Positions 1 to 64,000 of a stretch of DNA of 64,000 nucleotides are shown here, one piece after another. The translations under genes were made by a program, and so were the position numbers. The DNA comes from Chlorobium sp. (GTDB lineage Bacteria; Bacteroidota; Chlorobiia; Chlorobiales; Chlorobiaceae): contig SZXV01000011.1 in the NCBI GenBank assembly GCA_005862225.1, positions 62,001-126,000 on the forward strand, read 5' to 3'. Positions within the stretch are counted from its first letter, which is position 1; each line of letters begins with the position of its first letter. A model generated the notes under the pieces. It made no database searches. It was not told the origin of the DNA and worked only from the letters and a program-made list of their open reading frames with translations.

Positions 1-1387
1 CTGAACCAACAAAGGTCCCTCCCTGCTGCTCCCGTTCAAGGATGCTTTTGAGCGCACTCACTTCGTCAATGCCGGGATTGGCAAGAGTGCATTCGTGCAG
101 CAACTGGCGAAAAGCCTCTTCTTTTTCAAGAACACTCTCCCAGAGCACAGCCTTTGCGCTTCTGATCGGTTCTTTCCATCCATGTTGCGACCGGCTTACT
201 GCCGTAAGGCTCCCCTTAATGCCTGAAAAGAGTTTTGTCTTTTCAGCAGCACCCTCTTTTCGGGTATCAAGAACAATAACGTTGATCCCCCGACATTCAC
301 TGATCAATCGCTCAATAATGGTCTGCAGCCCCTGGAGACGTTGCCATAACGACAGTTTTCTTCCTGAATTACCGATGATGATGTGTCCTACACGATATTC
401 TCTGGCAAACTGCAGAATGGTTTTAACCACATCGTCACCTTTATAGGTAAAGACTGTCGCGCCAAGTTGCTGGGCCAAAGCAAGCGTATTGGAAAGCAAG
501 CGTTGCACTTTTGCGTCAATATTGGTTGGACTTTCGGAGAGTGTCTGCACATAGACCGCATACCAGTCTCTGTTCAGACGCCCCGCAATCCGCGATGCGT
601 AGCGCAGAATGGTTTCACAGTTCCGGGTTTTTGAACTGAGGCACACCATAAGCTGATCGGGATTGGAAACCGAATCATCATGAATGTGGTTACGACGCTT
701 CGAATCAAGCTGTGCAGCAAGCTCCCGCAGGGTCAGCTCCCTGAGCTGCTCAAGATTTTCAGATTGAAAAAAGTTGGACAGGGCTGTTTCCACACGTCCG
801 GGAACATAAACTTTCCCTTCAGAGAGGCGCTGACGCAGATCATCGGTTGTAATATCAACATTGACAAGCTGATCGGCCAGCACCAGAATACGGTCAGGCA
901 CCCGTTCCTTGACCTTCACTCCGGTTGCCTGTTCTACCGTTTCATAAAGACTTTCGATATGTTGAATGTTCAGGGTGGAAATCACATGAATACCGGCGGC
1001 AAGAATTTCCTCAATATCTTCATAACGCCGGGAATTTCTGCTGCCCGGAACATTGGTATGAGCCAGCTCATCAACAAGCACAACAGCGGGATGACGTTGG
1101 AGAACGGCATCAATGTCCATTTCGGTAATTTCTATACCCCGATATAACTGGCTTTTCCGGGGTATCATCTCCAGCCCTGACAGCAGGGCTTCAGTCTCCT
1201 TTCTGTTATGAGTTTCGACAAGGCCGACAACAACATCAATCCCGTTGTCTTTAAGACGTCTTGCTTCGTGCAGCATCTGCCAGGTTTTGCCGACTCCGGC
1301 GCAGTAACCGAGATAGATTTTGAGTTTACCGCGCTGTGATCGCTGAATCAGATGCAAAAAGCTGTCGGCTCTGTTGTTCTCGATCAT
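1..1387 (-). CDS. kdpD: KdpD-like potassium sensor protein, C-terminus beyond window
   Basis: The last gene of the kdp operon; it starts with ATG at 1387 and stays open for 462 codons to the window edge. Residues 20-230 are the KdpD sensor domain, with Walker A GYCAGVGKTW at 27-36 and the family segments LVDELAHTN and STLNIQHIE. Residues 245-380 look like the universal-stress-protein (USP) domain that follows it in KdpD. E. coli KdpD next has four membrane helices and a kinase core. Here no hydrophobic helix appears by residue 462. The segment from about 400 (KEEAFRQLLHE, then ILEREQQGGTFVGS) instead matches the start of a PTS EIIA type-2 domain. The kinase function may be supplied by the separate kinase at 6033-7877. 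KdpD identity is secure; the EIIA reading is an inference from motif shape. Confidence 0.85.
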   Translation of the reverse strand, partial: MIENNRADSFLHLIQRSQRGKLKIYLGYCAGVGKTWQMLHEARRLKDNGIDVVVGLVETHNRKETEALLSGLEMIPRKSQLYRGIEITEMDIDAVLQRHPAVVLVDELAHTNVPGSRNSRRYEDIEEILAAGIHVISTLNIQHIESLYETVEQATGVKVKERVPDRILVLADQLVNVDITTDDLRQRLSEGKVYVPGRVETALSNFFQSENLEQLRELTLRELAAQLDSKRRNHIHDDSVSNPDQLMVCLSSKTRNCETILRYASRIAGRLNRDWYAVYVQTLSESPTNIDAKVQRLLSNTLALAQQLGATVFTYKGDDVVKTILQFAREYRVGHIIIGNSGRKLSLWQRLQGLQTIIERLISECRGINVIVLDTRKEGAAEKTKLFSGIKGSLTAVSRSQHGWKEPIRSAKAVLWESVLEKEEAFRQLLHECTLANPGIDEVSALKSILEREQQGGTFVGS

Positions 1388-1420
1388 TTTCTCTTCCCTT
1401 GATTCCATCTGTTTGCCGAT

Positions 1421-1999
1421 CTATTGTTGCAGTCGGTCAAGTGCTCTATTGAGCTGTAGAACATTGACCAGCGATTCATTTACTAATGGAATGGCAATTT
1501 TCGTGCTATGAAGAAGTTTCATAACCTGAGCAATGGCAAGCCCTCTTGCACGAGCCACTCTCGGCACCTGAAATTTGGCTGCTGCAAACGAGAGGTGAGG
1601 ATCAAGACCACTGCCTGAAGCCGTGACAAGATCTGCAGGAACCTTTTCCCCTTTTTTCAGCGCCAGTTCAGCAAGCAGTTTTTCCGTTCTTTGTCGTATC
1701 GCGAGAGATGCCGGCGACAGATTGCTCCCTCCTGCTCCTGCCGCATTCCATGAGACTGCCGAAGGACGAGGCCAGAAATATTCCGGACGGGAAAACTGCT
1801 GGGCAATAAGTTCACTGCCAATCACATTTCCGTTTTCAGCACGAACAAGGGAGCCGGATGAAGAGTACGGTATTCCTTGAGCAACAAGTAGAATAATTCC
1901 GACATAAAATCCACTGCAGATCAAGATTGTTAAGGGAAGAAGACGTAATGAGACGGCGAATTGCCGAGTCATATCCCTGAACGACAGAGTTGTTTTCAT
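1421..1999 (-). CDS. kdpC: Potassium-transporting ATPase subunit KdpC
   Basis: 192 residues, the usual KdpC size. KdpC is the single-span subunit that stabilises the KdpA-KdpB complex and raises ATP affinity. One hydrophobic helix lies near residues 20-42. It is followed by the periplasmic part with family hallmarks: GSELIAQQF, FWPRPSAVSWNAAGAGGSN and a C-terminal LVNVLQLNRALD. It sits 17 bases downstream of kdpB and 33 bases upstream of kdpD, all on the minus strand, so the genes are almost certainly cotranscribed. Nothing is unusual in the protein. Confidence 0.95.
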   Translation of the reverse strand: MKTTLSFRDMTRQFAVSLRLLPLTILICSGFYVGIILLVAQGIPYSSSGSLVRAENGNVIGSELIAQQFSRPEYFWPRPSAVSWNAAGAGGSNLSPASLAIRQRTEKLLAELALKKGEKVPADLVTASGSGLDPHLSFAAAKFQVPRVARARGLAIAQVMKLLHSTKIAIPLVNESLVNVLQLNRALDRLQQ

Positions 2000-2016
2000 G
2001 TTTGCGATACTTTGGT

Positions 2017-4101
2017 TTATACAAGACCGGTTAATGCGATCAACATATCTATCAGTTTGATACCAAGAAATGGCACCATCACTCCACCCACGCCATAGAT
2101 GATCAGATTTTTCCTGAGCAGGATGTCAGCTCCCATCGGACGGTATTTTACACCCCTGATAGCAACAGGTATTAACAAAGGAATGATAATGGCATTAAAT
2201 ATCAATGAGGATAGAATTGCACTTTCCGGTGTCGCCAGATGCATGATGTTGAGAACATGAAGCCCTGGTATTGCTAAAACAAACATTGCCGGAATAATGG
2301 CAAAGTATTTTGCGACATCATTGGCGATAGAAAACGTCGTCAGCGCACCTCGCGTCATAAGCAACTGTTTGCCAATTTCGATAATCTCAATGAGTTTTGT
2401 TGGATCACTGTCGAGATCGACCATATTTCCCGCCTCTTTGGCCGCCTGGGTACCGGAGTTCATGGCGACTCCAATATCAGCCTGGGCAAGCGCCGGCGCA
2501 TCATTGGTGCCATCCCCCATCATGGCAAGAAGTCTTCCGCTCTGCTGTTCTTTTCGTATATACTGCAGTTTGTCTTCAGGACGCGCTGAGGCAATGAAAT
2601 CATCGACGCCCGCCTGAGCGGCAATTGCTGCTGCTGTAAGTGGATTATCACCCGTCACCATAACCACACGCAGACCCATTGCTCGCAGACGGGCAAATCG
2701 ATCAGTAATTCCGGGTTTGAGAATATCGGAAAGAGCAATGACGCCAAGAAGTTCACTTCCTTCAGCAACCACAATTGGCGTCATGCCTTTGCGGGCAACA
2801 TCGTCAATCAACCGCTGCAACTTTTCCGAAACACTTCCTCCCTGTTTTGCACAAAAACTGATGAGGGTATCGGGCGCACCCTTGCGAAGACTCTGGCCAT
2901 CAGGAAGATCAATACCGCTCATTCGGGATTGCGCAGAAAAGGGCACTACTGTTCCCTCAACTTTGTCAGGAGCCTTTATGCCCAGCCTCTCTTCTGCAAG
3001 GGTAATGATTGATTTTCCTTCAGGTGTCTGATCACCGAATGACGCCTTCATTGCAACCGAAGCAAGTCGCTCTTTCTGGATACCCGGCAGCGGAAAATAG
3101 TCGGTTGCCTGACGGTTACCTATGGTGATCGTGCCAGTCTTATCAAGCAGAAGGGTATCAATATCGCCTGCAAGTTCAACTGCCTTGCCGCTCTTTGCCA
3201 GCACATTGGCTGAAAGTGCCCGGTCCATACCGGCCAGCCCTATCGCAGAGAGCAGGGCTCCGATAGTAGTTGGAATGAGGCAAACAAGAAGAGCTACCAG
3301 CGTCGGTACTGGCAGTGTTATCCCAAAATATCTGCCGATGGGCCAGAGTGTCCCTGTTACCATCAAAAATGCCAGGGTAAGACCAGCAAGAGTAACGGTC
3401 AGCGCCAGCTCATTCGGGGTTTTCTGCCGAACGGCCCCTTCGACAAGAGCAATCATTTTATCAAGAAAGGAGTGCCCGGCTGAAACCGAAATGCGCACAA
3501 CAATATGATCTGAGATGACTCTTGTTCCACCAACGACACCCGACCGATCGCCGCCAGCCTCTCTCACCACCGGTGCCGATTCACCAGTTATAGCCGATTC
3601 ATCGACCATGGCAGCACCCTCAACAACCTCTCCATCTCCTGGAATAGTTTCGCCTGTAAAAACAATAACCCGATCACCCTCTTGCAGATCGTCAGAACTT
3701 ACGGACTCTTCCTTGCCATTTCTTACTCTTCGGGCGACGGTATTCTGTCGTGTCCGTTTGAGAGAGTCAGTCTGTGCTTTGCCACGAGCTTCCGCCAGGG
3801 CTTCAGCAAAATTGGAAAACATCACCGTAAGCCACAGGATAAGCATGACGGCAACGGTATAGAGCTGGTGCCCGACTCCAGTCAGTGCATTTGAAACAGC
3901 GATAAGGGTTGTCAGCAAGGCCCCGGCTTCAGTGACAAACATGACCGGATTTTTTACCATTGCCCTCGGATCAAGCATCATTATTGATCGACTGAGAGCA
4001 TTCAGCACAAGCTTTTTTTCAAAAATAGAGGCTTTTCTCGCCTGACGACGCCCGGATTTTGCCTGATCACAGGCGTCCGGAAAGGAATTACTGTTCATCA
4101 T
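2017..4101 (-). CDS. kdpB: Potassium-transporting P-type ATPase, catalytic subunit KdpB
   Basis: 694 residues, the full length for KdpB. The phosphorylation motif DKTGTIT starts at D320. TGES (actuator loop) and GDGTNDAPALAQADIGVAM (hinge motif) are also present. The protein hydrolyses ATP to drive potassium through KdpA. The N-terminus carries a basic stretch before the first membrane helices, as in homologs. Two adjacent ATG codons mark the start, and the first is chosen. The gene sits 37 bases after kdpA and 17 bases before kdpC. Confidence 0.97.
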   Translation of the reverse strand: MMNSNSFPDACDQAKSGRRQARKASIFEKKLVLNALSRSIMMLDPRAMVKNPVMFVTEAGALLTTLIAVSNALTGVGHQLYTVAVMLILWLTVMFSNFAEALAEARGKAQTDSLKRTRQNTVARRVRNGKEESVSSDDLQEGDRVIVFTGETIPGDGEVVEGAAMVDESAITGESAPVVREAGGDRSGVVGGTRVISDHIVVRISVSAGHSFLDKMIALVEGAVRQKTPNELALTVTLAGLTLAFLMVTGTLWPIGRYFGITLPVPTLVALLVCLIPTTIGALLSAIGLAGMDRALSANVLAKSGKAVELAGDIDTLLLDKTGTITIGNRQATDYFPLPGIQKERLASVAMKASFGDQTPEGKSIITLAEERLGIKAPDKVEGTVVPFSAQSRMSGIDLPDGQSLRKGAPDTLISFCAKQGGSVSEKLQRLIDDVARKGMTPIVVAEGSELLGVIALSDILKPGITDRFARLRAMGLRVVMVTGDNPLTAAAIAAQAGVDDFIASARPEDKLQYIRKEQQSGRLLAMMGDGTNDAPALAQADIGVAMNSGTQAAKEAGNMVDLDSDPTKLIEIIEIGKQLLMTRGALTTFSIANDVAKYFAIIPAMFVLAIPGLHVLNIMHLATPESAILSSLIFNAIIIPLLIPVAIRGVKYRPMGADILLRKNLIIYGVGGVMVPFLGIKLIDMLIALTGLV

Positions 4102-4138
4102 GATTTATGATTAATGCGTTCAGAAATTTCACTCTGAT

Positions 4139-5809
4139 TCAATCCCTTAATGCAGCAAGATGATCAGCTACCGGGCCAAGCACAGCGACCGGCAGAAAAA
4201 GCAGTGCGCCGATAAACACAACGCTGCCGAAAATAATGAAGGTAAAAAGCAGGGTATCGGTACGGAGCGTACCGGCAGTTTCAGGCACAGGTTTTTTCGC
4301 AGCCAGGGAACCTGCAATGGCAAGAGGCAGAATGATTGGTATATAACGGGCAAGCAGCATCACGATTCCAGTTGCCACGTTCCAGGGAACCGTGTTATCT
4401 CCAAGTCCTTCGAAACCTGAACCGTTATTAGCAGCAGCGGATGTAAACTCATAGAGAATTTCAGTAAACCCATGGGCTCCGTTGTTGAGTACCGTCGCAG
4501 CACCTGCGGGAGTCGCCGCAAAAAGTGCCGTACCGCCGAGAATCAGTGCAGGATGAACCAGTAGCGCAAGCAGTGCGAGCGTCATTTCACGGGTTTCAAC
4601 TTTACGCCCAAAATATTCCGGGGTACGACCAACCATCATGCCACAGATAAATACCCCGACAATGATAAATATGAACATATTGATAAGACCCACGCCAACG
4701 CCGCCAAAAACGACATTCATCCACATGCCGGCAAGAGGCACAAGTCCGGTCAGCGGATTAAGGCTGTCGTGCATACAGTTGACAGAGCCATTACTGGTCG
4801 CTGTCGTCACAGCGGCCCAAAGTGCGCCGGCACCAGAACCAAAGCGAAGCTCCTTGCCTTCAAGATTGGATGATATCTCGACAGGCAGTCCTGAAAATGC
4901 GGCTGTTGGAACACCTTCAAGCCACAAGGCCGCAGCTCCTTTCAACAGAAGCAGCGACATCATAACAGCAAAAATAACCGCTGCATCACGCATTCGTCCC
5001 GTTATCCGCCCGAACATCCATACTGCGGCCATTGGAATCAAAACAATACTGATACACTCAATGATATTGGTAAAGAAAGAAGGATTCTCGAATGGATGGG
5101 TTGAATTAGGCCCAAAAAAACCACCACCGTTTGTCCCAAGCTGTTTAATGGCCTCCATTGCAGCTACAGGGCCGCGAGCTATGGTTTGTGTTGCATGTTC
5201 AAGAGTATGAGCAATTACTGCACCGTCAAGGGTCATCGGAACTCCGCCTGCAAGAAGAAGAATGGCAACAACCAGAGCAAGCGGCAGAAGAATAAATAAA
5301 GTGGTTCGCATCAGATCACTGTAAAAGTTACCGACAGTCTTTCTTCCACCCAGCGCTCTTGCAAGAGCTGCGAGGCAGGCAATCCCTGTCGCAGCCGAAA
5401 CAAACTGCAGCCACATCAACCCGAAAAGCTGTGAAAAATAGCTCATGGATACCTCTCCAGAGTAGTGCTGAAGGTTGGTGTTTGTGACAAAGGATGCCGC
5501 CGTATTAAAAATAAGGCTTGCCTCAAGCGCCCCCTTTCCGTCAGGATTGAGTGGCAGCCATTGCTGCAGGGCAAGGACAATCGTTACAAAAGCAAACATC
5601 AACAGGTTAAAAATCAGCATGGAAAACAGATAGCTCTTCCAGTCCTGTTCTTCCACGGCAGCAGCCCCACCTGTTTTACTGAAGATCCGCGAAGTCCAGC
5701 GACCATAAGTTGAATTCGGACGAGGGTCTATCAAAAGTGTCATCGCACGACCAAGAGGCCACGACAAAAAGGCAGGAACAATCAGTACCAAGACAATGAG
5801 TAATGACAT
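4139..5809 (-). CDS. kdpA: Potassium-transporting ATPase subunit KdpA
   Basis: 556 residues with about ten hydrophobic helices. KdpA is the potassium-selective membrane channel of the Kdp complex and belongs to the superfamily of Trk/Ktr transporters. The four selectivity-loop regions are visible: NTAASFVTNTN, LGTNGGGFFGPNS, TTATSNGSVNCMHDSLNP and TSAAANNGSGFEG. The gene lies between kdpF (12-base gap) and kdpB. No damage is seen. Confidence 0.97.
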   Translation of the reverse strand: MSLLIVLVLIVPAFLSWPLGRAMTLLIDPRPNSTYGRWTSRIFSKTGGAAAVEEQDWKSYLFSMLIFNLLMFAFVTIVLALQQWLPLNPDGKGALEASLIFNTAASFVTNTNLQHYSGEVSMSYFSQLFGLMWLQFVSAATGIACLAALARALGGRKTVGNFYSDLMRTTLFILLPLALVVAILLLAGGVPMTLDGAVIAHTLEHATQTIARGPVAAMEAIKQLGTNGGGFFGPNSTHPFENPSFFTNIIECISIVLIPMAAVWMFGRITGRMRDAAVIFAVMMSLLLLKGAAALWLEGVPTAAFSGLPVEISSNLEGKELRFGSGAGALWAAVTTATSNGSVNCMHDSLNPLTGLVPLAGMWMNVVFGGVGVGLINMFIFIIVGVFICGMMVGRTPEYFGRKVETREMTLALLALLVHPALILGGTALFAATPAGAATVLNNGAHGFTEILYEFTSAAANNGSGFEGLGDNTVPWNVATGIVMLLARYIPIILPLAIAGSLAAKKPVPETAGTLRTDTLLFTFIIFGSVVFIGALLFLPVAVLGPVADHLAALRD

Positions 5810-5821
5810 AATGCGAAAGGT

Positions 5822-5902
5822 TTAAAATTTCTCAGGATTGACAATCGCATAGACCAGATAAACCATACAACCAAAAAATGTGAGCAAGACAACGAAATCC
5901 AT
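5822..5902 (-). CDS. kdpF: Potassium-transporting ATPase subunit KdpF
   Basis: A 26-residue single-span peptide, MDFVVLLTFFG followed by CMVYLVYAIVNPEKF. It shares the pattern of E. coli KdpF: one hydrophobic helix, then Y-x-I-x-N/P-E-x-F at the end. KdpF is a lipid-like stabiliser of the Kdp complex. A clear GGAGG ribosome-binding site overlaps the stop of the preceding small ORF, which suggests coupled translation. Its place directly before kdpA supports the call. Confidence 0.88.
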   Translation of the reverse strand: MDFVVLLTFFGCMVYLVYAIVNPEKF

Positions 5903-5903
5903 G

Positions 5904-6002
5904 TTAACCTCCGATATGAAAAATGAAGCCAATCAATCCAGCCGCTCCGGCAAGAATCAGAAAAATGAGTATGCCGAAATACAAGTGATGGTACACATTC
6001 AT
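5904..6002 (-). CDS. 32-residue single-span membrane peptide upstream of kdpF
   Basis: A small ORF that reads MNVYHHLYFGILIFL and then a Gly/Ala-rich hydrophobic helix ending FHIGG. It has an AGGAGG ribosome-binding site seven bases before ATG and ends one base before the kdpF start, so it looks like a real translated part of the kdp operon. I do not recognise the family. It could be an extra Kdp accessory peptide, or a link between the kinase upstream and the transporter. Too short for confident homology by eye. Confidence 0.6.
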   Translation of the reverse strand: MNVYHHLYFGILIFLILAGAAGLIGFIFHIGG

Positions 6003-6032
6003 GATAGTCTTCCTCCTGCTTCAGAATAGTCT

Positions 6033-7877
6033 TTAAGTCCTAATATTATTAACAGTTAATTTTTTTGGCAGAGTAAAATAAAAGACCGAGCCTTTCCCTG
6101 CGACATTTTCAGCACCAACATTTCCGCCATGTGCTTCAACAATCTCCTTGACAATCGAAAGCCCGAGGCCGATCCCGCTGGATGCTTTTTGGCCTGGAAC
6201 CCGGTAAAACCGTTCGAAAAGATGCTCAAGATGTTCAGAGGCAATACCCTCTCCTGTGTTTTCAACGGAAAATCTGATCTTTTCATGCTCTTCAGAGGCG
6301 CTGATGGTGACTTGACCGCCCGGTGAGGTAAACCGCAATGCATTCGAAAGAAGGTTCGCTACAACATGCTGGATGCTTTCAGGATCTGCTATCACGTCAG
6401 GCAATCCCTCATGGATAGTATTGACAATGGCAACCCCCTGATCACTGGCATGAACAAGAAACGGTTCAATCCCTTCGCAACTGAGGCGAAAAGGTGAGAC
6501 GGGAACAATATGCAGAGGAGCTTTTCCCGATTCAATGCGGTTGAGCTGCAGAAGATCATCAAGCATACGCGCAAGCCGCTCACTCTCATCGCGTGCTGCC
6601 AGCAGCAGATCGGCCTGCTGTTCGTTGAGATGACCGATGCGCTCTTCAAGCAGAAGATGAACAGACATTCGCAACGAGGTAAGAGGGGTTCGCAACTGAT
6701 GAGACACGGTAGCAATAACACTTCGCTTGAGTTCAAGCTGTTCGTGAAGCTGTGTCACATCCCTGAAAATCAGCGCAGTGCCAGTAAACTCCTCGCGCTC
6801 AGCGCTAAAAAGAACAGGCACTGCCACTGGCTGAAAAAAGTACTCGCACCTCCCGTCGAAATGCTGAATGTAGTCGTTGCCCTCTTCAGGCTCGGTTGCC
6901 GAACCCTTTTGAACAGCTTTCTGCCACACCCCCTTCAACCATTCATGACCGATATCCTGAACATAAGCTCCCGGTTTCAACCCGAAATAGCGTTCGGCAG
7001 TGTCCGTGGATACTTCAACTTGTCCATTGGCATCCAGCACTGCTATCGGCAAGGGCAGAATCTTGAAAACCTCCTGCGTTACCCTCCGACTCCGGAACAG
7101 CATATCAAGATCGCTTTTGCGCATTTTACGGAGGGTGGCAGCCATGTCGTTAAATAATCGTGAAAGCTGCCCGATTTCATCCGTTGAGGTGGTATCAAGA
7201 ACAAGATCAAGATTGCCATTCCGAATCTCCTGGACTGACGCCGTCAGCTTTTTGATCGGCATGAGAATCCAGCGATGGGACTGGACGCTGAACAATAATG
7301 CAATAACCGCACTGGCAAAAATAGCCGCCAGCATGGTATTGTGTGCTGATGCCGCCATCTGGCGAGCAGTATCGTTTGCTGCCTGCATGTTTGCCTGGTT
7401 CATATTGAGAACCTCGGCTGAGAGTTGCTTGATATGACGAAAAAGCGGAAGAAGGTCAGAAAAATAGAGTCGCTGCCTTTCGGACAAAGAGGTCGATTGA
7501 TCTGTAACCTGTTTAATAATAATATGGTATTGGAGAAAAAGAGTATTGATCTGCATGGCTTTCTGATGTTCACCGGGAAGGGTAATATTGCCAAGCTCAA
7601 CGTGCAGTGCGTCACGGAAATGCTGTTCATTCTCCCGAATAGTATTCATTCCTTCATCGCCATGTCCGGCAAAAGAAAACAGAAGACCACTGTCAATGCG
7701 GTCAAGAGACTCAGTCATTTTCTGGCAGGCAACCACACTGCGATAGTTTTGCCTGAGAATAACATCAATAGCTCCGCCAAGGGCATCAATATGACGGATA
7801 GTGAGCACCCCGATTGCTGCAACAATGAGGAGTAAACCACCAAATCCCAAAACCAGCTTTTGTCGTATACCAATCAT
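6033..7877 (-). CDS. Membrane sensor histidine kinase of the kdp operon
   Basis: 614 residues. Layout: a first membrane helix at 10-28, a periplasmic helical sensor region to about 178, and a second membrane helix at 180-205. HAMP (MPIKKL...DEIGQLSRLFNDM), a PAS-like region at 270-370, HisKA with H-box SHQLRTPL near residue 390, and a GHKL ATPase follow (NLLSNALRF, ENTGEGI, GIGLGLSIV). It should sense a periplasmic or membrane signal and phosphorylate a response regulator. It is first in the kdp operon and follows a sigma-54-like promoter. The NtrC-type regulator at 10181-11512 is the likely partner. In this operon it probably replaces the kinase part of classical KdpD. The start has a GGGAG ribosome-binding site. 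Confidence 0.85.
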   Translation of the reverse strand: MIGIRQKLVLGFGGLLLIVAAIGVLTIRHIDALGGAIDVILRQNYRSVVACQKMTESLDRIDSGLLFSFAGHGDEGMNTIRENEQHFRDALHVELGNITLPGEHQKAMQINTLFLQYHIIIKQVTDQSTSLSERQRLYFSDLLPLFRHIKQLSAEVLNMNQANMQAANDTARQMAASAHNTMLAAIFASAVIALLFSVQSHRWILMPIKKLTASVQEIRNGNLDLVLDTTSTDEIGQLSRLFNDMAATLRKMRKSDLDMLFRSRRVTQEVFKILPLPIAVLDANGQVEVSTDTAERYFGLKPGAYVQDIGHEWLKGVWQKAVQKGSATEPEEGNDYIQHFDGRCEYFFQPVAVPVLFSAEREEFTGTALIFRDVTQLHEQLELKRSVIATVSHQLRTPLTSLRMSVHLLLEERIGHLNEQQADLLLAARDESERLARMLDDLLQLNRIESGKAPLHIVPVSPFRLSCEGIEPFLVHASDQGVAIVNTIHEGLPDVIADPESIQHVVANLLSNALRFTSPGGQVTISASEEHEKIRFSVENTGEGIASEHLEHLFERFYRVPGQKASSGIGLGLSIVKEIVEAHGGNVGAENVAGKGSVFYFTLPKKLTVNNIRT

Positions 7878-7912
7878 CGATAATCTCCCGAGATGTTCAT
7901 GTTAATGAGCAT

Positions 7913-7928
7913 TGCAAAAAGTGTACCA
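7913..7928 (-). promoter_or_regulatory. Sigma-54 (-24/-12) promoter of the kdp operon
   Basis: Minus-strand TGGTACACTTTTTGCA. It matches the TGGCACG-N4-TTGCA consensus with the required GG and GC dinucleotides at the correct 10-base spacing. Two positions differ, both outside GG/GC. The predicted transcript start near 7901 leaves a leader of about 24 bases before the kinase ATG, which has its own ribosome-binding site. An NtrC-family activator is encoded close by, which fits. Confidence 0.7.
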
Positions 7929-8007
7929 CTCATTTAATCGCTTATAAATTAACAGAAAAGATGGGTAGAGAAGCGGCGTTCCCTTGAAATAATCAAGGTG
8001 ACACAAA

Positions 8008-8036
8008 CGGGCAGCTTGCATTTTTCAAGCTGCCCG
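8008..8036 (-). terminator. Hairpin after the KimA-like gene
   Basis: An 11-base perfect stem (CGGGCAGCTTG and its complement) with a 7-base loop, 31 bases past the stop of the permease gene. On the minus strand it is followed by TTTG, only a weak U-tract. It would separate the permease from the kdp operon. Confidence 0.55.
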
Positions 8037-8066
8037 GGATGGAAAAATCACAGAAAAAAGAATGCG

Positions 8067-10097
8067 CTACACTTTGACAGGCAAAATCACACAAGGAATA
8101 CCGTGCACGTAAAGATTTCGCTGCACAGCAAAAACCGTATAGTTGTGCAGCCAACGGTCCATCATAGACTCTTTTGTGAAGACGAGCTGCCCTCCAAAAA
8201 AGACAATGTCCGGAAATTTCTCCCTGATGGCTGGAACGAGCTTGTTCACTTCATCAACGACATCGGTTCCAAGAGAGAAATAGGCTTCAGCATAGTAACC
8301 ATGCTCCCTCATGTAGTCAAGATACTTTGATGTTTCATTCCGTACAAAGTTGCCAAGGTTGTCTATTTCATCAGCTCCCTTGAAGTTTCCGGCATCAATA
8401 GAACCAATTTCAACAAAAACATAATTTTTGTAACTATTGCCGAAAAGACGAAAAACACTGAACAGCGTATGCAGACCAAGACCATTAAACCCATTCACTA
8501 AAATAGCGGCGGTCTTCGCCTTTTGATCAAAAACAGGAACCGGAGTAACCTGATCACCCTCATTGTCAAGCACATCCGAACCTGTCAGCACAGCAGCCTC
8601 CACAATAACGTCAAGCCGTTTCAAAATTTGATATGTCTTGTTGTAGTGCGCCTTGATAAAAAAAGCACCCATAACAAGCACCCCTGTGATGAGGATCGTC
8701 ACCCATCCGCCTTCATGAAACTTGAGTACCACTACTGAGAGCAGGATAAAAGTCGTCAGCATCAGTCCAATGCCATTAATGACAAGCTTTCTTGCCCACA
8801 GCTTTTCTGACGCCCTTTTTTCCCACCAATGGCGAACCATTCCAAGCTGTGAGAGCGAAAACGTTATAAAAACGTTGATACTGTAAAGAACAATGAGAAA
8901 ATCAACAGAGCCACTTGATGCCAGCATCATGGCAAGTGAAGCGAATCCCATGACAAGAATGCCTTTTTCCGTCACCAGTCTGTCACTCAGCATGGCAAAA
9001 CGCGCTGGCAGCCATTTGTCGAGCGCCATATTGGCAAGAACCCTTGGCCCATCAAGAAAACCGGTCTGTGCAGCAATAAAAAGCAGCACCGCTTCAGAAA
9101 AAAGGGTAACCCATACAAATGCAACACCATACCAGCCTCTCCACGATGCGGTTATACTCTCAAAAAGAATCGCATTGAGCGTTTTGCCCGGCATATCCCT
9201 GACATCAAAAAGGATATATGCCAACATGAGCCCCATAACGGTCAAGGAAAGAGAGAACGCCATATACTTCATGGTTTTTTTTGCCGTCACCACTTTTGGA
9301 TCACGCAAAACAGGCAGGCCGTTACTGACGGCTTCAATGCCTGTAAAGGTCCCCGCACCAAGACTGTAGGCTTTCAAGACAAGAAAGAGGACACCAAAAA
9401 CCCCGAGAGTATGAAATGAACTGGCAAGCTCACGTCCGGTTTCATGATAGACCGTACCAAAATTTGCCAGATGGGATATCACCGCATAGACAATGACAAT
9501 AAGGTGGGTAACAACAAAAAGGAGAAAAACAGGAACCAGGGGCATAACGGCCTCTTTGATACCGCGAAGGTTCAGTAACAGCAGCACCATGACTCCAAAG
9601 ACAGCAAACCATAATTTATACGATATTAACCCAACCGGCAAAAAGCTGAAAATAGCATCCGCTCCGCTGGCGATTGAGATCGTAATGGTCAACACATAGT
9701 CAATAAGGAGCGCGCTTCCGGAAATTACCCCCATCTCAGGAGAAAGAAGTTTGCTCGCAACCAGATAGCCACCTCCGCCATGAGGAAAAAGCTCAATAAT
9801 ATGCGAGTAACTGGATGCAATAATAAAGATGGTGATCCCTGTGGCAAGAGCCACAAAAATCCCGAGTGTCGGATGCCCTTGCAGCGCCTTGAAGGCTTCG
9901 GGAGGGCCATAACAGGAAGATGAAAGACCGTCTGAACCAAGCCCGACCCATGCAAGAAAAGCGCTCAGCGCCAGTTGGTGAAAAATTCTGTGATCACGAA
10001 AATCCCGGGCTCCACCAAGAAAAAAGGTTTTTAACCGTCTGAAAGCGTTATTATCTGCCATAAATAAATTCGGAAATAATGAGTTATCTCCGAACAT
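8067..10097 (-). CDS. APC-family permease similar to the KimA potassium importer
   Basis: 676 residues with about twelve hydrophobic helices and a soluble C-terminal region of about 170 residues. Segments resemble Bacillus KimA (YdaO): SSSCYGPPEAF, GSALLIDYVLTITISIASG, LKAYSLGAGTFTGIEAVSNG, TGFLDGPRVLANMALDKWLP and FITFSLSQLGM. KimA imports potassium with protons. The neighbouring kdp operon and regulator support a potassium role, but amino-acid transport by a generic APC member is not excluded. A second start (ATG at 10061, MADNNAFRRL) is possible; neither start has a strong ribosome-binding site. A sigma-54-like site lies upstream. Confidence 0.75.
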   Translation of the reverse strand: MFGDNSLFPNLFMADNNAFRRLKTFFLGGARDFRDHRIFHQLALSAFLAWVGLGSDGLSSSCYGPPEAFKALQGHPTLGIFVALATGITIFIIASSYSHIIELFPHGGGGYLVASKLLSPEMGVISGSALLIDYVLTITISIASGADAIFSFLPVGLISYKLWFAVFGVMVLLLLNLRGIKEAVMPLVPVFLLFVVTHLIVIVYAVISHLANFGTVYHETGRELASSFHTLGVFGVLFLVLKAYSLGAGTFTGIEAVSNGLPVLRDPKVVTAKKTMKYMAFSLSLTVMGLMLAYILFDVRDMPGKTLNAILFESITASWRGWYGVAFVWVTLFSEAVLLFIAAQTGFLDGPRVLANMALDKWLPARFAMLSDRLVTEKGILVMGFASLAMMLASSGSVDFLIVLYSINVFITFSLSQLGMVRHWWEKRASEKLWARKLVINGIGLMLTTFILLSVVVLKFHEGGWVTILITGVLVMGAFFIKAHYNKTYQILKRLDVIVEAAVLTGSDVLDNEGDQVTPVPVFDQKAKTAAILVNGFNGLGLHTLFSVFRLFGNSYKNYVFVEIGSIDAGNFKGADEIDNLGNFVRNETSKYLDYMREHGYYAEAYFSLGTDVVDEVNKLVPAIREKFPDIVFFGGQLVFTKESMMDRWLHNYTVFAVQRNLYVHGIPCVILPVKV

Positions 10098-10161
10098 AAG
10101 AAAAGGAAAACAAACGATATCTTGCAGAATACAACGTCAGCAAAGAAAGAGCATTGAATTT

Positions 10162-10177
10162 TGCAAGGTTGATGCCG
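10162..10177 (-). promoter_or_regulatory. Weaker sigma-54-like site before the permease gene
   Basis: Minus-strand CGGCATCAACCTTGCA keeps the GG and GC elements at sigma-54 spacing but departs from TGGCACG at three positions. It lies between the regulator stop and the permease, so it could give the permease its own regulated transcript with a leader of about 54 bases. Confidence 0.4.
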
Positions 10178-10180
10178 TGC

Positions 10181-11512
10181 TTAAATTCCGTACTGTTTCC
10201 GTTTTCTCCAGAGTGTAGCCTGATCAATACCAAGAAGCTCGGCTGCCTCTTGAAGAGATTTTGTTGAAGCAAGAATAAGGCGAATATGATTTTCCTCAAT
10301 CACATCAAGCGTTAATGGGTCACCAAGACGAGCCGTATGTGTTTTGGTGACAATGCTCTCCGGCAGAAGTTCCAGACCAGGACGATCTGTTTTGCTCAAA
10401 ATAACAGCACGCTCAATAACATTGCGCAATTCCCGGATATTGCCAGGCCATGAATAGGTTCTCAGTGCTTGCATAGCCTCATCCTGAAATCTATCAAGGT
10501 TTTTGTGGTTCTGCGCGGCAAAAAACCTCATCATACTCACGGCAAGCTGCTCAACATCATCAGGCCTCTCTGCCAGCGGTGGCAAATCAATCTGGATAAC
10601 ATTCAACCGATAAAAAAGGTCTTCACGAAAACGCCCCTCTTTTACCTCTTTCTCAAGCTCTTTATTGGTGGCAGCAATGATCCTGACATTTGCTTTGCGT
10701 GTTTGATGATCACCAATCCTTTCATACTCCCGATCCTGAATAAAGCGAAGAAGTTTTGGCTGGATTGAAAGGGGCAGGTCTCCGATTTCATCAAGAAACA
10801 AGGTTCCTCCTTCGCAGGAAAAGACTCTGCCCGGATTATCCCTGACAGCTCCGGTAAATGAACCCTTGATATGACCAAAAAGCTCGCTTTCAAGCAGTTC
10901 ATGACTTAATGATGGGCAAGAGATAACACCAAATGGTTTTTCAGCCCTGCTGCTCCAGTTATGAAGATGACGCGCAAGCACCGTTTTGCCGGTGCCACTG
11001 GGGCCACGTAACAGCACAACCGCTTCAGAGGAGGCAACCTGACGCGCCAACTCAAAAACCCGTTGCATGGAAGGATAACGGGTTGTATAGGTAATTTCAG
11101 GATGAATGCGGTTCAAATCTTCCTGCAACCTCGCAATGCGCTGCTCCATTCCGCTCACTTCAGCAAGTCGCCTGATAACAAGCTCAATTTGATTTGGGGT
11201 AAACGGCTTGGCAATATAGTCTGATGCCCCCCGCTTGATGGCTTCGACCGCGCTCTCAATCGAAGCATAGGCGGTAATCACCACCACCTTGATCCATGGG
11301 CAGGTATGCAACAGCAACTGCACAAGGTCAAGTCCGCTCTCTCTGCCCAATCGCAAATCAATAAAGGCCAGATCAAACACCTGTCGATCAGCCTCTGCCA
11401 AGGCGTCCCTGGAATTGCTCACCGCTTTCACACAATGGCCTCGCGATTCCATAAAAACCATCAGAGTCTTGCGAATATTAATTTCATCATCAACAATGAG
11501 AACATTAAGCAT
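10181..11512 (-). CDS. NtrC-family sigma-54-dependent response regulator
   Basis: 443 residues. The receiver domain (1-120) has D8, D9 and phospho-acceptor D52. The AAA+ domain has Walker A GPSGTGKT, the sigma-54 contact loop GSFTGA and Walker B GGTLFLDEIGD. A C-terminal Fis-type helix-turn-helix follows (SLQEAAELLGIDQATLWRKR). The loop is GSFTGA rather than the usual GAFTGA. It should activate sigma-54 promoters when phosphorylated. It is encoded next to the kdp block, whose promoter is of the sigma-54 type, so it is the best candidate for a KdpE substitute. Partner specificity is inferred from proximity. Confidence 0.9.
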   Translation of the reverse strand: MLNVLIVDDEINIRKTLMVFMESRGHCVKAVSNSRDALAEADRQVFDLAFIDLRLGRESGLDLVQLLLHTCPWIKVVVITAYASIESAVEAIKRGASDYIAKPFTPNQIELVIRRLAEVSGMEQRIARLQEDLNRIHPEITYTTRYPSMQRVFELARQVASSEAVVLLRGPSGTGKTVLARHLHNWSSRAEKPFGVISCPSLSHELLESELFGHIKGSFTGAVRDNPGRVFSCEGGTLFLDEIGDLPLSIQPKLLRFIQDREYERIGDHQTRKANVRIIAATNKELEKEVKEGRFREDLFYRLNVIQIDLPPLAERPDDVEQLAVSMMRFFAAQNHKNLDRFQDEAMQALRTYSWPGNIRELRNVIERAVILSKTDRPGLELLPESIVTKTHTARLGDPLTLDVIEENHIRLILASTKSLQEAAELLGIDQATLWRKRKQYGI

Positions 11513-11591
11513 GGTGCGAGAGAGTTAGTGTTCCTTATGCCATTCATTCTGTAGGCCCCATCACAAAGATCACTCATCGAGGGTAAAAAAC

Positions 11592-11630
11592 AAAAAAGGC
11601 AGCACACCTCTTTTGTGTGCTGCCTTTTTT
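11592..11630. terminator. Bidirectional rho-independent terminator
   Basis: A 16-base perfect inverted repeat, AAAAAAGGCAGCACAC and its complement, around a 7-base loop. T-tracts follow it on both strands. It lies just downstream of tRNA-Asn on the minus strand and separates it from the regulator gene region. Confidence 0.9.
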
Positions 11631-11633
11631 CTG

Positions 11634-11705
11634 CTCCGCGAGCAGGACTCGAACCTGCAACCCTGCGATTAACAGTCGCATGCTCTACCATTGAGCTATC
11701 GCGGA
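11634..11705 (-). tRNA. tRNA-Asn (GTT)
   Basis: A 72-base cloverleaf read on the minus strand. The acceptor stem is TCCGCGA with TCGCGGA, the D-arm is GCTC-AATGGTA-GAGC, and the anticodon loop CTGTTAA gives anticodon GTT. The T-arm contains GGTTCGAGTCC. The discriminator base is G, as expected for tRNA-Asn. CCA is not encoded. Confidence 0.95.
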
Positions 11706-11856
11706 ATATTTGTCGGCTAATATACACCTGTTTTTACAAAAAGCAAATCACCCGGGAACTTTTTTATTGTCTTTTGCCGCATCTTCTCCAGACGACCGCT
11801 TTCGTTTTCCATAATAAATTTTGTACATTGATTCTCTTTTATCGAAAAGATGGTCT

Positions 11857-12402
11857 ATGTCTAAAAAAAAATCGCTGATAGAGATACGCACAGGCGCTCT
11901 TGCAGAGGGAATCAATGAGCTTGATTTTATCTGTCATGCCAGGGATTTTGAGGGGAGACGGTTAGAGGATGTCGGCTTTACGGGGGAGATTGCCGTGAAT
12001 GTCGTGGCAGACATGAGCGGTGACGAAATAACAGTCACGATCAACACCTCAGCAGTCGCCGATCGTACCTGTGACCGATGCCTTGCCCCAATATCAAAGA
12101 TTTTGGACGGCTCTCTGGTTCTTGTTTATACGTTCGGATCCCTTCCTGAAGGAGAACCGGCAGAATATGATGAGTATCGCCAAATAGACAAGAGTACCGA
12201 GTATATTGACATTACGGAGGATGTGTGCGACACCCTGATTTTGTCGTCGCCTATGAAGATAACCTGTACAAACAACCCTGACTGTCGTCTGTACGGAAGC
12301 GGTGAAGAGACAGGAAACACAGAAAAAATTGAAGAACATCAGGCCGGACATCAGACGTCATGGCAGGAATCCCTTGAAAAACTGAAAGACAAATATCGTT
12401 AA
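11857..12402 (+). CDS. DUF177/YceD family protein
   Basis: 181 residues from ATG at 11857 (MSKKKSLIEI). An upstream TTG at 11821 is in frame but lacks support. The family has a pair of cysteine pairs: CDRCL near the centre and a second cysteine region near SSPMKITCTNNPDC. DUF177 genes stand directly before rpmF in many bacteria and the family has been tied to 23S rRNA accumulation in plants and bacteria. Here too the next gene is rpmF, 26 bases away. It heads the plus-strand lipid/ribosome cluster. Confidence 0.85.
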   Translation: MSKKKSLIEIRTGALAEGINELDFICHARDFEGRRLEDVGFTGEIAVNVVADMSGDEITVTINTSAVADRTCDRCLAPISKILDGSLVLVYTFGSLPEGEPAEYDEYRQIDKSTEYIDITEDVCDTLILSSPMKITCTNNPDCRLYGSGEETGNTEKIEEHQAGHQTSWQESLEKLKDKYR

Positions 12403-12428
12403 CTGACTTATAAATAAAGAGTAGTACC

Positions 12429-12620
12429 ATGGCCAATCCTAAAGCCAAAATGTCCAAGTCCAGAAGGGATAAACGACGTGCCCAATTCAATGCCCGCACC
12501 AAGGCGGCTACGACAGTCAACTGTCCTCATTGCGGCGAACCAACCCTTCCTCACCGCGCGTGCCGTCATTGCGGACACTACCGTGGCAGATGCGTCGTCA
12601 ATAAACTGGCAAAGAGCTGA
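12429..12620 (+). CDS. rpmF: 50S ribosomal protein L32
   Basis: 63 residues. The N-terminus [20 protein letters not shown] is typical of L32. Two CxxC pairs (CPHCG and CRHCGHY) form the zinc-binding L32 type. Between DUF177 and plsX, the classic rpmF-plsX-fab arrangement. Confidence 0.97.
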
Positions 12621-12649
12621 TAACCAATAAACAAGGCAAAAACCCGATC

Positions 12650-13675
12650 ATGTTGACCATTGTTGTTGACGCCATGGGTGGAGACCATGCGCCCGCCTGT
12701 GTGATAGAGGGAACGGTTCAGGCGTTGCAGGAAAGTAGCAACAGATTTGAAATAGTGCTTATCGGCCAGTCAGAAAAAGTTGAACCACTGCTTGCCGCCT
12801 ACGACACAAGCTCTCTCAACCTGAAATTTCTGCACGCTCCGGAAGTGGTGACCATGGAAGATATTCCTGCCACAGCCGTCAAAACAAAGCAGGAGTCGTC
12901 ACTTGTCAAGGGCTTGCAACTCTGCAAGGCAAAAAAGGCAGATGCTTTTGTCAGTGCCGGTAACACCGGAGCACAGATGGCAGCCTCTCTCTTTGTGCTT
13001 GGCCGACTTCCCGGTGTGCTTCGCCCAACAATTTACGCCTATTTTCCACGCATAGGAGAGGGGTTGACCAATATTGTTGATGTTGGCGCAAATGTTGACT
13101 GCAAGCCTGAAAACCTTGTGCAGTTTGCTGAAATGCTGACCATTTACCAACGTTATGGCGCCGGAATAGAGAAACCTGTAGCCGGCCTGCTCAATATCGG
13201 GGAAGAAGAGGGCAAGGGTTCGGAGATGCTCAAACAGGCATACCGACTGTTGAAAGAGGCTGACAGCAAGGGGAAAATAAACTTTATCGGAAACATCGAA
13301 GGACACGACATTCTGAAGGGAAATGTCACCATTGTTGTCTGCGACGGCCTTGTCGGCAACACCATCCTGAAATTCGGCGAAAGCATCCCTGAATTTCTTG
13401 GCACACTCTTCAAGCGATCACTGGAACAACTTGTCAAGTCCGGTCAGTTCACTCCTGAAATTGCGGCATTGACGACCGGCATGTTCAAGGGAATGTTTGA
13501 CCCGTTTGACGTCGAAATATTTGGCGGTGTCCCATTCCTTGGGGTTGACGGCATCTCCATAGTCGGCCACGGACGCTCCTCTTCAAGAGCTATAAAGAAC
13601 ATGATTTACATGGCAGAGCACATGATCGAAAAGAGGGTCAATGAACATATAGCGGAAGTTCTGTCCGAACATTAG
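12650..13675 (+). CDS. plsX: Phosphate acyltransferase PlsX
   Basis: 341 residues. PlsX makes acyl-phosphate from acyl-ACP for phospholipid synthesis. Family motifs are present: [11 protein letters not shown] at the start, [13 protein letters not shown], and [13 protein letters not shown] near the end. It lies 29 bases after rpmF and 18 bases before fabH, so it is part of one transcription unit for membrane lipid synthesis. No anomaly seen. Confidence 0.97.
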
Positions 13676-13693
13676 AAAAACTGCATAGAACGC

Positions 13694-14683
13694 ATGAAAG
13701 CTGCAATAACGGCCACGGCCAACTATTTACCTCCCGATATTCTGACCAACCATGAGCTTGAACTCATGCTTGAGACCAACGACGAATGGATTCGTTCGAG
13801 GACTGGAATAAGCGAACGCAGAATTCTCAAGGATCCGACAAAGGCGACATCATACATGGCCGGAGAGGTTGCACGGCAACTTCTTGAAAAAAGGCAGATT
13901 GCGGCTGATGAGATAGAGGTGATCATTGTTGCCACCATGACACCCGACATGCTCTTTCCTTCGACGGCATGTTTGACGCAAAGTATCATCGGGGCCACAA
14001 ACGCATGGGCCTTTGATGTCAATGCCGCATGTTCCGGATTTCTTTACGCACTCAACATCGGAGCCCGCCTTATCGAAAGCGGAGCACACAAAAAAGTGAT
14101 GGTTATTGGTGCCGACAAGATGTCATCGGTTACTGACTTTACTGATCGCTCAACCGCGATTCTTTTTGGAGACGGCGCCGGTGGAGTCATCCTTGAACCG
14201 GCAAAAGAGGAGGGGTTCGGCATTCTTGATGTTCGCATGTACGCCGATGGAACAAACGGCAAAAATCATCTTCTCATGACTGGTGGGGGCAGCCTACATC
14301 CGGCATCATACGAGACCATCGACAAAAGAATGCACTACATCCACCAGGATGGCCGACAGGTTTTCAAAGCCGCCGTCATGGCAATGGCTGAGGTCGCCCA
14401 GGAGATCATGAGTCGCAACAACCTCCGTGCTGAAGATGTTGATTACCTCGTGCCTCATCAGGCAAATCAGCGAATTATTGATGCCACGGCAGAGCGAATG
14501 GGTGTGGACGGTAACAAAGTTGTTTCAAATGTCGCCCGGTATGGCAACACGACAGCAGGAACCATCCCGATCTGTCTGGCGGAGCTTGATGAACAGCAGA
14601 AGCTTCATTCCGGTTCAAATCTGGTTCTCGTCAGTTTTGGTGCCGGGTATACGTGGGGCGGCATCTACATAAAATGGCAATAA
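13694..14683 (+). CDS. fabH: 3-oxoacyl-ACP synthase III (FabH)
   Basis: 329 residues. FabH starts fatty-acid synthesis by condensing acetyl-CoA with malonyl-ACP. The Cys-His-Asn triad is visible: [11 protein letters not shown] (Cys), HQANQRIID (His) and [10 protein letters not shown] (Asn). The C-terminal [13 protein letters not shown] is typical. Eight bases separate it from fabD. Confidence 0.97.
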
Positions 14684-14690
14684 AATTTTC

Positions 14691-15605
14691 ATGAAAGCTT
14701 TTGTTTTTCCGGGACAGGGTTCCCAGTACTGCGGCATGGGCCGCGACATTTTTGATAATTTTCCTGCCGCCAGGGTCATGATGGAGCGAGCTGACGAGCT
14801 TCTCGGCTATTCAATCACCGATATCATGTTTTCGGGCAGCGAAGAGGAGTTGCGGCAGACAAAGTATACCCAGCCTGCAATATTTCTGCACAGTATGGCT
14901 GTTGCGGCACTGCTCGGCAGAACTGACATTGCCATGACAGCGGGCCACAGCCTCGGAGAATATACCGCGCTCTGCTTTGCGGGTTCGATCAGCTTTGACG
15001 ATGCTGTCCGTATAGTAGCCAAAAGAGGCGACCTGATGCAGAATGCGGGGCTGCAAAACCCCGGCACCATGGCGGCCATCATCGGCATGCCCGATAGCGT
15101 GCTCGAAGGGCTTCTTGAAGAATCCCGTACAGAGGGAATTGTCCAGGCGGCCAATTTCAACTCTCCGGGCCAGGTTGTTCTCTCCGGCGATATTGCCGCT
15201 GTTAAAAAAGCTGTAGCACTTGCACCATCCAAAGGGGCGCGTATGGCAAAAGAGCTGGTGGTTTCCGGAGCATTTCACTCCCCTCTCATGAAACCGGCTG
15301 AAGAGGAGCTTGCCGCCGCACTGGATCTTATAGAAATCAAAAATGCCGAGATTCCTGTCTGCATGAATGCGGTTGCACTTCCGATCACTGACGCAACAGA
15401 GATCCGCAAAAATCTGATTCTTCAACTGACCAGTTCGGTGCTTTGGTCACAGTCAGTAGAAGCAATGGCACAACAAGGAGTAACAGAGTTTATAGAAGTT
15501 GGGCCGCAGAAAGTTCTGCAAGGCCTGATCAAACGCATTGACAAAACCGTCAAGATTCGGGGAATTGATACCGCTGCAGATATTCAGGCTCTAACAGCCT
15601 CGTAG
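14691..15605 (+). CDS. fabD: Malonyl-CoA:ACP transacylase (FabD)
   Basis: 304 residues. FabD moves the malonyl group from CoA to ACP. The N-terminal [12 protein letters not shown], the nucleophile serine in [10 protein letters not shown] and the catalytic histidine in [10 protein letters not shown] are all present. It lies between fabH and fabG, with a 90-base gap to fabG in which I see no clear promoter. Confidence 0.97.
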
Positions 15606-15695
15606 GGGCGGCATATCGGTAACACAAGGCAAAAGCCGAACATGAGAAAATAAAATTTACAGAAGCCCTTAAATAAATATCAACCAACAGAAACT

Positions 15696-16433
15696 ATGTT
15701 TGAAGGAAAAATCGCTGTTGTCACCGGAGCAGCCAGAGGGATCGGGCAGGCTATTGCCTATAATCTGGCCGCCAATGGCGCGGATATTGTGCTGGGCGAT
15801 ATCAAGGCAGAATGGCTTACAGAGAGCGCTGAAGGGGTAAAAAAACTTGGCAGAAAAGTCTGGTGTTTTGAGCTTGACGTCACCAACGCCACTGCCGTGC
15901 AGAGTGTCTTTAATGACATTGCTGCCGAGACAGGCCGAATTGATATTCTTGTCAACAATGCCGGCATTACCCGCGACGGCCTGCTGATGAGAATGAGCGA
16001 AGAGGATTGGGATGCCGTTCTTACCGTCAACCTGAAAGGTACGTTTGCCTGCACCAAAGCGGTCAGCCGCATCATGATGAAGCAGCGTTCCGGCTCAATC
16101 ATCAACATCGCTTCGGTGGTCGGACTCATGGGCAATGCCGGTCAGGCCAACTATGCCGCATCGAAAGGGGGCGTCATCGCCTTCACCAAATCCGTTGCAA
16201 AAGAGTTTGCCTCCCGCAACATCAGGGCAAACGCGGTTGCGCCGGGATTTATCTCCTCAAAAATGACCGACGCACTCTCTGACGAAGTTCGCCAGAAAAT
16301 GCTGGAAGCCATTCCGCTCTCAAGCTTCGGTACTCCGGAGGATGTAGCCAATGCTGTGGCATTCCTGGCCAGCGACCAATCCTCATACATCACCGGCCAG
16401 GTTATCAGCGTCAATGGCGGTATGGTTATGTGA
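15696..16433 (+). CDS. fabG: 3-oxoacyl-ACP reductase (FabG)
   Basis: 245 residues, a short-chain dehydrogenase that reduces 3-oxoacyl-ACP with NADPH. It shows the cofactor motif [13 protein letters not shown] at [13 protein letters not shown], the catalytic Ser in INIASVVG and YxxxK in YAASKGG. It ends with the FabG-like [12 protein letters not shown]. Standard operon position before acpP. Confidence 0.97.
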
Positions 16434-16434
16434 T

Positions 16435-16462
16435 TTGGGTAAGCTTGTTTTCTTTGTATATT
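16435..16462 (+). promoter_or_regulatory. Possible sigma-70-type promoter for acpP
   Basis: TTGGGT and TATATT are separated by 16 bases, about 60 bases before acpP. Extra transcription of acpP is common because ACP is abundant. This is a weak match and is offered as a candidate only. Confidence 0.3.
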
Positions 16463-16521
16463 AGCAGACTTTTTTAAAATTTTTCATCTCAACAACCAAC
16501 TCTTAATCTGGAGAACACACA

Positions 16522-16761
16522 ATGACTCAGGCAGAAATCAAAGATAAAGTATACGATATTATCGTCAGCAAGATGGGCGTCAACAAAGATCAGATCAAAA
16601 TGGAATCGAAGTTTTCTGATGATCTCGGAGCAGATTCACTTGATACCGTTGAACTGATCATGGAGCTCGAAAACGAGTTTGGTGTACAGATTCCGGACGA
16701 AGATGCAGAGAAAATCGGAACCGTGCAGCAGGCTATCGATTATATCGTCAACAAGCAGTAA
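16522..16761 (+). CDS. acpP: Acyl carrier protein
   Basis: 79 residues, strongly acidic. The phosphopantetheine-attachment serine lies in [18 protein letters not shown]. It carries growing acyl chains between Fab enzymes. A GGAG ribosome-binding site lies upstream (tctGGAGaacacaca). It precedes fabF. Confidence 0.98.
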
Positions 16762-16811
16762 ACTGGCATTAGAGCAAAGCAGGCAAACGGCAACAAGTTA
16801 AATCATTATTT

Positions 16812-18065
16812 ATGGCTCAGGAGCGCAAAAGAATCGTCATTACCGGTATAGGTGTCTTAACTCCTGTAGGTCTTTCCAAAGAGGAGTTCTGGGAGTCGCT
16901 CTATCAGGGAAAGAGTGGCGCTGCGCCAATAACCTATTTTGATACAACTGATTTTGCCACAACCTTTGCCTGCGAGCTGAAAGGATTCTCAGCGGCTGAT
17001 TATATCGACAGGAAATCCGCTGACCGTATGGATCCATACTGCCAATATGCCGTTATCGCCGCAGATCAGGCGCTGACCGATTCCGGGCTTGATCTGAAAG
17101 AGATTGACCCGCTCAGAATTGGTGTGGTGCATGGATCTGGCATCGGTGGAATGACGACCTACGAGCAGCAGTTCAAGACCTTCCTGGAAAAAGGGCCGAG
17201 ACGCATCAGCCCGTTTTTTATTCCCATGCTCATTCCCGACATCGCCGCCGGGCAGATCTCGATCCGGCATGGGCTCATGGGGCCAAACTATGCGACCTCT
17301 TCCGCGTGCGCAACATCTCTTCATGCCATTATGGATGCCTACATGCTGATTCAGGCAGGTATGGCTGATTACATGGTATGCGGCGGTTCAGAAGCACCAA
17401 TAACACAAATGAGTGTCGGTGGCTTCAACTCTGCCAGAGCACTTTCCACAGCAAATGACCGGCCACAGCAGGCTTCCCGCCCTTACGACCGCGATCGTGA
17501 CGGTTTTGTTATGGGAGAAGGTGGCGGATCGCTGATTCTTGAATCGCTTGAATCAGCAAAGGCACGTGGCGCTAAAATTTATGGTGAAATCGTTGGAGTT
17601 GGCGCAACCGCTGACGCCTATCACCTTACAGCTCCGCATCCTGAAGGACTCGGTGCAGTCAATGCCATGAGAACTGCCATCACGATGGCTGGTATTGCTC
17701 CCGAACAGATCGACTACATCAATACCCACGGCACATCGACGCCACTCGGTGACCTTGCCGAAGTTGCCGCCATCAAAACGCTCTTTGGCGAGCACGCCTA
17801 CAAGCTTAGTATCAGCGCAACCAAGTCAATGACCGGGCACCTGTTGGGCGCCGCCGGAGTTGTTGAGTCAATTGCCTGTCTTCTTGCCTTGCAGCACCAG
17901 ACGGTTCCGCCAACCATCAACCTCGACAACCTTGACCCGATGGTTGACCTGGATGTGACGCCGAACACACCGAAAAAGCGGACCATAGAGTATGCGCTTA
18001 ACAACGGTTTCGGTTTTGGCGGACACAACGGCTCTATCATTTTCAGGAACGGCTCTTCGCTCTGA
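16812..18065 (+). CDS. fabF: 3-oxoacyl-ACP synthase II (FabF)
   Basis: 417 residues. FabF elongates acyl-ACP with malonyl-ACP. The triad is present: Cys in [11 protein letters not shown], His in [11 protein letters not shown] and His in [12 protein letters not shown]. The C-terminal [12 protein letters not shown] is characteristic. It ends nine bases before rnc. Confidence 0.97.
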
Positions 18066-18073
18066 CAAAACCA

Positions 18074-18886
18074 TTGCTGCCTGTGGAGCAATTCTGGCAA
18101 AAGCTCACATCATTTGCCTTTCATCGAACCGGCGAGAACTCTCTTGAGCCAAAAGCTTCAGCGCTTTCTTCAGATACCGTGGACTACCTGTTGCGACTTG
18201 TCGGTGCGCCATGTAACAACATGCTGCTCTACCAGACCGCTCTGACCCATCGCTCTGTGGTGCATGACCCAGCCACACCCGACCTTGTCGAATCAAACCA
18301 GCGCCTTGAATTTCTCGGCGATGCGGTGCTTGGGATGCTTGTTTCCGACTACCTGTTCCGTCACTTTCCTGCAAGCGCTGAAGGTGATCTCTCAAACACC
18401 CGCGCAAAAATTGTCAACAGTAAATCTCTTGCCGGCTTTGCCCGAAGCATTGACCTTGGAGAACACCTGCTTCTCGGTGAATCAGCCGATCACCATAACA
18501 TCCGGGAGAGCGAATCAGCGCTTGCCGACGCCTTCGAATCACTCACCGGGGCAATTTACCTCGACAAAGGAGTTGATGCCGCTTATGCTTTTGTTGTCAG
18601 CAATATCATCAACCATGTCAATTTTAACAGCATCGTTGCTGCTGAGCATAACTACAAAAGCCGCCTCATCGAGTATACCCAGTCGCACCACCTGCCAGCT
18701 CCCATCTACACCGTTGTCGAAGAAACCGGTGCTGAACATGAAAAACTCTTTACGGTTAAGGTAATATGCAGTGACCAAATTGTTGGAAGAGGAACCGACA
18801 GGCGAAAGAAAGATGCTGAACAATTGGCGGCAAAAGAGGCTATGGAGAAAATTGACGAACAACGTGTTTCAGACAACAACGCATGA
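18074..18886 (+). CDS. rnc: Ribonuclease III
   Basis: 270 residues from TTG at 18074; a GTG three codons later is an alternative. There is no ATG before the catalytic domain. The RNase III signature is NQRLEFLGDAVLGMLVSDYL, with the second acidic cluster in ESALADAFESLTGAIYLD. A double-stranded RNA-binding domain occupies the last 70 residues (NYKSRLIEYTQ...KKDAEQLAAKEAM). It processes rRNA and other double-stranded RNA. The fabF-rnc junction with a 9-base gap is common in bacteria. Confidence 0.93.
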   Translation: MLPVEQFWQKLTSFAFHRTGENSLEPKASALSSDTVDYLLRLVGAPCNNMLLYQTALTHRSVVHDPATPDLVESNQRLEFLGDAVLGMLVSDYLFRHFPASAEGDLSNTRAKIVNSKSLAGFARSIDLGEHLLLGESADHHNIRESESALADAFESLTGAIYLDKGVDAAYAFVVSNIINHVNFNSIVAAEHNYKSRLIEYTQSHHLPAPIYTVVEETGAEHEKLFTVKVICSDQIVGRGTDRRKKDAEQLAAKEAMEKIDEQRVSDNNA

Positions 18887-18895
18887 GCCTCTACT

Positions 18896-18968
18896 CCGGG
18901 AACGCTGGGAGCGCCGAGCTCCAGCTCGGCATAACAACCTTTGCCGAACTTGAGCTCGGCGTTCCCGG
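18896..18968. repeat. Compound palindromic (REP-like) element after rnc
   Basis: An outer 10-base perfect inverted repeat, CCGGGAACGC (18896-18905) and GCGTTCCCGG (18959-18968), encloses two inner hairpins. The first is perfect: GCCGAGCT-CC-AGCTCGGC at 18913-18930. The second, near 18943-18960, is GCCGAACTTGAGCTCGGC with two mismatched pairs. The shape is that of an interspersed palindromic element lying between genes. No copy elsewhere in this window was noticed. Confidence 0.65.
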
Positions 18969-19081
18969 GATAGATATCCCACAAAAAAAATTTCTGATTG
19001 TCTTGAGCTTCTCTTTCCCATCTTCTATATTGAAAAACAGCATATAAATTCAACAGCCACTCCTGAAGCCGCACAAGCACC

Positions 19082-20530
19082 ATGAAAGAAAAACTGATTT
19101 TTGATCTTTCCCGCAAAGGTCGCAAGGGATACAGCCTTTCGGGAAACGATTGTCCTGAACTTCCTCTTGAGAGCATTCTTCCCTCAAAGTTTCTGCGCAA
19201 GGCCCCTGCCGATCTGCCGGAGGTTCCGGAGAGCGAGGTGGTGCGCCATTTCGTCAGGCTTTCGAACCTGAACTACCACGTTGACAAAAACATGTACCCT
19301 CTGGGAAGCTGTACCATGAAGTACAACCCCAAGATAAACGACTACACCTGCGATCTGCCGGGATTCAGCGCCCTTCACCCTTTGCAGCCTGCTGAAACAA
19401 CGCAGGGTGCGTTGCAGCTCATGTATGAACTTGCCGAGATGCTCCGCGAAATTGCTGGAATGGGGGCCGTCACGCTGCAACCGGCAGCAGGAGCGCATGG
19501 TGAGTTGACCGGCATTCTGCTGATCAAAAAATACCACGAGGCACAGGGTGCAAAACGCCACAAGCTGCTGGTGGTTGACTCGGCGCACGGCACCAATCCC
19601 GCTTCAGCCGCGCTCGCTGGCTATGAGATTATCTCCGTCAAAGGCAATGCGGACGGACGAACCGATCTGGAGGATCTTCGCAGCAAGCTCGACGGTGATG
19701 TGGCCGCCTTGATGCTGACCAACCCCAATACCATCGGTCTCTTTGAAAAGGATATTCAGCAGATGGCTAAAATGGTGCACGACAATGGCAGCCTGCTCTA
19801 CATGGATGGAGCCAACATGAACGCACTCCTCGGCATTACCCGCCCCGGCGACATGGGCTTTGATGTGATGCACTACAACCTTCACAAAACATTTTCAGCG
19901 CCACATGGCGGCGGCGGCCCAGGCAGCGGCCCGGTCGGCGTCAGCGACAAGCTTGTGCCGTACCTCCCGGTTCCGATAGTTGAGAAAGAGGGGACAACCT
20001 ATAAACTCTCTTATGACCGCCCGGAGAGCATCGGCAGCATGATGAACTTCTATGGCAACTTTTCTGTGCTGGTGAGAGCCTACACCTACATCCGGATGCT
20101 CGGGCCCGACGGACTGCGCCGCGTGTCAGAAAATGCCATCATCAACGCCAATTATCTGCTGAGCAAACTCCTCGACAGTTACGATCTGCCGTATCCCAAA
20201 ACCGTCCTGCACGAGTTCTGCCTCTCTGGAGACCGGCAGAAAAAGGCTCACGGCGTCAAAACGCTCGATATTGCCAAAAGGCTGCTTGATTATGGATTTC
20301 ATGCCCCAACCATCTACTTCCCGCTTATTGTCAGTGAAGCGCTGATGATTGAGCCAACCGAAACCGAATCAAAAGAGACGCTTGACGTGTTTGCCGACGC
20401 ATTGCTGAGCATTGCAAGAGAGGCTGAAACAGAACCGGAAGTAGTGCTGGCAGCGCCGGTAACAACGCCAGTAAAAAGACTTGATGAGGCAATGGCCTCG
20501 AGGCAGCTCAACACCTGTTGCGCACTATGA
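19082..20530 (+). CDS. gcvPB: Glycine dehydrogenase (decarboxylating) subunit 2
   Basis: 482 residues, the C-terminal half of the P-protein in organisms where it is split in two. It contains the PLP-binding lysine in [19 protein letters not shown] and the family stretch [13 protein letters not shown]. It decarboxylates glycine and passes the aminomethyl group to the H-protein. Subunit 1 (gcvPA) and the other cleavage-system genes are not in this window. The next gene overlaps its stop by four bases (ATGA). Confidence 0.96.
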
Positions 20531-22272
20531 CGAGAACATCGTCCATTCTGCGAACTGGTTTTCTGCTTTTGCGGCTCTTCCTTATGGCTTCGTCAAGCGC
20601 GCTTGCAAGCCATAAGCCGGGCACTGAAGAGTGGTGTGCCCAGCAGATTTTCAATCGCAATGATTCCCGCATTGAAGAGACTCTGAAAAGCATGAGCCTG
20701 TCTGAAAAAGTCGGACAGATGCTGATTGCGCAAATTGAGCCCCACGATATTACGCCCCAGAACAAAGAGTACCTGCTGTTGAGCCGTCTGGTACAGGAGG
20801 GAAAGGTTGGGGGAATCATGTTTCTCAAGGGCGACGCCCTCACTGCGGGAACTCTTGTCAACCATTTTCAGACAATTGCGCCAAGGCCGCTGCTGATCAG
20901 CGCGGATATGGAACGGGGAGTGGCCATGAGGCTGAGCGGAGCGACTGAATTTCCTCCAAACATGGCCGTGGCGGCAACACTTGACCCTGAACTTGCCGAA
21001 GAGATGGCCGATGCCATTACCGAAGAGGCAACCATGATCGGCATACACCAGAACTATGCGCCAACCGTTGACCTGAACAGCAACCCTCTCAATCCCGTTA
21101 TCAATACCCGTTCATTCGGTGACAGCGTTCCGCTCACCATCAGCATGTCGAACGCCATTATCAGGGGACTGCAATCAAACGGCATCATTGCTACCGCAAA
21201 ACACTTTCCCGGACATGGTAATGTTACGGTAGACAGCCACCTTTCACTGCCGGTGCTCGAAGCTGACCGTCAGCAACTTGATGAGTACGAACTGAAACCG
21301 TTCAAGTCTGCCATTGAACAGGGTGTCATCAGCGTCATGATCGGACATCTGGCAGTCCCGAAACTGACCGGCACCATGGAGCCCGCCTCCATTTCAAAAA
21401 CAATTGTCACCGATCTCCTTCGCAAAGAGCTTGGCTTTCAGGGGCTGATCATTACCGATGCACTGAACATGAAGGCGCTTTACGACGGCCAGAATGTTGC
21501 TGAAATCTCGGTCAAGGCCGTTCAGGCCGGCAATGATCTCCTGCTCTTTTCTCCCGACCCCGAACTTGCCCACAGCTCCATTGTCAAAGCGGTCGAAGAG
21601 GGGCTTCTTCCTGCTGAACAGATCGATGCCTCAGTCCGCAGAATTTTGCAGGTTAAAGCGTGGCTGCATATTGAAAACCGAAAGTTTGTCAATCTGGAGC
21701 AGATAACGAGTGATGCAAGCCCCGACTCCCATCGCCGTCTTGCAAAACGAATTGCCGAACGTGCCATCACACAGGTAAGCGACACCAACCATTACCTTCC
21801 CCTGAGAGCATCTGAAGGCATTCTCAACATTGTGCTCCAGGATAAAATCAACAACGAGACAGGGGCCAAGTATATAAAACAGCTCGACCATTATTATACC
21901 GTCACCCATATCAGAATCAACCCCGGCACCGATTCGCTCGCCTACGTCAACGCCACCGAACTTGCCACAAAAGCAAAGACTGTCATCATCACCTCCTACA
22001 GCCAGTCACTCAACAGCTCAGGCGCTCTCAAACTTACAGAGCAACAACAGCAGTTTCTTCACTCATTGCCAGGAATTATACCAAAAGAGTGCCCGCTGAT
22101 ACTCCTGTCGCTTGGTACTCCGTATATCATCAACTATTTTACTGAAATAGGCAGCTACATCTGTGCCTACTCTTCAAACGAAGCGAGTGAAGAGTGCGCT
22201 GTAGAGTTGTTGCGGGGAGCACTGAAACCACGGGGAGTTCTGCCAGTGTCGCTGCAGGGGCACTCCCGCTGA
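20527..22272 (+). CDS. Exported glycoside hydrolase family 3, NagZ-type
   Basis: 581 residues from ATG at 20527, which overlaps the gcvPB stop. The N-terminus ([20 protein letters not shown]) looks like a signal peptide ending near ALASHKPG. The GH3 domain carries [10 protein letters not shown], the NagZ motif [19 protein letters not shown] and [14 protein letters not shown]-terminal domain like that of two-domain GH3 enzymes follows. The likely reaction is removal of terminal beta-N-acetylglucosamine from peptidoglycan fragments outside the cytoplasm. Cotranscription with gcvPB and bchZ seems likely from spacing but has no obvious functional link. Confidence 0.88.
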
Positions 22273-22291
22273 ACATCATAGCATTATCACC

Positions 22292-23698
22292 ATGGGAAAA
22301 ACCATTCGCGACGAATCAACCGCAAGCGCCTACTGGGCGGCAGTCAACACCTTCTGTTCACTGCGGGATGTCCACGTCATCGCCGATGCGCCGGTAGGCT
22401 GCTACAACCTGGTGGGGGTGGCGGTTATTGACTATACCGATGCCGTCCCCTATCTGGAGAACTTTACCCCGACCAGCCTGACGGAAAAGGAGATTGCCTC
22501 CTCAGGCAGCTCGGAGATTGTGAGGGAGACCATCGAAAAGCTCCAGGCACCGGGGCGGCAACTGATTCTGGTCTCCAGCGCCGAGAGCGAGATGATCGGC
22601 AGCGACCATGAGCGGATGCTGACGATGAAGTACCCCGATGTCCGCTTTTTCCCCTCAAACTCCCTTGGCGAAGATGAGTGGCAGGGACGCGACCGCGCTC
22701 TGGTGTGGCTCAATGAGAACTTTGGCAACAATAGCCCCGCCTCGATAAAACCCGGCACGGTCTCCATTATCGGCCCCACCTACGGCTGCTTCAACAGCCC
22801 CTCTGATCTGGCAGAGATCAAGCGGCTTATTGCCGGAGTTGGCGGAGAGCTGCTGCACGTCTACCCCTTTGAAAGCTCCCTGCACGACGTTGCCGACCTG
22901 AAAAACTCCGATGTGCTGGTGGTAATGTACCACGAATTCGGCAACGCTCTGGCGGAACAACTTGGCCGCCCGGCGCTGCAGGCCCCCTTCGGCATTGGCG
23001 AGACCAAAAACTTCATTCTCGACCTTGGCCGCCTGCTGAATCGGGAGCAGGAGGCTGAGGCCTTTTTGCAGAAGGAGAAACGCACCACCCTCAAGCCGCT
23101 CTGGGATCTCTGGCGCGGGCCGCAGGCGGAGTGGTTCCCGACCATCCGTTTCGGCGCCACCGCCGCAAAAACCTACGCCCTCGGCCTTGAAACCTTTCTG
23201 GCGGGAGAGATGGGGATGCAGTGCCTCTTCAGCCACGATACCGCCAAGGCCGACAACACCCTCATCCGGGAGGAGATTCAGCAGAAACAGCCGCAGTTCC
23301 TCTTCGGCAGAATTGTCGATAAAATCTATCTGGCCGAACTCGACTCGAAAAGCCGATTCATCCCGGCAGGCTTCCCCGGCCCCATCGTGCGTCGTGCGCT
23401 CGGCACACCCTTCATGGGCCACAGCGGAGCCATCTATCTCTTGCAGGAGATTGTCAACTCCCTCTACGACATGCTCTTCAACTTTCTCCCACTCAACCGC
23501 CGCACCGCCGTGGAGGAGCCTGCGCAGAAGGTTGCCTGGAGCAGCGAGGCCAATTCCCTGTTGAATGAGATGGTGAAAAAGGCACCCTTCATCAGCCAGA
23601 TCTCCTACGGACGGGATCTCAAACGGAAAGCGGAGCTGCTCACGCTGAAACAGGGCAGAGAGTGCGTCACGCCGGAGCTGCTGCAGAGTATCAACTGA
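22292..23698 (+). CDS. bchZ: Chlorophyllide reductase subunit Z (BchZ)
   Basis: 468 residues. BchZ forms, with BchY, the catalytic component of the nitrogenase-like enzyme that reduces chlorophyllide ring B in bacteriochlorophyll synthesis. The N-terminus (ASAYWAAVNTF, then DAPVGCYNL with C37) fits the BchZ pattern G/A-YW-AV and GPVGCxNL, where the cysteine is a cluster ligand. The C-terminus (WSSEANSLL...QISYGRDLKRKAE) resembles the PCP-reductase C-terminal domain in its BchZ form. BchB is the nearest alternative, but its N-terminus differs. bchX and bchY are not in the window. This is the strongest sign of a green sulfur bacterium. Confidence 0.85.
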   Translation: MGKTIRDESTASAYWAAVNTFCSLRDVHVIADAPVGCYNLVGVAVIDYTDAVPYLENFTPTSLTEKEIASSGSSEIVRETIEKLQAPGRQLILVSSAESEMIGSDHERMLTMKYPDVRFFPSNSLGEDEWQGRDRALVWLNENFGNNSPASIKPGTVSIIGPTYGCFNSPSDLAEIKRLIAGVGGELLHVYPFESSLHDVADLKNSDVLVVMYHEFGNALAEQLGRPALQAPFGIGETKNFILDLGRLLNREQEAEAFLQKEKRTTLKPLWDLWRGPQAEWFPTIRFGATAAKTYALGLETFLAGEMGMQCLFSHDTAKADNTLIREEIQQKQPQFLFGRIVDKIYLAELDSKSRFIPAGFPGPIVRRALGTPFMGHSGAIYLLQEIVNSLYDMLFNFLPLNRRTAVEEPAQKVAWSSEANSLLNEMVKKAPFISQISYGRDLKRKAELLTLKQGRECVTPELLQSIN

Positions 23699-23884
23699 TT
23701 TGGAAGAGTTTGATTTTTTGCGTATCGTCCAAGTCCACATTACGGAACCGGGGAAACCACTCCTGCGAAAGTAGAGAGTGAAACAGCCCCCCCGGCCCGA
23801 CAGTACTAACATAAAGAGGCTGCATAGATATTTTCATGGAGAGAGCTTCTCCTCTTCCCGTGAAGTGAAACGACAGGAACAAGA

Positions 23885-25858
23885 ATGTCTGACCATCAGG
23901 AACCACTGGCTGTAATAGCCCTTACCCTTCCGGACGGGAGTGTTAAAACATTTCCCACCGGCTCAACCGGCAATGACGTTGCGCTCTCTATCGGACGCAA
24001 ACTTGCCCAGGATGCCCTGGCGCTCAAGGTTGACGGTGTTGCCATTGACCTCAGCACTCCCCTTACGGCCAATGCTGCTATAGAGATTATCACCTTCAGC
24101 TCCCCCGACGGGCCAAATATTTTCTGGCACAGCTCAAGCCACCTTATGGCCCAGGCAATTGAGGAGCTTTACCCAGGCAGCAAATTCGGCGCCGGCCCCT
24201 CCATTGAGCAGGGGTTCTACTACGATGTCGCCTCTGAGCACCGCTTCCGCGAAGAGGATCTCCGCAAGATTGAAGAGAGGATGCTGGAGATCAGCAAGCG
24301 CGATATTCAAGTGAGGCGTGAAGAGATGAGCCGCATCGACGCCATAGAGTTTTTCAAGAACGTCCGGAATGACCCCTACAAGGTTGAGATTCTTGAAGAT
24401 ACCCTGAAGGATGTTGAGAGCGTTTCGCTTTACCATCAGGATGGATTCACCGACCTCTGCATCGGGCCGCACCTGCCATCGACATCAAAAGTGAAGGCGG
24501 TTCTTTTGACCAACATCTCCTCCTCCTACTGGCGTGGAGATTCGGCACGGGAGAATATGCAGCGCATCTACGGCATCACCTTCCCCTCGGAGAAGCTGCT
24601 GAAAGAGCATGTTGCCCGACTGGAAGAGGCCAAACGACGGGATCACCGCAAACTCGGCGCTGAACTGGAGCTGTTCATGCTCTCGCCGGAGGTTGGAAGC
24701 GGTCTGCCGATCTGGCTGCCGAAAGGAGCCATTATCCGCAACGAGCTTGAAGCGTTCCTCAAGGAGGAGCAGCGCAAGCGTGGCTATCTGCCGGTCTATA
24801 CACCGCATATCGGCAATATTGAACTCTACAAGCGTTCAGGCCACTATCCCTACTACAGCGATTCGCAATTTCCGCCGCTCACCTATCATGATGAAGAGGG
24901 AAAGCAGGAGCAGTATCTTCTCAAACCGATGAACTGCCCGCACCACCACCTCATCTACAGTTCCAAGATGCGGAGCTACCGCGATCTGCCGCTCCGTCTG
25001 ACGGAGTTCGGTACCGTGTACCGCCACGAGCAGTCGGGCGAACTCAACGGTCTGGTGCGCGCTCGCGGATTCACGCAGGACGATTCGCACATCTACTGCC
25101 GCCCCGACCAGCTTGTTGACGAGATCTGCAGCGCTATTGAGTTGACGCAGTTTGTCTTTGGAACGCTCGGCTTTTCAGAGGTGCAGACCCGCCTCTCGAT
25201 GCACGACCCCGAAAACCAGGCGAAGTACGGTGGTACCGCCGAGGTGTGGGAGCAGGCGGAGAAAGATGTGAAAGAGGCCGCCGACCGCATGGGCATCGAC
25301 TACTTTATCGGCGTTGGCGAAGCAAGCTTTTACGGCCCGAAAATTGATTTTATTGTGCGTGACGCGCTCGGCAGAAAATGGCAGCTCGGCACCGTACAGG
25401 TTGACTATGTGATGCCGGAACGGTTCGACCTCACCTACACGGGCAGCGACGGCCAGAAACATCGCCCTGTTGTGATTCATCGTGCCCCATTCGGCTCCAT
25501 GGAGCGCTTTATCGGCGTCCTTATTGAGCATACCGCCGGAAACTTCCCGCTCTGGCTCGCGCCGGTGCAGGCGATGGTGCTCCCGATTGCCGAAGATGTT
25601 CACGACTATGCAAAAAGCGTACACCAGGCGCTCCTCGAAGCAGGAATCCGCGCCGAACTTGACACCAGAAGTGAAAAAATCGGCAAAAAGATCCGCGACG
25701 CCGAAATCAGCAAGATCCCCTGCATGATTGTTATCGGACAGAAAGAGCAGGAGAGCGGCGAAGTTTCGCTGCGCCGTCATCGCATTGGTGATGAGGGGCG
25801 CTTCAGCGTGAGCGGACTGATCGACAAGCTCAAAAAAGAGATCACCGGAAGAACCTGA
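23885..25858 (+). CDS. thrS: Threonyl-tRNA synthetase
   Basis: 657 residues with the full domain set. The TGS domain covers 10-75. The editing domain follows, with HSSSHLMAQAIEELYP. The class II core has motif 2 in EFGTVYRHEQSGE and the zinc ligand in MNCPHHHLIY. The anticodon-binding domain is at the C-terminus. The 186-base gap before it carries no recognisable T-box or gene, apart from a small GGAGA/TCTCC hairpin near 23839. It begins the thrS-infC-rpmI-rplT-pheS translation cluster. Confidence 0.97.
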   Translation: MSDHQEPLAVIALTLPDGSVKTFPTGSTGNDVALSIGRKLAQDALALKVDGVAIDLSTPLTANAAIEIITFSSPDGPNIFWHSSSHLMAQAIEELYPGSKFGAGPSIEQGFYYDVASEHRFREEDLRKIEERMLEISKRDIQVRREEMSRIDAIEFFKNVRNDPYKVEILEDTLKDVESVSLYHQDGFTDLCIGPHLPSTSKVKAVLLTNISSSYWRGDSARENMQRIYGITFPSEKLLKEHVARLEEAKRRDHRKLGAELELFMLSPEVGSGLPIWLPKGAIIRNELEAFLKEEQRKRGYLPVYTPHIGNIELYKRSGHYPYYSDSQFPPLTYHDEEGKQEQYLLKPMNCPHHHLIYSSKMRSYRDLPLRLTEFGTVYRHEQSGELNGLVRARGFTQDDSHIYCRPDQLVDEICSAIELTQFVFGTLGFSEVQTRLSMHDPENQAKYGGTAEVWEQAEKDVKEAADRMGIDYFIGVGEASFYGPKIDFIVRDALGRKWQLGTVQVDYVMPERFDLTYTGSDGQKHRPVVIHRAPFGSMERFIGVLIEHTAGNFPLWLAPVQAMVLPIAEDVHDYAKSVHQALLEAGIRAELDTRSEKIGKKIRDAEISKIPCMIVIGQKEQESGEVSLRRHRIGDEGRFSVSGLIDKLKKEITGRT

Positions 25859-25881
25859 CTATCTAAACCAAACCTGAACGC

Positions 25882-26520
25882 ATGAAGAAACAGAAGGTTA
25901 CGACTCAAAAGCCAAAACTCACCTATCGAGTCAATGAGCAGATTCGTGTTCCGCAAGTCCGTATTATTTTTCCGGATGGAACACAGGAGGTGATGAACAC
26001 CATTGATGCCAAACGGGTAGCCGAAGAGCGGAATCAGGATCTGATTGAAGTACAGCCAAACGCCGAACCTCCGGTTTGCAAGTTCGACAACCTCGGCAGG
26101 CTGCTCTACAAGATGGACAAGAGGGACAAGGATCTGAAGAAAAAGCAGAAGACCACCACCCTCAAGGAGCTTCGGTTTCATCCGAACACCGACAAGCACG
26201 ACTTCGACTTCAAGACCGCACATCTTGAGGAGTTTTTGCGCAAGGGCAACCGCGTCAGGGCCACCATCGTTTTTCTGGGACGCTCCATTATCTACAAGGA
26301 TAAGGGGCTTGACTTGGCGGAACGGCTGACCGAGCGGCTGAGCGTGGTGAGCACCCGTGACGGCGATCCGAAGTTTGAGGGCAAAAAGCTCTTCGTCTAT
26401 TTCGAGCCCGACAAGAAGAAGATTGATGCTTACGACCGCATCAGGGCAAAAACAAACCAGCCACCGGCAGCGCCACTTGCGCCTCTGGCTCCTGAGGATC
26501 TGATTGAAGAAGAGCAGTAA
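25882..26520 (+). CDS. infC: Translation initiation factor IF-3
   Basis: 212 residues. It starts with ATG rather than the rare ATT used in enterobacteria. The N-domain has [15 protein letters not shown] and the C-domain has [19 protein letters not shown]-3 prevents premature subunit joining and checks start-codon pairing. The protein has a C-terminal tail rich in proline and alanine ([15 protein letters not shown]) beyond the usual fold. 23 bases after thrS. Confidence 0.97.
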
Positions 26521-26569
26521 TCAAGAAAATTCGAGCAATTTTATTCTACAAAAAATATAAAGGACGATC

Positions 26570-26764
26570 ATGCCTAAAATGAAATCTCACCGTGGAGCAT
26601 GCAAACGGTTTAAGACGACAGCATCCGGAAAAATCAAGCGTGAACGCATGAATGGATCGCACAACCTTGAGAAGAAGAACAGAAAGCGCTCACGCAGGCT
26701 CCACCAGAGCGCTCTGCTTTTGGGATTGAAGGCGAAGCAGATCAAGCGGATGATTCAGGCTTAA
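26570..26764 (+). CDS. rpmI: 50S ribosomal protein L35
   Basis: 64 residues, highly basic. MPKMKSHRGACKRFKTTASG is the L35 signature. An AAAGGA ribosome-binding site lies before ATG. Between infC and rplT, the conserved order. Confidence 0.98.
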   Translation: MPKMKSHRGACKRFKTTASGKIKRERMNGSHNLEKKNRKRSRRLHQSALLLGLKAKQIKRMIQA

Positions 26765-26790
26765 ATTTTTAACATTAACTCGACACAACG

Positions 26791-27138
26791 ATGCCTAAAG
26801 CAAATAACGCCGTTGCCTCAAAAGCGCGGAGAAAAAGAGTACTCAAAAAAGCCAAAGGGTTCTGGGGATCACGCGGCAATATTCTGACCGTCGTCAAGCA
26901 CTCGGTCGATAAAGCTGAACAGTACGCCTACCGCGACCGTCGCGTCAAAAAACGCACCTTCCGTTCGCTCTGGATCATGCGTATCAACGCTGCTGCACGT
27001 CTGAACGGCACCACCTACTCCCGCCTGGTCAACGCCATGCTGAAGAAGAATGTCGAAATCGACCGCAAGGCACTCGCCGAGATTGCAGTAAAGGATCCGG
27101 CTGCCTTTGCACAGATTGTCAAATCGGTTATCGAATAA
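26791..27138 (+). CDS. rplT: 50S ribosomal protein L20
   Basis: 115 residues. Basic N-terminus with [18 protein letters not shown] and the central [20 protein letters not shown] typical of L20. It binds early to 23S rRNA. No L20-type leader is evident before infC, because the thrS-infC gap is only 23 bases. Confidence 0.98.
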
Positions 27139-27157
27139 GATTTACACTAGTACCATA

Positions 27158-28186
27158 ATGGAAGAGAGCATTCGCAGGTTACAGCAGGAGATTCTGGAGG
27201 TTGAGATAAAAGCGCAGGCCGATCTTGAAGCCTTCCGCCTCAAATACACGGTTCGAAAAGGGCTCATTGCAGCTCTTTTCGGCCAGCTCAAGTCGGTTGA
27301 CCCTGCTGACAAGCCGCGAATTGGTCAGTTGCTCAACCAGCTCAAGCAGACGGCTGATGCAAAGCTCACCGAAGCGGAGGAGCGACTTGCATCAACCGAA
27401 AGCAGCAGCAGCACCAAAGGCATTGACCTCACTCTCCCCGGACGACGCTCCTTTACCGGCAGCGAACATCCGGTACAGAAGGTGCTCGGCGAGATGAAGC
27501 AGATCTTTTCAGCCATGGGATTCGGCATAGCAACCGGCCCCGAACTGGAGCTCGACAGCTACAATTTCGACATGCTGAACTTTCCGCCCGACCACCCCGC
27601 TCGCGACATGCAGGACACCTTTTTCGTCACCAGCGGCAACCCCGGCTCCGACGTGCTCCTCAGAACCCACACCTCCCCGGTGCAGGTGAGAGTCATGCTC
27701 GACCAGAAACCGCCGATACGGGTGATCTGCCCCGGAAAGGTCTACCGCAACGAAGCGATCAGCTCCCGAAGCTACTGCGTCTTCCACCAGCTCGAAGGGC
27801 TCTACATCGACAAGAAGGTCTCCTTCGCCGATCTCAAAGCCACCATCTACTCCTTCGCCAAACAGATGTTCGGCACCGACGTCAAACTCCGGTTCCGCCC
27901 AAGCTTTTTCCCCTTCACCGAACCATCAGCCGAGGTCGACGTCACCTGCTACCTCTGCGGCGGCAAGGGATGTAAAGTCTGCAAAAAATCAGGCTGGCTC
28001 GAAATCATGGGCTGCGGCATGGTACACCCCAACGTCATGCGCAACTGCGGCATAGACCCCGAAGAGTGGTCAGGCTACGCCTTTGGTATGGGCGTTGACC
28101 GCACGGTGCTGCTGAGGTACAAGATTGATGATATACGGTTGCTGTTTGAAAATGATTTGCGGATGTTGAGGCAGTTTGGGGCGTAG
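27158..28186 (+). CDS. pheS: Phenylalanyl-tRNA synthetase alpha subunit
   Basis: 342 residues from ATG at 27158; an upstream in-frame start at 27107 lies inside rplT and is not used. The N-terminal coiled coil (20-90) binds tRNA. The class II core has [29 protein letters not shown] in parts, [10 protein letters not shown] (motif 1 side) and [12 protein letters not shown] (motif 3). It also has a [17 protein letters not shown] insertion with four cysteines, common in this family. pheT is not adjacent; the next gene converges from the opposite strand at 28202. This marks the left edge of the accessory island. Confidence 0.97.
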
Positions 28187-28201
28187 AGATTGCAGGAAAA
28201 G

Positions 28202-29845
28202 CTACTTCGCCCACCTTCTTTGCCATTCTGATTCAGTTGTTCCAACTCTTGAAACATTTTTCCCATAACTATGAGCTAACCTAAGTACAAGTTCACTTTT
28301 AAGCGTTGCAATCCATTCATATTTTTCAGATGTTGCATTGGTGAATACCCACTGGTTATGGTCCTTGATTGCGTGTATTGGTGTTTGAGCTTTTTGAGGG
28401 GTGAAATTCAATGTGCGAATCTCGAAAGCCTTGTCATTAATCTTTAGGGTTAAAGCATCAGACTGACCGTTAGCAATACATATATCAAATCTGTCTTTAT
28501 TTAAAAGTAGAGGAAGGAAAAGAAAATGCCTGCCTGCTTTCGGTATTCGAACACAATCACATGCAGGCTGAATGCAAATCAAGTACTTTATTGTACCATC
28601 TTCAAAAGTCTGGCTAAGAATGGTTCCTGATTCTAACGTTGGGGTTGAAGACTCATAAGAAGTTTTACACGATAACATATAGGATAGGTCCCTGTCAAGA
28701 CTCATTGCCTCCTCTGGTTTCTCGGCAAATATTGCAGTTATTTCACTCAATACAGATTTATTTTTTTCGTGCTTTAAATTGCTAATCTGTTTATAGAATA
28801 ATTTATTTTTTTTATCTAACTTTGCTTCGCTTACTCCGTTTTTAAGGAGTTTCAATAATTGCTCTTTTGCATGTTCGTTGCTTTTATTGACATGTATTCT
28901 TGTTCGAAATTTAATGCCGTTTTTATTTTGTTCTTCAATCCAAGATTCTGCTGCCATATAATTAGCTTGTGAGGCGACATTATCCTCTTCAAGAATTCCT
29001 TGAATATGGGAAACAATTAACTGAACGAGTTGCCTTTCAGCCTCTTCAGGTGGTGCGCTCATAATCTTATGAGAAAGGTATGCGGCATCAAGTCTACTTG
29101 GAAATTGCGCAATAAGTTTATGTGAATTATTTCTAAGTGCAGTTAATGCAGCTAAGGCGGTATTCGGAAGGAGCCCATTTACTGATTGTGAAAAGAAAGA
29201 AATTAACTTTGCAGGAAGTTCTTTTTCATTAACAACAGATCCTATAAAGTGGTCTGGGATGCCATGCTTTTCTTTCGCATAAATAATAATTGTGATAGAA
29301 TGATATCGCAAACAAAGTTCTTGATCATTCTTATCAAAATCCAATTTGTGCCGTTGTTCAATATGGTCATGTATTGCAGCAGATATTGAGCTTAAATCTG
29401 GTGATGCAGTATAAATAGATATTAACCGAAACCGTTGTGGTGATTTCAAATCATCACTCAACAGTCTTGAAATTAAGTTAAGAGCGTTTATGCCTGTTTT
29501 TTCTTTTTCCATTTCCCAGTCAATAATTACAATATCCGCTCTTTTTGCTGTTTTTATGAATGCAATCGAGTCGTTTTCATAATCTTTAAAGTCAAGAGCC
29601 CCACAGATAATTCCATGCTCAGCAAAGCTTTTAGTTAGGGCTTGAGCATCCAAGCCGCATTCTTTAATGGCTGTTTTTTTGGGGAACCAATCTTTTAATA
29701 GTGACGTCTGGCTTCTTCCTGGTGTTTCTGAAAGAATCTTTGGCTCAACAGGGTTTTTTAAAAGCAGTTTATCATCAATAATAACTGCTGTTTGTAGAAA
29801 TTCGCTACAAACTTTCAACGATCTCTCAGAAAATCTATTAGTCAT
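28202..29845 (-). CDS. Receiver-domain protein of the methyltransferase/GHKL operon
   Basis: 547 residues. The first 170 form a divergent response-regulator receiver: paired acids D24-D25 in AVIIDDK, phospho-acceptor D109 in DIVIIDWEME and T146 in ISIYTASPD. An insertion of about 40 residues follows the acidic pair. The remaining 370 residues match no effector domain that I can name. They include a Lys-rich helical section (300-370) and a C-terminal beta-rich part with YLICIQPACDCVRIPKAGR. It starts in a TAATG overlap with the kinase-like gene and has AGGAGG. It is probably the output protein of a phosphorelay within this operon. AT-rich compared with pheS. Confidence 0.7.
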   Translation of the reverse strand: MTNRFSERSLKVCSEFLQTAVIIDDKLLLKNPVEPKILSETPGRSQTSLLKDWFPKKTAIKECGLDAQALTKSFAEHGIICGALDFKDYENDSIAFIKTAKRADIVIIDWEMEKEKTGINALNLISRLLSDDLKSPQRFRLISIYTASPDLSSISAAIHDHIEQRHKLDFDKNDQELCLRYHSITIIIYAKEKHGIPDHFIGSVVNEKELPAKLISFFSQSVNGLLPNTALAALTALRNNSHKLIAQFPSRLDAAYLSHKIMSAPPEEAERQLVQLIVSHIQGILEEDNVASQANYMAAESWIEEQNKNGIKFRTRIHVNKSNEHAKEQLLKLLKNGVSEAKLDKKNKLFYKQISNLKHEKNKSVLSEITAIFAEKPEEAMSLDRDLSYMLSCKTSYESSTPTLESGTILSQTFEDGTIKYLICIQPACDCVRIPKAGRHFLFLPLLLNKDRFDICIANGQSDALTLKINDKAFEIRTLNFTPQKAQTPIHAIKDHNQWVFTNATSEKYEWIATLKSELVLRLAHSYGKNVSRVGTTESEWQRRWAK

Positions 29846-32796
29846 TATTTATCCTCCTCTTGGTAGAGAGCGATCCTAAAGGTAGCTCCTTTTTCGGCTT
29901 TTTGTTGATCAAGGATAAGTGTATAGCCTACTCTCTGGAGCACATTGCGTGATATGTACAAACCCATTCCGCGGCCACCTGGTTTTCTTGTAAAACCTAG
30001 TTCAAAAATTGATTCTCTATCTCGTCCTGAAATTCCCGGCCCAGTATCACTTATGATCATATCATCGCCATCAATATCTAGTTGAATAATTTTTTCTGCA
30101 GTTCTATTTTTCAACCAAAAAATTGCATTATCCACAAGATTAACAAAAACGGGATAAAAGGAAGAAGGATATCCTGTAACTGACTTATTAAGAAATGCTT
30201 TACTTGACTTTATTTCTATTGAATGCCGTTTTAATCGTTCGCCAAAAAGATCGTTTAAGTATTTGCTAATATCTGCCCCTTCAAATGTAGTCTCTGTCCT
30301 ATAAAGCCGGCGATGGAGGGGAGTAAAAAGTGTAAGGTAACTATCCAAATGGTCGAAGCTATCTCGTATGCCTGAGTATACTTCCTCTAAGCCTTCGTTG
30401 AGGTCTGCCCATGCTTTTAGTTCACGAAGTCGATTCCTGACTCCTGTGATGCTACTGTTAAATTCATGATTGATCACTTCGATCGCCATACCCATTTGGG
30501 TAAGCTGTAGGTCAGCATCAGCAGCCTCTTCCAGTGTAATAACTTTTTGCTCTAAGGCCTCTAGTTGATCAAGTTGTGTGATATCTCCATCAAGTCGGAT
30601 CGCATCAAGTTGGTTTCTTATCCCAATTAGAAAATTACCTTCTCGAGTAGAAACATCCTCAATTTGTAATTCCAATTGGGTTCGTTTTTCGACAATCTTA
30701 TCATCTGGGAATTCTGTAATGTTCAAGCTGTTAAATTCACTGAAAACCTTTGCGATTTCGTCTTTTACATTTGAAAAACTCATAGAAATCGCTTTCTTGG
30801 TTTCAGCTGCAACAGTGAGTAGTGACTCCCGTGTTTTCTTTGTTTCTATATTTGTCAATGTTGTCGCTTCTTTTTCACAAGCCTTAAGAGCATTTTCAAT
30901 TCTTAACCTGCGATCGAGCTCAAGTCTGGCTTCTTTTGCTGCTGCAGTAATTTCCTGTTCTATTAGTTCCTGTGTTGGTTGAAATACTTTTTCTAGAATA
31001 CCGATCATTGCATTTTCATAATCAACCCAGTCTTTGAGTGTTTTATTTGATAACCCTATTTTAGGTTTCGTAATCTTATATTTTGAAATGAGTTCTCTGA
31101 GCTTCTGAACTGATTGTTCTTCTATGATCATCAGCTCTTTTGCCGCTTGATGAGGATTCTTTATTTCTCTAACTCTGTTCAAATTTTGTGTTAATTGTTC
31201 CGTGATTTTAATTGCATCCTTTTCTGGTGCAGACTCGTCATATAATCTAAAGAATCTCTCCAGTTCTGATTCAAATTGTCCTTTTCGCACAGAAATAAGC
31301 CTTGCTCTCTTTTCTTCTGCTTTGTGTAACTTCCTAAAATGATCTTTTTTATCAATAAATTGGCCTGCCTTAGCTCCACCCTCCCTAAAGAAGTCTGCAG
31401 CCAATTGAAGGAAGAAATTTTCTAAAATACTTTTTAGTTGTCGGTATGCGATATTTTCAGAAAATCCTTCTCGTCCAGCCTTCTCCTTTAAATCAGGGTT
31501 ATTTTCATTTGAGATTTCTATAGCTCCAAAAATACGCCTATGTGAAAAGTGATAAAAACTTGCGGATTTTGTTCTTCTATACTCCATGCCGACCCAGTCG
31601 TAGTCTGTATCCCCATAAGGAAGAATGCGGATTCCGTTTTTGAAAACATAGAGGCCCCCTTGTCGATCCATCTTTGTCGTCAGAGCATTCCACTCTTCCA
31701 TTGGTATTGTGCTTTCTCGCAAGTTTCCTTGTACATCAGCAAAAGCAATTTTAAACGGACCGCATTTAGTTACCATCCCTTGGCTTTTCCATGGTACTAC
31801 ATGATTTTTATATTCCTCACCATATATTGATATGGTTCCTTTAAACTGACCATATTGATCGAATTCACCGGTGATATGATGGTCAGCGTTAATAAATTCA
31901 GTAGGTGTAAAAAATCTATTTTTATCAATCAGATCAACAAATATTGTATCTGTTGAATAGTCCCGAAACGCACAATCTATTACAGGTTGTTCATGACCTG
32001 GTGTCATTGTATTTGTAAAACCAAGCAGTGCCTTTTCCAATGGTGATGCTTTTTCTTTAGAACTTCCTACAATATCGGCAATCAATAATTCTGTTGCAGG
32101 TTTAATAATAAATTGAGTTCCTGTCCCACCATATCTCAAGGATAGGCAGTCAGTGTTTTTCAGGTAGGCATCGATGTCGAAAGGGTTAACAGTAAATGAT
32201 AACAACTCTAATTCAATTCTTTTTTTTATCTTCTCATCTTCTTTTTTTATTTGTTTTAAATTAGTTTTGAATTCATCAACCATTTCAAGAATATCTTCTC
32301 CAGTTGGTAATGTATCTCCAGTAAATTCTCTTATAGGTATATCAATGTCCTCCAGGTTTATTCCAGGAACCTCGAAGATGCCCCAGTTTAAAAACGCAGC
32401 GATTAAATTATGCGATTTTCCATCACGTTTTGCTCTGGTCATAACGAGCACTTGTGGACCAATGATGGCAATAGAAAGACGCCCTATTCCTTTTTCTCCA
32501 AGCATTGGGCGCCTTTTCTTTGTGGGGAAGGGTTGAAGAATAGGCATTGCATTGGAGTTTAACTTACTTTCTGTTCCAATTGTCAGCCATCTGCTCTCAA
32601 ATTCTTCTCGTGTCATCCCGATTCCATTATCTCGTAAAACGAAGAGTAGATCTGATCTGTAAAAGTCGATTTCTACGTTGTCCGCGTAAGCATCATGGGC
32701 ATTCTTAAAGAGTTCACTAATAGCTGTAGGGATGCCAGCGATTTGCTGACGTCCCAGCATATCAACAGTGCGTGCTCTTGTCTTAAATTTTGCCAT
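29845..32796 (-). CDS. Protein with two GHKL ATPase domains: MORC-like and histidine-kinase-like
   Basis: 983 residues from ATG at 32796. The N-terminal GHKL fold is of the Hsp90/MutL/MORC kind: N-box ELFKNAHDAYAD (28-39), DNGIGM (56-61) and GEKGIGRLS near 100. A long helical and coiled-coil centre follows. An H-box-like ALE-VINHEFNSSI region comes next, with H777. The C-terminal kinase ATPase has NLVDNAI (886-892), DTGPGI (917-922), GFTRKPGGRGMGLYI (932-948). So it may both act as a conformational ATPase and phosphorylate the receiver protein encoded next. Its start overlaps the methyltransferase stop by 14 bases, so coupled expression is likely. MORC-like GHKL ATPases are known around restriction-modification systems; having both ATPases in one chain is less usual. 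Confidence 0.8.
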   Translation of the reverse strand: MAKFKTRARTVDMLGRQQIAGIPTAISELFKNAHDAYADNVEIDFYRSDLLFVLRDNGIGMTREEFESRWLTIGTESKLNSNAMPILQPFPTKKRRPMLGEKGIGRLSIAIIGPQVLVMTRAKRDGKSHNLIAAFLNWGIFEVPGINLEDIDIPIREFTGDTLPTGEDILEMVDEFKTNLKQIKKEDEKIKKRIELELLSFTVNPFDIDAYLKNTDCLSLRYGGTGTQFIIKPATELLIADIVGSSKEKASPLEKALLGFTNTMTPGHEQPVIDCAFRDYSTDTIFVDLIDKNRFFTPTEFINADHHITGEFDQYGQFKGTISIYGEEYKNHVVPWKSQGMVTKCGPFKIAFADVQGNLRESTIPMEEWNALTTKMDRQGGLYVFKNGIRILPYGDTDYDWVGMEYRRTKSASFYHFSHRRIFGAIEISNENNPDLKEKAGREGFSENIAYRQLKSILENFFLQLAADFFREGGAKAGQFIDKKDHFRKLHKAEEKRARLISVRKGQFESELERFFRLYDESAPEKDAIKITEQLTQNLNRVREIKNPHQAAKELMIIEEQSVQKLRELISKYKITKPKIGLSNKTLKDWVDYENAMIGILEKVFQPTQELIEQEITAAAKEARLELDRRLRIENALKACEKEATTLTNIETKKTRESLLTVAAETKKAISMSFSNVKDEIAKVFSEFNSLNITEFPDDKIVEKRTQLELQIEDVSTREGNFLIGIRNQLDAIRLDGDITQLDQLEALEQKVITLEEAADADLQLTQMGMAIEVINHEFNSSITGVRNRLRELKAWADLNEGLEEVYSGIRDSFDHLDSYLTLFTPLHRRLYRTETTFEGADISKYLNDLFGERLKRHSIEIKSSKAFLNKSVTGYPSSFYPVFVNLVDNAIFWLKNRTAEKIIQLDIDGDDMIISDTGPGISGRDRESIFELGFTRKPGGRGMGLYISRNVLQRVGYTLILDQQKAEKGATFRIALYQEEDK

Positions 32797-33889
32797 TAAT
32801 TTCTTCAATATGTTTGACGAAATGGTTGCCCATCGCAAAGGATAGATCAACAGGGACAGCGTTTCCTATTTGTTTTGCCATAGAGTTAAGGTTCCCTGTA
32901 AATTGAAACTGGTCATCAAATCCCTGTAAGCGAGCAGCTTCTCTAATGCTTATAGCTCGATCTTGTTCAGGGTGTCCAAACCTGCCGTTAGAATAACTTA
33001 TACAGCGGGTTGTTAGGCCAGTTGCTGGTTTGCTCCACCAGAGCCGCCCATAACAATCTGTATGACCAGAATGTTTTTTTCCTGACAAATTAGTTCGAGA
33101 ATAGCAATCTGGCCAGAGTGACTTTGGCCAGTTATTTCTACCCCCTCCATCAGGGGAAGATGCTTTAATTCTCATCATATTAAGTTCAGACAAATTGGCA
33201 GCTCGGTGATTTTGTATAAACGAATCTATATATTCTTCTCCTGCAGTTATAGGCGGTAGGTCTTCAATAGCATCACGAACAGTTTTGTAGGGCTTCTCAC
33301 GACTTTGACCGTGGGTTGGGGTTGGTAAGTTTATAGGCCAGTGTTTACTTGCCAACAATACAAAACGTCGACGAAGTTGTGGTGTACCATAATCCTGGGC
33401 AGCAACCACACCGCAGTCCATTTTGTATTCTAATCTTTCAAGTAGTCTTTTAAATTCTGGGTATGGGCCTTGCTCGTGTGTAGGGACTTTCTGTAAACCA
33501 GGAACATTTTCTATAAACACAAAATCTGGCTTGTATTCTTCGATTATCTGTCCGAACCTCGTTAATAAGTTTTTGCGTTTATCGAGTAAAGGGCTTTCTG
33601 TTTTTTGCTTAGTAAATGGCTGGCAGGGAGCACATCCACAGAAAAGCTTATAACTGTCGTTATATTTGTCAATAACGGGTTGCAAATCAAAAGATGTGAG
33701 ATTTGTAATACTCTTGTGACAAAATACTGAATCTGGAAAGTTTAGGCTAAAAGTGTTCTTGACATCTTGGTCTATATCCAATGCAAAAACAATATCTATT
33801 CCAGCTTTTTGAAACCCTCTACTTGTCCCGCCACAACCACAAAAGAAGTCAAATGCGGCTATTTTTTTATTTTTTCTTATTTTAGCCAT
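32783..33889 (-). CDS. DNA (cytosine-5) methyltransferase
   Basis: 368 residues with the C5-methyltransferase motifs in order: FDFFCGCGGTSRGF (SAM binding), CAPCQPF with catalytic C89, FIENVPGL, QLRRRFVLLA, a target-recognition stretch of about 90 residues, and QIGNAVPVDLSFAMG. It should methylate cytosine at an unknown site. It is the first gene of the three-gene operon and overlaps the GHKL gene. No restriction nuclease is recognised beside it. AT-rich codon use suggests acquisition by transfer. Confidence 0.93.
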   Translation of the reverse strand: MAKIRKNKKIAAFDFFCGCGGTSRGFQKAGIDIVFALDIDQDVKNTFSLNFPDSVFCHKSITNLTSFDLQPVIDKYNDSYKLFCGCAPCQPFTKQKTESPLLDKRKNLLTRFGQIIEEYKPDFVFIENVPGLQKVPTHEQGPYPEFKRLLERLEYKMDCGVVAAQDYGTPQLRRRFVLLASKHWPINLPTPTHGQSREKPYKTVRDAIEDLPPITAGEEYIDSFIQNHRAANLSELNMMRIKASSPDGGGRNNWPKSLWPDCYSRTNLSGKKHSGHTDCYGRLWWSKPATGLTTRCISYSNGRFGHPEQDRAISIREAARLQGFDDQFQFTGNLNSMAKQIGNAVPVDLSFAMGNHFVKHIEEINGKI

Positions 33890-34363
33890 TTCCGCAACCT
33901 GTAAATAGCATCCCTGTTATAATGTTTTCCTTTAAAAAAATAGTTTAGCTTGTAAATTGCCTGCGCTCCGCTGTTTTATTTCCTTCTCGAAGTACATTTA
34001 ATATAAACTTTGTCGCCCCACTAAAACACCTATTTATCACATCTTTATTAAGTATGAGCCGTTCATCTTATGGTCGGCTTCGCTAATTTTAGTCTGAGTA
34101 TAGTAACCGGTATTTTAAATGTAAAAAATTCTAATACGATACAGCTGGTTTTAAATTTATCTCTTCTAGTACAATAGTTTCATATATCCCTGTTAAAATT
34201 ACAGTTTCTTCTGTCAGGGGAAGCTTCTATATATAAATATCCTTCAACCAATTATATTATAAGCAATTATGGCAACCTTTGGCATACCGCTGTTCATCCT
34301 TTTCTGTTTCCCTGATAGGGCTGCCCAAGATGTTTCGTTATGTTACGCGTATCAGTACACTAC
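33890..34363. other. AT-rich gap without a recognised gene
   Basis: 474 bases upstream of the methyltransferase. It should hold the operon promoter, but no candidate stands out. It ends at the resolvase remnant. No tRNA, repeat or full ORF was seen. Confidence 0.5.
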
Positions 34364-34612
34364 CTATAATCCCAGATATATATAATAGCTTGCCCGTGAA
34401 ATCTTCAGCGTTGTACAGATTTCACCGACACTGATGCTCATGTTTTTGCTCATTTTTCTTCCCATCTGCACTTTCGGATCATCTTTCGAGATTTTCGGCC
34501 TTCCACCTTTTATTCTCCTCGCCCTTGCTGCCGTCAGGCCTGCCTGAGTGCGTTCATGGATCAGACGGCACTCAAATTGATCCAGAGAGGTACCAAACCT
34601 TATGAAATTCAA
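34364..34612 (-). pseudogene. C-terminal remnant of a serine resolvase/invertase
   Basis: An 82-codon ORF starting only at a TTG. It matches the end of Tn3-type resolvases: the E-helix LIHERTQAGLTAARAR, the linker KGGRPKIS and the helix-turn-helix ISVGEICTTLKISRASYYIYL. The N-terminal catalytic domain, with its active serine, is missing. It is a leftover of a transposon or invertase module and supports past mobility of this region. Confidence 0.75.
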
Positions 34613-34783
34613 ATAAACCGGCAGGATGTGATCGCAGCAATAACTTCGTTTTCAACTTTAAACATGATAATATATTTTATCAGAACTAAATAGCTTCATT
34701 ATGTCCTATAATCCAAAATCACGGAAATAGGATAAATATGAGACTATTTCTGAGATCATCACATTGTTCAGTCCATCCCCTTT

Positions 34784-36076
34784 TCAATCCTGAACAAGCT
34801 CACCCATCTCCAAAAACTTCCCCCTGCACCTGTACTCATAGCTGCAGTCAATCCCAACCAGCCCGCTTTTGATCAGATGCGCATTGACAAAGGTCTTGTT
34901 CTCCAGATAGAGGTAACAGAGCAGGACGTTTTCTTCGTCATGTTTCAGCTTGTCATACTTCAGGAAGATACGCTTTCCCTTGATTTTTTCGGTCAGATAC
35001 CCGACTGCTTTGTCGTGCGTGAAGGGTTCGCTCTTGATGCCGATCAGTTTTACTGTCAACCCGTTGGATAGCCTCACTTTTTCGGGACTGAGTATCTCCT
35101 TGACCGTGAAGAACTCTTCGCGCTCTGCCTCGCTCTCTTTCTCAATCCTGGAGCCAAAAGTGAGTTTTCGGGGATCTGTTTTTTTATCGAGCTTGTGGGG
35201 ATCTTTGAACTGGTAGGGCAACTGCTCAATGGCTGCGGTAACATCGCCCTTGACCGTGTCGTGCAGAAACTCGTATTCCGTGCCCATAAAATCGGGCTGC
35301 CGGGTGTTGAGCTTCTGTTTGGCAATCTCGATAAACTCCCGATTGATTTCGTACCCGACCGAGTTTCGTTCGAGATTCTTTGCGGCAAGTGAGGTTGTCC
35401 CGCTGCCCATGAAAGGATCGAGCACCGTATCGCCACGAAAGGCGAACATTTTGATGAGCCGGTGCGGAAGCTCTTCGGGGAACATGGCAAGATGCCCCTC
35501 CTGTTTTGCTCCGGCAAAGTTCCAGTGGCCCGAGAAGTAGGTGTTCCACTCCTCGGTGGTCATGGCTGAGCGCTCTTTCTGCTCTTTGGTGGGCTTTGGA
35601 GCGTCGCCCTGTTTTTTGAAGATGAGAATGAACTCGTAGTCAAGCTTGAGAATGCCGTTGCGGGGGTAGGGAAAGCTCCCCATGATTGAGGCACCGCCGG
35701 TGGTGTTGGTTGTGGTGACCTTCTGCCAGATCACCGCGCCCATGTAGTCGAACCCGATGGTCTCGCAGAACTTGATGATCTCCGTCCGGATGGGAATCAC
35801 CTTGTACCTGCCATAGTAGACCGAGCGGGCAAACTGGTCGCCGATGTTGATGCAGAGACGGCAGCCGGGATGCAGCACCCTCTCGCATTCGTTCCAGACA
35901 AGGTTCAGGTTGTTGATGTAGCTCTCGTAACTCTCGTGAAAGCCGATCTGCTTCTCCGTCCCGTAGTCCTTGAGCTGCCATTAGGGTGGCGAGGTGACAA
36001 CAAGATGCACCGACCTGTCAGCGAGGAGGTTCATCTGTCGGCTGTAGCCGTGGATTATGGTGTGGTGGCTCTTCAA
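34784..36076 (-). pseudogene. DNA methyltransferase (beta class) with SNase-like domain, broken by a stop in the SPPY motif
   Basis: Read from TTG at 36076, the frame has 431 codons with one internal TAA at codon 32 (35981-35983). This codon is the Tyr of catalytic motif IV: VVTSPP-stop-WQLKDYG. The rest is intact: HPGCRLCINIGDQF and DPFMGSGTTSLAAKN (SAM-binding motif I), so motif IV comes before I, as in N4-cytosine/N6-adenine enzymes. The last 100 residues (VRLSNGLTVKLIGIKSEPF...CYLYLENKTFVNAHLIKSGL) resemble a staphylococcal-nuclease fold, but the arginine expected near D-x-x-G-R is absent. A protein restarted at ATG 35878 would lack motif IV. Two fragments of the same gene lie at 37473 and 39221. 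Confidence 0.82.
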
Positions 36077-36152
36077 GATGCTGTTGGGTGTATGGGTTTC
36101 CTGACCATGCTGCAGAGCGCCCTGCCTGTGGATCTCCTTTCAACGTTATCAC

Positions 36153-36920
36153 TCATGCAGCCAAATCATCCCGATAGTTTTCTCTCTGGGACCAAAGAAG
36201 AGGTTTCAGATCGTAATTTCTCAAAGCATCAACTACCGATGATGAGACAATGGAACCTGTATCATTGAGAAATACGTAAAGCCGGGAATCGGACGCTCTG
36301 GTCTCTTTTGTGTCAAACCATTTAAAAACGAGCGCTTCTGCAGATTCCTTCCTCGGGTTTGCTATTGCCTGAACAAGCCGTTCAGGCTGTTTCCTTGATT
36401 TTGGTATGACAAAATCGAACATGTGGTCATAACCGCTTTTACCTGTAAATTTTATCTTTGGGGTATATCGAATATCTGACAGCTCAAACCAATTGGTTAC
36501 ATCTTCGACAAAAAGGCTTGCAACAAATGGCGATGCCAGATAAAAAAGATCGTTTACCGCCAGCATAGCCTGAATGATTGTGTGCTTTTTAAGCGAAAAG
36601 TTTTCGGGCGTTGTATGAACAATCAGTTGATCGTTGTCAAGCTGCACACCAAAACCAGCCAAAGTGGTTTTAAGCAGATCCTGACGTTTTGGGCTATCAA
36701 GCTGGCAACCAGAACTGACAAGATCACTCATGGTGTACCCGTCATCGGTAAGCATATAGCCAGCTCCTTCTTTTCGAGCATATATCTGCAAACAATCGTT
36801 ATGGCGGTCAATGTAAGGAGTGGTTATTTCAACCCAGTCCGCACAAATCTGTTTGACAATGGTTTTGTCTTTGAGCCACTGAGTATATTTTTCGAGTAAA
36901 GTATTGATTTCTGCAATCAT
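36153..36920 (-). CDS. DUF1828/DUF1829 protein
   Basis: 255 residues from ATG at 36920, overlapping the previous gene's stop (ATGA). The N-terminal half has the DUF1828 signature: ITTPYIDRHNDCLQIYA and GYMLTDDGYTMSDLVSSG. The C-terminal half fits DUF1829 (FTGKSGYDHMFDFVIPKSRKQPERL). The biochemical function is unknown. The pair with the DUF6978-like gene upstream suggests one module, possibly toxin-antitoxin or defence, but this is not shown by the sequence. Confidence 0.75.
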   Translation of the reverse strand: MIAEINTLLEKYTQWLKDKTIVKQICADWVEITTPYIDRHNDCLQIYARKEGAGYMLTDDGYTMSDLVSSGCQLDSPKRQDLLKTTLAGFGVQLDNDQLIVHTTPENFSLKKHTIIQAMLAVNDLFYLASPFVASLFVEDVTNWFELSDIRYTPKIKFTGKSGYDHMFDFVIPKSRKQPERLVQAIANPRKESAEALVFKWFDTKETRASDSRLYVFLNDTGSIVSSSVVDALRNYDLKPLLWSQRENYRDDLAA

Positions 36921-37360
36921 GTGAATAACTCCTGAAGAATAATCGGTTTGGTAATCACCGCGCAATAATCCATAAACTCATGCAATATTTGCCAGGTATT
37001 CGTACTGTTTGAAAACTGGTTCGGTAATGGAATTGCCCATTTATCCCCGTGACCTTCTCTATAAACATGAAGATGCGGGCATGGCATTTCCTCTCCATCT
37101 GGATTCCTGTGTGGTGCACCTCCAATATCAATGCGCGCAAGAACAATGGCCCTGTGTGCCCGAAGTTGAAATGTGTTTTTTTTCAGCTCAATACGGCCAC
37201 GGGTAATGTCAAGGTTAAACTCTTCCCGCATAGCCAAAGAATGCAATGGAATTCGCAATGCACCTCCGAGGCTTGGAAAGGTAAAACTTTCAGTCCCTGT
37301 ATAATGCTTTTCTATCGAAAGTAATGCATCGGCTTCTTGCTGCATCAAAATAAAGCTCAT
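36917..37360 (-). CDS. DUF6978-like protein, partner of the DUF1828 gene
   Basis: 147 residues from ATG at 37360 (MSFILMQQEADALL); an upstream start at 37402 is possible. Conserved-looking stretches are FPSLGGALRIPLHS, EEFNLDITRGRIELKK, GGAPHRNPDGEEMPCPHLHVYREG and DKWAIPLP. The HRNPDG...CPHLH cluster of His, Asp and Cys could bind metal, which is my inference. It is translationally coupled to the DUF1828 gene. The function is unknown. Confidence 0.65.
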   Translation of the reverse strand: MSFILMQQEADALLSIEKHYTGTESFTFPSLGGALRIPLHSLAMREEFNLDITRGRIELKKNTFQLRAHRAIVLARIDIGGAPHRNPDGEEMPCPHLHVYREGHGDKWAIPLPNQFSNSTNTWQILHEFMDYCAVITKPIILQELFT

Positions 37361-37472
37361 CAGCACTCTGTGAATAATTTTTCCAACGGGAGAAAAATAC
37401 ACAATTCTTGTCAGTTTTGTGAGCTTGAAATGAGGAAAAAAAGCAGGATGCTTATGTCGTCATGCTTCTGCC

Positions 37473-37526
37473 CTCCTTCCGAATGGGAATGACCTTGTAC
37501 CAGCCATAGTAGACCGAGCGGGCAAA
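37473..37526 (-). repeat. Small fragment of the methyltransferase gene
   Basis: About 54 bases match 35785-35838 of the methyltransferase pseudogene (codons around VYYGRYKVIPIRTE) with a few mismatches. It ends three bases before the stop of the next gene. It is too short to code and marks a recombination footprint. Confidence 0.8.
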
Positions 37527-37529
37527 AAA

Positions 37530-37811
37530 TCAGACTAACTCAATCCTGAATTTTTCCCCAAGGACAGATGCCGCGCTGGAAAGGGTTGTCAGAGTAAGAC
37601 TGGTATCAGTTGCATCAAGCAGACGGTTGAGTGCTGCCCGACTGGTCTGCATTTTGCTCGCCATTGAAGATTTCGTCAGGTGCTGTGCTTTCATTTCCTG
37701 AGCAATTTGCCAGGCAATAACGCGCTTGACGGCCACCGCAGTTGCTTCGTCGAGAAGAGCCTCTTCTTCAAGAAATTCATCGAAATTGCTGCCAATATTT
37801 TTTTCATTCAT
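37530..37811 (-). CDS. Helix-turn-helix antitoxin-like protein (HigA type), orphan
   Basis: 93 residues. The acidic N-terminus (MNEKNIGSNFDEFLEEEALLDE) is followed by an XRE-type helix-turn-helix: VIAWQIAQEMKAQHLTKSSMA, then TSRAALNRLLDATDTSLTLTTL, ending LGEKFRIELV. This family normally accompanies a RelE/HigB-like toxin. Upstream on the same strand only a short open stretch ending VEQLRSLTCNWQKAE is seen, which I cannot assign. It abuts the methyltransferase fragment. Confidence 0.75.
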   Translation of the reverse strand: MNEKNIGSNFDEFLEEEALLDEATAVAVKRVIAWQIAQEMKAQHLTKSSMASKMQTSRAALNRLLDATDTSLTLTTLSSAASVLGEKFRIELV

Positions 37812-38129
37812 TTTATGTTCCTCATTCTGCTTTTTGCCAATTGCAGGTCAGACTTCGGAGTTGCTCCACGCCTGTGATAAAAAACCTGACTTCAAGTGTT
37901 GGGTTATTCATCAAGCAATGCATCAAAATAAGTACACTATAACAAATGAGCGTTCAGGATTGAGGCACCGATATTCATCCTGGATTTACTCTTTTTGAGT
38001 TCTTTGTGGTTTATGTTAGATTCGACCAAAGGATTGGGCTTTTCCTGGTCGACAAAATGGCTTTGGACATTATCCGAGGCCATTCTGTTTTTAAGGAAAA
38101 ATCTTTTTCCACCACCGTCCCCTTAATAG
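37812..38129. other. Gap between two antitoxin genes
   Basis: 318 bases with no intact gene. On the minus strand, about 37848-37910 could be the end of a degraded coding sequence just before the antitoxin, and TTGTTATAGTGTAC near 37940 could give a -10 box (TATAGT). Neither is firm. Confidence 0.35.
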
Positions 38130-38204
38130 GTTGCCCTTTCCGACGACAACCTTGAAAAATTAATTCAGACAGGCGCCTTCATGGCTGTAACATGTTATGA
38201 GTAA
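38130..38204 (+). pseudogene. C-terminal remnant of a RelE/HigB-type toxin
   Basis: 24 codons after an in-frame TAG read VALSDDNLEKLIQTGAFMAV then TCYE and stop. The pattern, with L-x-x-L-I-x-x-G-x-F near the end, resembles the tail of RelE-like toxins that precede this antitoxin type. The stop TAA overlaps the antitoxin ATG (ATGAGTAA), the usual toxin-antitoxin junction. The rest of the toxin gene is gone. Confidence 0.5.
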
Positions 38205-38520
38205 AGCTACAACATATAAAAGCGATGCCCTCGCGGCGGTTCATGAAACAGCTTCAGATATGTTCGAGGCTGGCGTGATTGACAAACAGACAATGTGTCA
38301 CTTCGACGAATCTTGCTTGACACCGATTCACCAATTCAGCGCCGATGAGATCAAGGCATTGCGTGAACGTGAAGAGGTGAGCCAGAGAGTTTTTGCTCAC
38401 TATCTGAACATGACAAAGGAATCAGTCAGTCAATGGGAACGCGGACAAAAGAAACCCGCCGGAACAACATTGAAACTTCTTTCTCTTGTAGAACGGAGAG
38501 GAATTAGCGCTATTGCCTGA
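38197..38520 (+). CDS. Helix-turn-helix antitoxin (HigA/NadS type)
   Basis: 107 residues. The N-terminal half is SKATTYKSDALAAVHETASDM. An XRE helix-turn-helix follows: SADEIKALREREEVSQRVFA, then LNMTKESVSQWERGQKKPAG. It likely represses its own operon and neutralised a RelE-type toxin. That toxin now survives only as the 24-codon tail upstream. Confidence 0.8.
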   Translation: MSKATTYKSDALAAVHETASDMFEAGVIDKQTMCHFDESCLTPIHQFSADEIKALREREEVSQRVFAHYLNMTKESVSQWERGQKKPAGTTLKLLSLVERRGISAIA

Positions 38521-38542
38521 GACTGCTGTCATCATAGTATAA

Positions 38543-38831
38543 TCACTCTTGCAGAGTAAAAAGGTGCTCTATATCGCGAGCACAGTGCAACACCCTGACA
38601 ATCTCTATTCCACCCGAAATACTGAGATAAAAAATCATATACCAACCAAAAGGAAAGCTTAATAAACCTGGCAAAAGCTCCATACGTGATCGCCCTGCAT
38701 GGGGAGATTCCGCCAACTCATTAATTTTAATATCAATAGAGTCTATAAAGGGATCTGCACAAGCTTGACTGTCTTCAGCTATATAATGCGAGATCTTCTA
38801 ACGCAAGTGGCCGGATGATTATTTCTGGCAT
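38543..38831 (-). pseudogene. parE: ParE toxin gene, frameshifted
   Basis: Read from ATG at 38831: MPEIIIRPLALEDLA. The frame then hits TGA (LYS-stop). Shifting by one base restores a ParE protein: YIAEDSQACADPFIDSI, then ELAESPHAGRSRMELLPG, then FGWYMIFYLSISGGIEIVRV and LHCARDIEHLFTLQE. The break falls just after the DL segment that comes before YIAED in ParE proteins. The gene begins at the parD stop. The toxin is therefore inactive unless the shift is a sequencing error. Confidence 0.82.
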
Positions 38832-38832
38832 A

Positions 38833-39099
38833 TCATCCAACTGTTTTGCTTGTGGTTTTTCTTTTTCGGGCAGCTCTCTTTATCTCGTCAGCATCCCAAA
38901 CTGTGGCAGGCCCGCTCTCTATTCCTGCACGTATATCCTGACGTAACTGGCCAAACTTTGCTTGACGAAGAGAGTCCTGCTCTCCCATAAGACGCAACGC
39001 TTCACGAATAACCTCGCTTGCTGAGGTATAAAGTCCTGACTTCACTTTCTGCCGAACCATCTCTTCAAGGAGCGGGGTCAGATTAACATTAATCGGCAT
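38833..39099 (-). CDS. parD: ParD-family antitoxin
   Basis: 88 residues. A ribbon-helix-helix N-terminus (MPINVNLTPLLEEMVRQKVK, then SGLYTSASEVIREALRLM) is followed by a charged tail (DIRAGIESGPATVWDADEIK) that binds the toxin. It precedes the broken parE in the normal antitoxin-first order. It would still act as a DNA-binding autorepressor. Confidence 0.9.
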   Translation of the reverse strand: MPINVNLTPLLEEMVRQKVKSGLYTSASEVIREALRLMGEQDSLRQAKFGQLRQDIRAGIESGPATVWDADEIKRAARKRKTTSKTVG

Positions 39100-39220
39100 G
39101 GCTTCATTTTTATGTTCTCAAGCTATCACGGATACCTCTCAATAACTTTGCTACTGGCAATTTATGCCAATTATTGACAAATATACAATAACGTCAGTCC
39201 CTTTTTACGCACCTATTAAT

Positions 39221-39530
39221 CAAGCTTGAGAATGCCATTCCGGGGATAGGGAAAGCTCCCCATAATCGAAGCGCCGCCGGTGGTGTTGGTTGTGGTGACC
39301 TTCTGCCAGATCACCGCGCCGAAGTAGCCGAACCCGAGGGTCTCGCAGAATTTGATGATCTCCGTCCGGATGGGAATGACTTTGTACCTGCCATAGTAGA
39401 CCGAGCGGGCAAACTGGTCGCCGATGTTGATGCAGAGACGGCAGCCGGGATGCAGCACCCTCTCGCATTCGTTCCAGACAAGGTTCAGGTTATTGATGTA
39501 GCTCTCGTAACTCTCGTGAAAGCCGATCTG
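39221..39530 (-). repeat. 310-base fragment of the methyltransferase gene
   Basis: Aligns without gaps to 35641-35950 of the methyltransferase pseudogene. I count 15 mismatches over 310 bases, about 95% identity. It covers the codons from QIGFHESYES to NGILKLD, so it lacks both the SPPY region and the C-terminal half. It ends nine bases before the stop of the ATPase gene. Confidence 0.95.
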
Positions 39531-39539
39531 GTTCCTTGT

Positions 39540-40709
39540 TTATTCTGGCTCTGCCCATTTTGCGCAGTCGCGCCAACTCATGATTTTGACACCGTTGCGC
39601 TCATAGGAATCGTCACCTCCATAGATCAGCCAGGGCTGAAGCGCCTCTTCTCCAGCAAATCGTGCTGCTTTGAGACCTGCGCGGATAGAGTCGCCGGTGA
39701 TGGTCTGGCCTGATTTTATTTCAACCGGTTGCAGTTTTGTGCCACGTTCAAAAACAATATCCGCTTCAAGGCCGTTATTGTCACGCCAGAAGTAGAGATC
39801 AAGAGGCAGCCCCCGGTTATAGCGGGATTTGAGAAACTCGCTGATAATGAATGATTCAAAAATTGCTCCTCTCATGGGATGCAGAGCAAGGTGTTCATGC
39901 GAACGGATACCAAGCAGCCAGCAAGCGAGACCCTGATCCAAAAAATAGAGTTTTGGCGTTTTCACAAGTCGCTTTCCGAAGTTTCGAAAGTATGGCGGGA
40001 GCAGATGGACAATGTAGCTTGATTCCAGAACCGAGAGCCATGAACGGGCTGTTTTCTGTGAAACACCTGTTTCACCCGCCAGTGCATTAAGGTTCAGCAG
40101 TTGTCCGTTTCGCCCTGCACAGAGGCGCACAAAGCGCTGGAATACCGATAAATCATGAACTCGTAACACCTGCCGGATATCCCGCTCGATATAGGTAGCG
40201 ATGTAACTTGCAAACCAGTCTGCAGGCGATATATCCCTCACATGAAGAGCAGGATAAGAACCCTTTATGATCAGCGTGTCAAGCGATAGTGACGATTGCG
40301 ATGCTGCCGGAAGTTCTGAAATGGACAAGGGAAGCAAAGCAGTCATACCAACGCGACCGGCAAGTGACTGACTGACTCCGGCGAGCAGTCCGAATTGCTG
40401 AGAACCGGTCAGAATGAATTTTCCGGGAATCGGATCATCATCAACCATACCCTGAAGGAATGAAAAGAGATCCGGCCATCGTTGAGCTTCATCGAAGAGG
40501 GCTCCATCACGAAACCGGTGAAGGAACCCTTTTGCATCTTCAAGGGCAAAGGCACGTTCTGCAGGGTCTTCAAGGGTTATGTATGGCTTATCGGCAAAAA
40601 CTGCTTTTGCCAGCGTTGTTTTTCCTGACTGCCGAGGCCCGGTTATTGCGATAACAGGAAATGTTCTTGCCAACCGCTGAAGGGTTGCTGTCAGTTTGCG
40701 GTAGATCAT
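39540..40709 (-). CDS. AAA ATPase with DUF4143 domain
   Basis: 389 residues. The N-terminal AAA domain has Walker A ITGPRQSGKTTLAK (residues 21-34), Walker B ALFDEAQRWPD and LTGSQQFGL (sensor region). The DUF4143 C-terminal half includes LSVLESSYIVHLLPPYF and the nuclease-like segment FWRDNNGLEADIVFERGTKLQPVEIKSGQT. The latter has the E-x-D...E-x-K pattern of the PD-(D/E)xK fold. The cellular role of this widespread accessory family is not established. Its 3' end abuts the methyltransferase fragment. A TTGCGA/TCGCAA inverted repeat near 40726 could be an operator. Confidence 0.85.
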   Translation of the reverse strand: MIYRKLTATLQRLARTFPVIAITGPRQSGKTTLAKAVFADKPYITLEDPAERAFALEDAKGFLHRFRDGALFDEAQRWPDLFSFLQGMVDDDPIPGKFILTGSQQFGLLAGVSQSLAGRVGMTALLPLSISELPAASQSSLSLDTLIIKGSYPALHVRDISPADWFASYIATYIERDIRQVLRVHDLSVFQRFVRLCAGRNGQLLNLNALAGETGVSQKTARSWLSVLESSYIVHLLPPYFRNFGKRLVKTPKLYFLDQGLACWLLGIRSHEHLALHPMRGAIFESFIISEFLKSRYNRGLPLDLYFWRDNNGLEADIVFERGTKLQPVEIKSGQTITGDSIRAGLKAARFAGEEALQPWLIYGGDDSYERNGVKIMSWRDCAKWAEPE

Positions 40710-40839
40710 AGGATATTATACTAATTGCGAATTGAAATCGCAAATTGTATAGTTTTTTCCGACACACCGCACTGGCATTGCTACTCGAAAAAGCTTGCGA
40801 TTAAACCCTGCTTCAGGATATAATTGGACAAGCTGCGGC

Positions 40840-41172
40840 TTAAGCAGGTGGATTCGCCCCTGACAAGAGCTTCAGCCCAAGCACTCCGGCAAAAATCAGC
40901 AACAGACAGAGAATCCGGGCAATGTCACGCGGTTCGTCAAACAAGATCATACCGAAAATGGCCACCCCGGTGGCGCCTATTCCTGTCCAGACGGCATAAG
41001 CTGTGCCAACCGGAATGGTTCTCATAGCCAGTGAGAGCAACCAGAAACTTGCAATCATGGCGGCGCCCGTCAGAACCGAAGGGATTGGACGGGTAAAGCC
41101 TTCAGTGTATTTGAGGCCTACCGCCCAGCCGCACTCCAGACAACCGGCAATGATCAGGTAAATCCATGGCAT
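40840..41172 (-). CDS. Small multidrug-resistance family exporter, Gdx/SugE type
   Basis: 110 residues with four hydrophobic helices. The essential E13 sits in [20 protein letters not shown], and [16 protein letters not shown] is also typical of the Gdx (guanidinium exporter, formerly SugE) branch rather than EmrE. It should exchange guanidinium for protons. It lies 12 bases after the Gfo/Idh gene and is probably cotranscribed with it. Confidence 0.88.
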
Positions 41173-41184
41173 TGGGTTTTGCAG

Positions 41185-42318
41185 TTAAATTTTCACCCAA
41201 CGGTGAAGTTTATGAGATTTTCGGCCAGCCTGCAAGACTTTCTGGATCATAAGTCCATCAGAAAAACCTGCTGCATCGTGGACGATTCTCTCGTTTTTCT
41301 TGAGTGCTTTGACAATCCGGTGTGCAAGAAAGGCAAATCCGACAGCAAAAATACCGTGCACGGCCAGTGATGACTGCCTGATTTTTTCCTGTAAAACCAG
41401 CTCATCCCACGGAAGCATTGGTTCAATCAGCTTCCAGCGAGGGGCGTCAATGAGGCTGCGTCCCCCTTTGGCGTTGTCGTTGTCAATTTCCCAGAGCCTT
41501 CCGGCGCCATCAAGTCTGATGGTTTTGAGACTGCCGACCACTTCAAACGAAAACCAGGTGTATGCGCCAACGGTGGTAACGTGCATCAGGGAGGAGCTTC
41601 CGAGGGCAACGGATGATGCGCCGAATTTCATCATCATGGCGAAATGGTCATCTGAGGTGACTGCGCAAGGCTTGCCTGACTTGTCGGGACGAAACGGAAT
41701 GCTGGTCGCGAGGTTACATGAGACCTCCGAAATTTCACCAACCAGAAACCGGTTCATATCGACCAGATGAGAGCCGATAGCGCCGAGGGCTCCCCCGCCT
41801 TTTTCAGCATCACACCACCATGACCATGGCATCTCCGGCCTGTTGCGACTGGACAGATTGACCACTGCACGCACTTCGTACACTTTTCCTATTTCACCCC
41901 CGTCAATCATCTGTTTCATGCAGCGTACTGCGGGATGAAACCGGAGCTGATGGTCAATGAGCGCAAACCCTGGAGCAGAGGAGGCTGCCGCAACCATGGA
42001 GGCGGCATCATCGACATTGAGCGCAAAGGGTTTTTCACAGAGCACGCTCTTGCCGCTTTCAAGCACCGCATTCACCATTTCAGTATGGAGAAAAGTCGGT
42101 GTGGTCACGCAGATGAAATCGAGGTCGCACGTCAGAAGGTCGCGCCAGTCGGCAAAACCCTTGCTGATATCAAACATCTTCATGAACTTCAGGCGGTGCT
42201 GCTCAGTGGGACTTGCAACGGCTGAAAGCTCAACATTTTCCATCAGTGAAAATGCCGGCGCCTGTGCCACTTTTGCCCAACCACTCCCGATAAACCCTAT
42301 TTTTATCTTTTTTTGCAC
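41185..42318 (-). CDS. Gfo/Idh/MocA-family oxidoreductase
   Basis: 377 residues. The N-terminal Rossmann motif is [14 protein letters not shown]. The family EKP motif is in VLCEKPFAL, and the second domain begins [20 protein letters not shown](P)-dependent oxidation or reduction of a sugar or related compound is expected; the substrate cannot be told. It has an AT-rich upstream region of about 100 bases. Confidence 0.88.
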
Positions 42319-42416
42319 TCTCTTTTCAATATATATCTATATTTTTAAATACTTTATACGAATAATAAACGAATACTTAGATATCTAATTTTGCGAAAAC
42401 TTCGCGAATCATAGTA

Positions 42417-42536
42417 ATGACTCTTTTTATTCAGGATAAAGAACTTTCAGCGATACAAGCTTGTAAACGACTTTCCTGCCATAGAAATTCTCTTAAAAAA
42501 TTAAGGCAAGAAAAGCATATTACATCTACAGTATAA
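42417..42536 (+). CDS. Possible 39-residue helix-turn-helix peptide
   Basis: An ORF that reads MTLFIQDKELSAIQACKRLS and then CHRNSLKKLRQEKHITSTV. The stretch LSAIQACKRLSCHRNSLKKL has the spacing of a helix-turn-helix, as in small excisionase-like proteins, but it is short. An 8-base palindrome TTCGCGAA lies 12 bases upstream. No clear ribosome-binding site. It may be a remnant. Confidence 0.3.
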   Translation: MTLFIQDKELSAIQACKRLSCHRNSLKKLRQEKHITSTV

Positions 42537-42687
42537 GGCTAATATTTTATTTCCTCTAAAAAAGTACATTTTTACCTTTTAAACTTTGATTCAAGGTGTG
42601 TCTGGAAAAGCTGATCGTTCTTCAACAAACTAACAGTGTCGATTGTCTTGTGTGAATTATGCATTATCGGGTAAAATGAGACTTTGG

Positions 42688-43074
42688 TTATTGGTTGACT
42701 CTTTTTTTGATGGTATCGAGGAGTTTGTTGACTTCGAGGAGCTCTTTGTTCATGTCGATGGCTTTGTTTTGGAGCAGCTGGATTTTTTCGGTGCACTGGG
42801 TAAGTATGACGGTCAGTGTCTGATCGGGTGGCGGGGCTGGTAGTTCCGGGGCTCCTTTTTTGCCGTAGAGAATGTAGTTGACGTCGATGCCGACGGCTTC
42901 GAGTTTTTCGCGCAGGATGTTGCCGATGCGGTTTTTGCCGGTGACGTAGGCGGTGATATAGGAGGCGTCTTTAGCTCCTATGGCCTGGCAGAGTGCCACC
43001 TGGGTTTTGAATTTCTTCTTTATCTCTCCCCTGAGTCGTTTGGCTTCGTCGGTGTACGCGCCTGATACAGGCAT
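42688..43074 (-). CDS. XRE-like helix-turn-helix protein with coiled coil
   Basis: 128 residues. Residues 8-75 look like a phage-repressor-type DNA-binding domain (FKTQVALCQAIGAKDASYIT, then GKNRIGNILREKLEAVGIDV). A proline-rich linker (PELPAPPPDQ) and a C-terminal coiled coil (TEKIQLLQNKAIDMNKELLE) follow. It is transcribed away from the terminase-like gene at 43261, so the two could share a control region. Probably a mobile-element regulator. Confidence 0.6.
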   Translation of the reverse strand: MPVSGAYTDEAKRLRGEIKKKFKTQVALCQAIGAKDASYITAYVTGKNRIGNILREKLEAVGIDVNYILYGKKGAPELPAPPPDQTLTVILTQCTEKIQLLQNKAIDMNKELLEVNKLLDTIKKRVNQ

Positions 43075-43260
43075 ATATCTACATTTAATCCATTATTTTG
43101 CTTGCCTTTGGTAGATAATTATATCCAATATTGAGAATAAAAGCAAACAAAGAGTACGAAAGATAACGAATGATAAGGATAAGCAAGGGAACGGGCGGAG
43201 GGAAAAAATGGATAGTTCTTTCTCTATTTTCCCATTTTCCCGTATAAAAAAGGGTATGTG

Positions 43261-43590
43261 ATGCCTGCTGCGAAGATTACGGGGGAGATTACCGGGTGCA
43301 TTGTTGATGCGCTTGGTGCGGGTCATTATCGGGAGGTGGCTTGCAAGCTGGCGGGGATTGACCGGAAGACGCTCTTGAATTGGCTGAAGCGAGGTGAGCG
43401 GGAGCGGTCTGGTTTGTATCGGGAGCTTTATCTGGCGGTTGAGCGGGCAGAGGCGAAGGCGGAGGTGTTTAACCTGAAGAATATCGAGACGGCTTCGCTG
43501 AAGAACTGGTTTGCGTCGGCCTGGTTTCTGGAACGGAAGCATCCTGAGCGGAATCGGTTGTTTGTTGATGTGATATTTAGTGGTTCTTAA
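43261..43590 (+). CDS. Phage terminase small-subunit-like helix-turn-helix protein
   Basis: 109 residues from ATG at 43261 (GTG at 43258 is an alternative). It has a homeodomain-like helix-turn-helix: AGHYREVACKLAGIDRKTLL, then NWLKRGE. AVERAEAKAEV and WFLERKHPERN follow, a pattern seen in phage small-terminase-like proteins. No large terminase or other phage gene is near. A lone phage remnant is the best reading. Confidence 0.65.
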   Translation: MPAAKITGEITGCIVDALGAGHYREVACKLAGIDRKTLLNWLKRGERERSGLYRELYLAVERAEAKAEVFNLKNIETASLKNWFASAWFLERKHPERNRLFVDVIFSGS

Positions 43591-43702
43591 GCTATTGACT
43601 ACAACAACAATTCACGCATTGCTTTCTTTACATGTTAACGGTGCAAATAACCGACAGCAAAAAGCGAGTAGCGGTTTTTGCTGCCCGAGTTGATTTACCC
43701 TG

Positions 43703-44098
43703 TTAGCTGTTTTCCCAACTTCCCACACCTTCTGCTAAAATTTTTGTTATTAGATTTTTAAACTCTTCATCACCTCTGTAAAATCGGACAAGGCGTCTAG
43801 ATGCTGTTTGATGGATATCTGTGCTTTCCTCGGCTATCAAATAGACCGGTTTCCCTAATGCTTCCGCCAAACCTAACTCGTAGTAACAACTAGGACGTTC
43901 TAAAGATAAATCGGCGAGAACAAAGGATGCGCCTTTGAGATTTTGAAGAGTGGCCTGTAAATTAAAGACAGGATCTTCTGTTGCATATCGAGGAAAATGG
44001 GGCTTAATTGCCGTAAATTCAGTTATTCCTTGAATCATTGCCTGTTTGCGAACGGCATCAGGATTGGAGCCAACCGGCATTATTATTTGAAAATACAT
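43703..44098 (-). CDS. Nucleoside deoxyribosyltransferase/TIR-like protein
   Basis: 131 residues. The core ASFVLADLSLERPSCYYELG, then LAEALGKPVYLIAE has the D-(x)n-N/C-x-x-Y-E-x-G layout of the nucleoside 2-deoxyribosyltransferase-like fold, in which the Glu is catalytic. The same fold family includes TIR-like NAD-cleaving or nucleotide-sensing proteins. It lies 11 bases after a two-helix membrane protein gene on the same strand, so the two form a probable operon. Function is inferred from the fold only. Confidence 0.6.
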   Translation of the reverse strand: MYFQIIMPVGSNPDAVRKQAMIQGITEFTAIKPHFPRYATEDPVFNLQATLQNLKGASFVLADLSLERPSCYYELGLAEALGKPVYLIAEESTDIHQTASRRLVRFYRGDEEFKNLITKILAEGVGSWENS

Positions 44099-44109
44099 AG
44101 GTCTATGCT

Positions 44110-44730
44110 CTAGGGTTTCGTGGTCGGCAAAGTTGGTTTGGTGTTTTGTGGTGTTGTTTGTGCTTGCTGAACAGGATTTTTTTTGATTAAGTCATAGTTT
44201 CTCCAAGTTTCTATCGGAACAGCAATCATGATAATCAAAAATAGAACCCTAAACGCCTTTGGGATTAGATATTCTATATTTGTTGATTTCAAAGCAATTA
44301 TGTTTATGTTTTTTGCTTCTTCTGCGATTTGAGCGGACTTGAGCGCTTCCCATTCTCTTTCGAAAGGCTTGTAGGAAACTATATTTTCATTTTTCCCATC
44401 CCCAAACGACACATGACCCGCCATTTCATTTATTACTTTAAATTTTGCATTATTTAATTCTTTTAGATCACGAATTTGTCCTATCCATAACGTGCTATAC
44501 AAAGCAGCCATGCCAGAAAGTATTATTGCCGTGAATAATCCTGTAATAAGAAACTCGGGCTTACTAACACTCCAGCTTATTATGGCCGCTATAGCACCCA
44601 TTATTGCAGTACAAATTGAATAATTCCACGTATTAGCGTCATTTCTACGATCCGTAACCTTTTCTGCTGATTCGTAAAACAGCTTGAACTCATCGAAGGA
44701 GACTTTGTTTTTCGTGTCAAACTCTTCCAT
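44110..44730 (-). CDS. Two-helix membrane protein paired with the NDT-like gene
   Basis: 206 residues. Helix pair at about 40-90 (AIMGAIAAIISWS, then LITGLFTAIILSGMAALY), a cytoplasmic helical region, and a third hydrophobic segment at 165-185 (VLFLIIMIAVPI). The N-terminal FYESAEKVTDRRNDANTWNY resembles the lead-in of RipA-like or SLATT-type membrane proteins. The tail is Pro/Thr/Gln-rich. I cannot place it firmly. Pairing with a nucleotide-handling protein fits membrane-effector defence modules, but this is inference. Confidence 0.6.
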   Translation of the reverse strand: MEEFDTKNKVSFDEFKLFYESAEKVTDRRNDANTWNYSICTAIMGAIAAIISWSVSKPEFLITGLFTAIILSGMAALYSTLWIGQIRDLKELNNAKFKVINEMAGHVSFGDGKNENIVSYKPFEREWEALKSAQIAEEAKNINIIALKSTNIEYLIPKAFRVLFLIIMIAVPIETWRNYDLIKKNPVQQAQTTPQNTKPTLPTTKP

Positions 44731-45050
44731 GAAACCACCCGTGCGTTTTTATAGCTAACAATAATTAGATTGATCCGCCTAAACTGGGGATTTTTGAATT
44801 TGAACCCGTATAACAACACCGTTTCATGCCGCTGTTGCGGGGTGCGTACAAGAAGAATGTACGCAGGGATTTTGAGTATTCCACTGTTGAATGTGTGTTT
44901 TCTTGCCTATAGTTGAACGGTGTGAATTTGGTGGTCGAGGACGGAGCGGAGGGTATCATGGGTGGCGATGGGGTTTGCGGGTGTGGGTCATTGGCAGGGG
45001 TGGAAGGTTTTGGCACGGGTGGTCCCATGCCCTTTTTTAGGTTGTAGGGG
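44731..45050. other. Gap with low-complexity G-rich stretch
   Basis: 320 bases. A G-rich plus-strand segment at about 44935-45030 gives Gly-rich or Pro/Ser/Thr-rich frames without family resemblance. No gene is called. Confidence 0.4.
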
Positions 45051-45548
45051 TTATTTGGGGATGAGGCCGTGTGAGAAGAAGCTGAAGTGTTGGTTGTTGC
45101 CGATGATGATGTGATCGAGGAGGTTGATGTCGAGGATGTGGCCTGCTTCGATGAGTTTGGTGGTTACTTCTTTGTCGGCTCGGCTGGGTTCGGGGTTGCC
45201 GGATGGATGGTTGTGGACGACCATGATAGAATTTGCGTTGGCGAGGAGGGCGCCTTTGTAGACTTCGCGGGGGTGGACGAGTGAGGCGTTGAGGGTGCCT
45301 TTGCTGACGAGTTCCATGCCGATGACGTCGTTTTTGGTGTTGAGGTTGAAGACGTGGAGTTCTTCGCTAGCGCGTTCCTGAAGGCCGATGGTGTGGCAGA
45401 GGTCTACGACCATTTCGGCTCCGGTGATGTTTTTGGTGTAGATGATTTGGGATTCGCGGACGAGGCGGATGCCGTAGCGAGGTATGGTGACGGCGGCGGC
45501 TTCGGCGGTGAAGAGCGGGATTCTTCCAATATTATTTCGGCATCGCAC
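45051..45548 (-). CDS. Short RadC-like JAB-domain protein
   Basis: 165 residues in this frame. The JAMM metal motif is HNHPSGNPEPSRAD, preceded by SKGTLNASLVHPREVYKGAL. This is the short, mobile-element-associated RadC-like type that lacks the helix-hairpin-helix domain of chromosomal RadC. Biochemical function is unproven. The first eight or nine codons (MRCRNNIGR) come from the neighbouring gene, so the original start is lost and IPLFTAEAAAV is the first credible family sequence. It may be expressed only as a chimera. Confidence 0.75.
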   Translation of the reverse strand: MRCRNNIGRIPLFTAEAAAVTIPRYGIRLVRESQIIYTKNITGAEMVVDLCHTIGLQERASEELHVFNLNTKNDVIGMELVSKGTLNASLVHPREVYKGALLANANSIMVVHNHPSGNPEPSRADKEVTTKLIEAGHILDINLLDHIIIGNNQHFSFFSHGLIPK

Positions 45549-46361
45549 AGCTTTTTCTCAATGATACCCACCTTTTCGACTACATCTTTAAATGCTGTTA
45601 TAATCCACCGAAGTAACTTCGAATATGCAGACGATATTAACGGTGTAATGCTAGCATCCAATACCAAAACCTGGATGAGGAAGATCAGTAAAACCGTTCC
45701 GGTATGAAAGTTTGATATTTTCAACTGTTGCATAACAATATCAACAGCAGGGGTGTACTTGTCCAATATTATCGTGACAAACAAAGCAAAGGAATAAAAC
45801 ACTATACGAAGCCCTTGGGCAGAGATACGTGCCAAGTCATTTATGAAATGCAGCTTTATTAAAAACAGTTGCGTATCACGAATTGGTAGCCAAATAGAAT
45901 CAACCGATTTTTTATGAATCTTTGATCGTTCAAACGATTCCTGTGCAATTGGTAAAACATCTTTAATTTGAGACTCACACTGTTCTAATTCTGCCAATTT
46001 TACCTTCATTAACTTATTTATACGATAACGTTCTGACATATTAATGTTCGACTGTTCAAGTGCTGCTTTTAGCTTAAGACACTCTTCGTTAATTTCCGTT
46101 GGAAAGGCTTGGTTACCTTTCTCTACAGCAGGTTTTGTGCTTTACAAGCAACTTTTTTGTCAGCGAATCAGTCACGGAGTTTAGACGATCCTGAATTTTG
46201 AAATATTTACTTTCAAGGCTTTTAGTTTTTGAAGTCAGATAGATATCGAAAGCTGAAATGGCATACAAACATACAGGTCTGTGGTCACACCATTTACTCT
46301 GGAGTGCCTCGTTGCATTCAGAAAGCAGTTGATCGAATGGATTTTCCTGAAAATCACCCAT
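45404..46361 (-). pseudogene. Membrane protein gene with a frameshift and a lost 3' end
   Basis: The frame starts at ATG 46361 (MGDFQENPFDQLLSECNEAL) and ends at a TAA at 46113. A one-base shift in the A-run near 46138 gives a continuation: KPAVEKGNQAFPTEINEECL to MSERYRINKL and on. The second part has two hydrophobic segments (FYSFALFVTIILD and VLLIFLIQVLVLD) and ends near LCDAEIILEES at about 45530. Past that point the frame reads out-of-phase radC DNA (PPKPPPSP...). No family recognised. A recombination or deletion probably joined it to radC. Confidence 0.65.
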
Positions 46362-46651
46362 GAATTATCTCCAAGTTTACTTTAACAGACTGAACCATAT
46401 AATTCGGCTAAAATCTGTTATTTTAAAGCAAGTAATCGGGATTATGTATGCTGGCAGTAAGTGCGCCCCACCACTTCTTCCAGTATTTTTTCAATAATCT
46501 ATTGTGTTTTTTGAGTTTGCACAGCACCGAAGCTGCTTGAACGTCAATATTTGCGGATACCCTGCCTCCTTGGGTTTTTTTCTGCATTACTGACAGATAT
46601 TTCTTTCTACCCACTCGGCAACAACAAAAGTTCATTATGCAGAACAGGCGG

Positions 46652-47266
46652 TTACTGCCAGTCGGTTGGCTTTTGCAGGAGAAATCCATCTCGTTTTTTC
46701 ACCGGTTCGTCAAACTGGCTCTCAACCAGTTTTTTTCGTCCGATCGTCATTGAACCTTTTGCAACCAATGCGACAGATTGATTATGCCGTTTTGGTGGAC
46801 ATGCTACAAAGACTCTTTTCAATGGAAATAGTTCATGAATTTGACGAATTGGCGGGACCAGATCACTATCGCCTGAAATCAACATGGCCATGTCGTACTC
46901 ATCCTGATAGGCCCCTATCAGCATCTGAGTGGCAATATTGACATCGGTCATTTTTTCATTGTAGGAGGCCCAAATATTCCCACAACGTTTGCATTCTATG
47001 GTGTTTCTCTGGTAGTGACCGTATAAGATGTGTACTCCTTCTGACTCAAGCGCTTCGATATATGTTGTTTGCCGTTTTTGCTTGTCAGGGTTGTCACTAA
47101 CTCTGCTGGTAAAATATTTTACGCAGACCAGTTCCTGATTCGGCTTCAGCAGGTTTGTTGCCAAAAGCTTCAGGTTTAACCATTTACAGTAGTCATACCC
47201 TGCTTCAAGCATACCAAAATAGAGGTTAAATCCATCAACATAGACTTGTACCCTTTCTTTTTTCAT
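46652..47266 (-). CDS. NYN-domain (PIN-like) putative RNase
   Basis: 204 residues. The N-terminal strand VYVDGFNLYFGM holds the first catalytic Asp/Asn pair of NYN domains. The other acidic residues are in EKMTDVNIATQMLIGAY and LISGDSDLVPPIRQI. A CKRCGNIW segment adds one zinc-knuckle pair. NYN proteins are usually metal-dependent RNases. It is a common accessory or defence-island gene. The start has a weak ribosome-binding site (GTATGA region); the far end overlaps nothing coding. Confidence 0.85.
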   Translation of the reverse strand: MKKERVQVYVDGFNLYFGMLEAGYDYCKWLNLKLLATNLLKPNQELVCVKYFTSRVSDNPDKQKRQTTYIEALESEGVHILYGHYQRNTIECKRCGNIWASYNEKMTDVNIATQMLIGAYQDEYDMAMLISGDSDLVPPIRQIHELFPLKRVFVACPPKRHNQSVALVAKGSMTIGRKKLVESQFDEPVKKRDGFLLQKPTDWQ

Positions 47267-47942
47267 AGTGAGTATTTTCTTTATTCATAACTATCGTTTA
47301 TATTGAAAACATAACATCACCAGAGATAGCATCTCCGGTCTGACGCTTTCAACTTGGTTGGGAGCGTTTCTTTTTTATACCCTGCCTTTATCGATATTCT
47401 TTTCTGCAATCCTTTTGCTCATCTCCCTTTTATTTGCATCGAGCTTTACTTTTTGTATGGAAACCATCATACGGGAATAACTGAGTATCAATATACACAA
47501 GGACTATAATTTAAAGCGCTTGTGCGGTTTTTTTTCTTCATTAATCACGCTCCCCTACTTGGCTTTTTTACGCCTTGTTTATAGATATTTCTTTCTATTT
47601 AATAATGAATTTCAGTATATTTTATTTGATAATTATATCTATGCACTTAAACAAAATGTGGTATGGGCGGAGATGGTGCTGGTAATGGGGCGGCTGGTAA
47701 TCGACCTGGTGCAGGTGGTTATGCGGAGGGAGCGGAGCGGTTGTTCAGTCAGGCGGAGGTTGATGCGCTGCTTGCTGCGGCTTCGGCGGCGCGGACGGTT
47801 TGATACTCCCTGCCTTTTGGCTTTTCTGCCTGAATATCGGTTTAAACCTGCTGCCGCTGACCCTTATAATAAATGGCAATGATGAAAGTAACACCACCAT
47901 CTTTTAGTTTGACTTCTCGAACTGAAACGCTATAGAATGGGC
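47267..47942. other. Gap with one degraded-looking ORF
   Basis: 676 bases at the right edge of the island. A plus-strand ORF at 47663-47803 gives 46 residues: MGGDGAGNGAAGNRPGAGG, then YAEGAERLFSQAEVDALLAA. It is likely a gene fragment, with Gly-rich linker and short acidic helix, and no clear start signal. Nothing else was recognised. Confidence 0.4.
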
Positions 47943-47946
47943 ATAA

Positions 47947-47972
47947 AAAAAGGGCGACCAAGATCACCCTTT
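47947..47972 (-). terminator. Terminator of hemN
   Basis: On the minus strand AAAGGGTGA-TCTTGG-TCGCCCTTT forms a 9-base stem (one G-U pair), followed by TTTT. It lies 20 bases past the hemN stop. Confidence 0.8.
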
Positions 47973-47991
47973 AACGTTGAAAAGTCGATGA

Positions 47992-49410
47992 TCAACTACT
48001 TAACTGCGCTTTCGCCAGCCGGGCTTTTTCAATATAGGTCTTCTGGATGTCACGCGACACGTTGTATGCCTTCGAAAGACTGTCGGAACTCCAGAGTCGT
48101 GCATCGAATGCCATACAGATATTTCTGAGGAACGGAATGCCGACTTCGGTGACGCGGACACTTTTATCACCCAAAACAACCAGCCCGTCATTCTCCATAT
48201 CTTCAAGACGATACAGAGCGATATCAAGTTCTTCGGTATAGAGCTTCGGGTCTGCCCATGAGGTCTGCTGTTTGCACATCAGGTTGAGGATGTGACGACG
48301 AAGCACCAGATCTTCATCGGTGAGCAAATGACCACGATGCAGCGGGAAACGACCTTCGTTCACCGCTTTTATGTATTCGTCATCGGTGCGCTCGTTCTGG
48401 GCGAAAGCATACCAGGTGTCGCTGATTGAGGATGAACCCAGCGCCAGCATCATCTGTGTTGTATTTTCGGTATAACCCATGAAGTTACGGTGCAGTGTCC
48501 CGTTTTTCGCTGCTATATAGAGCGCATCTCCTTCAATGGCAAAATGGTCCATCCCAATCTCGTGGTAACCAATGGATTCAAGCATCGCGCTGCCTTTGTC
48601 GTACAGCTCCTGTTTGACATCGCCAACCGGCAGATCCTCCTCCTTGAACTTCCTCTGGCCCTCGTACATGTGAGGGTTATGTCCATAGGCATAAAAGGCG
48701 AGGCGGTCAGGTTTCAGCTCCATCACCTTCTGGATGGTATCGGTAATGGTGGCAATCGTCTGTTTGGGAAGACCGTAAACAAGGTCAAAATTGATAGAGG
48801 TAAAGCCGATTTCACGGGCAAGATCGATCTTCTCCTTGACCAGTTCAAATGACTGGAGACGATTGATCTCCTGCTGTACAACCGGGTCGAAATCCTGGAT
48901 ACCGAAACTCATGCGGCGGAATCCAACACTGTACAGGGCTTCAAGGTGTTCCCTTGATGTAGACTTTGGATTGGTCTCGAAGCTGAACATGTAGTTGTCC
49001 ATCTTGTTGACATTTTTGCAGATACCGTCGATGAGCCTGATCAGGTTTTCAGGGCTGAAAAACGTGGGAGTACCGCCGCCTATGTGCAGCTCTTTTACAT
49101 TCAGCCTGCCGGGGAAAACGTCGGTATACATTTTCCACTCTGTGAGGAGCGCCTCAAGATAGGGTGTTTCGTAAGAGTGATCCTGGGTGCGGTGAGCGTT
49201 GCATCCGCAGAAGTAACAGTGGTTCTCACAGTAGGGAATATGAATGTACAGGCTGATTCCGGTCGTCTCGTTGCTGTCGTTAAAACCTTTGACCATCGCC
49301 TCCTTCCACTGCTCCTGGGTAACACCGTCGGTGCTCCATGAGGGGATGGTGGGATAGCTGGTATAACGAGGCCCGGGATTGCTGTACTTGACTGCGAGAT
49401 TGATTGCCAT
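47992..49410 (-). CDS. hemN: Oxygen-independent coproporphyrinogen III oxidase
   Basis: 472 residues. The radical-SAM cluster motif is in [15 protein letters not shown], with C61, C65 and C68. [14 protein letters not shown] and [11 protein letters not shown] are also typical. It oxidatively decarboxylates coproporphyrinogen III without oxygen for haem and bacteriochlorophyll synthesis, as expected for an anaerobic phototroph. The N-terminal [11 protein letters not shown] marks true HemN rather than HemW. It sits opposite to purE with about 130 bases between starts. Confidence 0.95.
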
Positions 49411-49539
49411 TGTTATCTTTCCTCTGCAAGGATTATTTTTTAAATTGATTCTCGGGAAAATACATAAAACTCGGCAATTTCATAAATCGTTAGCCCATAA
49501 ACAGGCCCGGAAAGGCTTGGTATAAACATTTTTACATAT

Positions 49540-50067
49540 ATGAAACACAACGCAGCGCCGCCCGACAGACCGGTTGTCGGCATCATCATGGGTTCTGACT
49601 CCGATTTCGAGATCATGAAGGAGGCCGTAGCGGCACTTGATGATTTTAATATTGCTTCGGAGATTTCGGTTATTTCGGCTCACCGTACACCGCAAGACCT
49701 TGAACAGTATGCCTCGTCGGCCATTGAACGCGGTCTGAAGGTCATTATTGCGGGGGCCGGGGGCGCCGCGCATCTTCCTGGTGTTACGGCAGCCATGACG
49801 GTGCTGCCGGTAATCGGAGTGCCGATTTTCAGTAAAAAACTCAATGGGCAGGACTCGCTCTACTCTATTGTACAGATGCCCGCAGGTATCCCCGTGGCCA
49901 CCGTCGGCATTGACAATGCCCGCAATGCTGCGCTGCTTGCCGTGCAGATTCTTGCTCTTTCAGATGAAGCACTGATGGCTTCCCTGCTCCAGTTCCGCGT
50001 AAAACTTGCCGACGCATCGCGCCAGAAAACCGCCAAAATCCGCGAAAAGCTCCATGCAAAAAGCTGA
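49540..50067 (+). CDS. purE: N5-carboxyaminoimidazole ribonucleotide mutase
   Basis: 175 residues. [31 protein letters not shown] and [13 protein letters not shown] are the class I PurE motifs; the His of SAHRT is catalytic. It moves the carboxyl group in de novo purine synthesis. It may be cotranscribed with the overlapping cupin gene. Confidence 0.97.
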
Positions 50068-50554
50068 GTTCTGGATAGAGAACCTGAAGCTTGAACCACA
50101 TCCCGAAGGAGGCTTCTATCGCGAAACATACCGGAGTGCTGGTTCGTATGCCTTTCATGAAGAGAGTCTGTTCAAAGGCTCTCGCTCCTGGGCAACCTCA
50201 ATTTATTATCTGCTGAGGGGTGGTGATCGATCAGCGTTGCACCGGATTCATTCGGATGAGTTGTGGTTTTACCATGCAGGAACTTCTTTGACCGTATACT
50301 TTTTCCCGGAAACAGGGGAACCCTCCAGCTTTACTCTTGGACCGGAGCTTGACAAGGGAGAGTGTTTGCAGGAGTGTGTACCGGCAAAAAGCTGGTTCGG
50401 AGCCTGTTGTGACAACGCTGATGAAGAGAGCTATTCGCTGGTCAGTTGTGTTGTGGCTCCAGGGTTTGATTTTCGGGACTTTGCTTTTGCCGACAGAAAC
50501 AATTTGTTGAAGCAATTTCCCGGACATACCTCTATCATCGAGCTTCTCACCTGA
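50054..50554 (+). CDS. DUF985 cupin protein
   Basis: 166 residues from ATG at 50054, overlapping the purE end by 14 bases. It has [49 protein letters not shown] and ending [15 protein letters not shown], typical of DUF985 (cupin_5). The fold is a small beta-barrel; the substrate is unknown. Nothing links it to purine synthesis except the overlap. Confidence 0.88.
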
Positions 50555-50671
50555 TTTTTCTGTAAATCCGGAACTTATGCGGAGATTTCCCTCTTTTTTA
50601 TACTTTTATCCACAGAGTAACATAATCAGTATAATTTTATACGCAGTATTTAACGAAAGGTAGCATTGGAG

Positions 50672-51976
50672 ATGAAAAAGAGGGTAGTCATTGTTGGTGG
50701 AGGATTTGCTGGGCTCAATGCCGCCAGAGTTCTTGGCAATAAGCTCGATATTGAGGTGACCCTTATCGACAGAAAAAACTATCACTTGTTCCAGCCACTC
50801 CTCTATCAGGTCGCGATGGCTGCTCTTGGAGAGGGTGATATTGCTGCCCCATTAAGAAATATGCTGGCAAACTACAGAAACATCACCGTCTTTAAGGGTA
50901 TAGTAAAACATATTGATACTGAGAATAAAACGCTTGTTACCGATTTCAACGAAATCCCTTACGATTATCTGATTCTTGCCTGCGGGGTACAGCATCACTA
51001 TTTTGGTCACAACGAATGGGAGGAGTTTGCGCCCGGCCTGAAAACCCTGGCCCAGGCAAAAGAGATACGCCGGCGGGTTATGGAGGCATACGAACGGGCT
51101 GAACGTACAACGGATTTTGTTGAACGCAAAAAGCTGCTCACGTTTGTGATTGTCGGTGGCGGACCGACCGGCGTCGAACTTGCTGGCTCCATCGGTGAAA
51201 TGAGCCGCTACACGCTTTCAAAATTTTACAGGAATATTGACCCTAAACTGACCAGAATTTTTATTGTTGAAGCTGCGCCTCGGATTCTTGGTTCATTTTC
51301 ACCTGATCTGGCCAGCAAGGCTACCCGTTCGCTTGAAAAGCTTGGCGTGCAGGTTTGGACAAACAGTATGGTCAGCGATGTTGATGCTGATGGAGTGCAA
51401 ATCGGAAATGAACGCATCGAGGCAGCAACGGTACTGTGGGCGGCAGGTGTTACCGCCATTGAGATTGGCAAAACAATGGAAGGAGTTGAAACCGACCCGA
51501 TAGGACGCATCATTGTCGCTGAAGATCTCAGCATTCCGGGACATCCGGAAATATTTGTCGGCGGCGACCTTGCTCACTTTGTTGCTGCTAATGGATGCCC
51601 ACTGCCCGGCCTTGCGCCCGTTGCCCTGCAGCAGGGCAGAGCGATCGGCAAAAATATTTTGCTTGATCTCAAAACAAAGGCAAGAAAAGTGTTCCGTTAC
51701 AGGGATAAAGGGCAAATGGCAACCATTGGAAAAAACAAGGCCATTGTCGAGTTCGGCAACCTGAAGTTTGATGGTATTCTTGCCTGGTTCACCTGGTTGC
51801 TGGTCCATATCTATTTTCTGACCAGCTTTCGTCACAAGGTTTTTGTACTCCTGCAATGGGGATGGTCATATTTCACGTTCAGTTATGGCGCCCGGCTGAT
51901 TGTCAACCGCGAATGGAGATTCTATGGCAGCAGCGACAAATGCCCTGAGAATCTTGGAAAAAATGATCGGAAATGA
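50672..51976 (+). CDS. ndh: Type II NADH dehydrogenase
   Basis: 434 residues from ATG at 50672. A TTG two codons earlier (50666) has better spacing to GAAAGG and could be the true start. FAD-binding motif IVGGGFAGLNAARVL and NADH-binding motif VIVGGGPTGVELAGSIGEM are present. The C-terminal hydrophobic segment (WFTWLLVHIYFL) anchors it to the membrane. It passes electrons from NADH to quinone without pumping protons. Confidence 0.9.
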   Translation: MKKRVVIVGGGFAGLNAARVLGNKLDIEVTLIDRKNYHLFQPLLYQVAMAALGEGDIAAPLRNMLANYRNITVFKGIVKHIDTENKTLVTDFNEIPYDYLILACGVQHHYFGHNEWEEFAPGLKTLAQAKEIRRRVMEAYERAERTTDFVERKKLLTFVIVGGGPTGVELAGSIGEMSRYTLSKFYRNIDPKLTRIFIVEAAPRILGSFSPDLASKATRSLEKLGVQVWTNSMVSDVDADGVQIGNERIEAATVLWAAGVTAIEIGKTMEGVETDPIGRIIVAEDLSIPGHPEIFVGGDLAHFVAANGCPLPGLAPVALQQGRAIGKNILLDLKTKARKVFRYRDKGQMATIGKNKAIVEFGNLKFDGILAWFTWLLVHIYFLTSFRHKVFVLLQWGWSYFTFSYGARLIVNREWRFYGSSDKCPENLGKNDRK

Positions 51977-52185
51977 CGAAACAGATTAATGCACCTATGG
52001 TCATAGGGATGGTGCTGGCCGTCACCTTTATTGGTATTTCGCTCTACATCCTGCTTATGCCCCTTCCTGCCGCCTTTGCCGGAAAGAATGACCTCCAGCT
52101 TTACGCCATGCTGACTGGCTCTTATGGAGTATGGCGTGCTTTTCGGGTTTACCTGAACTGGAAAGATTTGCAGGAAGACAACTGA
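51973..52185 (+). CDS. Small membrane protein following ndh
   Basis: 70 residues, with start overlapping the ndh stop (ATGA). Two hydrophobic helices: MVIGMVLAVTFIGISLYILL, and a segment LYAMLTGSYGVWRAFRVYL. Similar small proteins occur in Bacteroidota/Chlorobiota genomes; function unknown. Confidence 0.7.
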   Translation: MTKQINAPMVIGMVLAVTFIGISLYILLMPLPAAFAGKNDLQLYAMLTGSYGVWRAFRVYLNWKDLQEDN

Positions 52186-52382
52186 GCAAAACATGCCGAC
52201 TGTTTACCGGCACCATTGCAAATCGTTTCCTTTTCTCCAGTAATTTATTTTTTCCGTAGATTACGCCTGATCTTTAGTAAAAAAGCTAGAAAGGATGCCG
52301 CCTGATGTTCTGAGTCAATCACGTCTGAGTGGCTTGTCCATCATAATGTAGTTTGAGAATATTTATAAAGAAGAGAACGACG

Positions 52383-53597
52383 ATGACACCACTACCCGTC
52401 ACCCAGGAAACCGAACAGAGTCTGTTTTTTCATAATTATGCAAGGCTGCCTATAGCGGTAACCCATGGCGAAGGTGTCTGGCTCGTCAGTGATGATGGCA
52501 CCCGTTATCTCGACATGATTGCAGGCATCGGCGTCAATGCCCTTGGTTATGGCGACAAACGCCTTGCTGAGGCAATCAGCACCCAGGCAGCAAAACTCAT
52601 CCATGCGTCGAACCTCTTTATGATGCAGCCGCAGTTTACGCTGGCTGAAAAGCTGCTTGAGCTTTCGGGCTTGTCGAAGGTCTTTTTTGGCAACAGCGGT
52701 ACCGAGGCCATTGAAGCTGCCATCAAAATAGCAAGAAAATGGGCTGGCCAGTTCGGCAATCCACAGAAAAAAGAGGTGCTGTCGCTGAGCAACTGCTTTC
52801 ATGGCAGAACCTATGGCGCCATGTCGCTGACGGCAAAACCGAAATATGTTGACGGGTTTGAGCCGCTGCTTGATGGAACCGGCATGATTAACTTTAACGA
52901 TATCAGCGATCTGGAAGAGAAGGTTTCCGAGAATACCGCTGCCGTTTTTGTTGAAGTGGTACAGGGCGAAGGTGGCATTCACCGGATTTCTCAGCAGTTT
53001 ATTGACCGTCTGAAAGAGCTTCGTCAGCAATACAACTTTTTGATTGTCGCTGATGACATTCAGGCTGGCTGCGGAAGAACCGGCACATTTTTCAGCTATA
53101 CGCAAGTTAATGCTGAGCCCGATCTTGTCTGTCTTGCAAAACCGCTTGGAGGCGGGCTGCCCTTGTCAGCCGTTATCGGCAGCGAAAAAGTTGCTGATGT
53201 TCTGAGTTATGGCAACCATGGCACCACTTTCGGGGGAAACCCGGTGGCATGTGCGGCCGGTATTGCGATGATCAAAGCTATCGAAGAAGACAATCTGATG
53301 GAAAATGCCGCAACCATTGGCAAATACATCAATGATGAGATAGAGAAACTGGCAGCAAAACATCCGCAGATTCTTGAAATCCGTCAGTATGGGCTGATGA
53401 TCGGCATCACCGTCGACAAGGAGGCAAAATATTATGCTGGCAAAGCACTTCTGAAACATGTTCTTGTCAATGCTACCAGCGTTAACGTTATCAGGCTTCT
53501 TCCGCCGCTGACGATCAGCCGTGAAGAGGCTCAACACTGTATTGCAACACTTGATGAAATCTTTACCGAAGAAGAAGCCGCAGAAAAAGCCTGTTGA
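52383..53597 (+). CDS. argD: Acetylornithine/succinyl-diaminopimelate-type aminotransferase
   Basis: 404 residues from ATG at 52383. Class III PLP enzyme: [20 protein letters not shown], the PLP-binding Asp in [16 protein letters not shown] and Lys in [17 protein letters not shown]. ArgD fits best: [17 protein letters not shown] and [11 protein letters not shown]. The DDIQxGCGRTG signature is shared with EctB-type enzymes, so another omega-aminotransferase role is possible. It overlaps the DUF3098 gene at its 3' end. Confidence 0.85.
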
Positions 53598-53817
53598 AAA
53601 AGCTGTCGTCACCATGCCCCTTGGAGCAATCAATTATCTTATGATTGCTGTCGGGGCATTGGTCATCGCTGGAAGCTATTTCGGAATGTATCTGGAGCGA
53701 GCTGTTGATGGCTTTTTCGCCCTCTATATCAGCCCATTTACCTTGACAGGAAGTTATATCTGGATTATTTTTGCTCTCCTCTATCGTTCAAAAAAAAAGA
53801 GAAATGCAACGATATGA
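53554..53817 (+). CDS. DUF3098-like small membrane protein
   Basis: 87 residues from ATG at 53554, which lies within argD; a later ATG at 53614 starts after the argD stop. A lysine-rich N-terminus is followed by two hydrophobic helices: [18 protein letters not shown] and [17 protein letters not shown]. The layout resembles DUF3098. The function is unknown. Confidence 0.55.
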
Positions 53818-53819
53818 CG

Positions 53820-54371
53820 CTATTGTTTCAGAAAAGTGATGATGTCTTTATCAAATTCACTTACGACATCATACATTCTTGCCCCATAATTTTTGTGGGT
53901 ATGCTCCGGTGACCATTCGCAAAAGAAGGTTTTGGTACCGGTTTTGCCAATATCGTTGCCTTTTTCCAAAGTAATATAACGGAATACGCTGCCCTTTCTG
54001 ACCAGAGCAGCATGAACACAGAGAGGCTCGATTATGGGTTCTGGAAATGAGATCAGGACAAGATCGAAACCTGGATGATGTTCAGGAACAATTTTGATGC
54101 CGGAAGCGTATGATTTGCCTAAGGGTTTCTCAACGATATCAAGGAAGGGTGCTGTTTTTCCTGTGAAAAGATCATTGAAAAACAGGGAACCATTATTGGA
54201 AAAAAGTATACCGGGAAGAACCGCATGATGAAGAGTGTAGATATTACTTATCTCATCTTTTTCTGTGACAGGTGTCGCAGCTATGAGCAAAGATGGCGTG
54301 GCAAATAAAAGTCCGCCACACAACAAGAACAGCAGCAAAAAGATCCGGGTATATCGTTTTTTGTTTTTCAT
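53820..54371 (-). CDS. Exported protein at the end of the tonB-exb cluster
   Basis: 183 residues. A signal peptide (KKRYTRIFLLLFLLCGGLLF, cut near IAATP) precedes a soluble domain with no recognised family. Notable are two HHP/HH pairs (LHHAV and PEHHPGFD) and a single CEWSPEHTHKNYG near the end. It lies 36 bases past tonB on the same strand, so it may belong to the same transcript and work in the periplasm with TonB-dependent uptake. Confidence 0.65.
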   Translation of the reverse strand: MKNKKRYTRIFLLLFLLCGGLLFATPSLLIAATPVTEKDEISNIYTLHHAVLPGILFSNNGSLFFNDLFTGKTAPFLDIVEKPLGKSYASGIKIVPEHHPGFDLVLISFPEPIIEPLCVHAALVRKGSVFRYITLEKGNDIGKTGTKTFFCEWSPEHTHKNYGARMYDVVSEFDKDIITFLKQ

Positions 54372-54407
54372 AGTCCAGAAGTTTGTTGGAACATAGGCAA
54401 CCTATCC

Positions 54408-55214
54408 TCAATCGAGCTGGAACCTTATCGGCACGGTAAACCAGACCTTGATCGGGCTGCCGTTCTGAATACCGGGATAGTATTTCGACTCCATCACCGA
54501 CTTGATGGCCACGGCATCAAACACTTCACAGTCGGCAGGAATACGCTTCATAACCTTTGCCTTGAGTGGACGACCGTCCTCAGCAATGAGAACGCTGACA
54601 AAGACTTTTCCGGTAATACCGGCAATTCTTGCCATCTCGGGGTAAGCCGGTTTTTTCTGTTCAAGAAATCCCGGCATTTTTTCGCAAGGGATAAACATCG
54701 GCACCTCATCGCCTGAAGAGGCTCCCCCACCACTACCTTGTGTCTGGATAGCCTGTTTCAACTCTTTCTGCGTAGCAATAGTCTGTTCAGGAGGAACCTC
54801 ATCCTGACCGACCTTTTTGATTTTTCCGACACTCGGAGGAACCGGGACTGCGGGAGATGAAGGAGTCACCGGAACTGGCTCCGGAATATTGAGCGGTGGA
54901 GGCGGAGGGAGCTGTGTGACACTGGTAACAACTTCGTAACACTCAACCATAGGCTTGTCATCATTGGCAAACAAGCCCGTCCATGAAACAAGACGCTGCC
55001 AATTGGCGGTAACCAGCCAGAAAATTCCAAGAAGGGCAATCGCGGTAATGACACCGTGTGTGAGAAAAAGATGAGCCTGACGCCGCAGCACAAGATTGCC
55101 GTAATACAACTGCCTTAGGCGGTCAGTATCAAGAAACTGTTCACCGAAAGACCAAGACGACAAGGCTTTTTTTCGAAATGTATCCTGATGTATGTCTTTA
55201 ATTTTTGAGGACAC
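54408..55214 (-). CDS. tonB: TonB-family energy transducer
   Basis: 268 residues. The N-terminal cytoplasmic part is followed by one membrane helix at 50-70 (FLTHGVITAIALLGIFWLV). A proline-rich spacer runs from about 95 to 140 (PPPPPLNIPEPVPVTPSS). The TonB C-terminal domain has YPEMARIAGITGKVFVSVLI and VWFTVPIRFQLD. It couples ExbB-ExbD proton flow to outer-membrane receptors. The large cytoplasmic N-terminal region is seen in TonBs of the Bacteroidota/Chlorobiota line. Confidence 0.92.
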   Translation of the reverse strand: MSSKIKDIHQDTFRKKALSSWSFGEQFLDTDRLRQLYYGNLVLRRQAHLFLTHGVITAIALLGIFWLVTANWQRLVSWTGLFANDDKPMVECYEVVTSVTQLPPPPPLNIPEPVPVTPSSPAVPVPPSVGKIKKVGQDEVPPEQTIATQKELKQAIQTQGSGGGASSGDEVPMFIPCEKMPGFLEQKKPAYPEMARIAGITGKVFVSVLIAEDGRPLKAKVMKRIPADCEVFDAVAIKSVMESKYYPGIQNGSPIKVWFTVPIRFQLD

Positions 55215-55243
55215 CTGAAGAAACTCCTTTGCTGATTGCAGCC

Positions 55244-55768
55244 TTAAATAGCTCGTTGTATCTCGAGTGCATCTTGTTCGGTATAATCATCAAGGCTGAA
55301 CCTGTCTATCTTCATAAGATTCAGCTCATCGATAATATCAACAAGATGGTGGTACTTTGCTTTATCACTTATTTTTACGACAATGACCATTTTTGCGTTC
55401 GCCCCCGTCTGCTGCCTCAAAAGCTGACGCAACTGACTGCTCAATGCCAACTGGCGTGTATCTCCCGCATCGTAAAGAGGAACTTTTGTTGGCGCCTCAT
55501 CGCCCAGAGAGCAATAGGCCATCGTATCATCGGCAATCCGCAACGTCAGGACATTTTTTTCCGCAACCTTTACTTCAGTTTTTTCCGGCGGAATATTGAT
55601 CTCCATGGTATTGGATTTTGAAAAGGTCGTCGTCAGCATAAAAAAGGTGAGCAGAAGAAATGCCACGTCAACCATTGGTGTCATATCAAGATGAAACCCG
55701 ATCCTTTTTGAATGACGTCTGCCTTTTTTGGCGCTGCGCGGGCCGCTTTGAGAATCAACAATACCCAT
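55244..55768 (-). CDS. exbD: ExbD/TolR-family protein, second copy
   Basis: 174 residues. It contains [20 protein letters not shown], where the membrane Asp carries protons. A periplasmic domain follows. The stop of the first exbD and the start of this one overlap by one base (position 55768). It is longer at the N-terminus than the first copy ([12 protein letters not shown]). Pair of exbD genes in one operon. Confidence 0.93.
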
Positions 55769-56301
55769 CAGCGAGCCTCCTTTTCAAGCACGGTAATCAG
55801 GTTAAAGGTAAGCATGTTGGCTTTCTTGTAGACCTTGATGACCTGGTTCACCGCTTCAAAACCTGCTCCTGAATCTGCCTTGATGACTGGTCGGAGCTTC
55901 TGGTCTGCAAAGCGTGCCATAACAACAAATTTGTCCAGTTCACCCGGCTCGACACGGAAATTATCGGCAAGCTTAAAGCTCTTCAGGGAATCGGCAATTG
56001 CAACAGAAGAAAAGCCTGCTGTCTGCAGTTTCGACTTCACAACAGCATTGAAAATCTTCTCCCTCGTCTGCTGCGAGGATACCCCCATGAAAAAGGTATT
56101 GTCGCTACTGACGGTGACGGTCAGAACATCCGACTCGGGAAGTTTGATCTGCGAATGAGATGAAGGAAGATCTATTCGCACCACTTCGGGCGGGCGAAAC
56201 TTGGTTGTGAGCATGAAAAAGGTCAGGAGAAGAAATGCCACATCCACCATAGGGGTCATATCTATCCTGAAGCCAATCCGTTTAGCCTTGATTCTCGACA
56301 T
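55768..56301 (-). CDS. exbD: ExbD/TolR-family protein, first copy
   Basis: 177 residues. It has [20 protein letters not shown] with the conserved Asp. The periplasmic domain differs clearly from the second copy, so the two are diverged paralogs. It starts at the base where exbB ends (56301), which points to coupled translation. Confidence 0.93.
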
Positions 56302-57050
56302 CAGCGATCCGATTTACCGGTTCCAAGAGTGTGAATGATGTAGAATGCGGCCTCGTCAATCATGTAGGTGAAGCGGTCAACCCTGCTGGTAAAAACGTTA
56401 TAGGCAATAATCCCTGTAATGCCGCCGAAAATACCGAGGGCGGTATTGAACAAAGCTTCAGAGATGCCAAGCGAGAGCTGCACCGCATCAGGGGCGCCGC
56501 TCGTAGCCATTGCCGCAAAAGCACGAATCATGCCAAGTGTTGTTCCCAGAAGACCAACCATCGTGGAAATCGAAGCAATAGTGGAAATTGCAACAAGGTT
56601 ATTCTCAAGCAATGGCATTTCCATGATTGTTGCCTCTTCAACCGCTTTTTCCATTTCGCTGATTTTTTTCTCCCGATCAGTGATATTAAAATCAGAGAGT
56701 TTTTTATACCGGTCAAGCACGGCACGAAGCACAGCGGCAAGAGAGCTCTGATGCTCATCACATTTAGCAATAGCCTGATCAATTGATCCGTTGTCAATAT
56801 CCTGTTTGAGATTTTGAACAAATTCCGGAATATTACCTTTGCCGGAAGCCTTGTTCAGCGCGATGATACGTTCCACGGTGTAGGCAATCACCATCAGAAT
56901 AAGCGCCATAAGAACGGAGACAATCGGCCCGCCCTTCCAGATGGCATGAAAGATTGACTCCGGAGGAGTCGTACCCATCCAAACATAAAAACCCAGAGAA
57001 ACTGCGTAGGTTACAATGATGAGCAGACCGGTAAAAAAACCCTGTTTCAT
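56301..57050 (-). CDS. exbB: ExbB/TolQ/MotA-family proton channel protein
   Basis: 249 residues with four hydrophobic segments. The core has LGTTLGMIRAFAAMA and ALFNTALGIFGGITGIIAYN, typical of ExbB. It forms the proton channel with ExbD that drives TonB. First gene of the exbB-exbD-exbD-tonB operon. The 292-base gap to dnaG should hold both divergent promoters; none is called with confidence. Confidence 0.94.
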   Translation of the reverse strand: MKQGFFTGLLIIVTYAVSLGFYVWMGTTPPESIFHAIWKGGPIVSVLMALILMVIAYTVERIIALNKASGKGNIPEFVQNLKQDIDNGSIDQAIAKCDEHQSSLAAVLRAVLDRYKKLSDFNITDREKKISEMEKAVEEATIMEMPLLENNLVAISTIASISTMVGLLGTTLGMIRAFAAMATSGAPDAVQLSLGISEALFNTALGIFGGITGIIAYNVFTSRVDRFTYMIDEAAFYIIHTLGTGKSDR

Positions 57051-57342
57051 AGACTCTTGATTGTTTTGACTATCCTGAAGGTAAACGAAGCTTTATGAAC
57101 CACGCTGTATTTTGCTATACTAAGTACATCGGTAAAAGTACAAGCGACAAGAATATAAGAGACGTGACGATTCTGAAACCCGGAACAATCAGTGACCGAA
57201 ATTAATTGAAATCTCCAACCCAGGCAACAACAGCGATACTATTGGCTGTTAATTTAGTAAATATGCTTGTTATTTTTTAGCGATAATCTTTGATAAAAAG
57301 AAAAAAGCACGTGTTCCCGCAACAATATCAAAGCCAAAGAAG

Positions 57343-59244
57343 ATGCGCATGATTCCTCCTGCGATCATCGATGAAGTCCGGCAAGCGGCAGACATTGTTG
57401 ATATTGTCTCTGATTATGTAACGCTTCAGCCATCAGGACGCAATTATAAGGCGCTTTCTCCCTTTACTGTCGAAAAAACTCCATCATTTATTGTTTCTCC
57501 TGAAAAGCAGCTTTATAAATGTTTTTCATCGGGCAAGGGCGGCAACGTCTTTTCGTTTGTCATGGAGATGGAAAAAGTCTCCTTCCCTGAAGCACTTGAG
57601 CTGGTGGCAAAGCGGGCGGGTATTGATATCAGTCGCTTTACCAAAAAAAAGGAACTTCACTCCGGACATGAAGAGAGCCAGACCAACACCCTTCGCTGGG
57701 CGGCCAGGCTTTATCATGAGACGCTGAATCGCGAAACGGGAAAAGTCGGGCGTAACTACTTTTCAGCAGAACGAGCCCTGTCGGACAAAATCATGCAAAC
57801 ATTTGGGCTCGGATATGCGCCAGACGCATGGGACTATCTGTTCACGGAAGCCAAACGGGGGGGCATTGCGCAGGAGCACCTGCTTGATCTTGGGCTCATC
57901 ACTGCCAATAAACAAAAAACCTCATGTTACGATACTTTTCGCAACCGGGTAATTTTCCCAATTTTTTCTGTTGGTGGACAGGTCGTCGGTTTTGGGGGGC
58001 GTACCCTGCTGGATGACCCGCAAACGCCGAAATACCTGAACTCCTCCGAGAGCAAGCTCTTTGAAAAATCAAAACTGCTGTACGGACTTCATGTGGCGAA
58101 AAATGAAATCCGGCGTCTGGAAACAGCAATTCTTGTCGAAGGGTACATGGATGTTCTGGCCCTTCATCAGGCTGGCATGACCAATGCCGTAGCATCATGC
58201 GGGACATCGCTGACACGCTATCAGGCAAAAGTGCTGCATCATTATACAAAAAGAGTGTTGTTCATGTATGACGCTGATCGTGCCGGCCAGAAATCAATGA
58301 TGAGCGGCATCGATACGCTTCTTTCAGAGAATGTCACACCCTATGTTGTGATACTTCCCGAAGGTGACGATCCGGACAGTTTTGTACGGCGTGAAGGGCA
58401 AGAGAAATTCCTGCAATTTGCGGAACAAAACATGCTTTCGTTTCAGGACTTTCAAATCCGTTTTTTCATGGAAGCGGGAGATTTCGCACAGCCTGATCTC
58501 AAATCAAGAGCGATCAGGTCGATGGCACACACGATTTCCCTGGTACCCGACCGAATCCGAAGGGAACTTTATCTTCAGGAGTTATCAAAAAAACTCACTC
58601 TGAGTCTGCCTGCCCTTCAGGAGCTGCTCAACAGAGAAGAGAGTGCAACAGAAAAAAAGAGCGCATCATTCGAAAACCGTCGGCTGGTTCCGAAGCCACA
58701 GCAACCCGCCACAAGCCTCTCTGTTCTGGAAAAAACCTTTTTAAAAGCTGTGCTGGAAAGTGCCAGTTATGGAAATGCTGTGCTGGAATTTGCTGCATCG
58801 CATGAAGAGATGCTGGAATTACCGCACAAGGAGGCACAAGATATTTTTGCCCATCTGATCCGCCGATACCATGATATCGCCGACCATCCTGATGAACGGA
58901 TTGATATTGCCTCTGAAATAAGTTCTTTCAGCAATCCCGCATCGCGGGACCTTGCATCGGGGCTGCTGATCGATCCGCCGGTAAGTAAGAAATGGCTCGA
59001 ACAATCCGATGTTCATGCTGAAAATGCAAAACGGTGCCTGGCCATGTTTCTTGACGCGTTCAAAAACCTTATTCTTGAACCGTTAGTCAGTCAAAAAAAT
59101 GTGCTCACCGAACAAATCCGTGTTGAAAACGACACAGAGCGGGAAATTGAGCTCTCAAGAGAAAAAATCATCCTTGATCAAAAAATCCGGAAAACCTCCC
59201 AGGAACTCAAAAAAATGATAACAAGCATTCTTGAAAACAGTTAG
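57343..59244 (+). CDS. dnaG: DNA primase with degraded zinc-finger
   Basis: 633 residues. The N-terminal region is recognisable (SDYVTLQPSGRNYKALSPF, then KTPSFIVSPEKQLYKCFSSG and KGGNVFSF). The zinc ligands of the usual CPFH...CFGCG are S39, T42, C60 and S63, so only one cysteine remains. The TOPRIM catalytic part is intact: AILVEGYMDVLALHQAG and LFMYDADRAGQKS. The C-terminal helicase-binding domain follows. It makes RNA primers. Loss of zinc ligands is known from some Bacteroidota/Chlorobiota primases. The start ATG at 57343 could also be the one two codons later. Confidence 0.95.
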   Translation: MRMIPPAIIDEVRQAADIVDIVSDYVTLQPSGRNYKALSPFTVEKTPSFIVSPEKQLYKCFSSGKGGNVFSFVMEMEKVSFPEALELVAKRAGIDISRFTKKKELHSGHEESQTNTLRWAARLYHETLNRETGKVGRNYFSAERALSDKIMQTFGLGYAPDAWDYLFTEAKRGGIAQEHLLDLGLITANKQKTSCYDTFRNRVIFPIFSVGGQVVGFGGRTLLDDPQTPKYLNSSESKLFEKSKLLYGLHVAKNEIRRLETAILVEGYMDVLALHQAGMTNAVASCGTSLTRYQAKVLHHYTKRVLFMYDADRAGQKSMMSGIDTLLSENVTPYVVILPEGDDPDSFVRREGQEKFLQFAEQNMLSFQDFQIRFFMEAGDFAQPDLKSRAIRSMAHTISLVPDRIRRELYLQELSKKLTLSLPALQELLNREESATEKKSASFENRRLVPKPQQPATSLSVLEKTFLKAVLESASYGNAVLEFAASHEEMLELPHKEAQDIFAHLIRRYHDIADHPDERIDIASEISSFSNPASRDLASGLLIDPPVSKKWLEQSDVHAENAKRCLAMFLDAFKNLILEPLVSQKNVLTEQIRVENDTEREIELSREKIILDQKIRKTSQELKKMITSILENS

Positions 59245-59263
59245 CCTCCCGAAAAAGGGAGGC
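59244..59263. terminator. Hairpin between convergent dnaG and glyA
   Basis: GCCTCCC-GAAAAA-GGGAGGC, a 7-base stem, directly after the dnaG stop. There is no U-tract on the plus strand, so it is a weak candidate for a shared terminator. Confidence 0.4.
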
Positions 59264-59282
59264 TTCAGAAACTGTTCTTCGT

Positions 59283-60599
59283 TTATACCTTGTATCCTTC
59301 AAGAGGGTGAAGCAGACAAAGCTCTCTGATTTCCTCCCTGACCGAACGGCAGATATTGGCGATATCCGGTTTTTCGGCAGAGATGATCACCCTGTCAATG
59401 AGCTCAGCGATAGCGTTGCTCTCAGCTTCCTTCATTCCCCTTGTGGTCATGGCTGGAGTGCCGATACGAATTCCGCTGGTAACAAATGGAGACTTGTCAT
59501 CAAATGGAACCATGTTCTTGTTGACAGTAATACCGGCTTCATGCAGAAGATTTTCAGCAACCTTTCCTGTGACGCCCTTGTTGCGCAAATCAAGCAGCAT
59601 AAGATGGTTTCTGGTTCCTCCGCTGACAATCTTGTAACCAAGAGCAGTAAACTTTTCAGCCATCGACGCAGCATTTTTGATGACCTGAGCAGCATATTCC
59701 CTGAACTCAGGCTGCAGCGCTTCGCCAAAAGCAACGGCCTTGCCTGCAATGATGTGCATGAGAGGGCCTCCCTGAATACCAGGCATGACCTCTGCGTCCA
59801 TGACTTCCGACATCATCTTCACCCGTGATCCTGTTTTGGTCTTGATGGTAATCCCCATCGGGTTCTCGAAGTCGGAGCCCATCATGATCATGCCACCTCT
59901 CGGCCCGCGAAGAGTTTTGTGTGTGGTGGTGGTCACAAAATGGCAGTGCGGCATTGGGTCGCCAAGAAGACCGGCGGCAATCAACCCGGCAGGATGAGCG
60001 ATATCAGCCATCAAAAACGCACCGACCTTGTCGGCGATCACTCTGAATGCCTTGACATCAAAGCCCTGAGAATAGGCGCTGGCACCACAGATAATAAGTT
60101 TCGGACGAACCTTCAAGGCAAGCTCCTCAACTTTATTCATGTCAATGCAACCAGTATCGGGATCAACACCATAGGAGTGGGCGTCAAACATCTGTCCGGA
60201 AAAATTGACAGAACTTCCATGAGTCAGATGCCCGCCATGTGAGAGATCAAGTCCCATAATGGTGTCGCCGGGTTTTAAAACCGAAAAGAGCACCGCCATG
60301 TTAGCGCTTGAGCCGGAGTGTGGCTGCACATTGACATAGTCGCACTTAAACAGCTTTTTTGCCCTGTCGCGAGCCAGATTTTCAGCAACGTCAACAAATT
60401 CGCAACCGCCGTAATAGCGCTTGCCGGGGTAGCCCTCGGCATATTTATTGGTCATCACCGACCCGCAGGCCTGCATAACCGCCCGGCTGGTAAAGTTTTC
60501 CGACGCAATAAGCTCAAGCGTTTCAGTCTGCCGGGTCATCTCGTTGGCAATTGCCTCAAAGATCTCTTTATCCTGTCTCTGAAGGATATCAGTATCCAT
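59283..60599 (-). CDS. glyA: Serine hydroxymethyltransferase
   Basis: 438 residues. Motifs: [42 protein letters not shown]-lysine in [15 protein letters not shown]. It interconverts serine and glycine and loads folate with one-carbon units. Together with gcvPB in this window it links to glycine metabolism. 29 bases after ribBA. Confidence 0.97.
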
Positions 60600-60628
60600 C
60601 GTCTTTCAGTCCTTTTCCTGACGGAAGT

Positions 60629-61888
60629 TTACGTGTTGGGATTTGTTTTTTCAAAATAACGATTTTCAGTAGCGCATGAGCAGCCAATCATATGGCCCAG
60701 TTTATCCCGTTTTGTGTCGAGATAGGTTTGATTCATAGGGTTTGGGACAATTTCAAGCGAAATCCGTTCAACAATTTCCAGCCCATAGCCCTCAAGACCA
60801 ACCACTTTTTTCGGGTTATTGGTCATCAGCCTCATTTTCCTGACACCGAGGTCCTTGAGAATCTGCGCGCCGATACCATAATCACGCAGATCAGCCTTAA
60901 ATCCAAGTTTTTCATTGGCCTCTACCGTGTCAAACCCTTCGTCCTGAAGATTATAGGCTTTAAGTTTATTGATGAGCCCAATACCACGTCCCTCCTGCAT
61001 GAGATAAACCAGCACTCCCCGTCCCTCTTTTTCAATCATGCTGAGCGCTGAAGCAAGCTGGTTGCCGCAATCACAACGCAGGGAGGCAAAGGTATCGCCA
61101 GTGGCACATTGCGAATGAACCCTGACCATCACCGGCTCATCAGGAGTAATGTCACCTTTGACAAAGGCAATATGGTTCTGCTGGTCGGTAAATGACTCGT
61201 AGGCAATAAGTCGGAATTCACCATAAGCGGTCGGCAACCTTGATTCGACAGCCCGCTGCACCAGTTTGTTACGCTTCATCTGATAGGCAACAAGCTCCTT
61301 GATGGTAATCAGCTTTAATCCGAATTTCGCCTTCAGCTTGATCAGTTCCGGCAGCCTTGCCATAGTACCATCGTCATTCAGGATCTCGCAGAGCAACCCG
61401 ACCGGACTGCAACCGGCAAGACGCGCCAGATCCACCGCAGCTTCCGTATGGCCTACACGCCTGAGCACACCCCCATCCATAGCCCGAAGAGGGAAAATAT
61501 GACCGGGACGCGAAAAATCGTCAGCCTTCGACAAGGGATCGCCAAGCATCTTGATAGTCATGGTACGATCATAGACTGAAATACCGGTGGTCACACCCTC
61601 GGCAATGGCATCAACAGAGACTGTAAAATTGGTTTCATGCTGGGAAGTGTTTCTCTGCACCATCGGATCAAGCTGCAACTCTTTGGCCCGCTCCATGGTT
61701 ACCGCGACACAGAGCAGACCCCGGGCCTCCCGTGTGATAAAATTTATCATGTCATTGGTAACACGGTCAGCAGCTCCAATAAAGTCGCCCTCATCTTCAC
61801 GATCCTCATCATCAATGACTATAACGAGCTTCCCCTGCCGAATATCTTCGAGAGCGGCGTCAATTGTATCAAAAATTTGTTTATGCAT
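60629..61888 (-). CDS. ribBA: Bifunctional DHBP synthase / GTP cyclohydrolase II
   Basis: 419 residues. The RibB half has [20 protein letters not shown] and [31 protein letters not shown]. The RibA half has [24 protein letters not shown] in parts (zinc cysteines) and [18 protein letters not shown]. It makes both the ribitol-side and GTP-side precursors of riboflavin. Confidence 0.97.
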
Positions 61889-62466
61889 ACATGTTGATTA
61901 CACCTTTTTGCGAACCAGATAGTACATGAAATAGAATGTAATGTAAAAAAATCCTGACCCATTTTCGAGTCAGCAAAAAAGAAGAGTGTTAACTTCAAAT
62001 ATTGTGTTTTATGACATATGAGGCGCTGATATGCAGATGCTGCCTTGACCAAAAATGAAGCATATAACATGAAAAAAGAGCCATCTATCCAGCATAGCCC
62101 TTTACCCAAAAGCTGTCGAAAACCTGAGAAAAGCTGAACCATCAAAGTTACTGATGAGCTGATCATTCATATCTGTTTATCTATTCACTTCGACTCTCCT
62201 TCGCGGCTCAGGTGTCAACACTTTTTTCAGAACACTTTGACTGCACAACTCGTGAATGTCCTGTCTCTTATCTCGTTGATTGAGGCTCTACATGACAATA
62301 GGGTAATAACACCTTGTTCTGCACCGCCGTTGCTTAAGTTGCAACACGCACATTCGGGTGCCTGTGGTGCTGACAAAAAGAATTGTTAATTGCCGCTAAC
62401 AGCAATCACCACATCAATAAGTATTTTTAAAACATTTATTTGAAGGAATTTGTAGGGATTTGTAGG
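61889..62466. other. Gap upstream of ribBA and osmC
   Basis: 578 bases between divergent genes. The left part should hold the ribBA promoter. No riboflavin (FMN) riboswitch pattern was recognised. A CTGAC/GTCAG hairpin near 61954 is weak. No gene called. Confidence 0.4.
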
Positions 62467-62495
62467 TTGTGCATGAATTGACTTCGACGTATTAT
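62467..62495 (+). promoter_or_regulatory. Possible sigma-70-type promoter of osmC
   Basis: TTGTGC and TATTAT with a 17-base spacer, about 88 bases before the osmC ATG. The -35 agrees at three to four positions, so this is a candidate only. Confidence 0.35.
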
Positions 62496-62582
62496 AAGTC
62501 TGTAAAGGTATTGATAAAAACCAATTGCCAATAGTAAAAAATTAGAAGTCGAACAGCTAACATTTTCAATCCAGAGGCAATA

Positions 62583-63065
62583 ATGACAATAACTACAGCC
62601 ATGCATTCCAATAATCAAACACTCAACTTCAAACTTAATTCTGCTGGAACAGGAGCCGCCCAAACAATATTTATGGCGGGATCACCGCACATGATTAATG
62701 TGGATGCCCCACTCATGATTGGCGGCAAAGGTGAATATCCCTGTCCGATCTGCTATCTATTAAGTTCATTGATCTCAAGCTCGCAAGTAACCGCTCAACT
62801 TGTTGCAAAAGATTTTGGCGTACAACTCAACGGTTTCGAATTCGAAATCAACGCAAATCTTGATACCGCGATTCTTATCGGAGGAGCCGCAAAAGGCAAC
62901 CCCAATATTCATGATATAATACTTATAGCAACTATTGAGACTAATATCTCCGATGAGCTGTTTGAAAAAATCCGCATTGAAACAGAAAGAAGATGCCCGA
63001 TTTTCCAATTGTTCTGCCAAAGCGGGGGAAACGTTACGACACAGTGGATACGTCAAGCGTCGTAA
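62583..63065 (+). CDS. OsmC-family protein
   Basis: 160 residues. A conserved beta-alpha fold; C57 in PCPICYLLSSLISS and C137 in ETERRCPIFQLF fit the two OsmC/Ohr redox cysteines. C54 is extra. Such proteins reduce organic hydroperoxides or are of unknown substrate. It stands alone, with its own terminator downstream. Confidence 0.8.
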   Translation: MTITTAMHSNNQTLNFKLNSAGTGAAQTIFMAGSPHMINVDAPLMIGGKGEYPCPICYLLSSLISSSQVTAQLVAKDFGVQLNGFEFEINANLDTAILIGGAAKGNPNIHDIILIATIETNISDELFEKIRIETERRCPIFQLFCQSGGNVTTQWIRQAS

Positions 63066-63111
63066 TCAATATCAGAAAAAATATCTTTTTACTCTTCTAC
63101 ACGTTATTGTT

Positions 63112-63146
63112 GCCGGTTTCTGAAATCAGAGAACCGGCTTTTTTTT
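63112..63146 (+). terminator. Terminator of osmC
   Basis: GCCGGTT and AACCGGC form a 7-base stem with a short loop, followed by TTTTTTTT. It lies about 50 bases past the osmC stop. Confidence 0.85.
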
Positions 63147-63342
63147 AACATTTTATACCAGAAACGAAAAAAACTTGCCGTTTAAAATTTCGCCCTCTAT
63201 CAGTTCAGTATAAACACCTTTTGTTTTCAGGTTGTTTCCTACAGTCGGCCTCCTCATTTTCATTCCCTAAAAACAAAAAATTTGATCAAAAGAGCAGAGT
63301 AGTGCATGTACTTGCAATAAATAATTTTACACTGAAAACGAC

Positions 63343-64000
63343 TTACTCAATGAGAAGCTCTTCTGCAAAGTTGAACCCTACACCAAACACAGTTTTTATC
63401 GGAGATGTACCATTGATGTCAATTTTCTGGCGCAAGCGGTGAACCAATGACTCAAGTGCACGCTTGCCGTATTCGTTATGCTCATAATCGAGAATACTCA
63501 TTATCTCCTTACGAGTAATATTTTTATGGCTATTCGAAATAAAACAATTCATGAATTCAAACTCTTTTGAGGTGAGCTTGATCATCTTGCCATCTGGATT
63601 ATAGAGAGACCACTCGGCACGATCAAGCTTCCACAGCCTTTTATTTTTTGCCGATAGAAGTTTGTCTTCACTCTCCCCCTGTTGTTGCTGAGGAGTTTGT
63701 AGGGCGATGTCACGCCGTCTTAAAAGATTACTGATTGACGCTGAAAGCTCCCGGAAATCGACAGGTTTCACAAGGTAAATATCGGCTCCGGAGTTGTAGC
63801 CTGCAAGTTTTTCTTCAATAGTTGAACGTCCGGTTAACATGATAATCCGCATATCTGTGTTGTTTCGCAAGTATTCACAGAGAGCAATTCCACTCTGGTC
63901 AGGCAGGCCAATATCGAGAATTGCAACCTGATAAGAGTTTACGGCAATATGCTGATAGATCTCCAACGCTGAACCAACTCCCGTAACATCATATCCAACA
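63343..64000 (-). CDS. OmpR-family response regulator, N-terminus beyond window
   Basis: About 219 residues are visible; the frame stays open to the window edge (GYDVTGVGSALEIYQHIAV), so the TTG at 63966 is not the real start. The receiver has phospho-Asp in VAILDIGLPDQSG, Thr in MLTGRS and Lys in YLVKPVDF. A winged-helix domain follows (LTSKEFEFMNCFIS, then LESLVHRLRQKIDINGTSPI). Between the two is a Gln-rich linker (TPQQQQGESED). The partner kinase is not in the window. Nothing identifies the signal. Confidence 0.9.
   Translation of the reverse strand, partial: VGYDVTGVGSALEIYQHIAVNSYQVAILDIGLPDQSGIALCEYLRNNTDMRIIMLTGRSTIEEKLAGYNSGADIYLVKPVDFRELSASISNLLRRRDIALQTPQQQQGESEDKLLSAKNKRLWKLDRAEWSLYNPDGKMIKLTSKEFEFMNCFISNSHKNITRKEIMSILDYEHNEYGKRALESLVHRLRQKIDINGTSPIKTVFGVGFNFAEELLIE

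What the first reader, a model, noticed from the sequence alone, without database searches (positions are those of the whole stretch)
28202..33889. Three-gene operon: C5-cytosine methyltransferase, double-GHKL ATPase/kinase and receiver protein
Seen: three minus-strand genes with overlapping ends (14 bases, then TAATG). The first is a complete C5-methyltransferase. The second has a MORC/Hsp90-like GHKL domain (E28..N32, DNGIGM) and a kinase-type GHKL domain with an H-box histidine (H777). The third has a receiver (D24, D25, D109, T146). No nuclease is recognised. Known: MORC-like GHKL ATPases are found around restriction-modification systems. Inference: DNA methylation marks self. The ATPase senses unmethylated or invading DNA, phosphorylates the receiver, and the receiver protein's unknown C-terminal part acts as effector. 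A phosphorelay as the switch of a DNA-modification defence would be unusual.
Basis: partly seen in the sequence, partly recalled or inferred. Interest (0 to 1): 0.88.

Follow-up and report, generated by a model that had tools for sequence, protein, structure and literature searches.

The report
Cytosine-methylase, ATPase-kinase and receiver gene cassette
A bacterial three-gene cassette that probably marks the cell's own DNA and uses a phosphate-relay switch to react to unmarked DNA; this gene set was predicted in print in 2021, and what is added here is that related switch pairs also sit beside quite different DNA-marking systems.

Summary
In detail: three intact minus-strand genes encode a C5-cytosine methyltransferase (368 aa), a protein with a MORC-like ATPase plus a histidine-kinase core (983 aa), and a receiver protein (547 aa). 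[quoted passage not shown] A survey by receiver alone agrees: 71 of 75 loci have kinase plus receiver, 61 of these 71 the methylase upstream on the same strand. Kinase and receiver diverge together (rho 0.78); the methylase follows only weakly (0.29), so it looks exchangeable. The receiver's C-terminal part, unknown to Pfam, is modelled as helices plus a beta-barrel with a conserved C-x4-C-D motif. Related kinases, with both ATPase halves, and receiver candidates follow cysteine desulfurase-SspBCD on a Methylorubrum plasmid, face SspBCD in an Acinetobacter record, and lie in SspBCD/Pbe-like loci of two further genomes. I favour this: the pair is the restriction-side (effector) module of modification-based defence, usable with methyl or sulphur marks. 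Phosphotransfer, defence and effector chemistry are inferred, not shown.

The parts
32783..33889 (-). C5-cytosine DNA methyltransferase, 368 aa (PCQ at 88-90, ENV at 127-129)
   Evidence: PF00145 196 bits against cut-off 22; P88, C89, Q90, E127, N128, V129 invariant in 65 of 65 aligned
29845..32796 (-). double-GHKL sensor kinase, 983 aa: MORC-like GHKL+S5 module (about 4-481), long helical stretch (about 478-760), HEF_HK/DHp with H777 (767-833), HATPase_c catalytic domain (879-977)
   Evidence: Pfam; model mean pLDDT 81.3; MORC3 Z 19.0 and histidine-kinase matches Z about 18; E28, N32, D56, H777, N890, G919 invariant in 60 of 60
28202..29845 (-). receiver protein, 547 aa: REC domain (16-193), helical middle (198-392), C-terminal beta-barrel (about 405-547) with C424-x4-C429-D430, R433, R533
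   Evidence: PF19192 118 bits; model mean pLDDT 88.2; REC Z 11.9; conservation in 67 sequences
29267..29800 (-). REC domain of the receiver protein (residues 16-193, with D24, D25, D109, T146, K191)
   Evidence: D24 67/67, D25 59/67 (rest N or E), D109 67/67, T146 59/67 (rest S), K191 61/67
28205..28633 (-). C-terminal beta-barrel of the receiver protein (about residues 405-547), proposed output domain
   Evidence: strands between 408 and 515 and two end helices in the model; related stretch found in receivers that PF19192 does not match

Best explanation
The cassette is a modification-coupled defence system in which the methyltransferase marks the host's own DNA and the kinase/receiver pair is the restriction-side (effector) module. 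Proposed steps: (1) the methylase modifies a host site [sequence shows an intact enzyme; activity inferred]. (2) The kinase is a dimer held at two ends, by its MORC/MutL-like N-terminal ATPase gate and by its DHp helices, joined by a long helical stretch; ATP-dependent closing of the N-gate on DNA, or on a complex formed at unmodified DNA, reports invading DNA [anatomy from models; clamp action inferred from MORC/MutL relatives]. (3) Closing activates autophosphorylation of H777 and transfer to D109 of the receiver [residues conserved; chemistry not shown]. (4) Phosphorylation frees the C-terminal Cys-Asp beta-barrel domain, which carries out or recruits the attack; a tightly linked fourth gene, present in 26 of 68 loci, may add to it [inferred]. 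The pair is not tied to 5-methylcytosine: related pairs lie beside Ssp phosphorothioation genes, so it behaves as an exchangeable effector for different DNA marks.
For: Conserved order methylase-kinase-receiver across phyla, found with the receiver alone: 71/75 loci with kinase and receiver; kinase end within 100 bp of, or overlapping, the receiver ORF in 70/71; methylase upstream on the same strand in 61/71. Identity of kinase and receiver is correlated (rho 0.78, window plus 54 loci) whereas kinase-methylase is 0.29 and receiver-methylase 0.18: partners versus exchangeable mark. Related kinases beside other modification sets: cysteine desulfurase (by annotation)-SspB-SspC-SspD-kinase-receiver candidate on a Methylorubrum plasmid, SspB/C/D convergent to the pair in an A. 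baumannii record, SspB/C/D + PbeA/PbeC-like genes + the pair in G188 and the same eight genes in G283; a type II methylase before the pair in Allorhizobium. All 10 such kinases match profiles of both halves of the long-form kinase, N half 41.8-85.2 bits and C half 70.5-110.1, against at most 1.2 for reversed copies. PMC12421847 (passages) reports sspE missing beside Ssp in 5,518 of 5,530 A. baumannii cases and names a histidine-kinase two-component system in the region as a possible new variant. Catalytic residues of both ATPase domains, H777 and D109 are conserved. Of seven receiver candidates chosen only because they lie next to a related kinase, six score above every reversed control with the long-form barrel profile and five have [TNQS]PxCD.
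Against: No phosphotransfer, DNA-binding or phage data exist here. In 38 of 60 kinases the Asp of the second ATPase's DxG box is Asn (Asp in the window's protein), so autokinase activity may not be general. No nuclease domain was found in the cassette, and the barrel has no secure fold match: no Foldseek hit at E <= 0.001, hhalign against MazF/PemK at most 0.5%. Two phosphorothioation-linked receiver candidates are weak for the barrel (L147 no motif, 5.1 bits; L149 motif present but 1.0 bit, below the best reversed control of 1.8), L146 lacks the motif (15.3 bits), and the long-form REC profile hardly reaches any of the short forms; the motif pattern was fixed after some of these proteins had been seen. 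Related pairs in Enterobacter, Devosia and Sinorhizobium records have no recognised DNA-modification gene in the stretch seen, although those stretches hold many unscanned hypothetical genes. All three identity correlations exceed nearly all of 199 permutations (P 0.005, 0.005, 0.015), so the methylase is not wholly independent. PADLOC recognises neither kinase nor receiver of the window as a defence gene (only the N-terminal ATPase part resembles REase_II models), and the window neighbours scanned are not known defence genes apart from methylase remnants and a ParD-type antitoxin.
Confidence: 0.5

Rival explanations
1. A regulatory two-component system: the pair senses a state of the DNA or nucleotide pool and adjusts expression or activity of the methylase and neighbouring restriction genes, without being an effector itself. 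This is close to what the 2021 authors proposed.
For: Classical REC and kinase architecture; the discussion of PMC8011034 speculates about signalling that controls R-M systems. Variable genes, some of them nucleases, next door in part of the loci could be the controlled output.
Against: Among the 25 of 36 families listed for 67 receivers the only DNA-binding-type match is one weak winged helix (1 of 67, E 0.089). 42 of 68 loci have no tightly linked same-strand downstream gene for it to control. No gene is named sspE, sspF, sspG or sspH in the annotation of the Ssp-linked records, but hypothetical genes there were not scanned.
Confidence: 0.17
2. A DNA-repair or chromosome-maintenance set: the MutL/MORC-like ATPase, with Vsr where present, deals with T:G mismatches or other side effects of 5-methylcytosine.
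For: The N-terminal module is MutL/MORC/Hsp90-like; Vsr genes adjoin in part of the loci and Vsr acts with MutL (established knowledge, recalled).
Against: Related pairs occur with phosphorothioation genes; no Vsr lies beside the window cassette; the family was seen in none of the 40 relatives searched besides the window's own genome, the patchy spread of a mobile gene set.
Confidence: 0.08
3. An ordinary type II R-M system whose restriction enzyme is encoded elsewhere or has been lost; the pair is only an accessory.
For: Some loci have nuclease genes nearby: HNH_2 in 6 and Vsr in 6 of 52 first downstream genes scanned, Vsr in 6 of 41 upstream genes scanned. The N-terminal ATPase resembles that of the BbrUII/HgiDII restriction enzymes (NF050001, residues 9-125, 68 bits, far below its cut-off of 550).
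Against: Kinase and receiver are conserved while the neighbouring genes vary.
Confidence: 0.15
4. An abortive-infection device: the receiver's barrel is a MazF/PemK-type RNase (or another toxin) held off while the host mark is present.
For: In the whole-model Foldseek search MazF-mt9 and MazF chains appear with probabilities 0.91-0.98 and TM by target 0.52-0.56, but E 0.07-0.14 and rmsd 5-6; the aligned range is not shown, so that they match the barrel is my inference. The order G[TD]I - hhhCh[TQ]PxCD - FxFLPL reads like the first three strands of a MazF barrel (my reading, not a computed alignment).
Against: Profile comparison gives no support; PF02452 is not among the 25 families listed of 36 for 67 receivers; the two top Foldseek rows are DH/PH fragments at probability 0.21-0.25.
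Confidence: 0.1

Closest known systems
HEF_HK (PF19191) / Response_reg_2 (PF19192) two-component-like pair with C5-methylase (Bellieny-Rabelo et al. 2021, PMC8011034)
   Same: Same domains, C5-methylase frequently upstream, same HATPase_c_3+HEF_HK+HATPase_c layout (their group 1, 174 of 222 sequences)
   Different: Nothing in the window's genes departs from it. Added here: models of both proteins, a conserved C-terminal barrel, evidence that the methylase is exchanged, and related pairs beside Ssp/Pbe-type phosphorothioation genes
paraMORC GHKL ATPases of R-M systems (Iyer et al. 2008, PMC2292703)
   Same: N-terminal GHKL + S5 module next to a cytosine methylase, sometimes Vsr
   Different: Carries a histidine-kinase core and a receiver partner; no SFII helicase in the window cassette
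SspABCD-SspE / SspABCD-SspFGH phosphorothioation defence
   Same: Modification set plus separate effector; related kinase/receiver pairs lie directly beside such modification sets
   Different: The window has a methylase, not SspABCD; the pair was not compared by sequence with SspE or SspFGH
Detocs (defensive two-component system)
   Same: Phosphorelay logic in a three-gene phage-defence system
   Different: Best-described form has an ATP-cleaving PNP effector; no PNP match here, and a DNA methylase instead
A. baumannii Ssp variant without sspE (PMC12421847, 2025)
   Same: A histidine-kinase two-component system in the Ssp region, proposed there as a possible new variant
   Different: Not linked, in the passages seen, to HEF_HK/Response_reg_2 or C5-methylase cassettes

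Membership tests
HEF_HK kinase family | match to PF19191 above curated cut-off, with HATPase_c_3 and HATPase_c | tested here: met
   97.1 bits against 24.1; HATPase_c_3 55.6 against 25, HATPase_c 69.1 against 26.4
Response_reg_2 family | match to PF19192 above curated cut-off, active-site Asp | tested here: met
   118.3 bits against 27; D109 67/67, partly by construction; 8/8 among profile-found receivers
C5-cytosine methyltransferase | PF00145 with PCQ and ENV motifs | tested here: met
   196.3 bits; 65/65
Two-component system | phosphorylatable His and Asp in paired proteins | tested here: met
   H777 60/60, D109 67/67, adjacent ORFs 70/71
Two-component system | actual His-to-Asp phosphotransfer | not testable with these tools
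   needs purified proteins
MORC proper | GhXhhpXXRhl motif in the S5 domain (from PMC2292703) | tested here: inconclusive
   exact spacing absent from the window protein and present in 1 of 60; a relaxed form with variable spacing fits 55 of 60
paraMORC-type GHKL | GHKL + S5 module beside R-M genes, without the MORC motif | tested here: inconclusive
   MORC3 fold Z 19.0, 328 aligned and methylase adjacent; motif test ambiguous
Type II restriction-modification system | cognate restriction endonuclease | tested here: inconclusive
   no nuclease family in the three proteins; the fold of the receiver's C-terminal part is not securely assigned
Detocs | PNP effector domain on the response regulator (best-described form) | tested here: not met
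   no PNP match in the receiver by Pfam or PADLOC at E <= 1; definition from a glossary passage
Ssp system | SspABCD genes with the pair | tested here: not met
   no such family among the 10 window neighbours scanned with Pfam; the window has a methylase instead
Phage defence system | protection against phage | not testable with these tools
   bench test needed

The most novel reading that the evidence does not exclude
The ATPase-kinase/receiver pair is a mark-agnostic restriction module: one phosphorelay-controlled effector family that plugs into cytosine methylation, other methylation and Ssp/Dnd-type phosphorothioation alike, with a previously unnamed Cys-Asp beta-barrel on the receiver as the effector and the MORC-like clamp as the self/non-self reader.
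Probability: 0.33. Interest if true: 0.85.

Novelty: new member of a known kind. Interest (0 to 1): 0.55.

Why it matters
If the pair is the effector, then many cytosine methylases without a restriction enzyme, and Ssp loci without a nuclease, would be complete defence systems with a phosphate switch in place of a restriction enzyme. That makes a standing puzzle, nuclease-less modification islands, directly testable with two point mutants (H777, D109) and a barrel mutant. It would also give bacterial MORC-like ATPases, relatives of eukaryotic silencing factors, a simple experimental system.

Tried and rejected
Receiver C-terminal part by sequence: Pfam on 67 members (25 of 36 families shown, all but PF19192 weak and in one or two members), NCBIfam and PADLOC on the window protein, and a profile of 67 sequences against PDB chains (one hit, E 0.14, glomulin, middle region) gave no family. 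Foldseek against PDB and BFVD: no hit at E <= 0.001. A MazF/PemK relationship was tried by hhalign against 20 sequences taken from 30 PemK loci (10 dropped by a motif filter; one kept row is a fragment): 0.5% against 0.2-0.9% for four other profiles, and 0.3% with five added receivers against 0.1-1.2%. I do not call it MazF-like beyond fold hints.

Viral collections: none of 55 pattern matches in IMG/VR was confirmed; no receiver match in 50,697 phage records; 1 match in 72,556 plasmid records with the window's receiver, against 140 plasmid records for the kinase, most of them partial (3 of 140 cover 80% of it).

A repair-only reading was put low because of the phosphorothioation loci. A statistical enrichment test for defence genes around the cassette, with matched random regions, was considered and not done; the enrichment claim rests on PMC8011034. 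Paper searches bearing on the pair gave PMC8011034, PMC12421847 and a figure legend of PMC13092281 (HATPase and REC among domains of predicted, unvalidated systems) but no experimental study of the pair; the library holds only open-licence papers. I did not read supplements or figures.

Weakness of counts: relatives were found by patterns that include D109-W110 and the C-x4-C-D motif, so conservation of those is biased upward. Four of 75 loci lack a called kinase or receiver ORF (L036, L082, L083, L089) and are counted as misses. ORF starts are mechanical. The identity correlations used the window plus 54 of 75 loci, those with all three proteins within length limits. First-gene scans used 52 of 68 downstream and 41 of 61 upstream neighbours; I left out very short or doubtful ORFs by eye. 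L150's receiver was found by a search with another short receiver, so it is left out of the count of seven.
Full report
What is there. The window carries three complete minus-strand genes at 33889-28202: a C5-cytosine methyltransferase of 368 aa, a 983-aa protein with two GHKL ATPase domains, and a 547-aa receiver protein. Pfam places DNA_methylase (196 bits), HATPase_c_3 (56), HEF_HK (97), HATPase_c (69) and Response_reg_2 (118) far above their cut-offs, and finds nothing in receiver residues 194-547.

Structure. AlphaFold models were built from alignments of window and relative proteins. The kinase (mean pLDDT 81.3) has an N-terminal part, residues 4-481, that matches the mouse MORC3 ATPase best (Z 19.0, rmsd 4.0, 328 aligned; Hsp90-type and SMCHD1 chains also appear) and a C-terminal part that matches sensor histidine kinases (for example 3a0t, residues 833-978, Z 18.2, rmsd 2.1, 140 aligned), with a long helical stretch between. 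The S5 motif that PMC2292703 gives for MORC proper is not present with its exact spacing (1 of 60 kinases), but a form with variable spacing fits 55 of 60, so MORC against paraMORC is left open. The receiver (mean pLDDT 88.2) has a REC domain (Z 11.9 to PhoP, rmsd 2.6, 120 aligned), a helical middle and a C-terminal beta-barrel with two end helices.

Relatives. A scan of one genome for each of 84,980 species with an alignment of eight receivers gave 75 loci from many phyla. The scan used the receiver only. By phmmer at 1e-5, 73 of 75 have a receiver ORF, 71 have receiver and kinase, 64 also a C5-methylase. In 70 of 71 the kinase ends within 100 bp of, or overlaps, the receiver ORF; in 61 of 71 the methylase is upstream on the same strand, in 3 elsewhere nearby, and in 7 none is seen, but in six of these seven the kinase runs off the contig end. 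H777, the N-terminal ATPase residues E28, N32 and D56, methylase C89 and receiver D24 are invariant in the alignments; in 38 of 60 kinases the second DxG box has Asn for Asp, the window's protein having Asp. The receiver family is rare: the window's own genome is the only one of 41 searched near it, and 8 of 394 genomes of the phylum sample, the own one included, are over the family cut-off.

Partners and the exchangeable mark. Over the window and 54 loci with all three proteins, pairwise identity of kinase and receiver correlates at rho 0.78, kinase and methylase at 0.29, receiver and methylase at 0.18 (permutation P 0.005, 0.005, 0.015). The window's methylase is 65-73% identical to those of four loci (L043, L051, L076, L028) whose kinases are only 41-45% identical, while its closest kinases (50-53%) come with methylases at 36-52%. 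The methylase therefore seems to be swapped between cassettes. That fits a sensor that does not read the methylase's own target sequence, or reads it through the methylase.

Nucleases. Of 68 loci with a called downstream gene, 26 have one on the same strand within 100 bp of the receiver: six in one sequence cluster, three in a cluster that I take to be Vsr, three in a cluster of about 597 aa, the rest diverse. Among 52 first downstream genes scanned, 6 match Vsr, 6 HNH_2 and 5 AAA_15/AAA_21; among 41 upstream genes, 6 match Vsr. So a nuclease is an optional extra, not a conserved fourth part. In the window the receiver gene ends 15 bp from the convergent pheS gene, and upstream lie an N4/N6 methylase remnant and genes of unknown function.

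Related pairs beside other marks. Searching 394 genomes of the phylum with a profile of the receiver's C-terminal part gave 12 genomes with a match at E <= 0.01, some of them receivers that PF19192 misses. One (L138, E 0.002) is a vsr-methylase-double GHKL-REC operon with a classical PF00072 receiver. Two others, in genomes G188 and G283 of one genus, lie with SspB, SspC, SspD, PbeA- and PbeC-like genes and a 153-aa protein; the families were assigned in G188 and the same eight genes found in G283 at 46-73% identity. Plasmid records that match the window's kinase show the long cassette in Pseudoalteromonas, Pantoea and Rhizobium, in the last with methylase and vsr after the receiver; a short kinase-receiver-dcm set on a Campylobacter plasmid; a type II methylase before the pair in Allorhizobium; adenine methylase-cysteine desulfurase-SspB-SspC-SspD-kinase-673-aa receiver candidate on Methylorubrum pME152 (the first two by annotation); and SspB/C/D convergent to a kinase-637-aa pair in an A. 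baumannii record. A Hymenobacter plasmid found with a short receiver has vsr-methylase-kinase-receiver. Enterobacter, Devosia and Sinorhizobium records have the pair with no recognised DNA-modification gene in the stretch seen, Devosia having a small SAM-dependent methyltransferase of unknown target.

Are they the same kind? All 10 kinases of these shorter or phosphorothioation-linked sets match profiles of both halves of the long-form kinase (N half 41.8-85.2 bits, C half 70.5-110.1; reversed copies at most 1.2), and those of L136, L147, L148, L149 and L151 are one subgroup (322-502 bits to L136). For the receiver candidates the evidence is thinner. Of seven chosen only by lying next to a related kinase, six score above every reversed control with the long-form barrel profile and five carry [TNQS]PxCD; L147 (5.1 bits, no motif) and L149 (1.0 bit, motif present) are weak, and the long-form REC profile hardly reaches the short forms.

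How it most likely works. In the Methylorubrum plasmid the pair directly follows the modification genes, and in C5-methylase loci it directly follows the methylase, where an effector would be expected. I infer that it is the restriction-side module: a MORC/MutL-like clamp as reader, autophosphorylation at H777, transfer to D109, and release of the receiver's C-terminal barrel as output. Anatomy and conservation are shown; every chemical step and the defence role are inferred.

What is known. PMC8011034 (read: parts 1-4 of 7 and the discussion) named both domains, found 91.6% linkage in 644 regions, C5-methylases frequently upstream, Vsr and HNH_2 nearby, and suggested a paraMORC origin and control of R-M. 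It says that Response_reg_2 was found in proteins lacking any other known domain. PMC2292703 (parts 1 and 2 of 4 read) described paraMORCs in R-M systems. PMC12421847 (passages) notes the A. baumannii Ssp loci without sspE and a histidine-kinase system in the region. PMC10853773 (passages and term search of the main text: 0 hits for histidine kinase, receiver, GHKL, MORC, two-component) treats Dnd and Pbe loci; its supplements and figures were not seen. Detocs (glossary passage in PMC11249213) is a precedent for a defensive two-component system. PMC13092281 (passages and a figure legend) lists HATPase and REC among domains of predicted, unvalidated defence systems. The window's cassette is thus a member of a predicted, untested kind; the link to phosphorothioation sets and the shared barrel are what I add, and in the searches I saw no paper stating that HEF_HK/Response_reg_2 pairs and the Ssp-linked pairs are related.

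Noticed in passing
window 27107-28202; L174, L177: The 3' end of pheS looks like an insertion hot spot in this genus: a partial pheS copy (621 nt, 99.5% identical) lies on another contig of the same genome, another genome has two full copies 11 kb apart, and further fragments occur in others; different genes follow pheS in the relatives looked at.
   Followed up: partly
window 35637-35936 and 39217-39516: A 300-nt direct repeat (95% identical) of part of an N4/N6 methylase gene, with a 54-nt piece also at 37473-37526; the methylase at 34784-35878 has a weak staphylococcal-nuclease-like C-terminal part (20.3 bits, cut-off 21).
   Followed up: no
window 36153-37402: Adjacent genes with DUF1828/DUF1829 and DUF6978, of unknown function.
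   Followed up: no
L175 2378-7065: In a close relative pheS is followed by three convergent ORFs, one with a cytidine-deaminase domain and two without a Pfam match.
   Followed up: no
L144 1013-11844 with L136 8725-12992; L137 and L145: Two genomes of one genus join SspB, SspC, SspD, PbeA-like and PbeC-like genes, a 153-aa protein and the kinase/receiver pair: a mixed Ssp/Pbe-type system.
   Followed up: partly
L143 5986-10439: A conjugative Campylobacter plasmid carries a short kinase-receiver-dcm set; 41 of 43 plasmid records matched by the short receiver of L138 are Campylobacter.
   Followed up: partly
kinase residue 917 (window about 30046-30048): In 38 of 60 aligned kinases the Asp of the second ATPase's DxG box is Asn, which may bear on whether all members are active kinases.
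   Followed up: no

What the first reader, a model, noticed from the sequence alone, without database searches (positions are those of the whole stretch)
35981..35983. Stop codon exactly at the catalytic Tyr of a methyltransferase
The frame reads VVTSPP-TAA-WQLKDYG. A single base (TAC or TAT to TAA) turned the SPPY motif tyrosine into a stop. The rest, 430 codons, is intact. This looks like a very recent loss, or selection against the activity, or a phase-variable or miscalled base.
Basis: seen in the sequence. Interest (0 to 1): 0.6.

Follow-up and report, generated by a model that had tools for sequence, protein, structure and literature searches.

The report
Broken leftover DNA methyltransferase gene
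A green sulfur bacterium carries a dead copy of a DNA-methylating enzyme gene whose restriction-enzyme partner is already gone; the stop codon at the catalytic tyrosine is genuine, also sits in a second dead copy elsewhere in the genome, and is one of many different breaks seen in copies of this gene across related bacteria, so it is ordinary decay.

Summary
On the minus strand at 35983-35981 a TAA replaces the Tyr codon of the TSPPY motif (codon 32) in a TTG-started frame of 430 codons (36076-34784); the 398 codons after it are open. It is almost certainly not a miscall: a second copy on another contig of the same genome has the same TAA, plus an internal deletion and frameshift. All other copies checked have TAC or TAT there, including a relative that has the same DUF6978-DUF1828-MTase junction as the window (96% identical). 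The two TAA copies are nearly identical around the stop but diverge elsewhere, which points to exchange (gene conversion) between copies. The gene is the methyltransferase of an MjaI-family restriction-modification system. The genome holds no MjaI-family endonuclease and no intact copy of the methyltransferase; the window copy also has D11Y and lacks the leader seen at other copies. Other copies in the genus carry nonsense codons at eight other positions, so hitting the catalytic Tyr is probably coincidence (2 of 168 possible one-step nonsense changes). There is no repeat tract for phase variation. Verdict: ordinary decay of an orphan methyltransferase in a pheS-linked island of defence and toxin-antitoxin genes.

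The parts
34784..36076 (-). Methyltransferase pseudogene (beta-class N6_N4_Mtase with C-terminal SNase-like domain), 430 codons from TTG, stop at codon 32
35981..35983 (-). TAA replacing the Tyr codon of TSPPY (motif IV); Tyr (TAC/TAT) in every copy checked outside this genome
36044..36046 (-). Codon 11: GAC to TAC (D11Y in the HGDSR segment), private to this copy
36077..36152 (-). Junction between the DUF1828/DUF1829 gene and the MTase remnant; the leader found at many other copies is absent; the same junction occurs in G073 with TAC at codon 32
34615..34783 (-). 3' flank, only about 72% identical to the 3' flank of the C7 copy, so the two copies look like old paralogues
39217..39534 (-). Second partial copy of the MTase (95% identical; equivalent to 35637-35954), directly downstream of the AAA_14/DUF4143 gene; the same gene-fragment junction occurs in L041
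37473..37526 (-). 54-bp scrap of the same MTase (93% identical)
36153..36920 (-). DUF1828/DUF1829 gene directly upstream of the MTase remnant
36917..37402 (-). DUF6978 gene, part of the block shared with G073
27158..28183 (+). pheS; pheS or fragments of its 3' end lie near MTase copies in many other Chlorobiaceae genomes

Best explanation
This is a decaying orphan methyltransferase, the M gene of an MjaI-family (CTAG-type) type II restriction-modification system whose endonuclease is no longer in this genome. Without the endonuclease, loss of methylation is not lethal. A C-to-A change turned Tyr32 of the TSPPY motif into TAA, and it is now present in both large remnants (window copy and C7 copy), most likely by gene conversion between them. 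Translation from the TTG start would give only a 31-residue peptide; the 398 codons after the stop stay open because the break is young, not because they are used. Shown: the stop, its presence in two copies, TAC in the related block, absence of a detectable REase, other lesions. Inferred: order of events, gene conversion, absence of activity, and CTAG specificity (by family).
For: Same TAA in a second copy on another contig that also has a frameshifting deletion. TAC in G073, which shares the DUF6978-DUF1828-MTase junction. Window and C7 copies differ at 4 of 438 compared sites around the stop versus 35 of 581 elsewhere (Fisher p 9e-6, with the interval chosen after seeing the data; permutation of the two longest identical runs p 5e-5), and the stop is the only change found in both and in no other copy; their 3' flanks are only about 72% identical. 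No RE_MjaI family match in own genome and no match to the L041 REase, while REase genes adjoin intact M genes in relatives. Window-private changes are 4 amino-acid-changing and 1 silent, whereas divergence from intact copies over the post-stop frame has dN/dS 0.04-0.10, like intact pairs: constraint until recently, then relaxation. Nonsense codons in other copies at 34, 50, 88, 117, 175, 192, 320 and 415.
Against: Several relatives keep an intact M with no detectable full REase (G011, G051, G067, G052, G054), so losing the REase does not always lead to quick decay. Private-change counts are small. The direction of the exchange and its order relative to the C7 deletion are not resolved. No methylation, expression or read data were available.
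Confidence: 0.88

Rival explanations
1. The TAA is a sequencing or assembly error and the gene is functional.
For: One base; the frame is otherwise open.
Against: The same TAA stands on a second contig with different flanks and its own deletion. Short reads could cross-map over the 173 identical sites, but the base would still have to be real in at least one copy.
Confidence: 0.03
2. A shorter protein made from an internal start is kept for a non-enzymatic role (for example via the GTG at 35878, 364 aa).
For: The 398 codons after the stop are open with low dN/dS against intact relatives; an open 364-aa ORF exists.
Against: Such a protein lacks motif IV. Low dN/dS is expected if the break is recent. 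Window-private changes are mostly amino-acid-changing.
Confidence: 0.04
3. The change was selected because methylation became harmful, or is a reversible switch.
For: The stop falls exactly on the catalytic residue.
Against: Nonsense positions in other copies are scattered; there is no repeat tract; any early stop would do; 2 of 168 possible nonsense changes hit this codon.
Confidence: 0.03

Closest known systems
M.MjaI / M.MthZI-type beta-class 4mC CTAG methyltransferases (described in PMC5867850)
   Same: SPPY motif IV; in related loci the gene sits next to a MjaI-family endonuclease gene (PF09568)
   Different: This copy has a stop at the Tyr of SPPY; the intact relatives are 430 aa with an SNase-like C-terminal domain, longer than the 303-364 aa reported for those enzymes; specificity was not tested and no direct comparison with M.MjaI was run
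Putative modification methylase, PDB 2zie/2zif/2zig
   Same: Closest solved relative of the intact homologue (E 3.5e-57), aligned through TSPPYW and the DPFMGSGTT segment
   Different: The match covers residues 5-263 only, so not the SNase-like tail; not disrupted
Orphan type II methyltransferases (PMC4752239; H. volcanii HVO_0794 in PMC5867850)
   Same: Methyltransferase without a cognate endonuclease in the genome
   Different: Those are active; this one is broken

Membership tests
PF01555 N6_N4_Mtase, beta class | Profile match over the curated cut-off | tested here: met
   136.2 bits (cut-off 26.7) for the post-stop frame; 158.4 bits for the intact relative
PF01555 N6_N4_Mtase, beta class | Intact catalytic motif IV (S/D-P-P-Y) | tested here: not met
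   SPP followed by TAA
MjaI-type restriction-modification system | Adjacent or genomic MjaI-family endonuclease | tested here: not met
   None in own genome by PF09568 or by REase protein search; present beside intact M in relatives
MjaI-type restriction-modification system | CTAG recognition, 4mC product | not testable with these tools
   Inferred from the partner family and PMC5867850 only
Phase-variable methyltransferase | Repeat tract or inversion able to switch the frame | tested here: not met
   No repeat at the site; no inverted repeats of 20 or more bases in 28000-44000
Pseudogene | Disabling lesion absent from intact relatives | tested here: met
   TAA in this genome only; TAC/TAT elsewhere
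Pseudogene | Relaxed constraint after the lesion | tested here: inconclusive
   4 non-synonymous and 1 synonymous private changes; numbers small

The most novel reading that the evidence does not exclude
Pieces of this methyltransferase gene (mostly its 5' end) and of the 3' end of pheS recur between toxin-antitoxin and defence modules in several Chlorobiaceae genomes and may act as shared homology that shuffles modules and spreads lesions such as this TAA by gene conversion. In addition, the same C-to-A change makes an overlapping ATG (TAATG) which, in the C7 deletion allele, opens a 308-codon frame covering the C-terminal part.
Probability: 0.2. Interest if true: 0.42.

Novelty: new member of a known kind. 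Interest (0 to 1): 0.16.

Why it matters
Mainly as a clean worked example: a methyltransferase that has outlived its endonuclease being lost, with the same lesion in two paralogous remnants. It also warns that an annotation pipeline could call the 364-aa remainder a methyltransferase although it lacks motif IV. The more useful by-product is the set of pheS-linked islands in Chlorobiaceae, strewn with fragments of this gene, which could be used to study how defence modules are shuffled.

Tried and rejected
Recent whole-gene duplication as the source of the shared stop: rejected because the 3' flanks are only about 72% identical and the G073 block already had this junction with TAC. Shared locus of C7 and the G011 copy: at first assumed from the matching leader (and so written in notebook entry 1), but only 67 bp of 5' flank match, so it is not claimed. 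Phage origin: no match in the phage collection. CTAG depletion as evidence of activity: 12 CTAG seen versus 50 expected in the window, but this is not specific. The serine-recombinase look of ORF 34364-34612 is by eye only; Pfam and NCBIfam give no match.

Full report
Observation. The minus-strand frame at 36076-34784 begins with TTG, runs 31 codons to ...HLVVTSPP, meets TAA at 35983-35981, and continues open for 398 codons.

What the gene is. The post-stop frame matches PF01555 N6_N4_Mtase (136 bits) with a weak SNase match at the C-terminus. An intact relative (L041, 430 aa) matches PF01555 over residues 23-254 and SNase over 328-420, and its closest solved relative is the putative modification methylase 2zie, aligned through TSPPYW. 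In L041 the next gene matches RE_MjaI, PF09568 (157 bits); similar ORFs follow the MTase in L043, L045, L051, L054, L055, L057 and L059 (by sequence likeness). MjaI-type methyltransferases with SPPY are described as beta-class 4mC CTAG enzymes in PMC5867850. CTAG specificity here is therefore an inference.

The stop is real and shared. The genome (2.5 Mb, 13 contigs; Chlorobiaceae, judged by the record titles of its closest relatives) has a second large copy on contig C7. It has the same TAA and an internal deletion that shifts the frame. In 105 aligned hits codon 32 is TAC (64), TAT (36) or TAA (5); the TAA hits are these two places only, fetched more than once.

Origin of the shared stop. 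G073 has the same DUF6978-DUF1828-MTase junction as the window, 96% identical over 1472 bp, with TAC; its contig ends inside the MTase. A chromosomal stretch near the window (40840-42400) is only 84% identical to G073, so this block was probably exchanged between lineages, and the TAA came later. Window and C7 copies differ at 39 of 1019 compared sites, but at only 4 of 438 between gene positions 32 and 736 (Fisher p 9e-6, interval chosen after seeing the data; permutation of the two longest identical runs p 5e-5), and codon 32 is the only site where both share a base seen in no other copy. Their noncoding 3' flanks are about 72% identical and their 5' flanks differ. Exchange between two old paralogues explains this best; the direction is not known.

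Why it was tolerated. No MjaI-family endonuclease was found in the genome by family or by protein search. In the genus, decayed or fragmentary M copies are common, with nonsense codons at 34, 50, 88, 117, 175, 192, 320 and 415 besides 32. Some genomes keep an intact M with no full REase, so decay after REase loss is common but not obligatory. In G016 the REase itself carries a stop beside an intact M.

Selection. Over the post-stop frame, dN/dS between the window copy and intact relatives is 0.04-0.10, the same as between intact relatives: most divergence accumulated under constraint. Changes private to the window copy are D11Y, P246R, A280T, S411C and one silent, which fits a recent release from constraint, with small numbers. 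The window copy also lacks the leader segment seen at many other copies.

Is the Tyr position meaningful? Of 168 single-base changes that would create a stop, 2 hit codon 32. An early stop anywhere would abolish the enzyme. I regard the position as coincidence.

Surroundings. The island follows pheS (27158-28183) and holds a cytosine-5 methyltransferase, a HEF_HK/HATPase protein, DUF1828/1829, DUF6978, HTH, ParD-like and AAA_14/DUF4143 genes. Other Chlorobiaceae genomes show pheS or pheS 3' fragments, 5' pieces of this MTase and similar modules in different order. How these arrays form is not resolved here.

Noticed in passing
L119 (G022:C13) and L122 (G017:C87): Arrays of MTase fragments, most beginning near the same point in the gene's leader, separated by small genes (macro-domain, nucleotidyltransferase, AbiEi-like, Schlafen/AlbA-like, HTH, ParD-like).
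   Followed up: partly
L119, L122, L041, L129, L155, L156, L145: Fragments of the pheS 3' end lie in the same islands, which suggests a pheS-linked insertion hotspot in Chlorobiaceae.
   Followed up: partly
L006 4308-5234 (C7 copy): The C-to-A change that makes the TAA also makes an overlapping ATG; with the C7 deletion this opens a 308-codon frame into the C-terminal part of the MTase.
   Followed up: partly
L141 7724-9377 (G069:C2): An MTase copy with the same internal deletion stands directly before a largely intact MjaI-family REase frame whose C-terminus differs; no intact M was found in that genome at E 1e-30.
   Followed up: no
window 29845-33889: HEF_HK/HATPase protein next to a cytosine-5 methyltransferase, resembling the restriction-linked kinase-like elements of PMC8011034 (abstract only).
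   Followed up: no
many loci, e.g. L119 4426/4421, L122 1912/1915, L124 7003/7012: One internal deletion of the MTase (window 35611-35877) with the same breakpoints and a short overlap recurs in copies from many genomes.
   Followed up: partly
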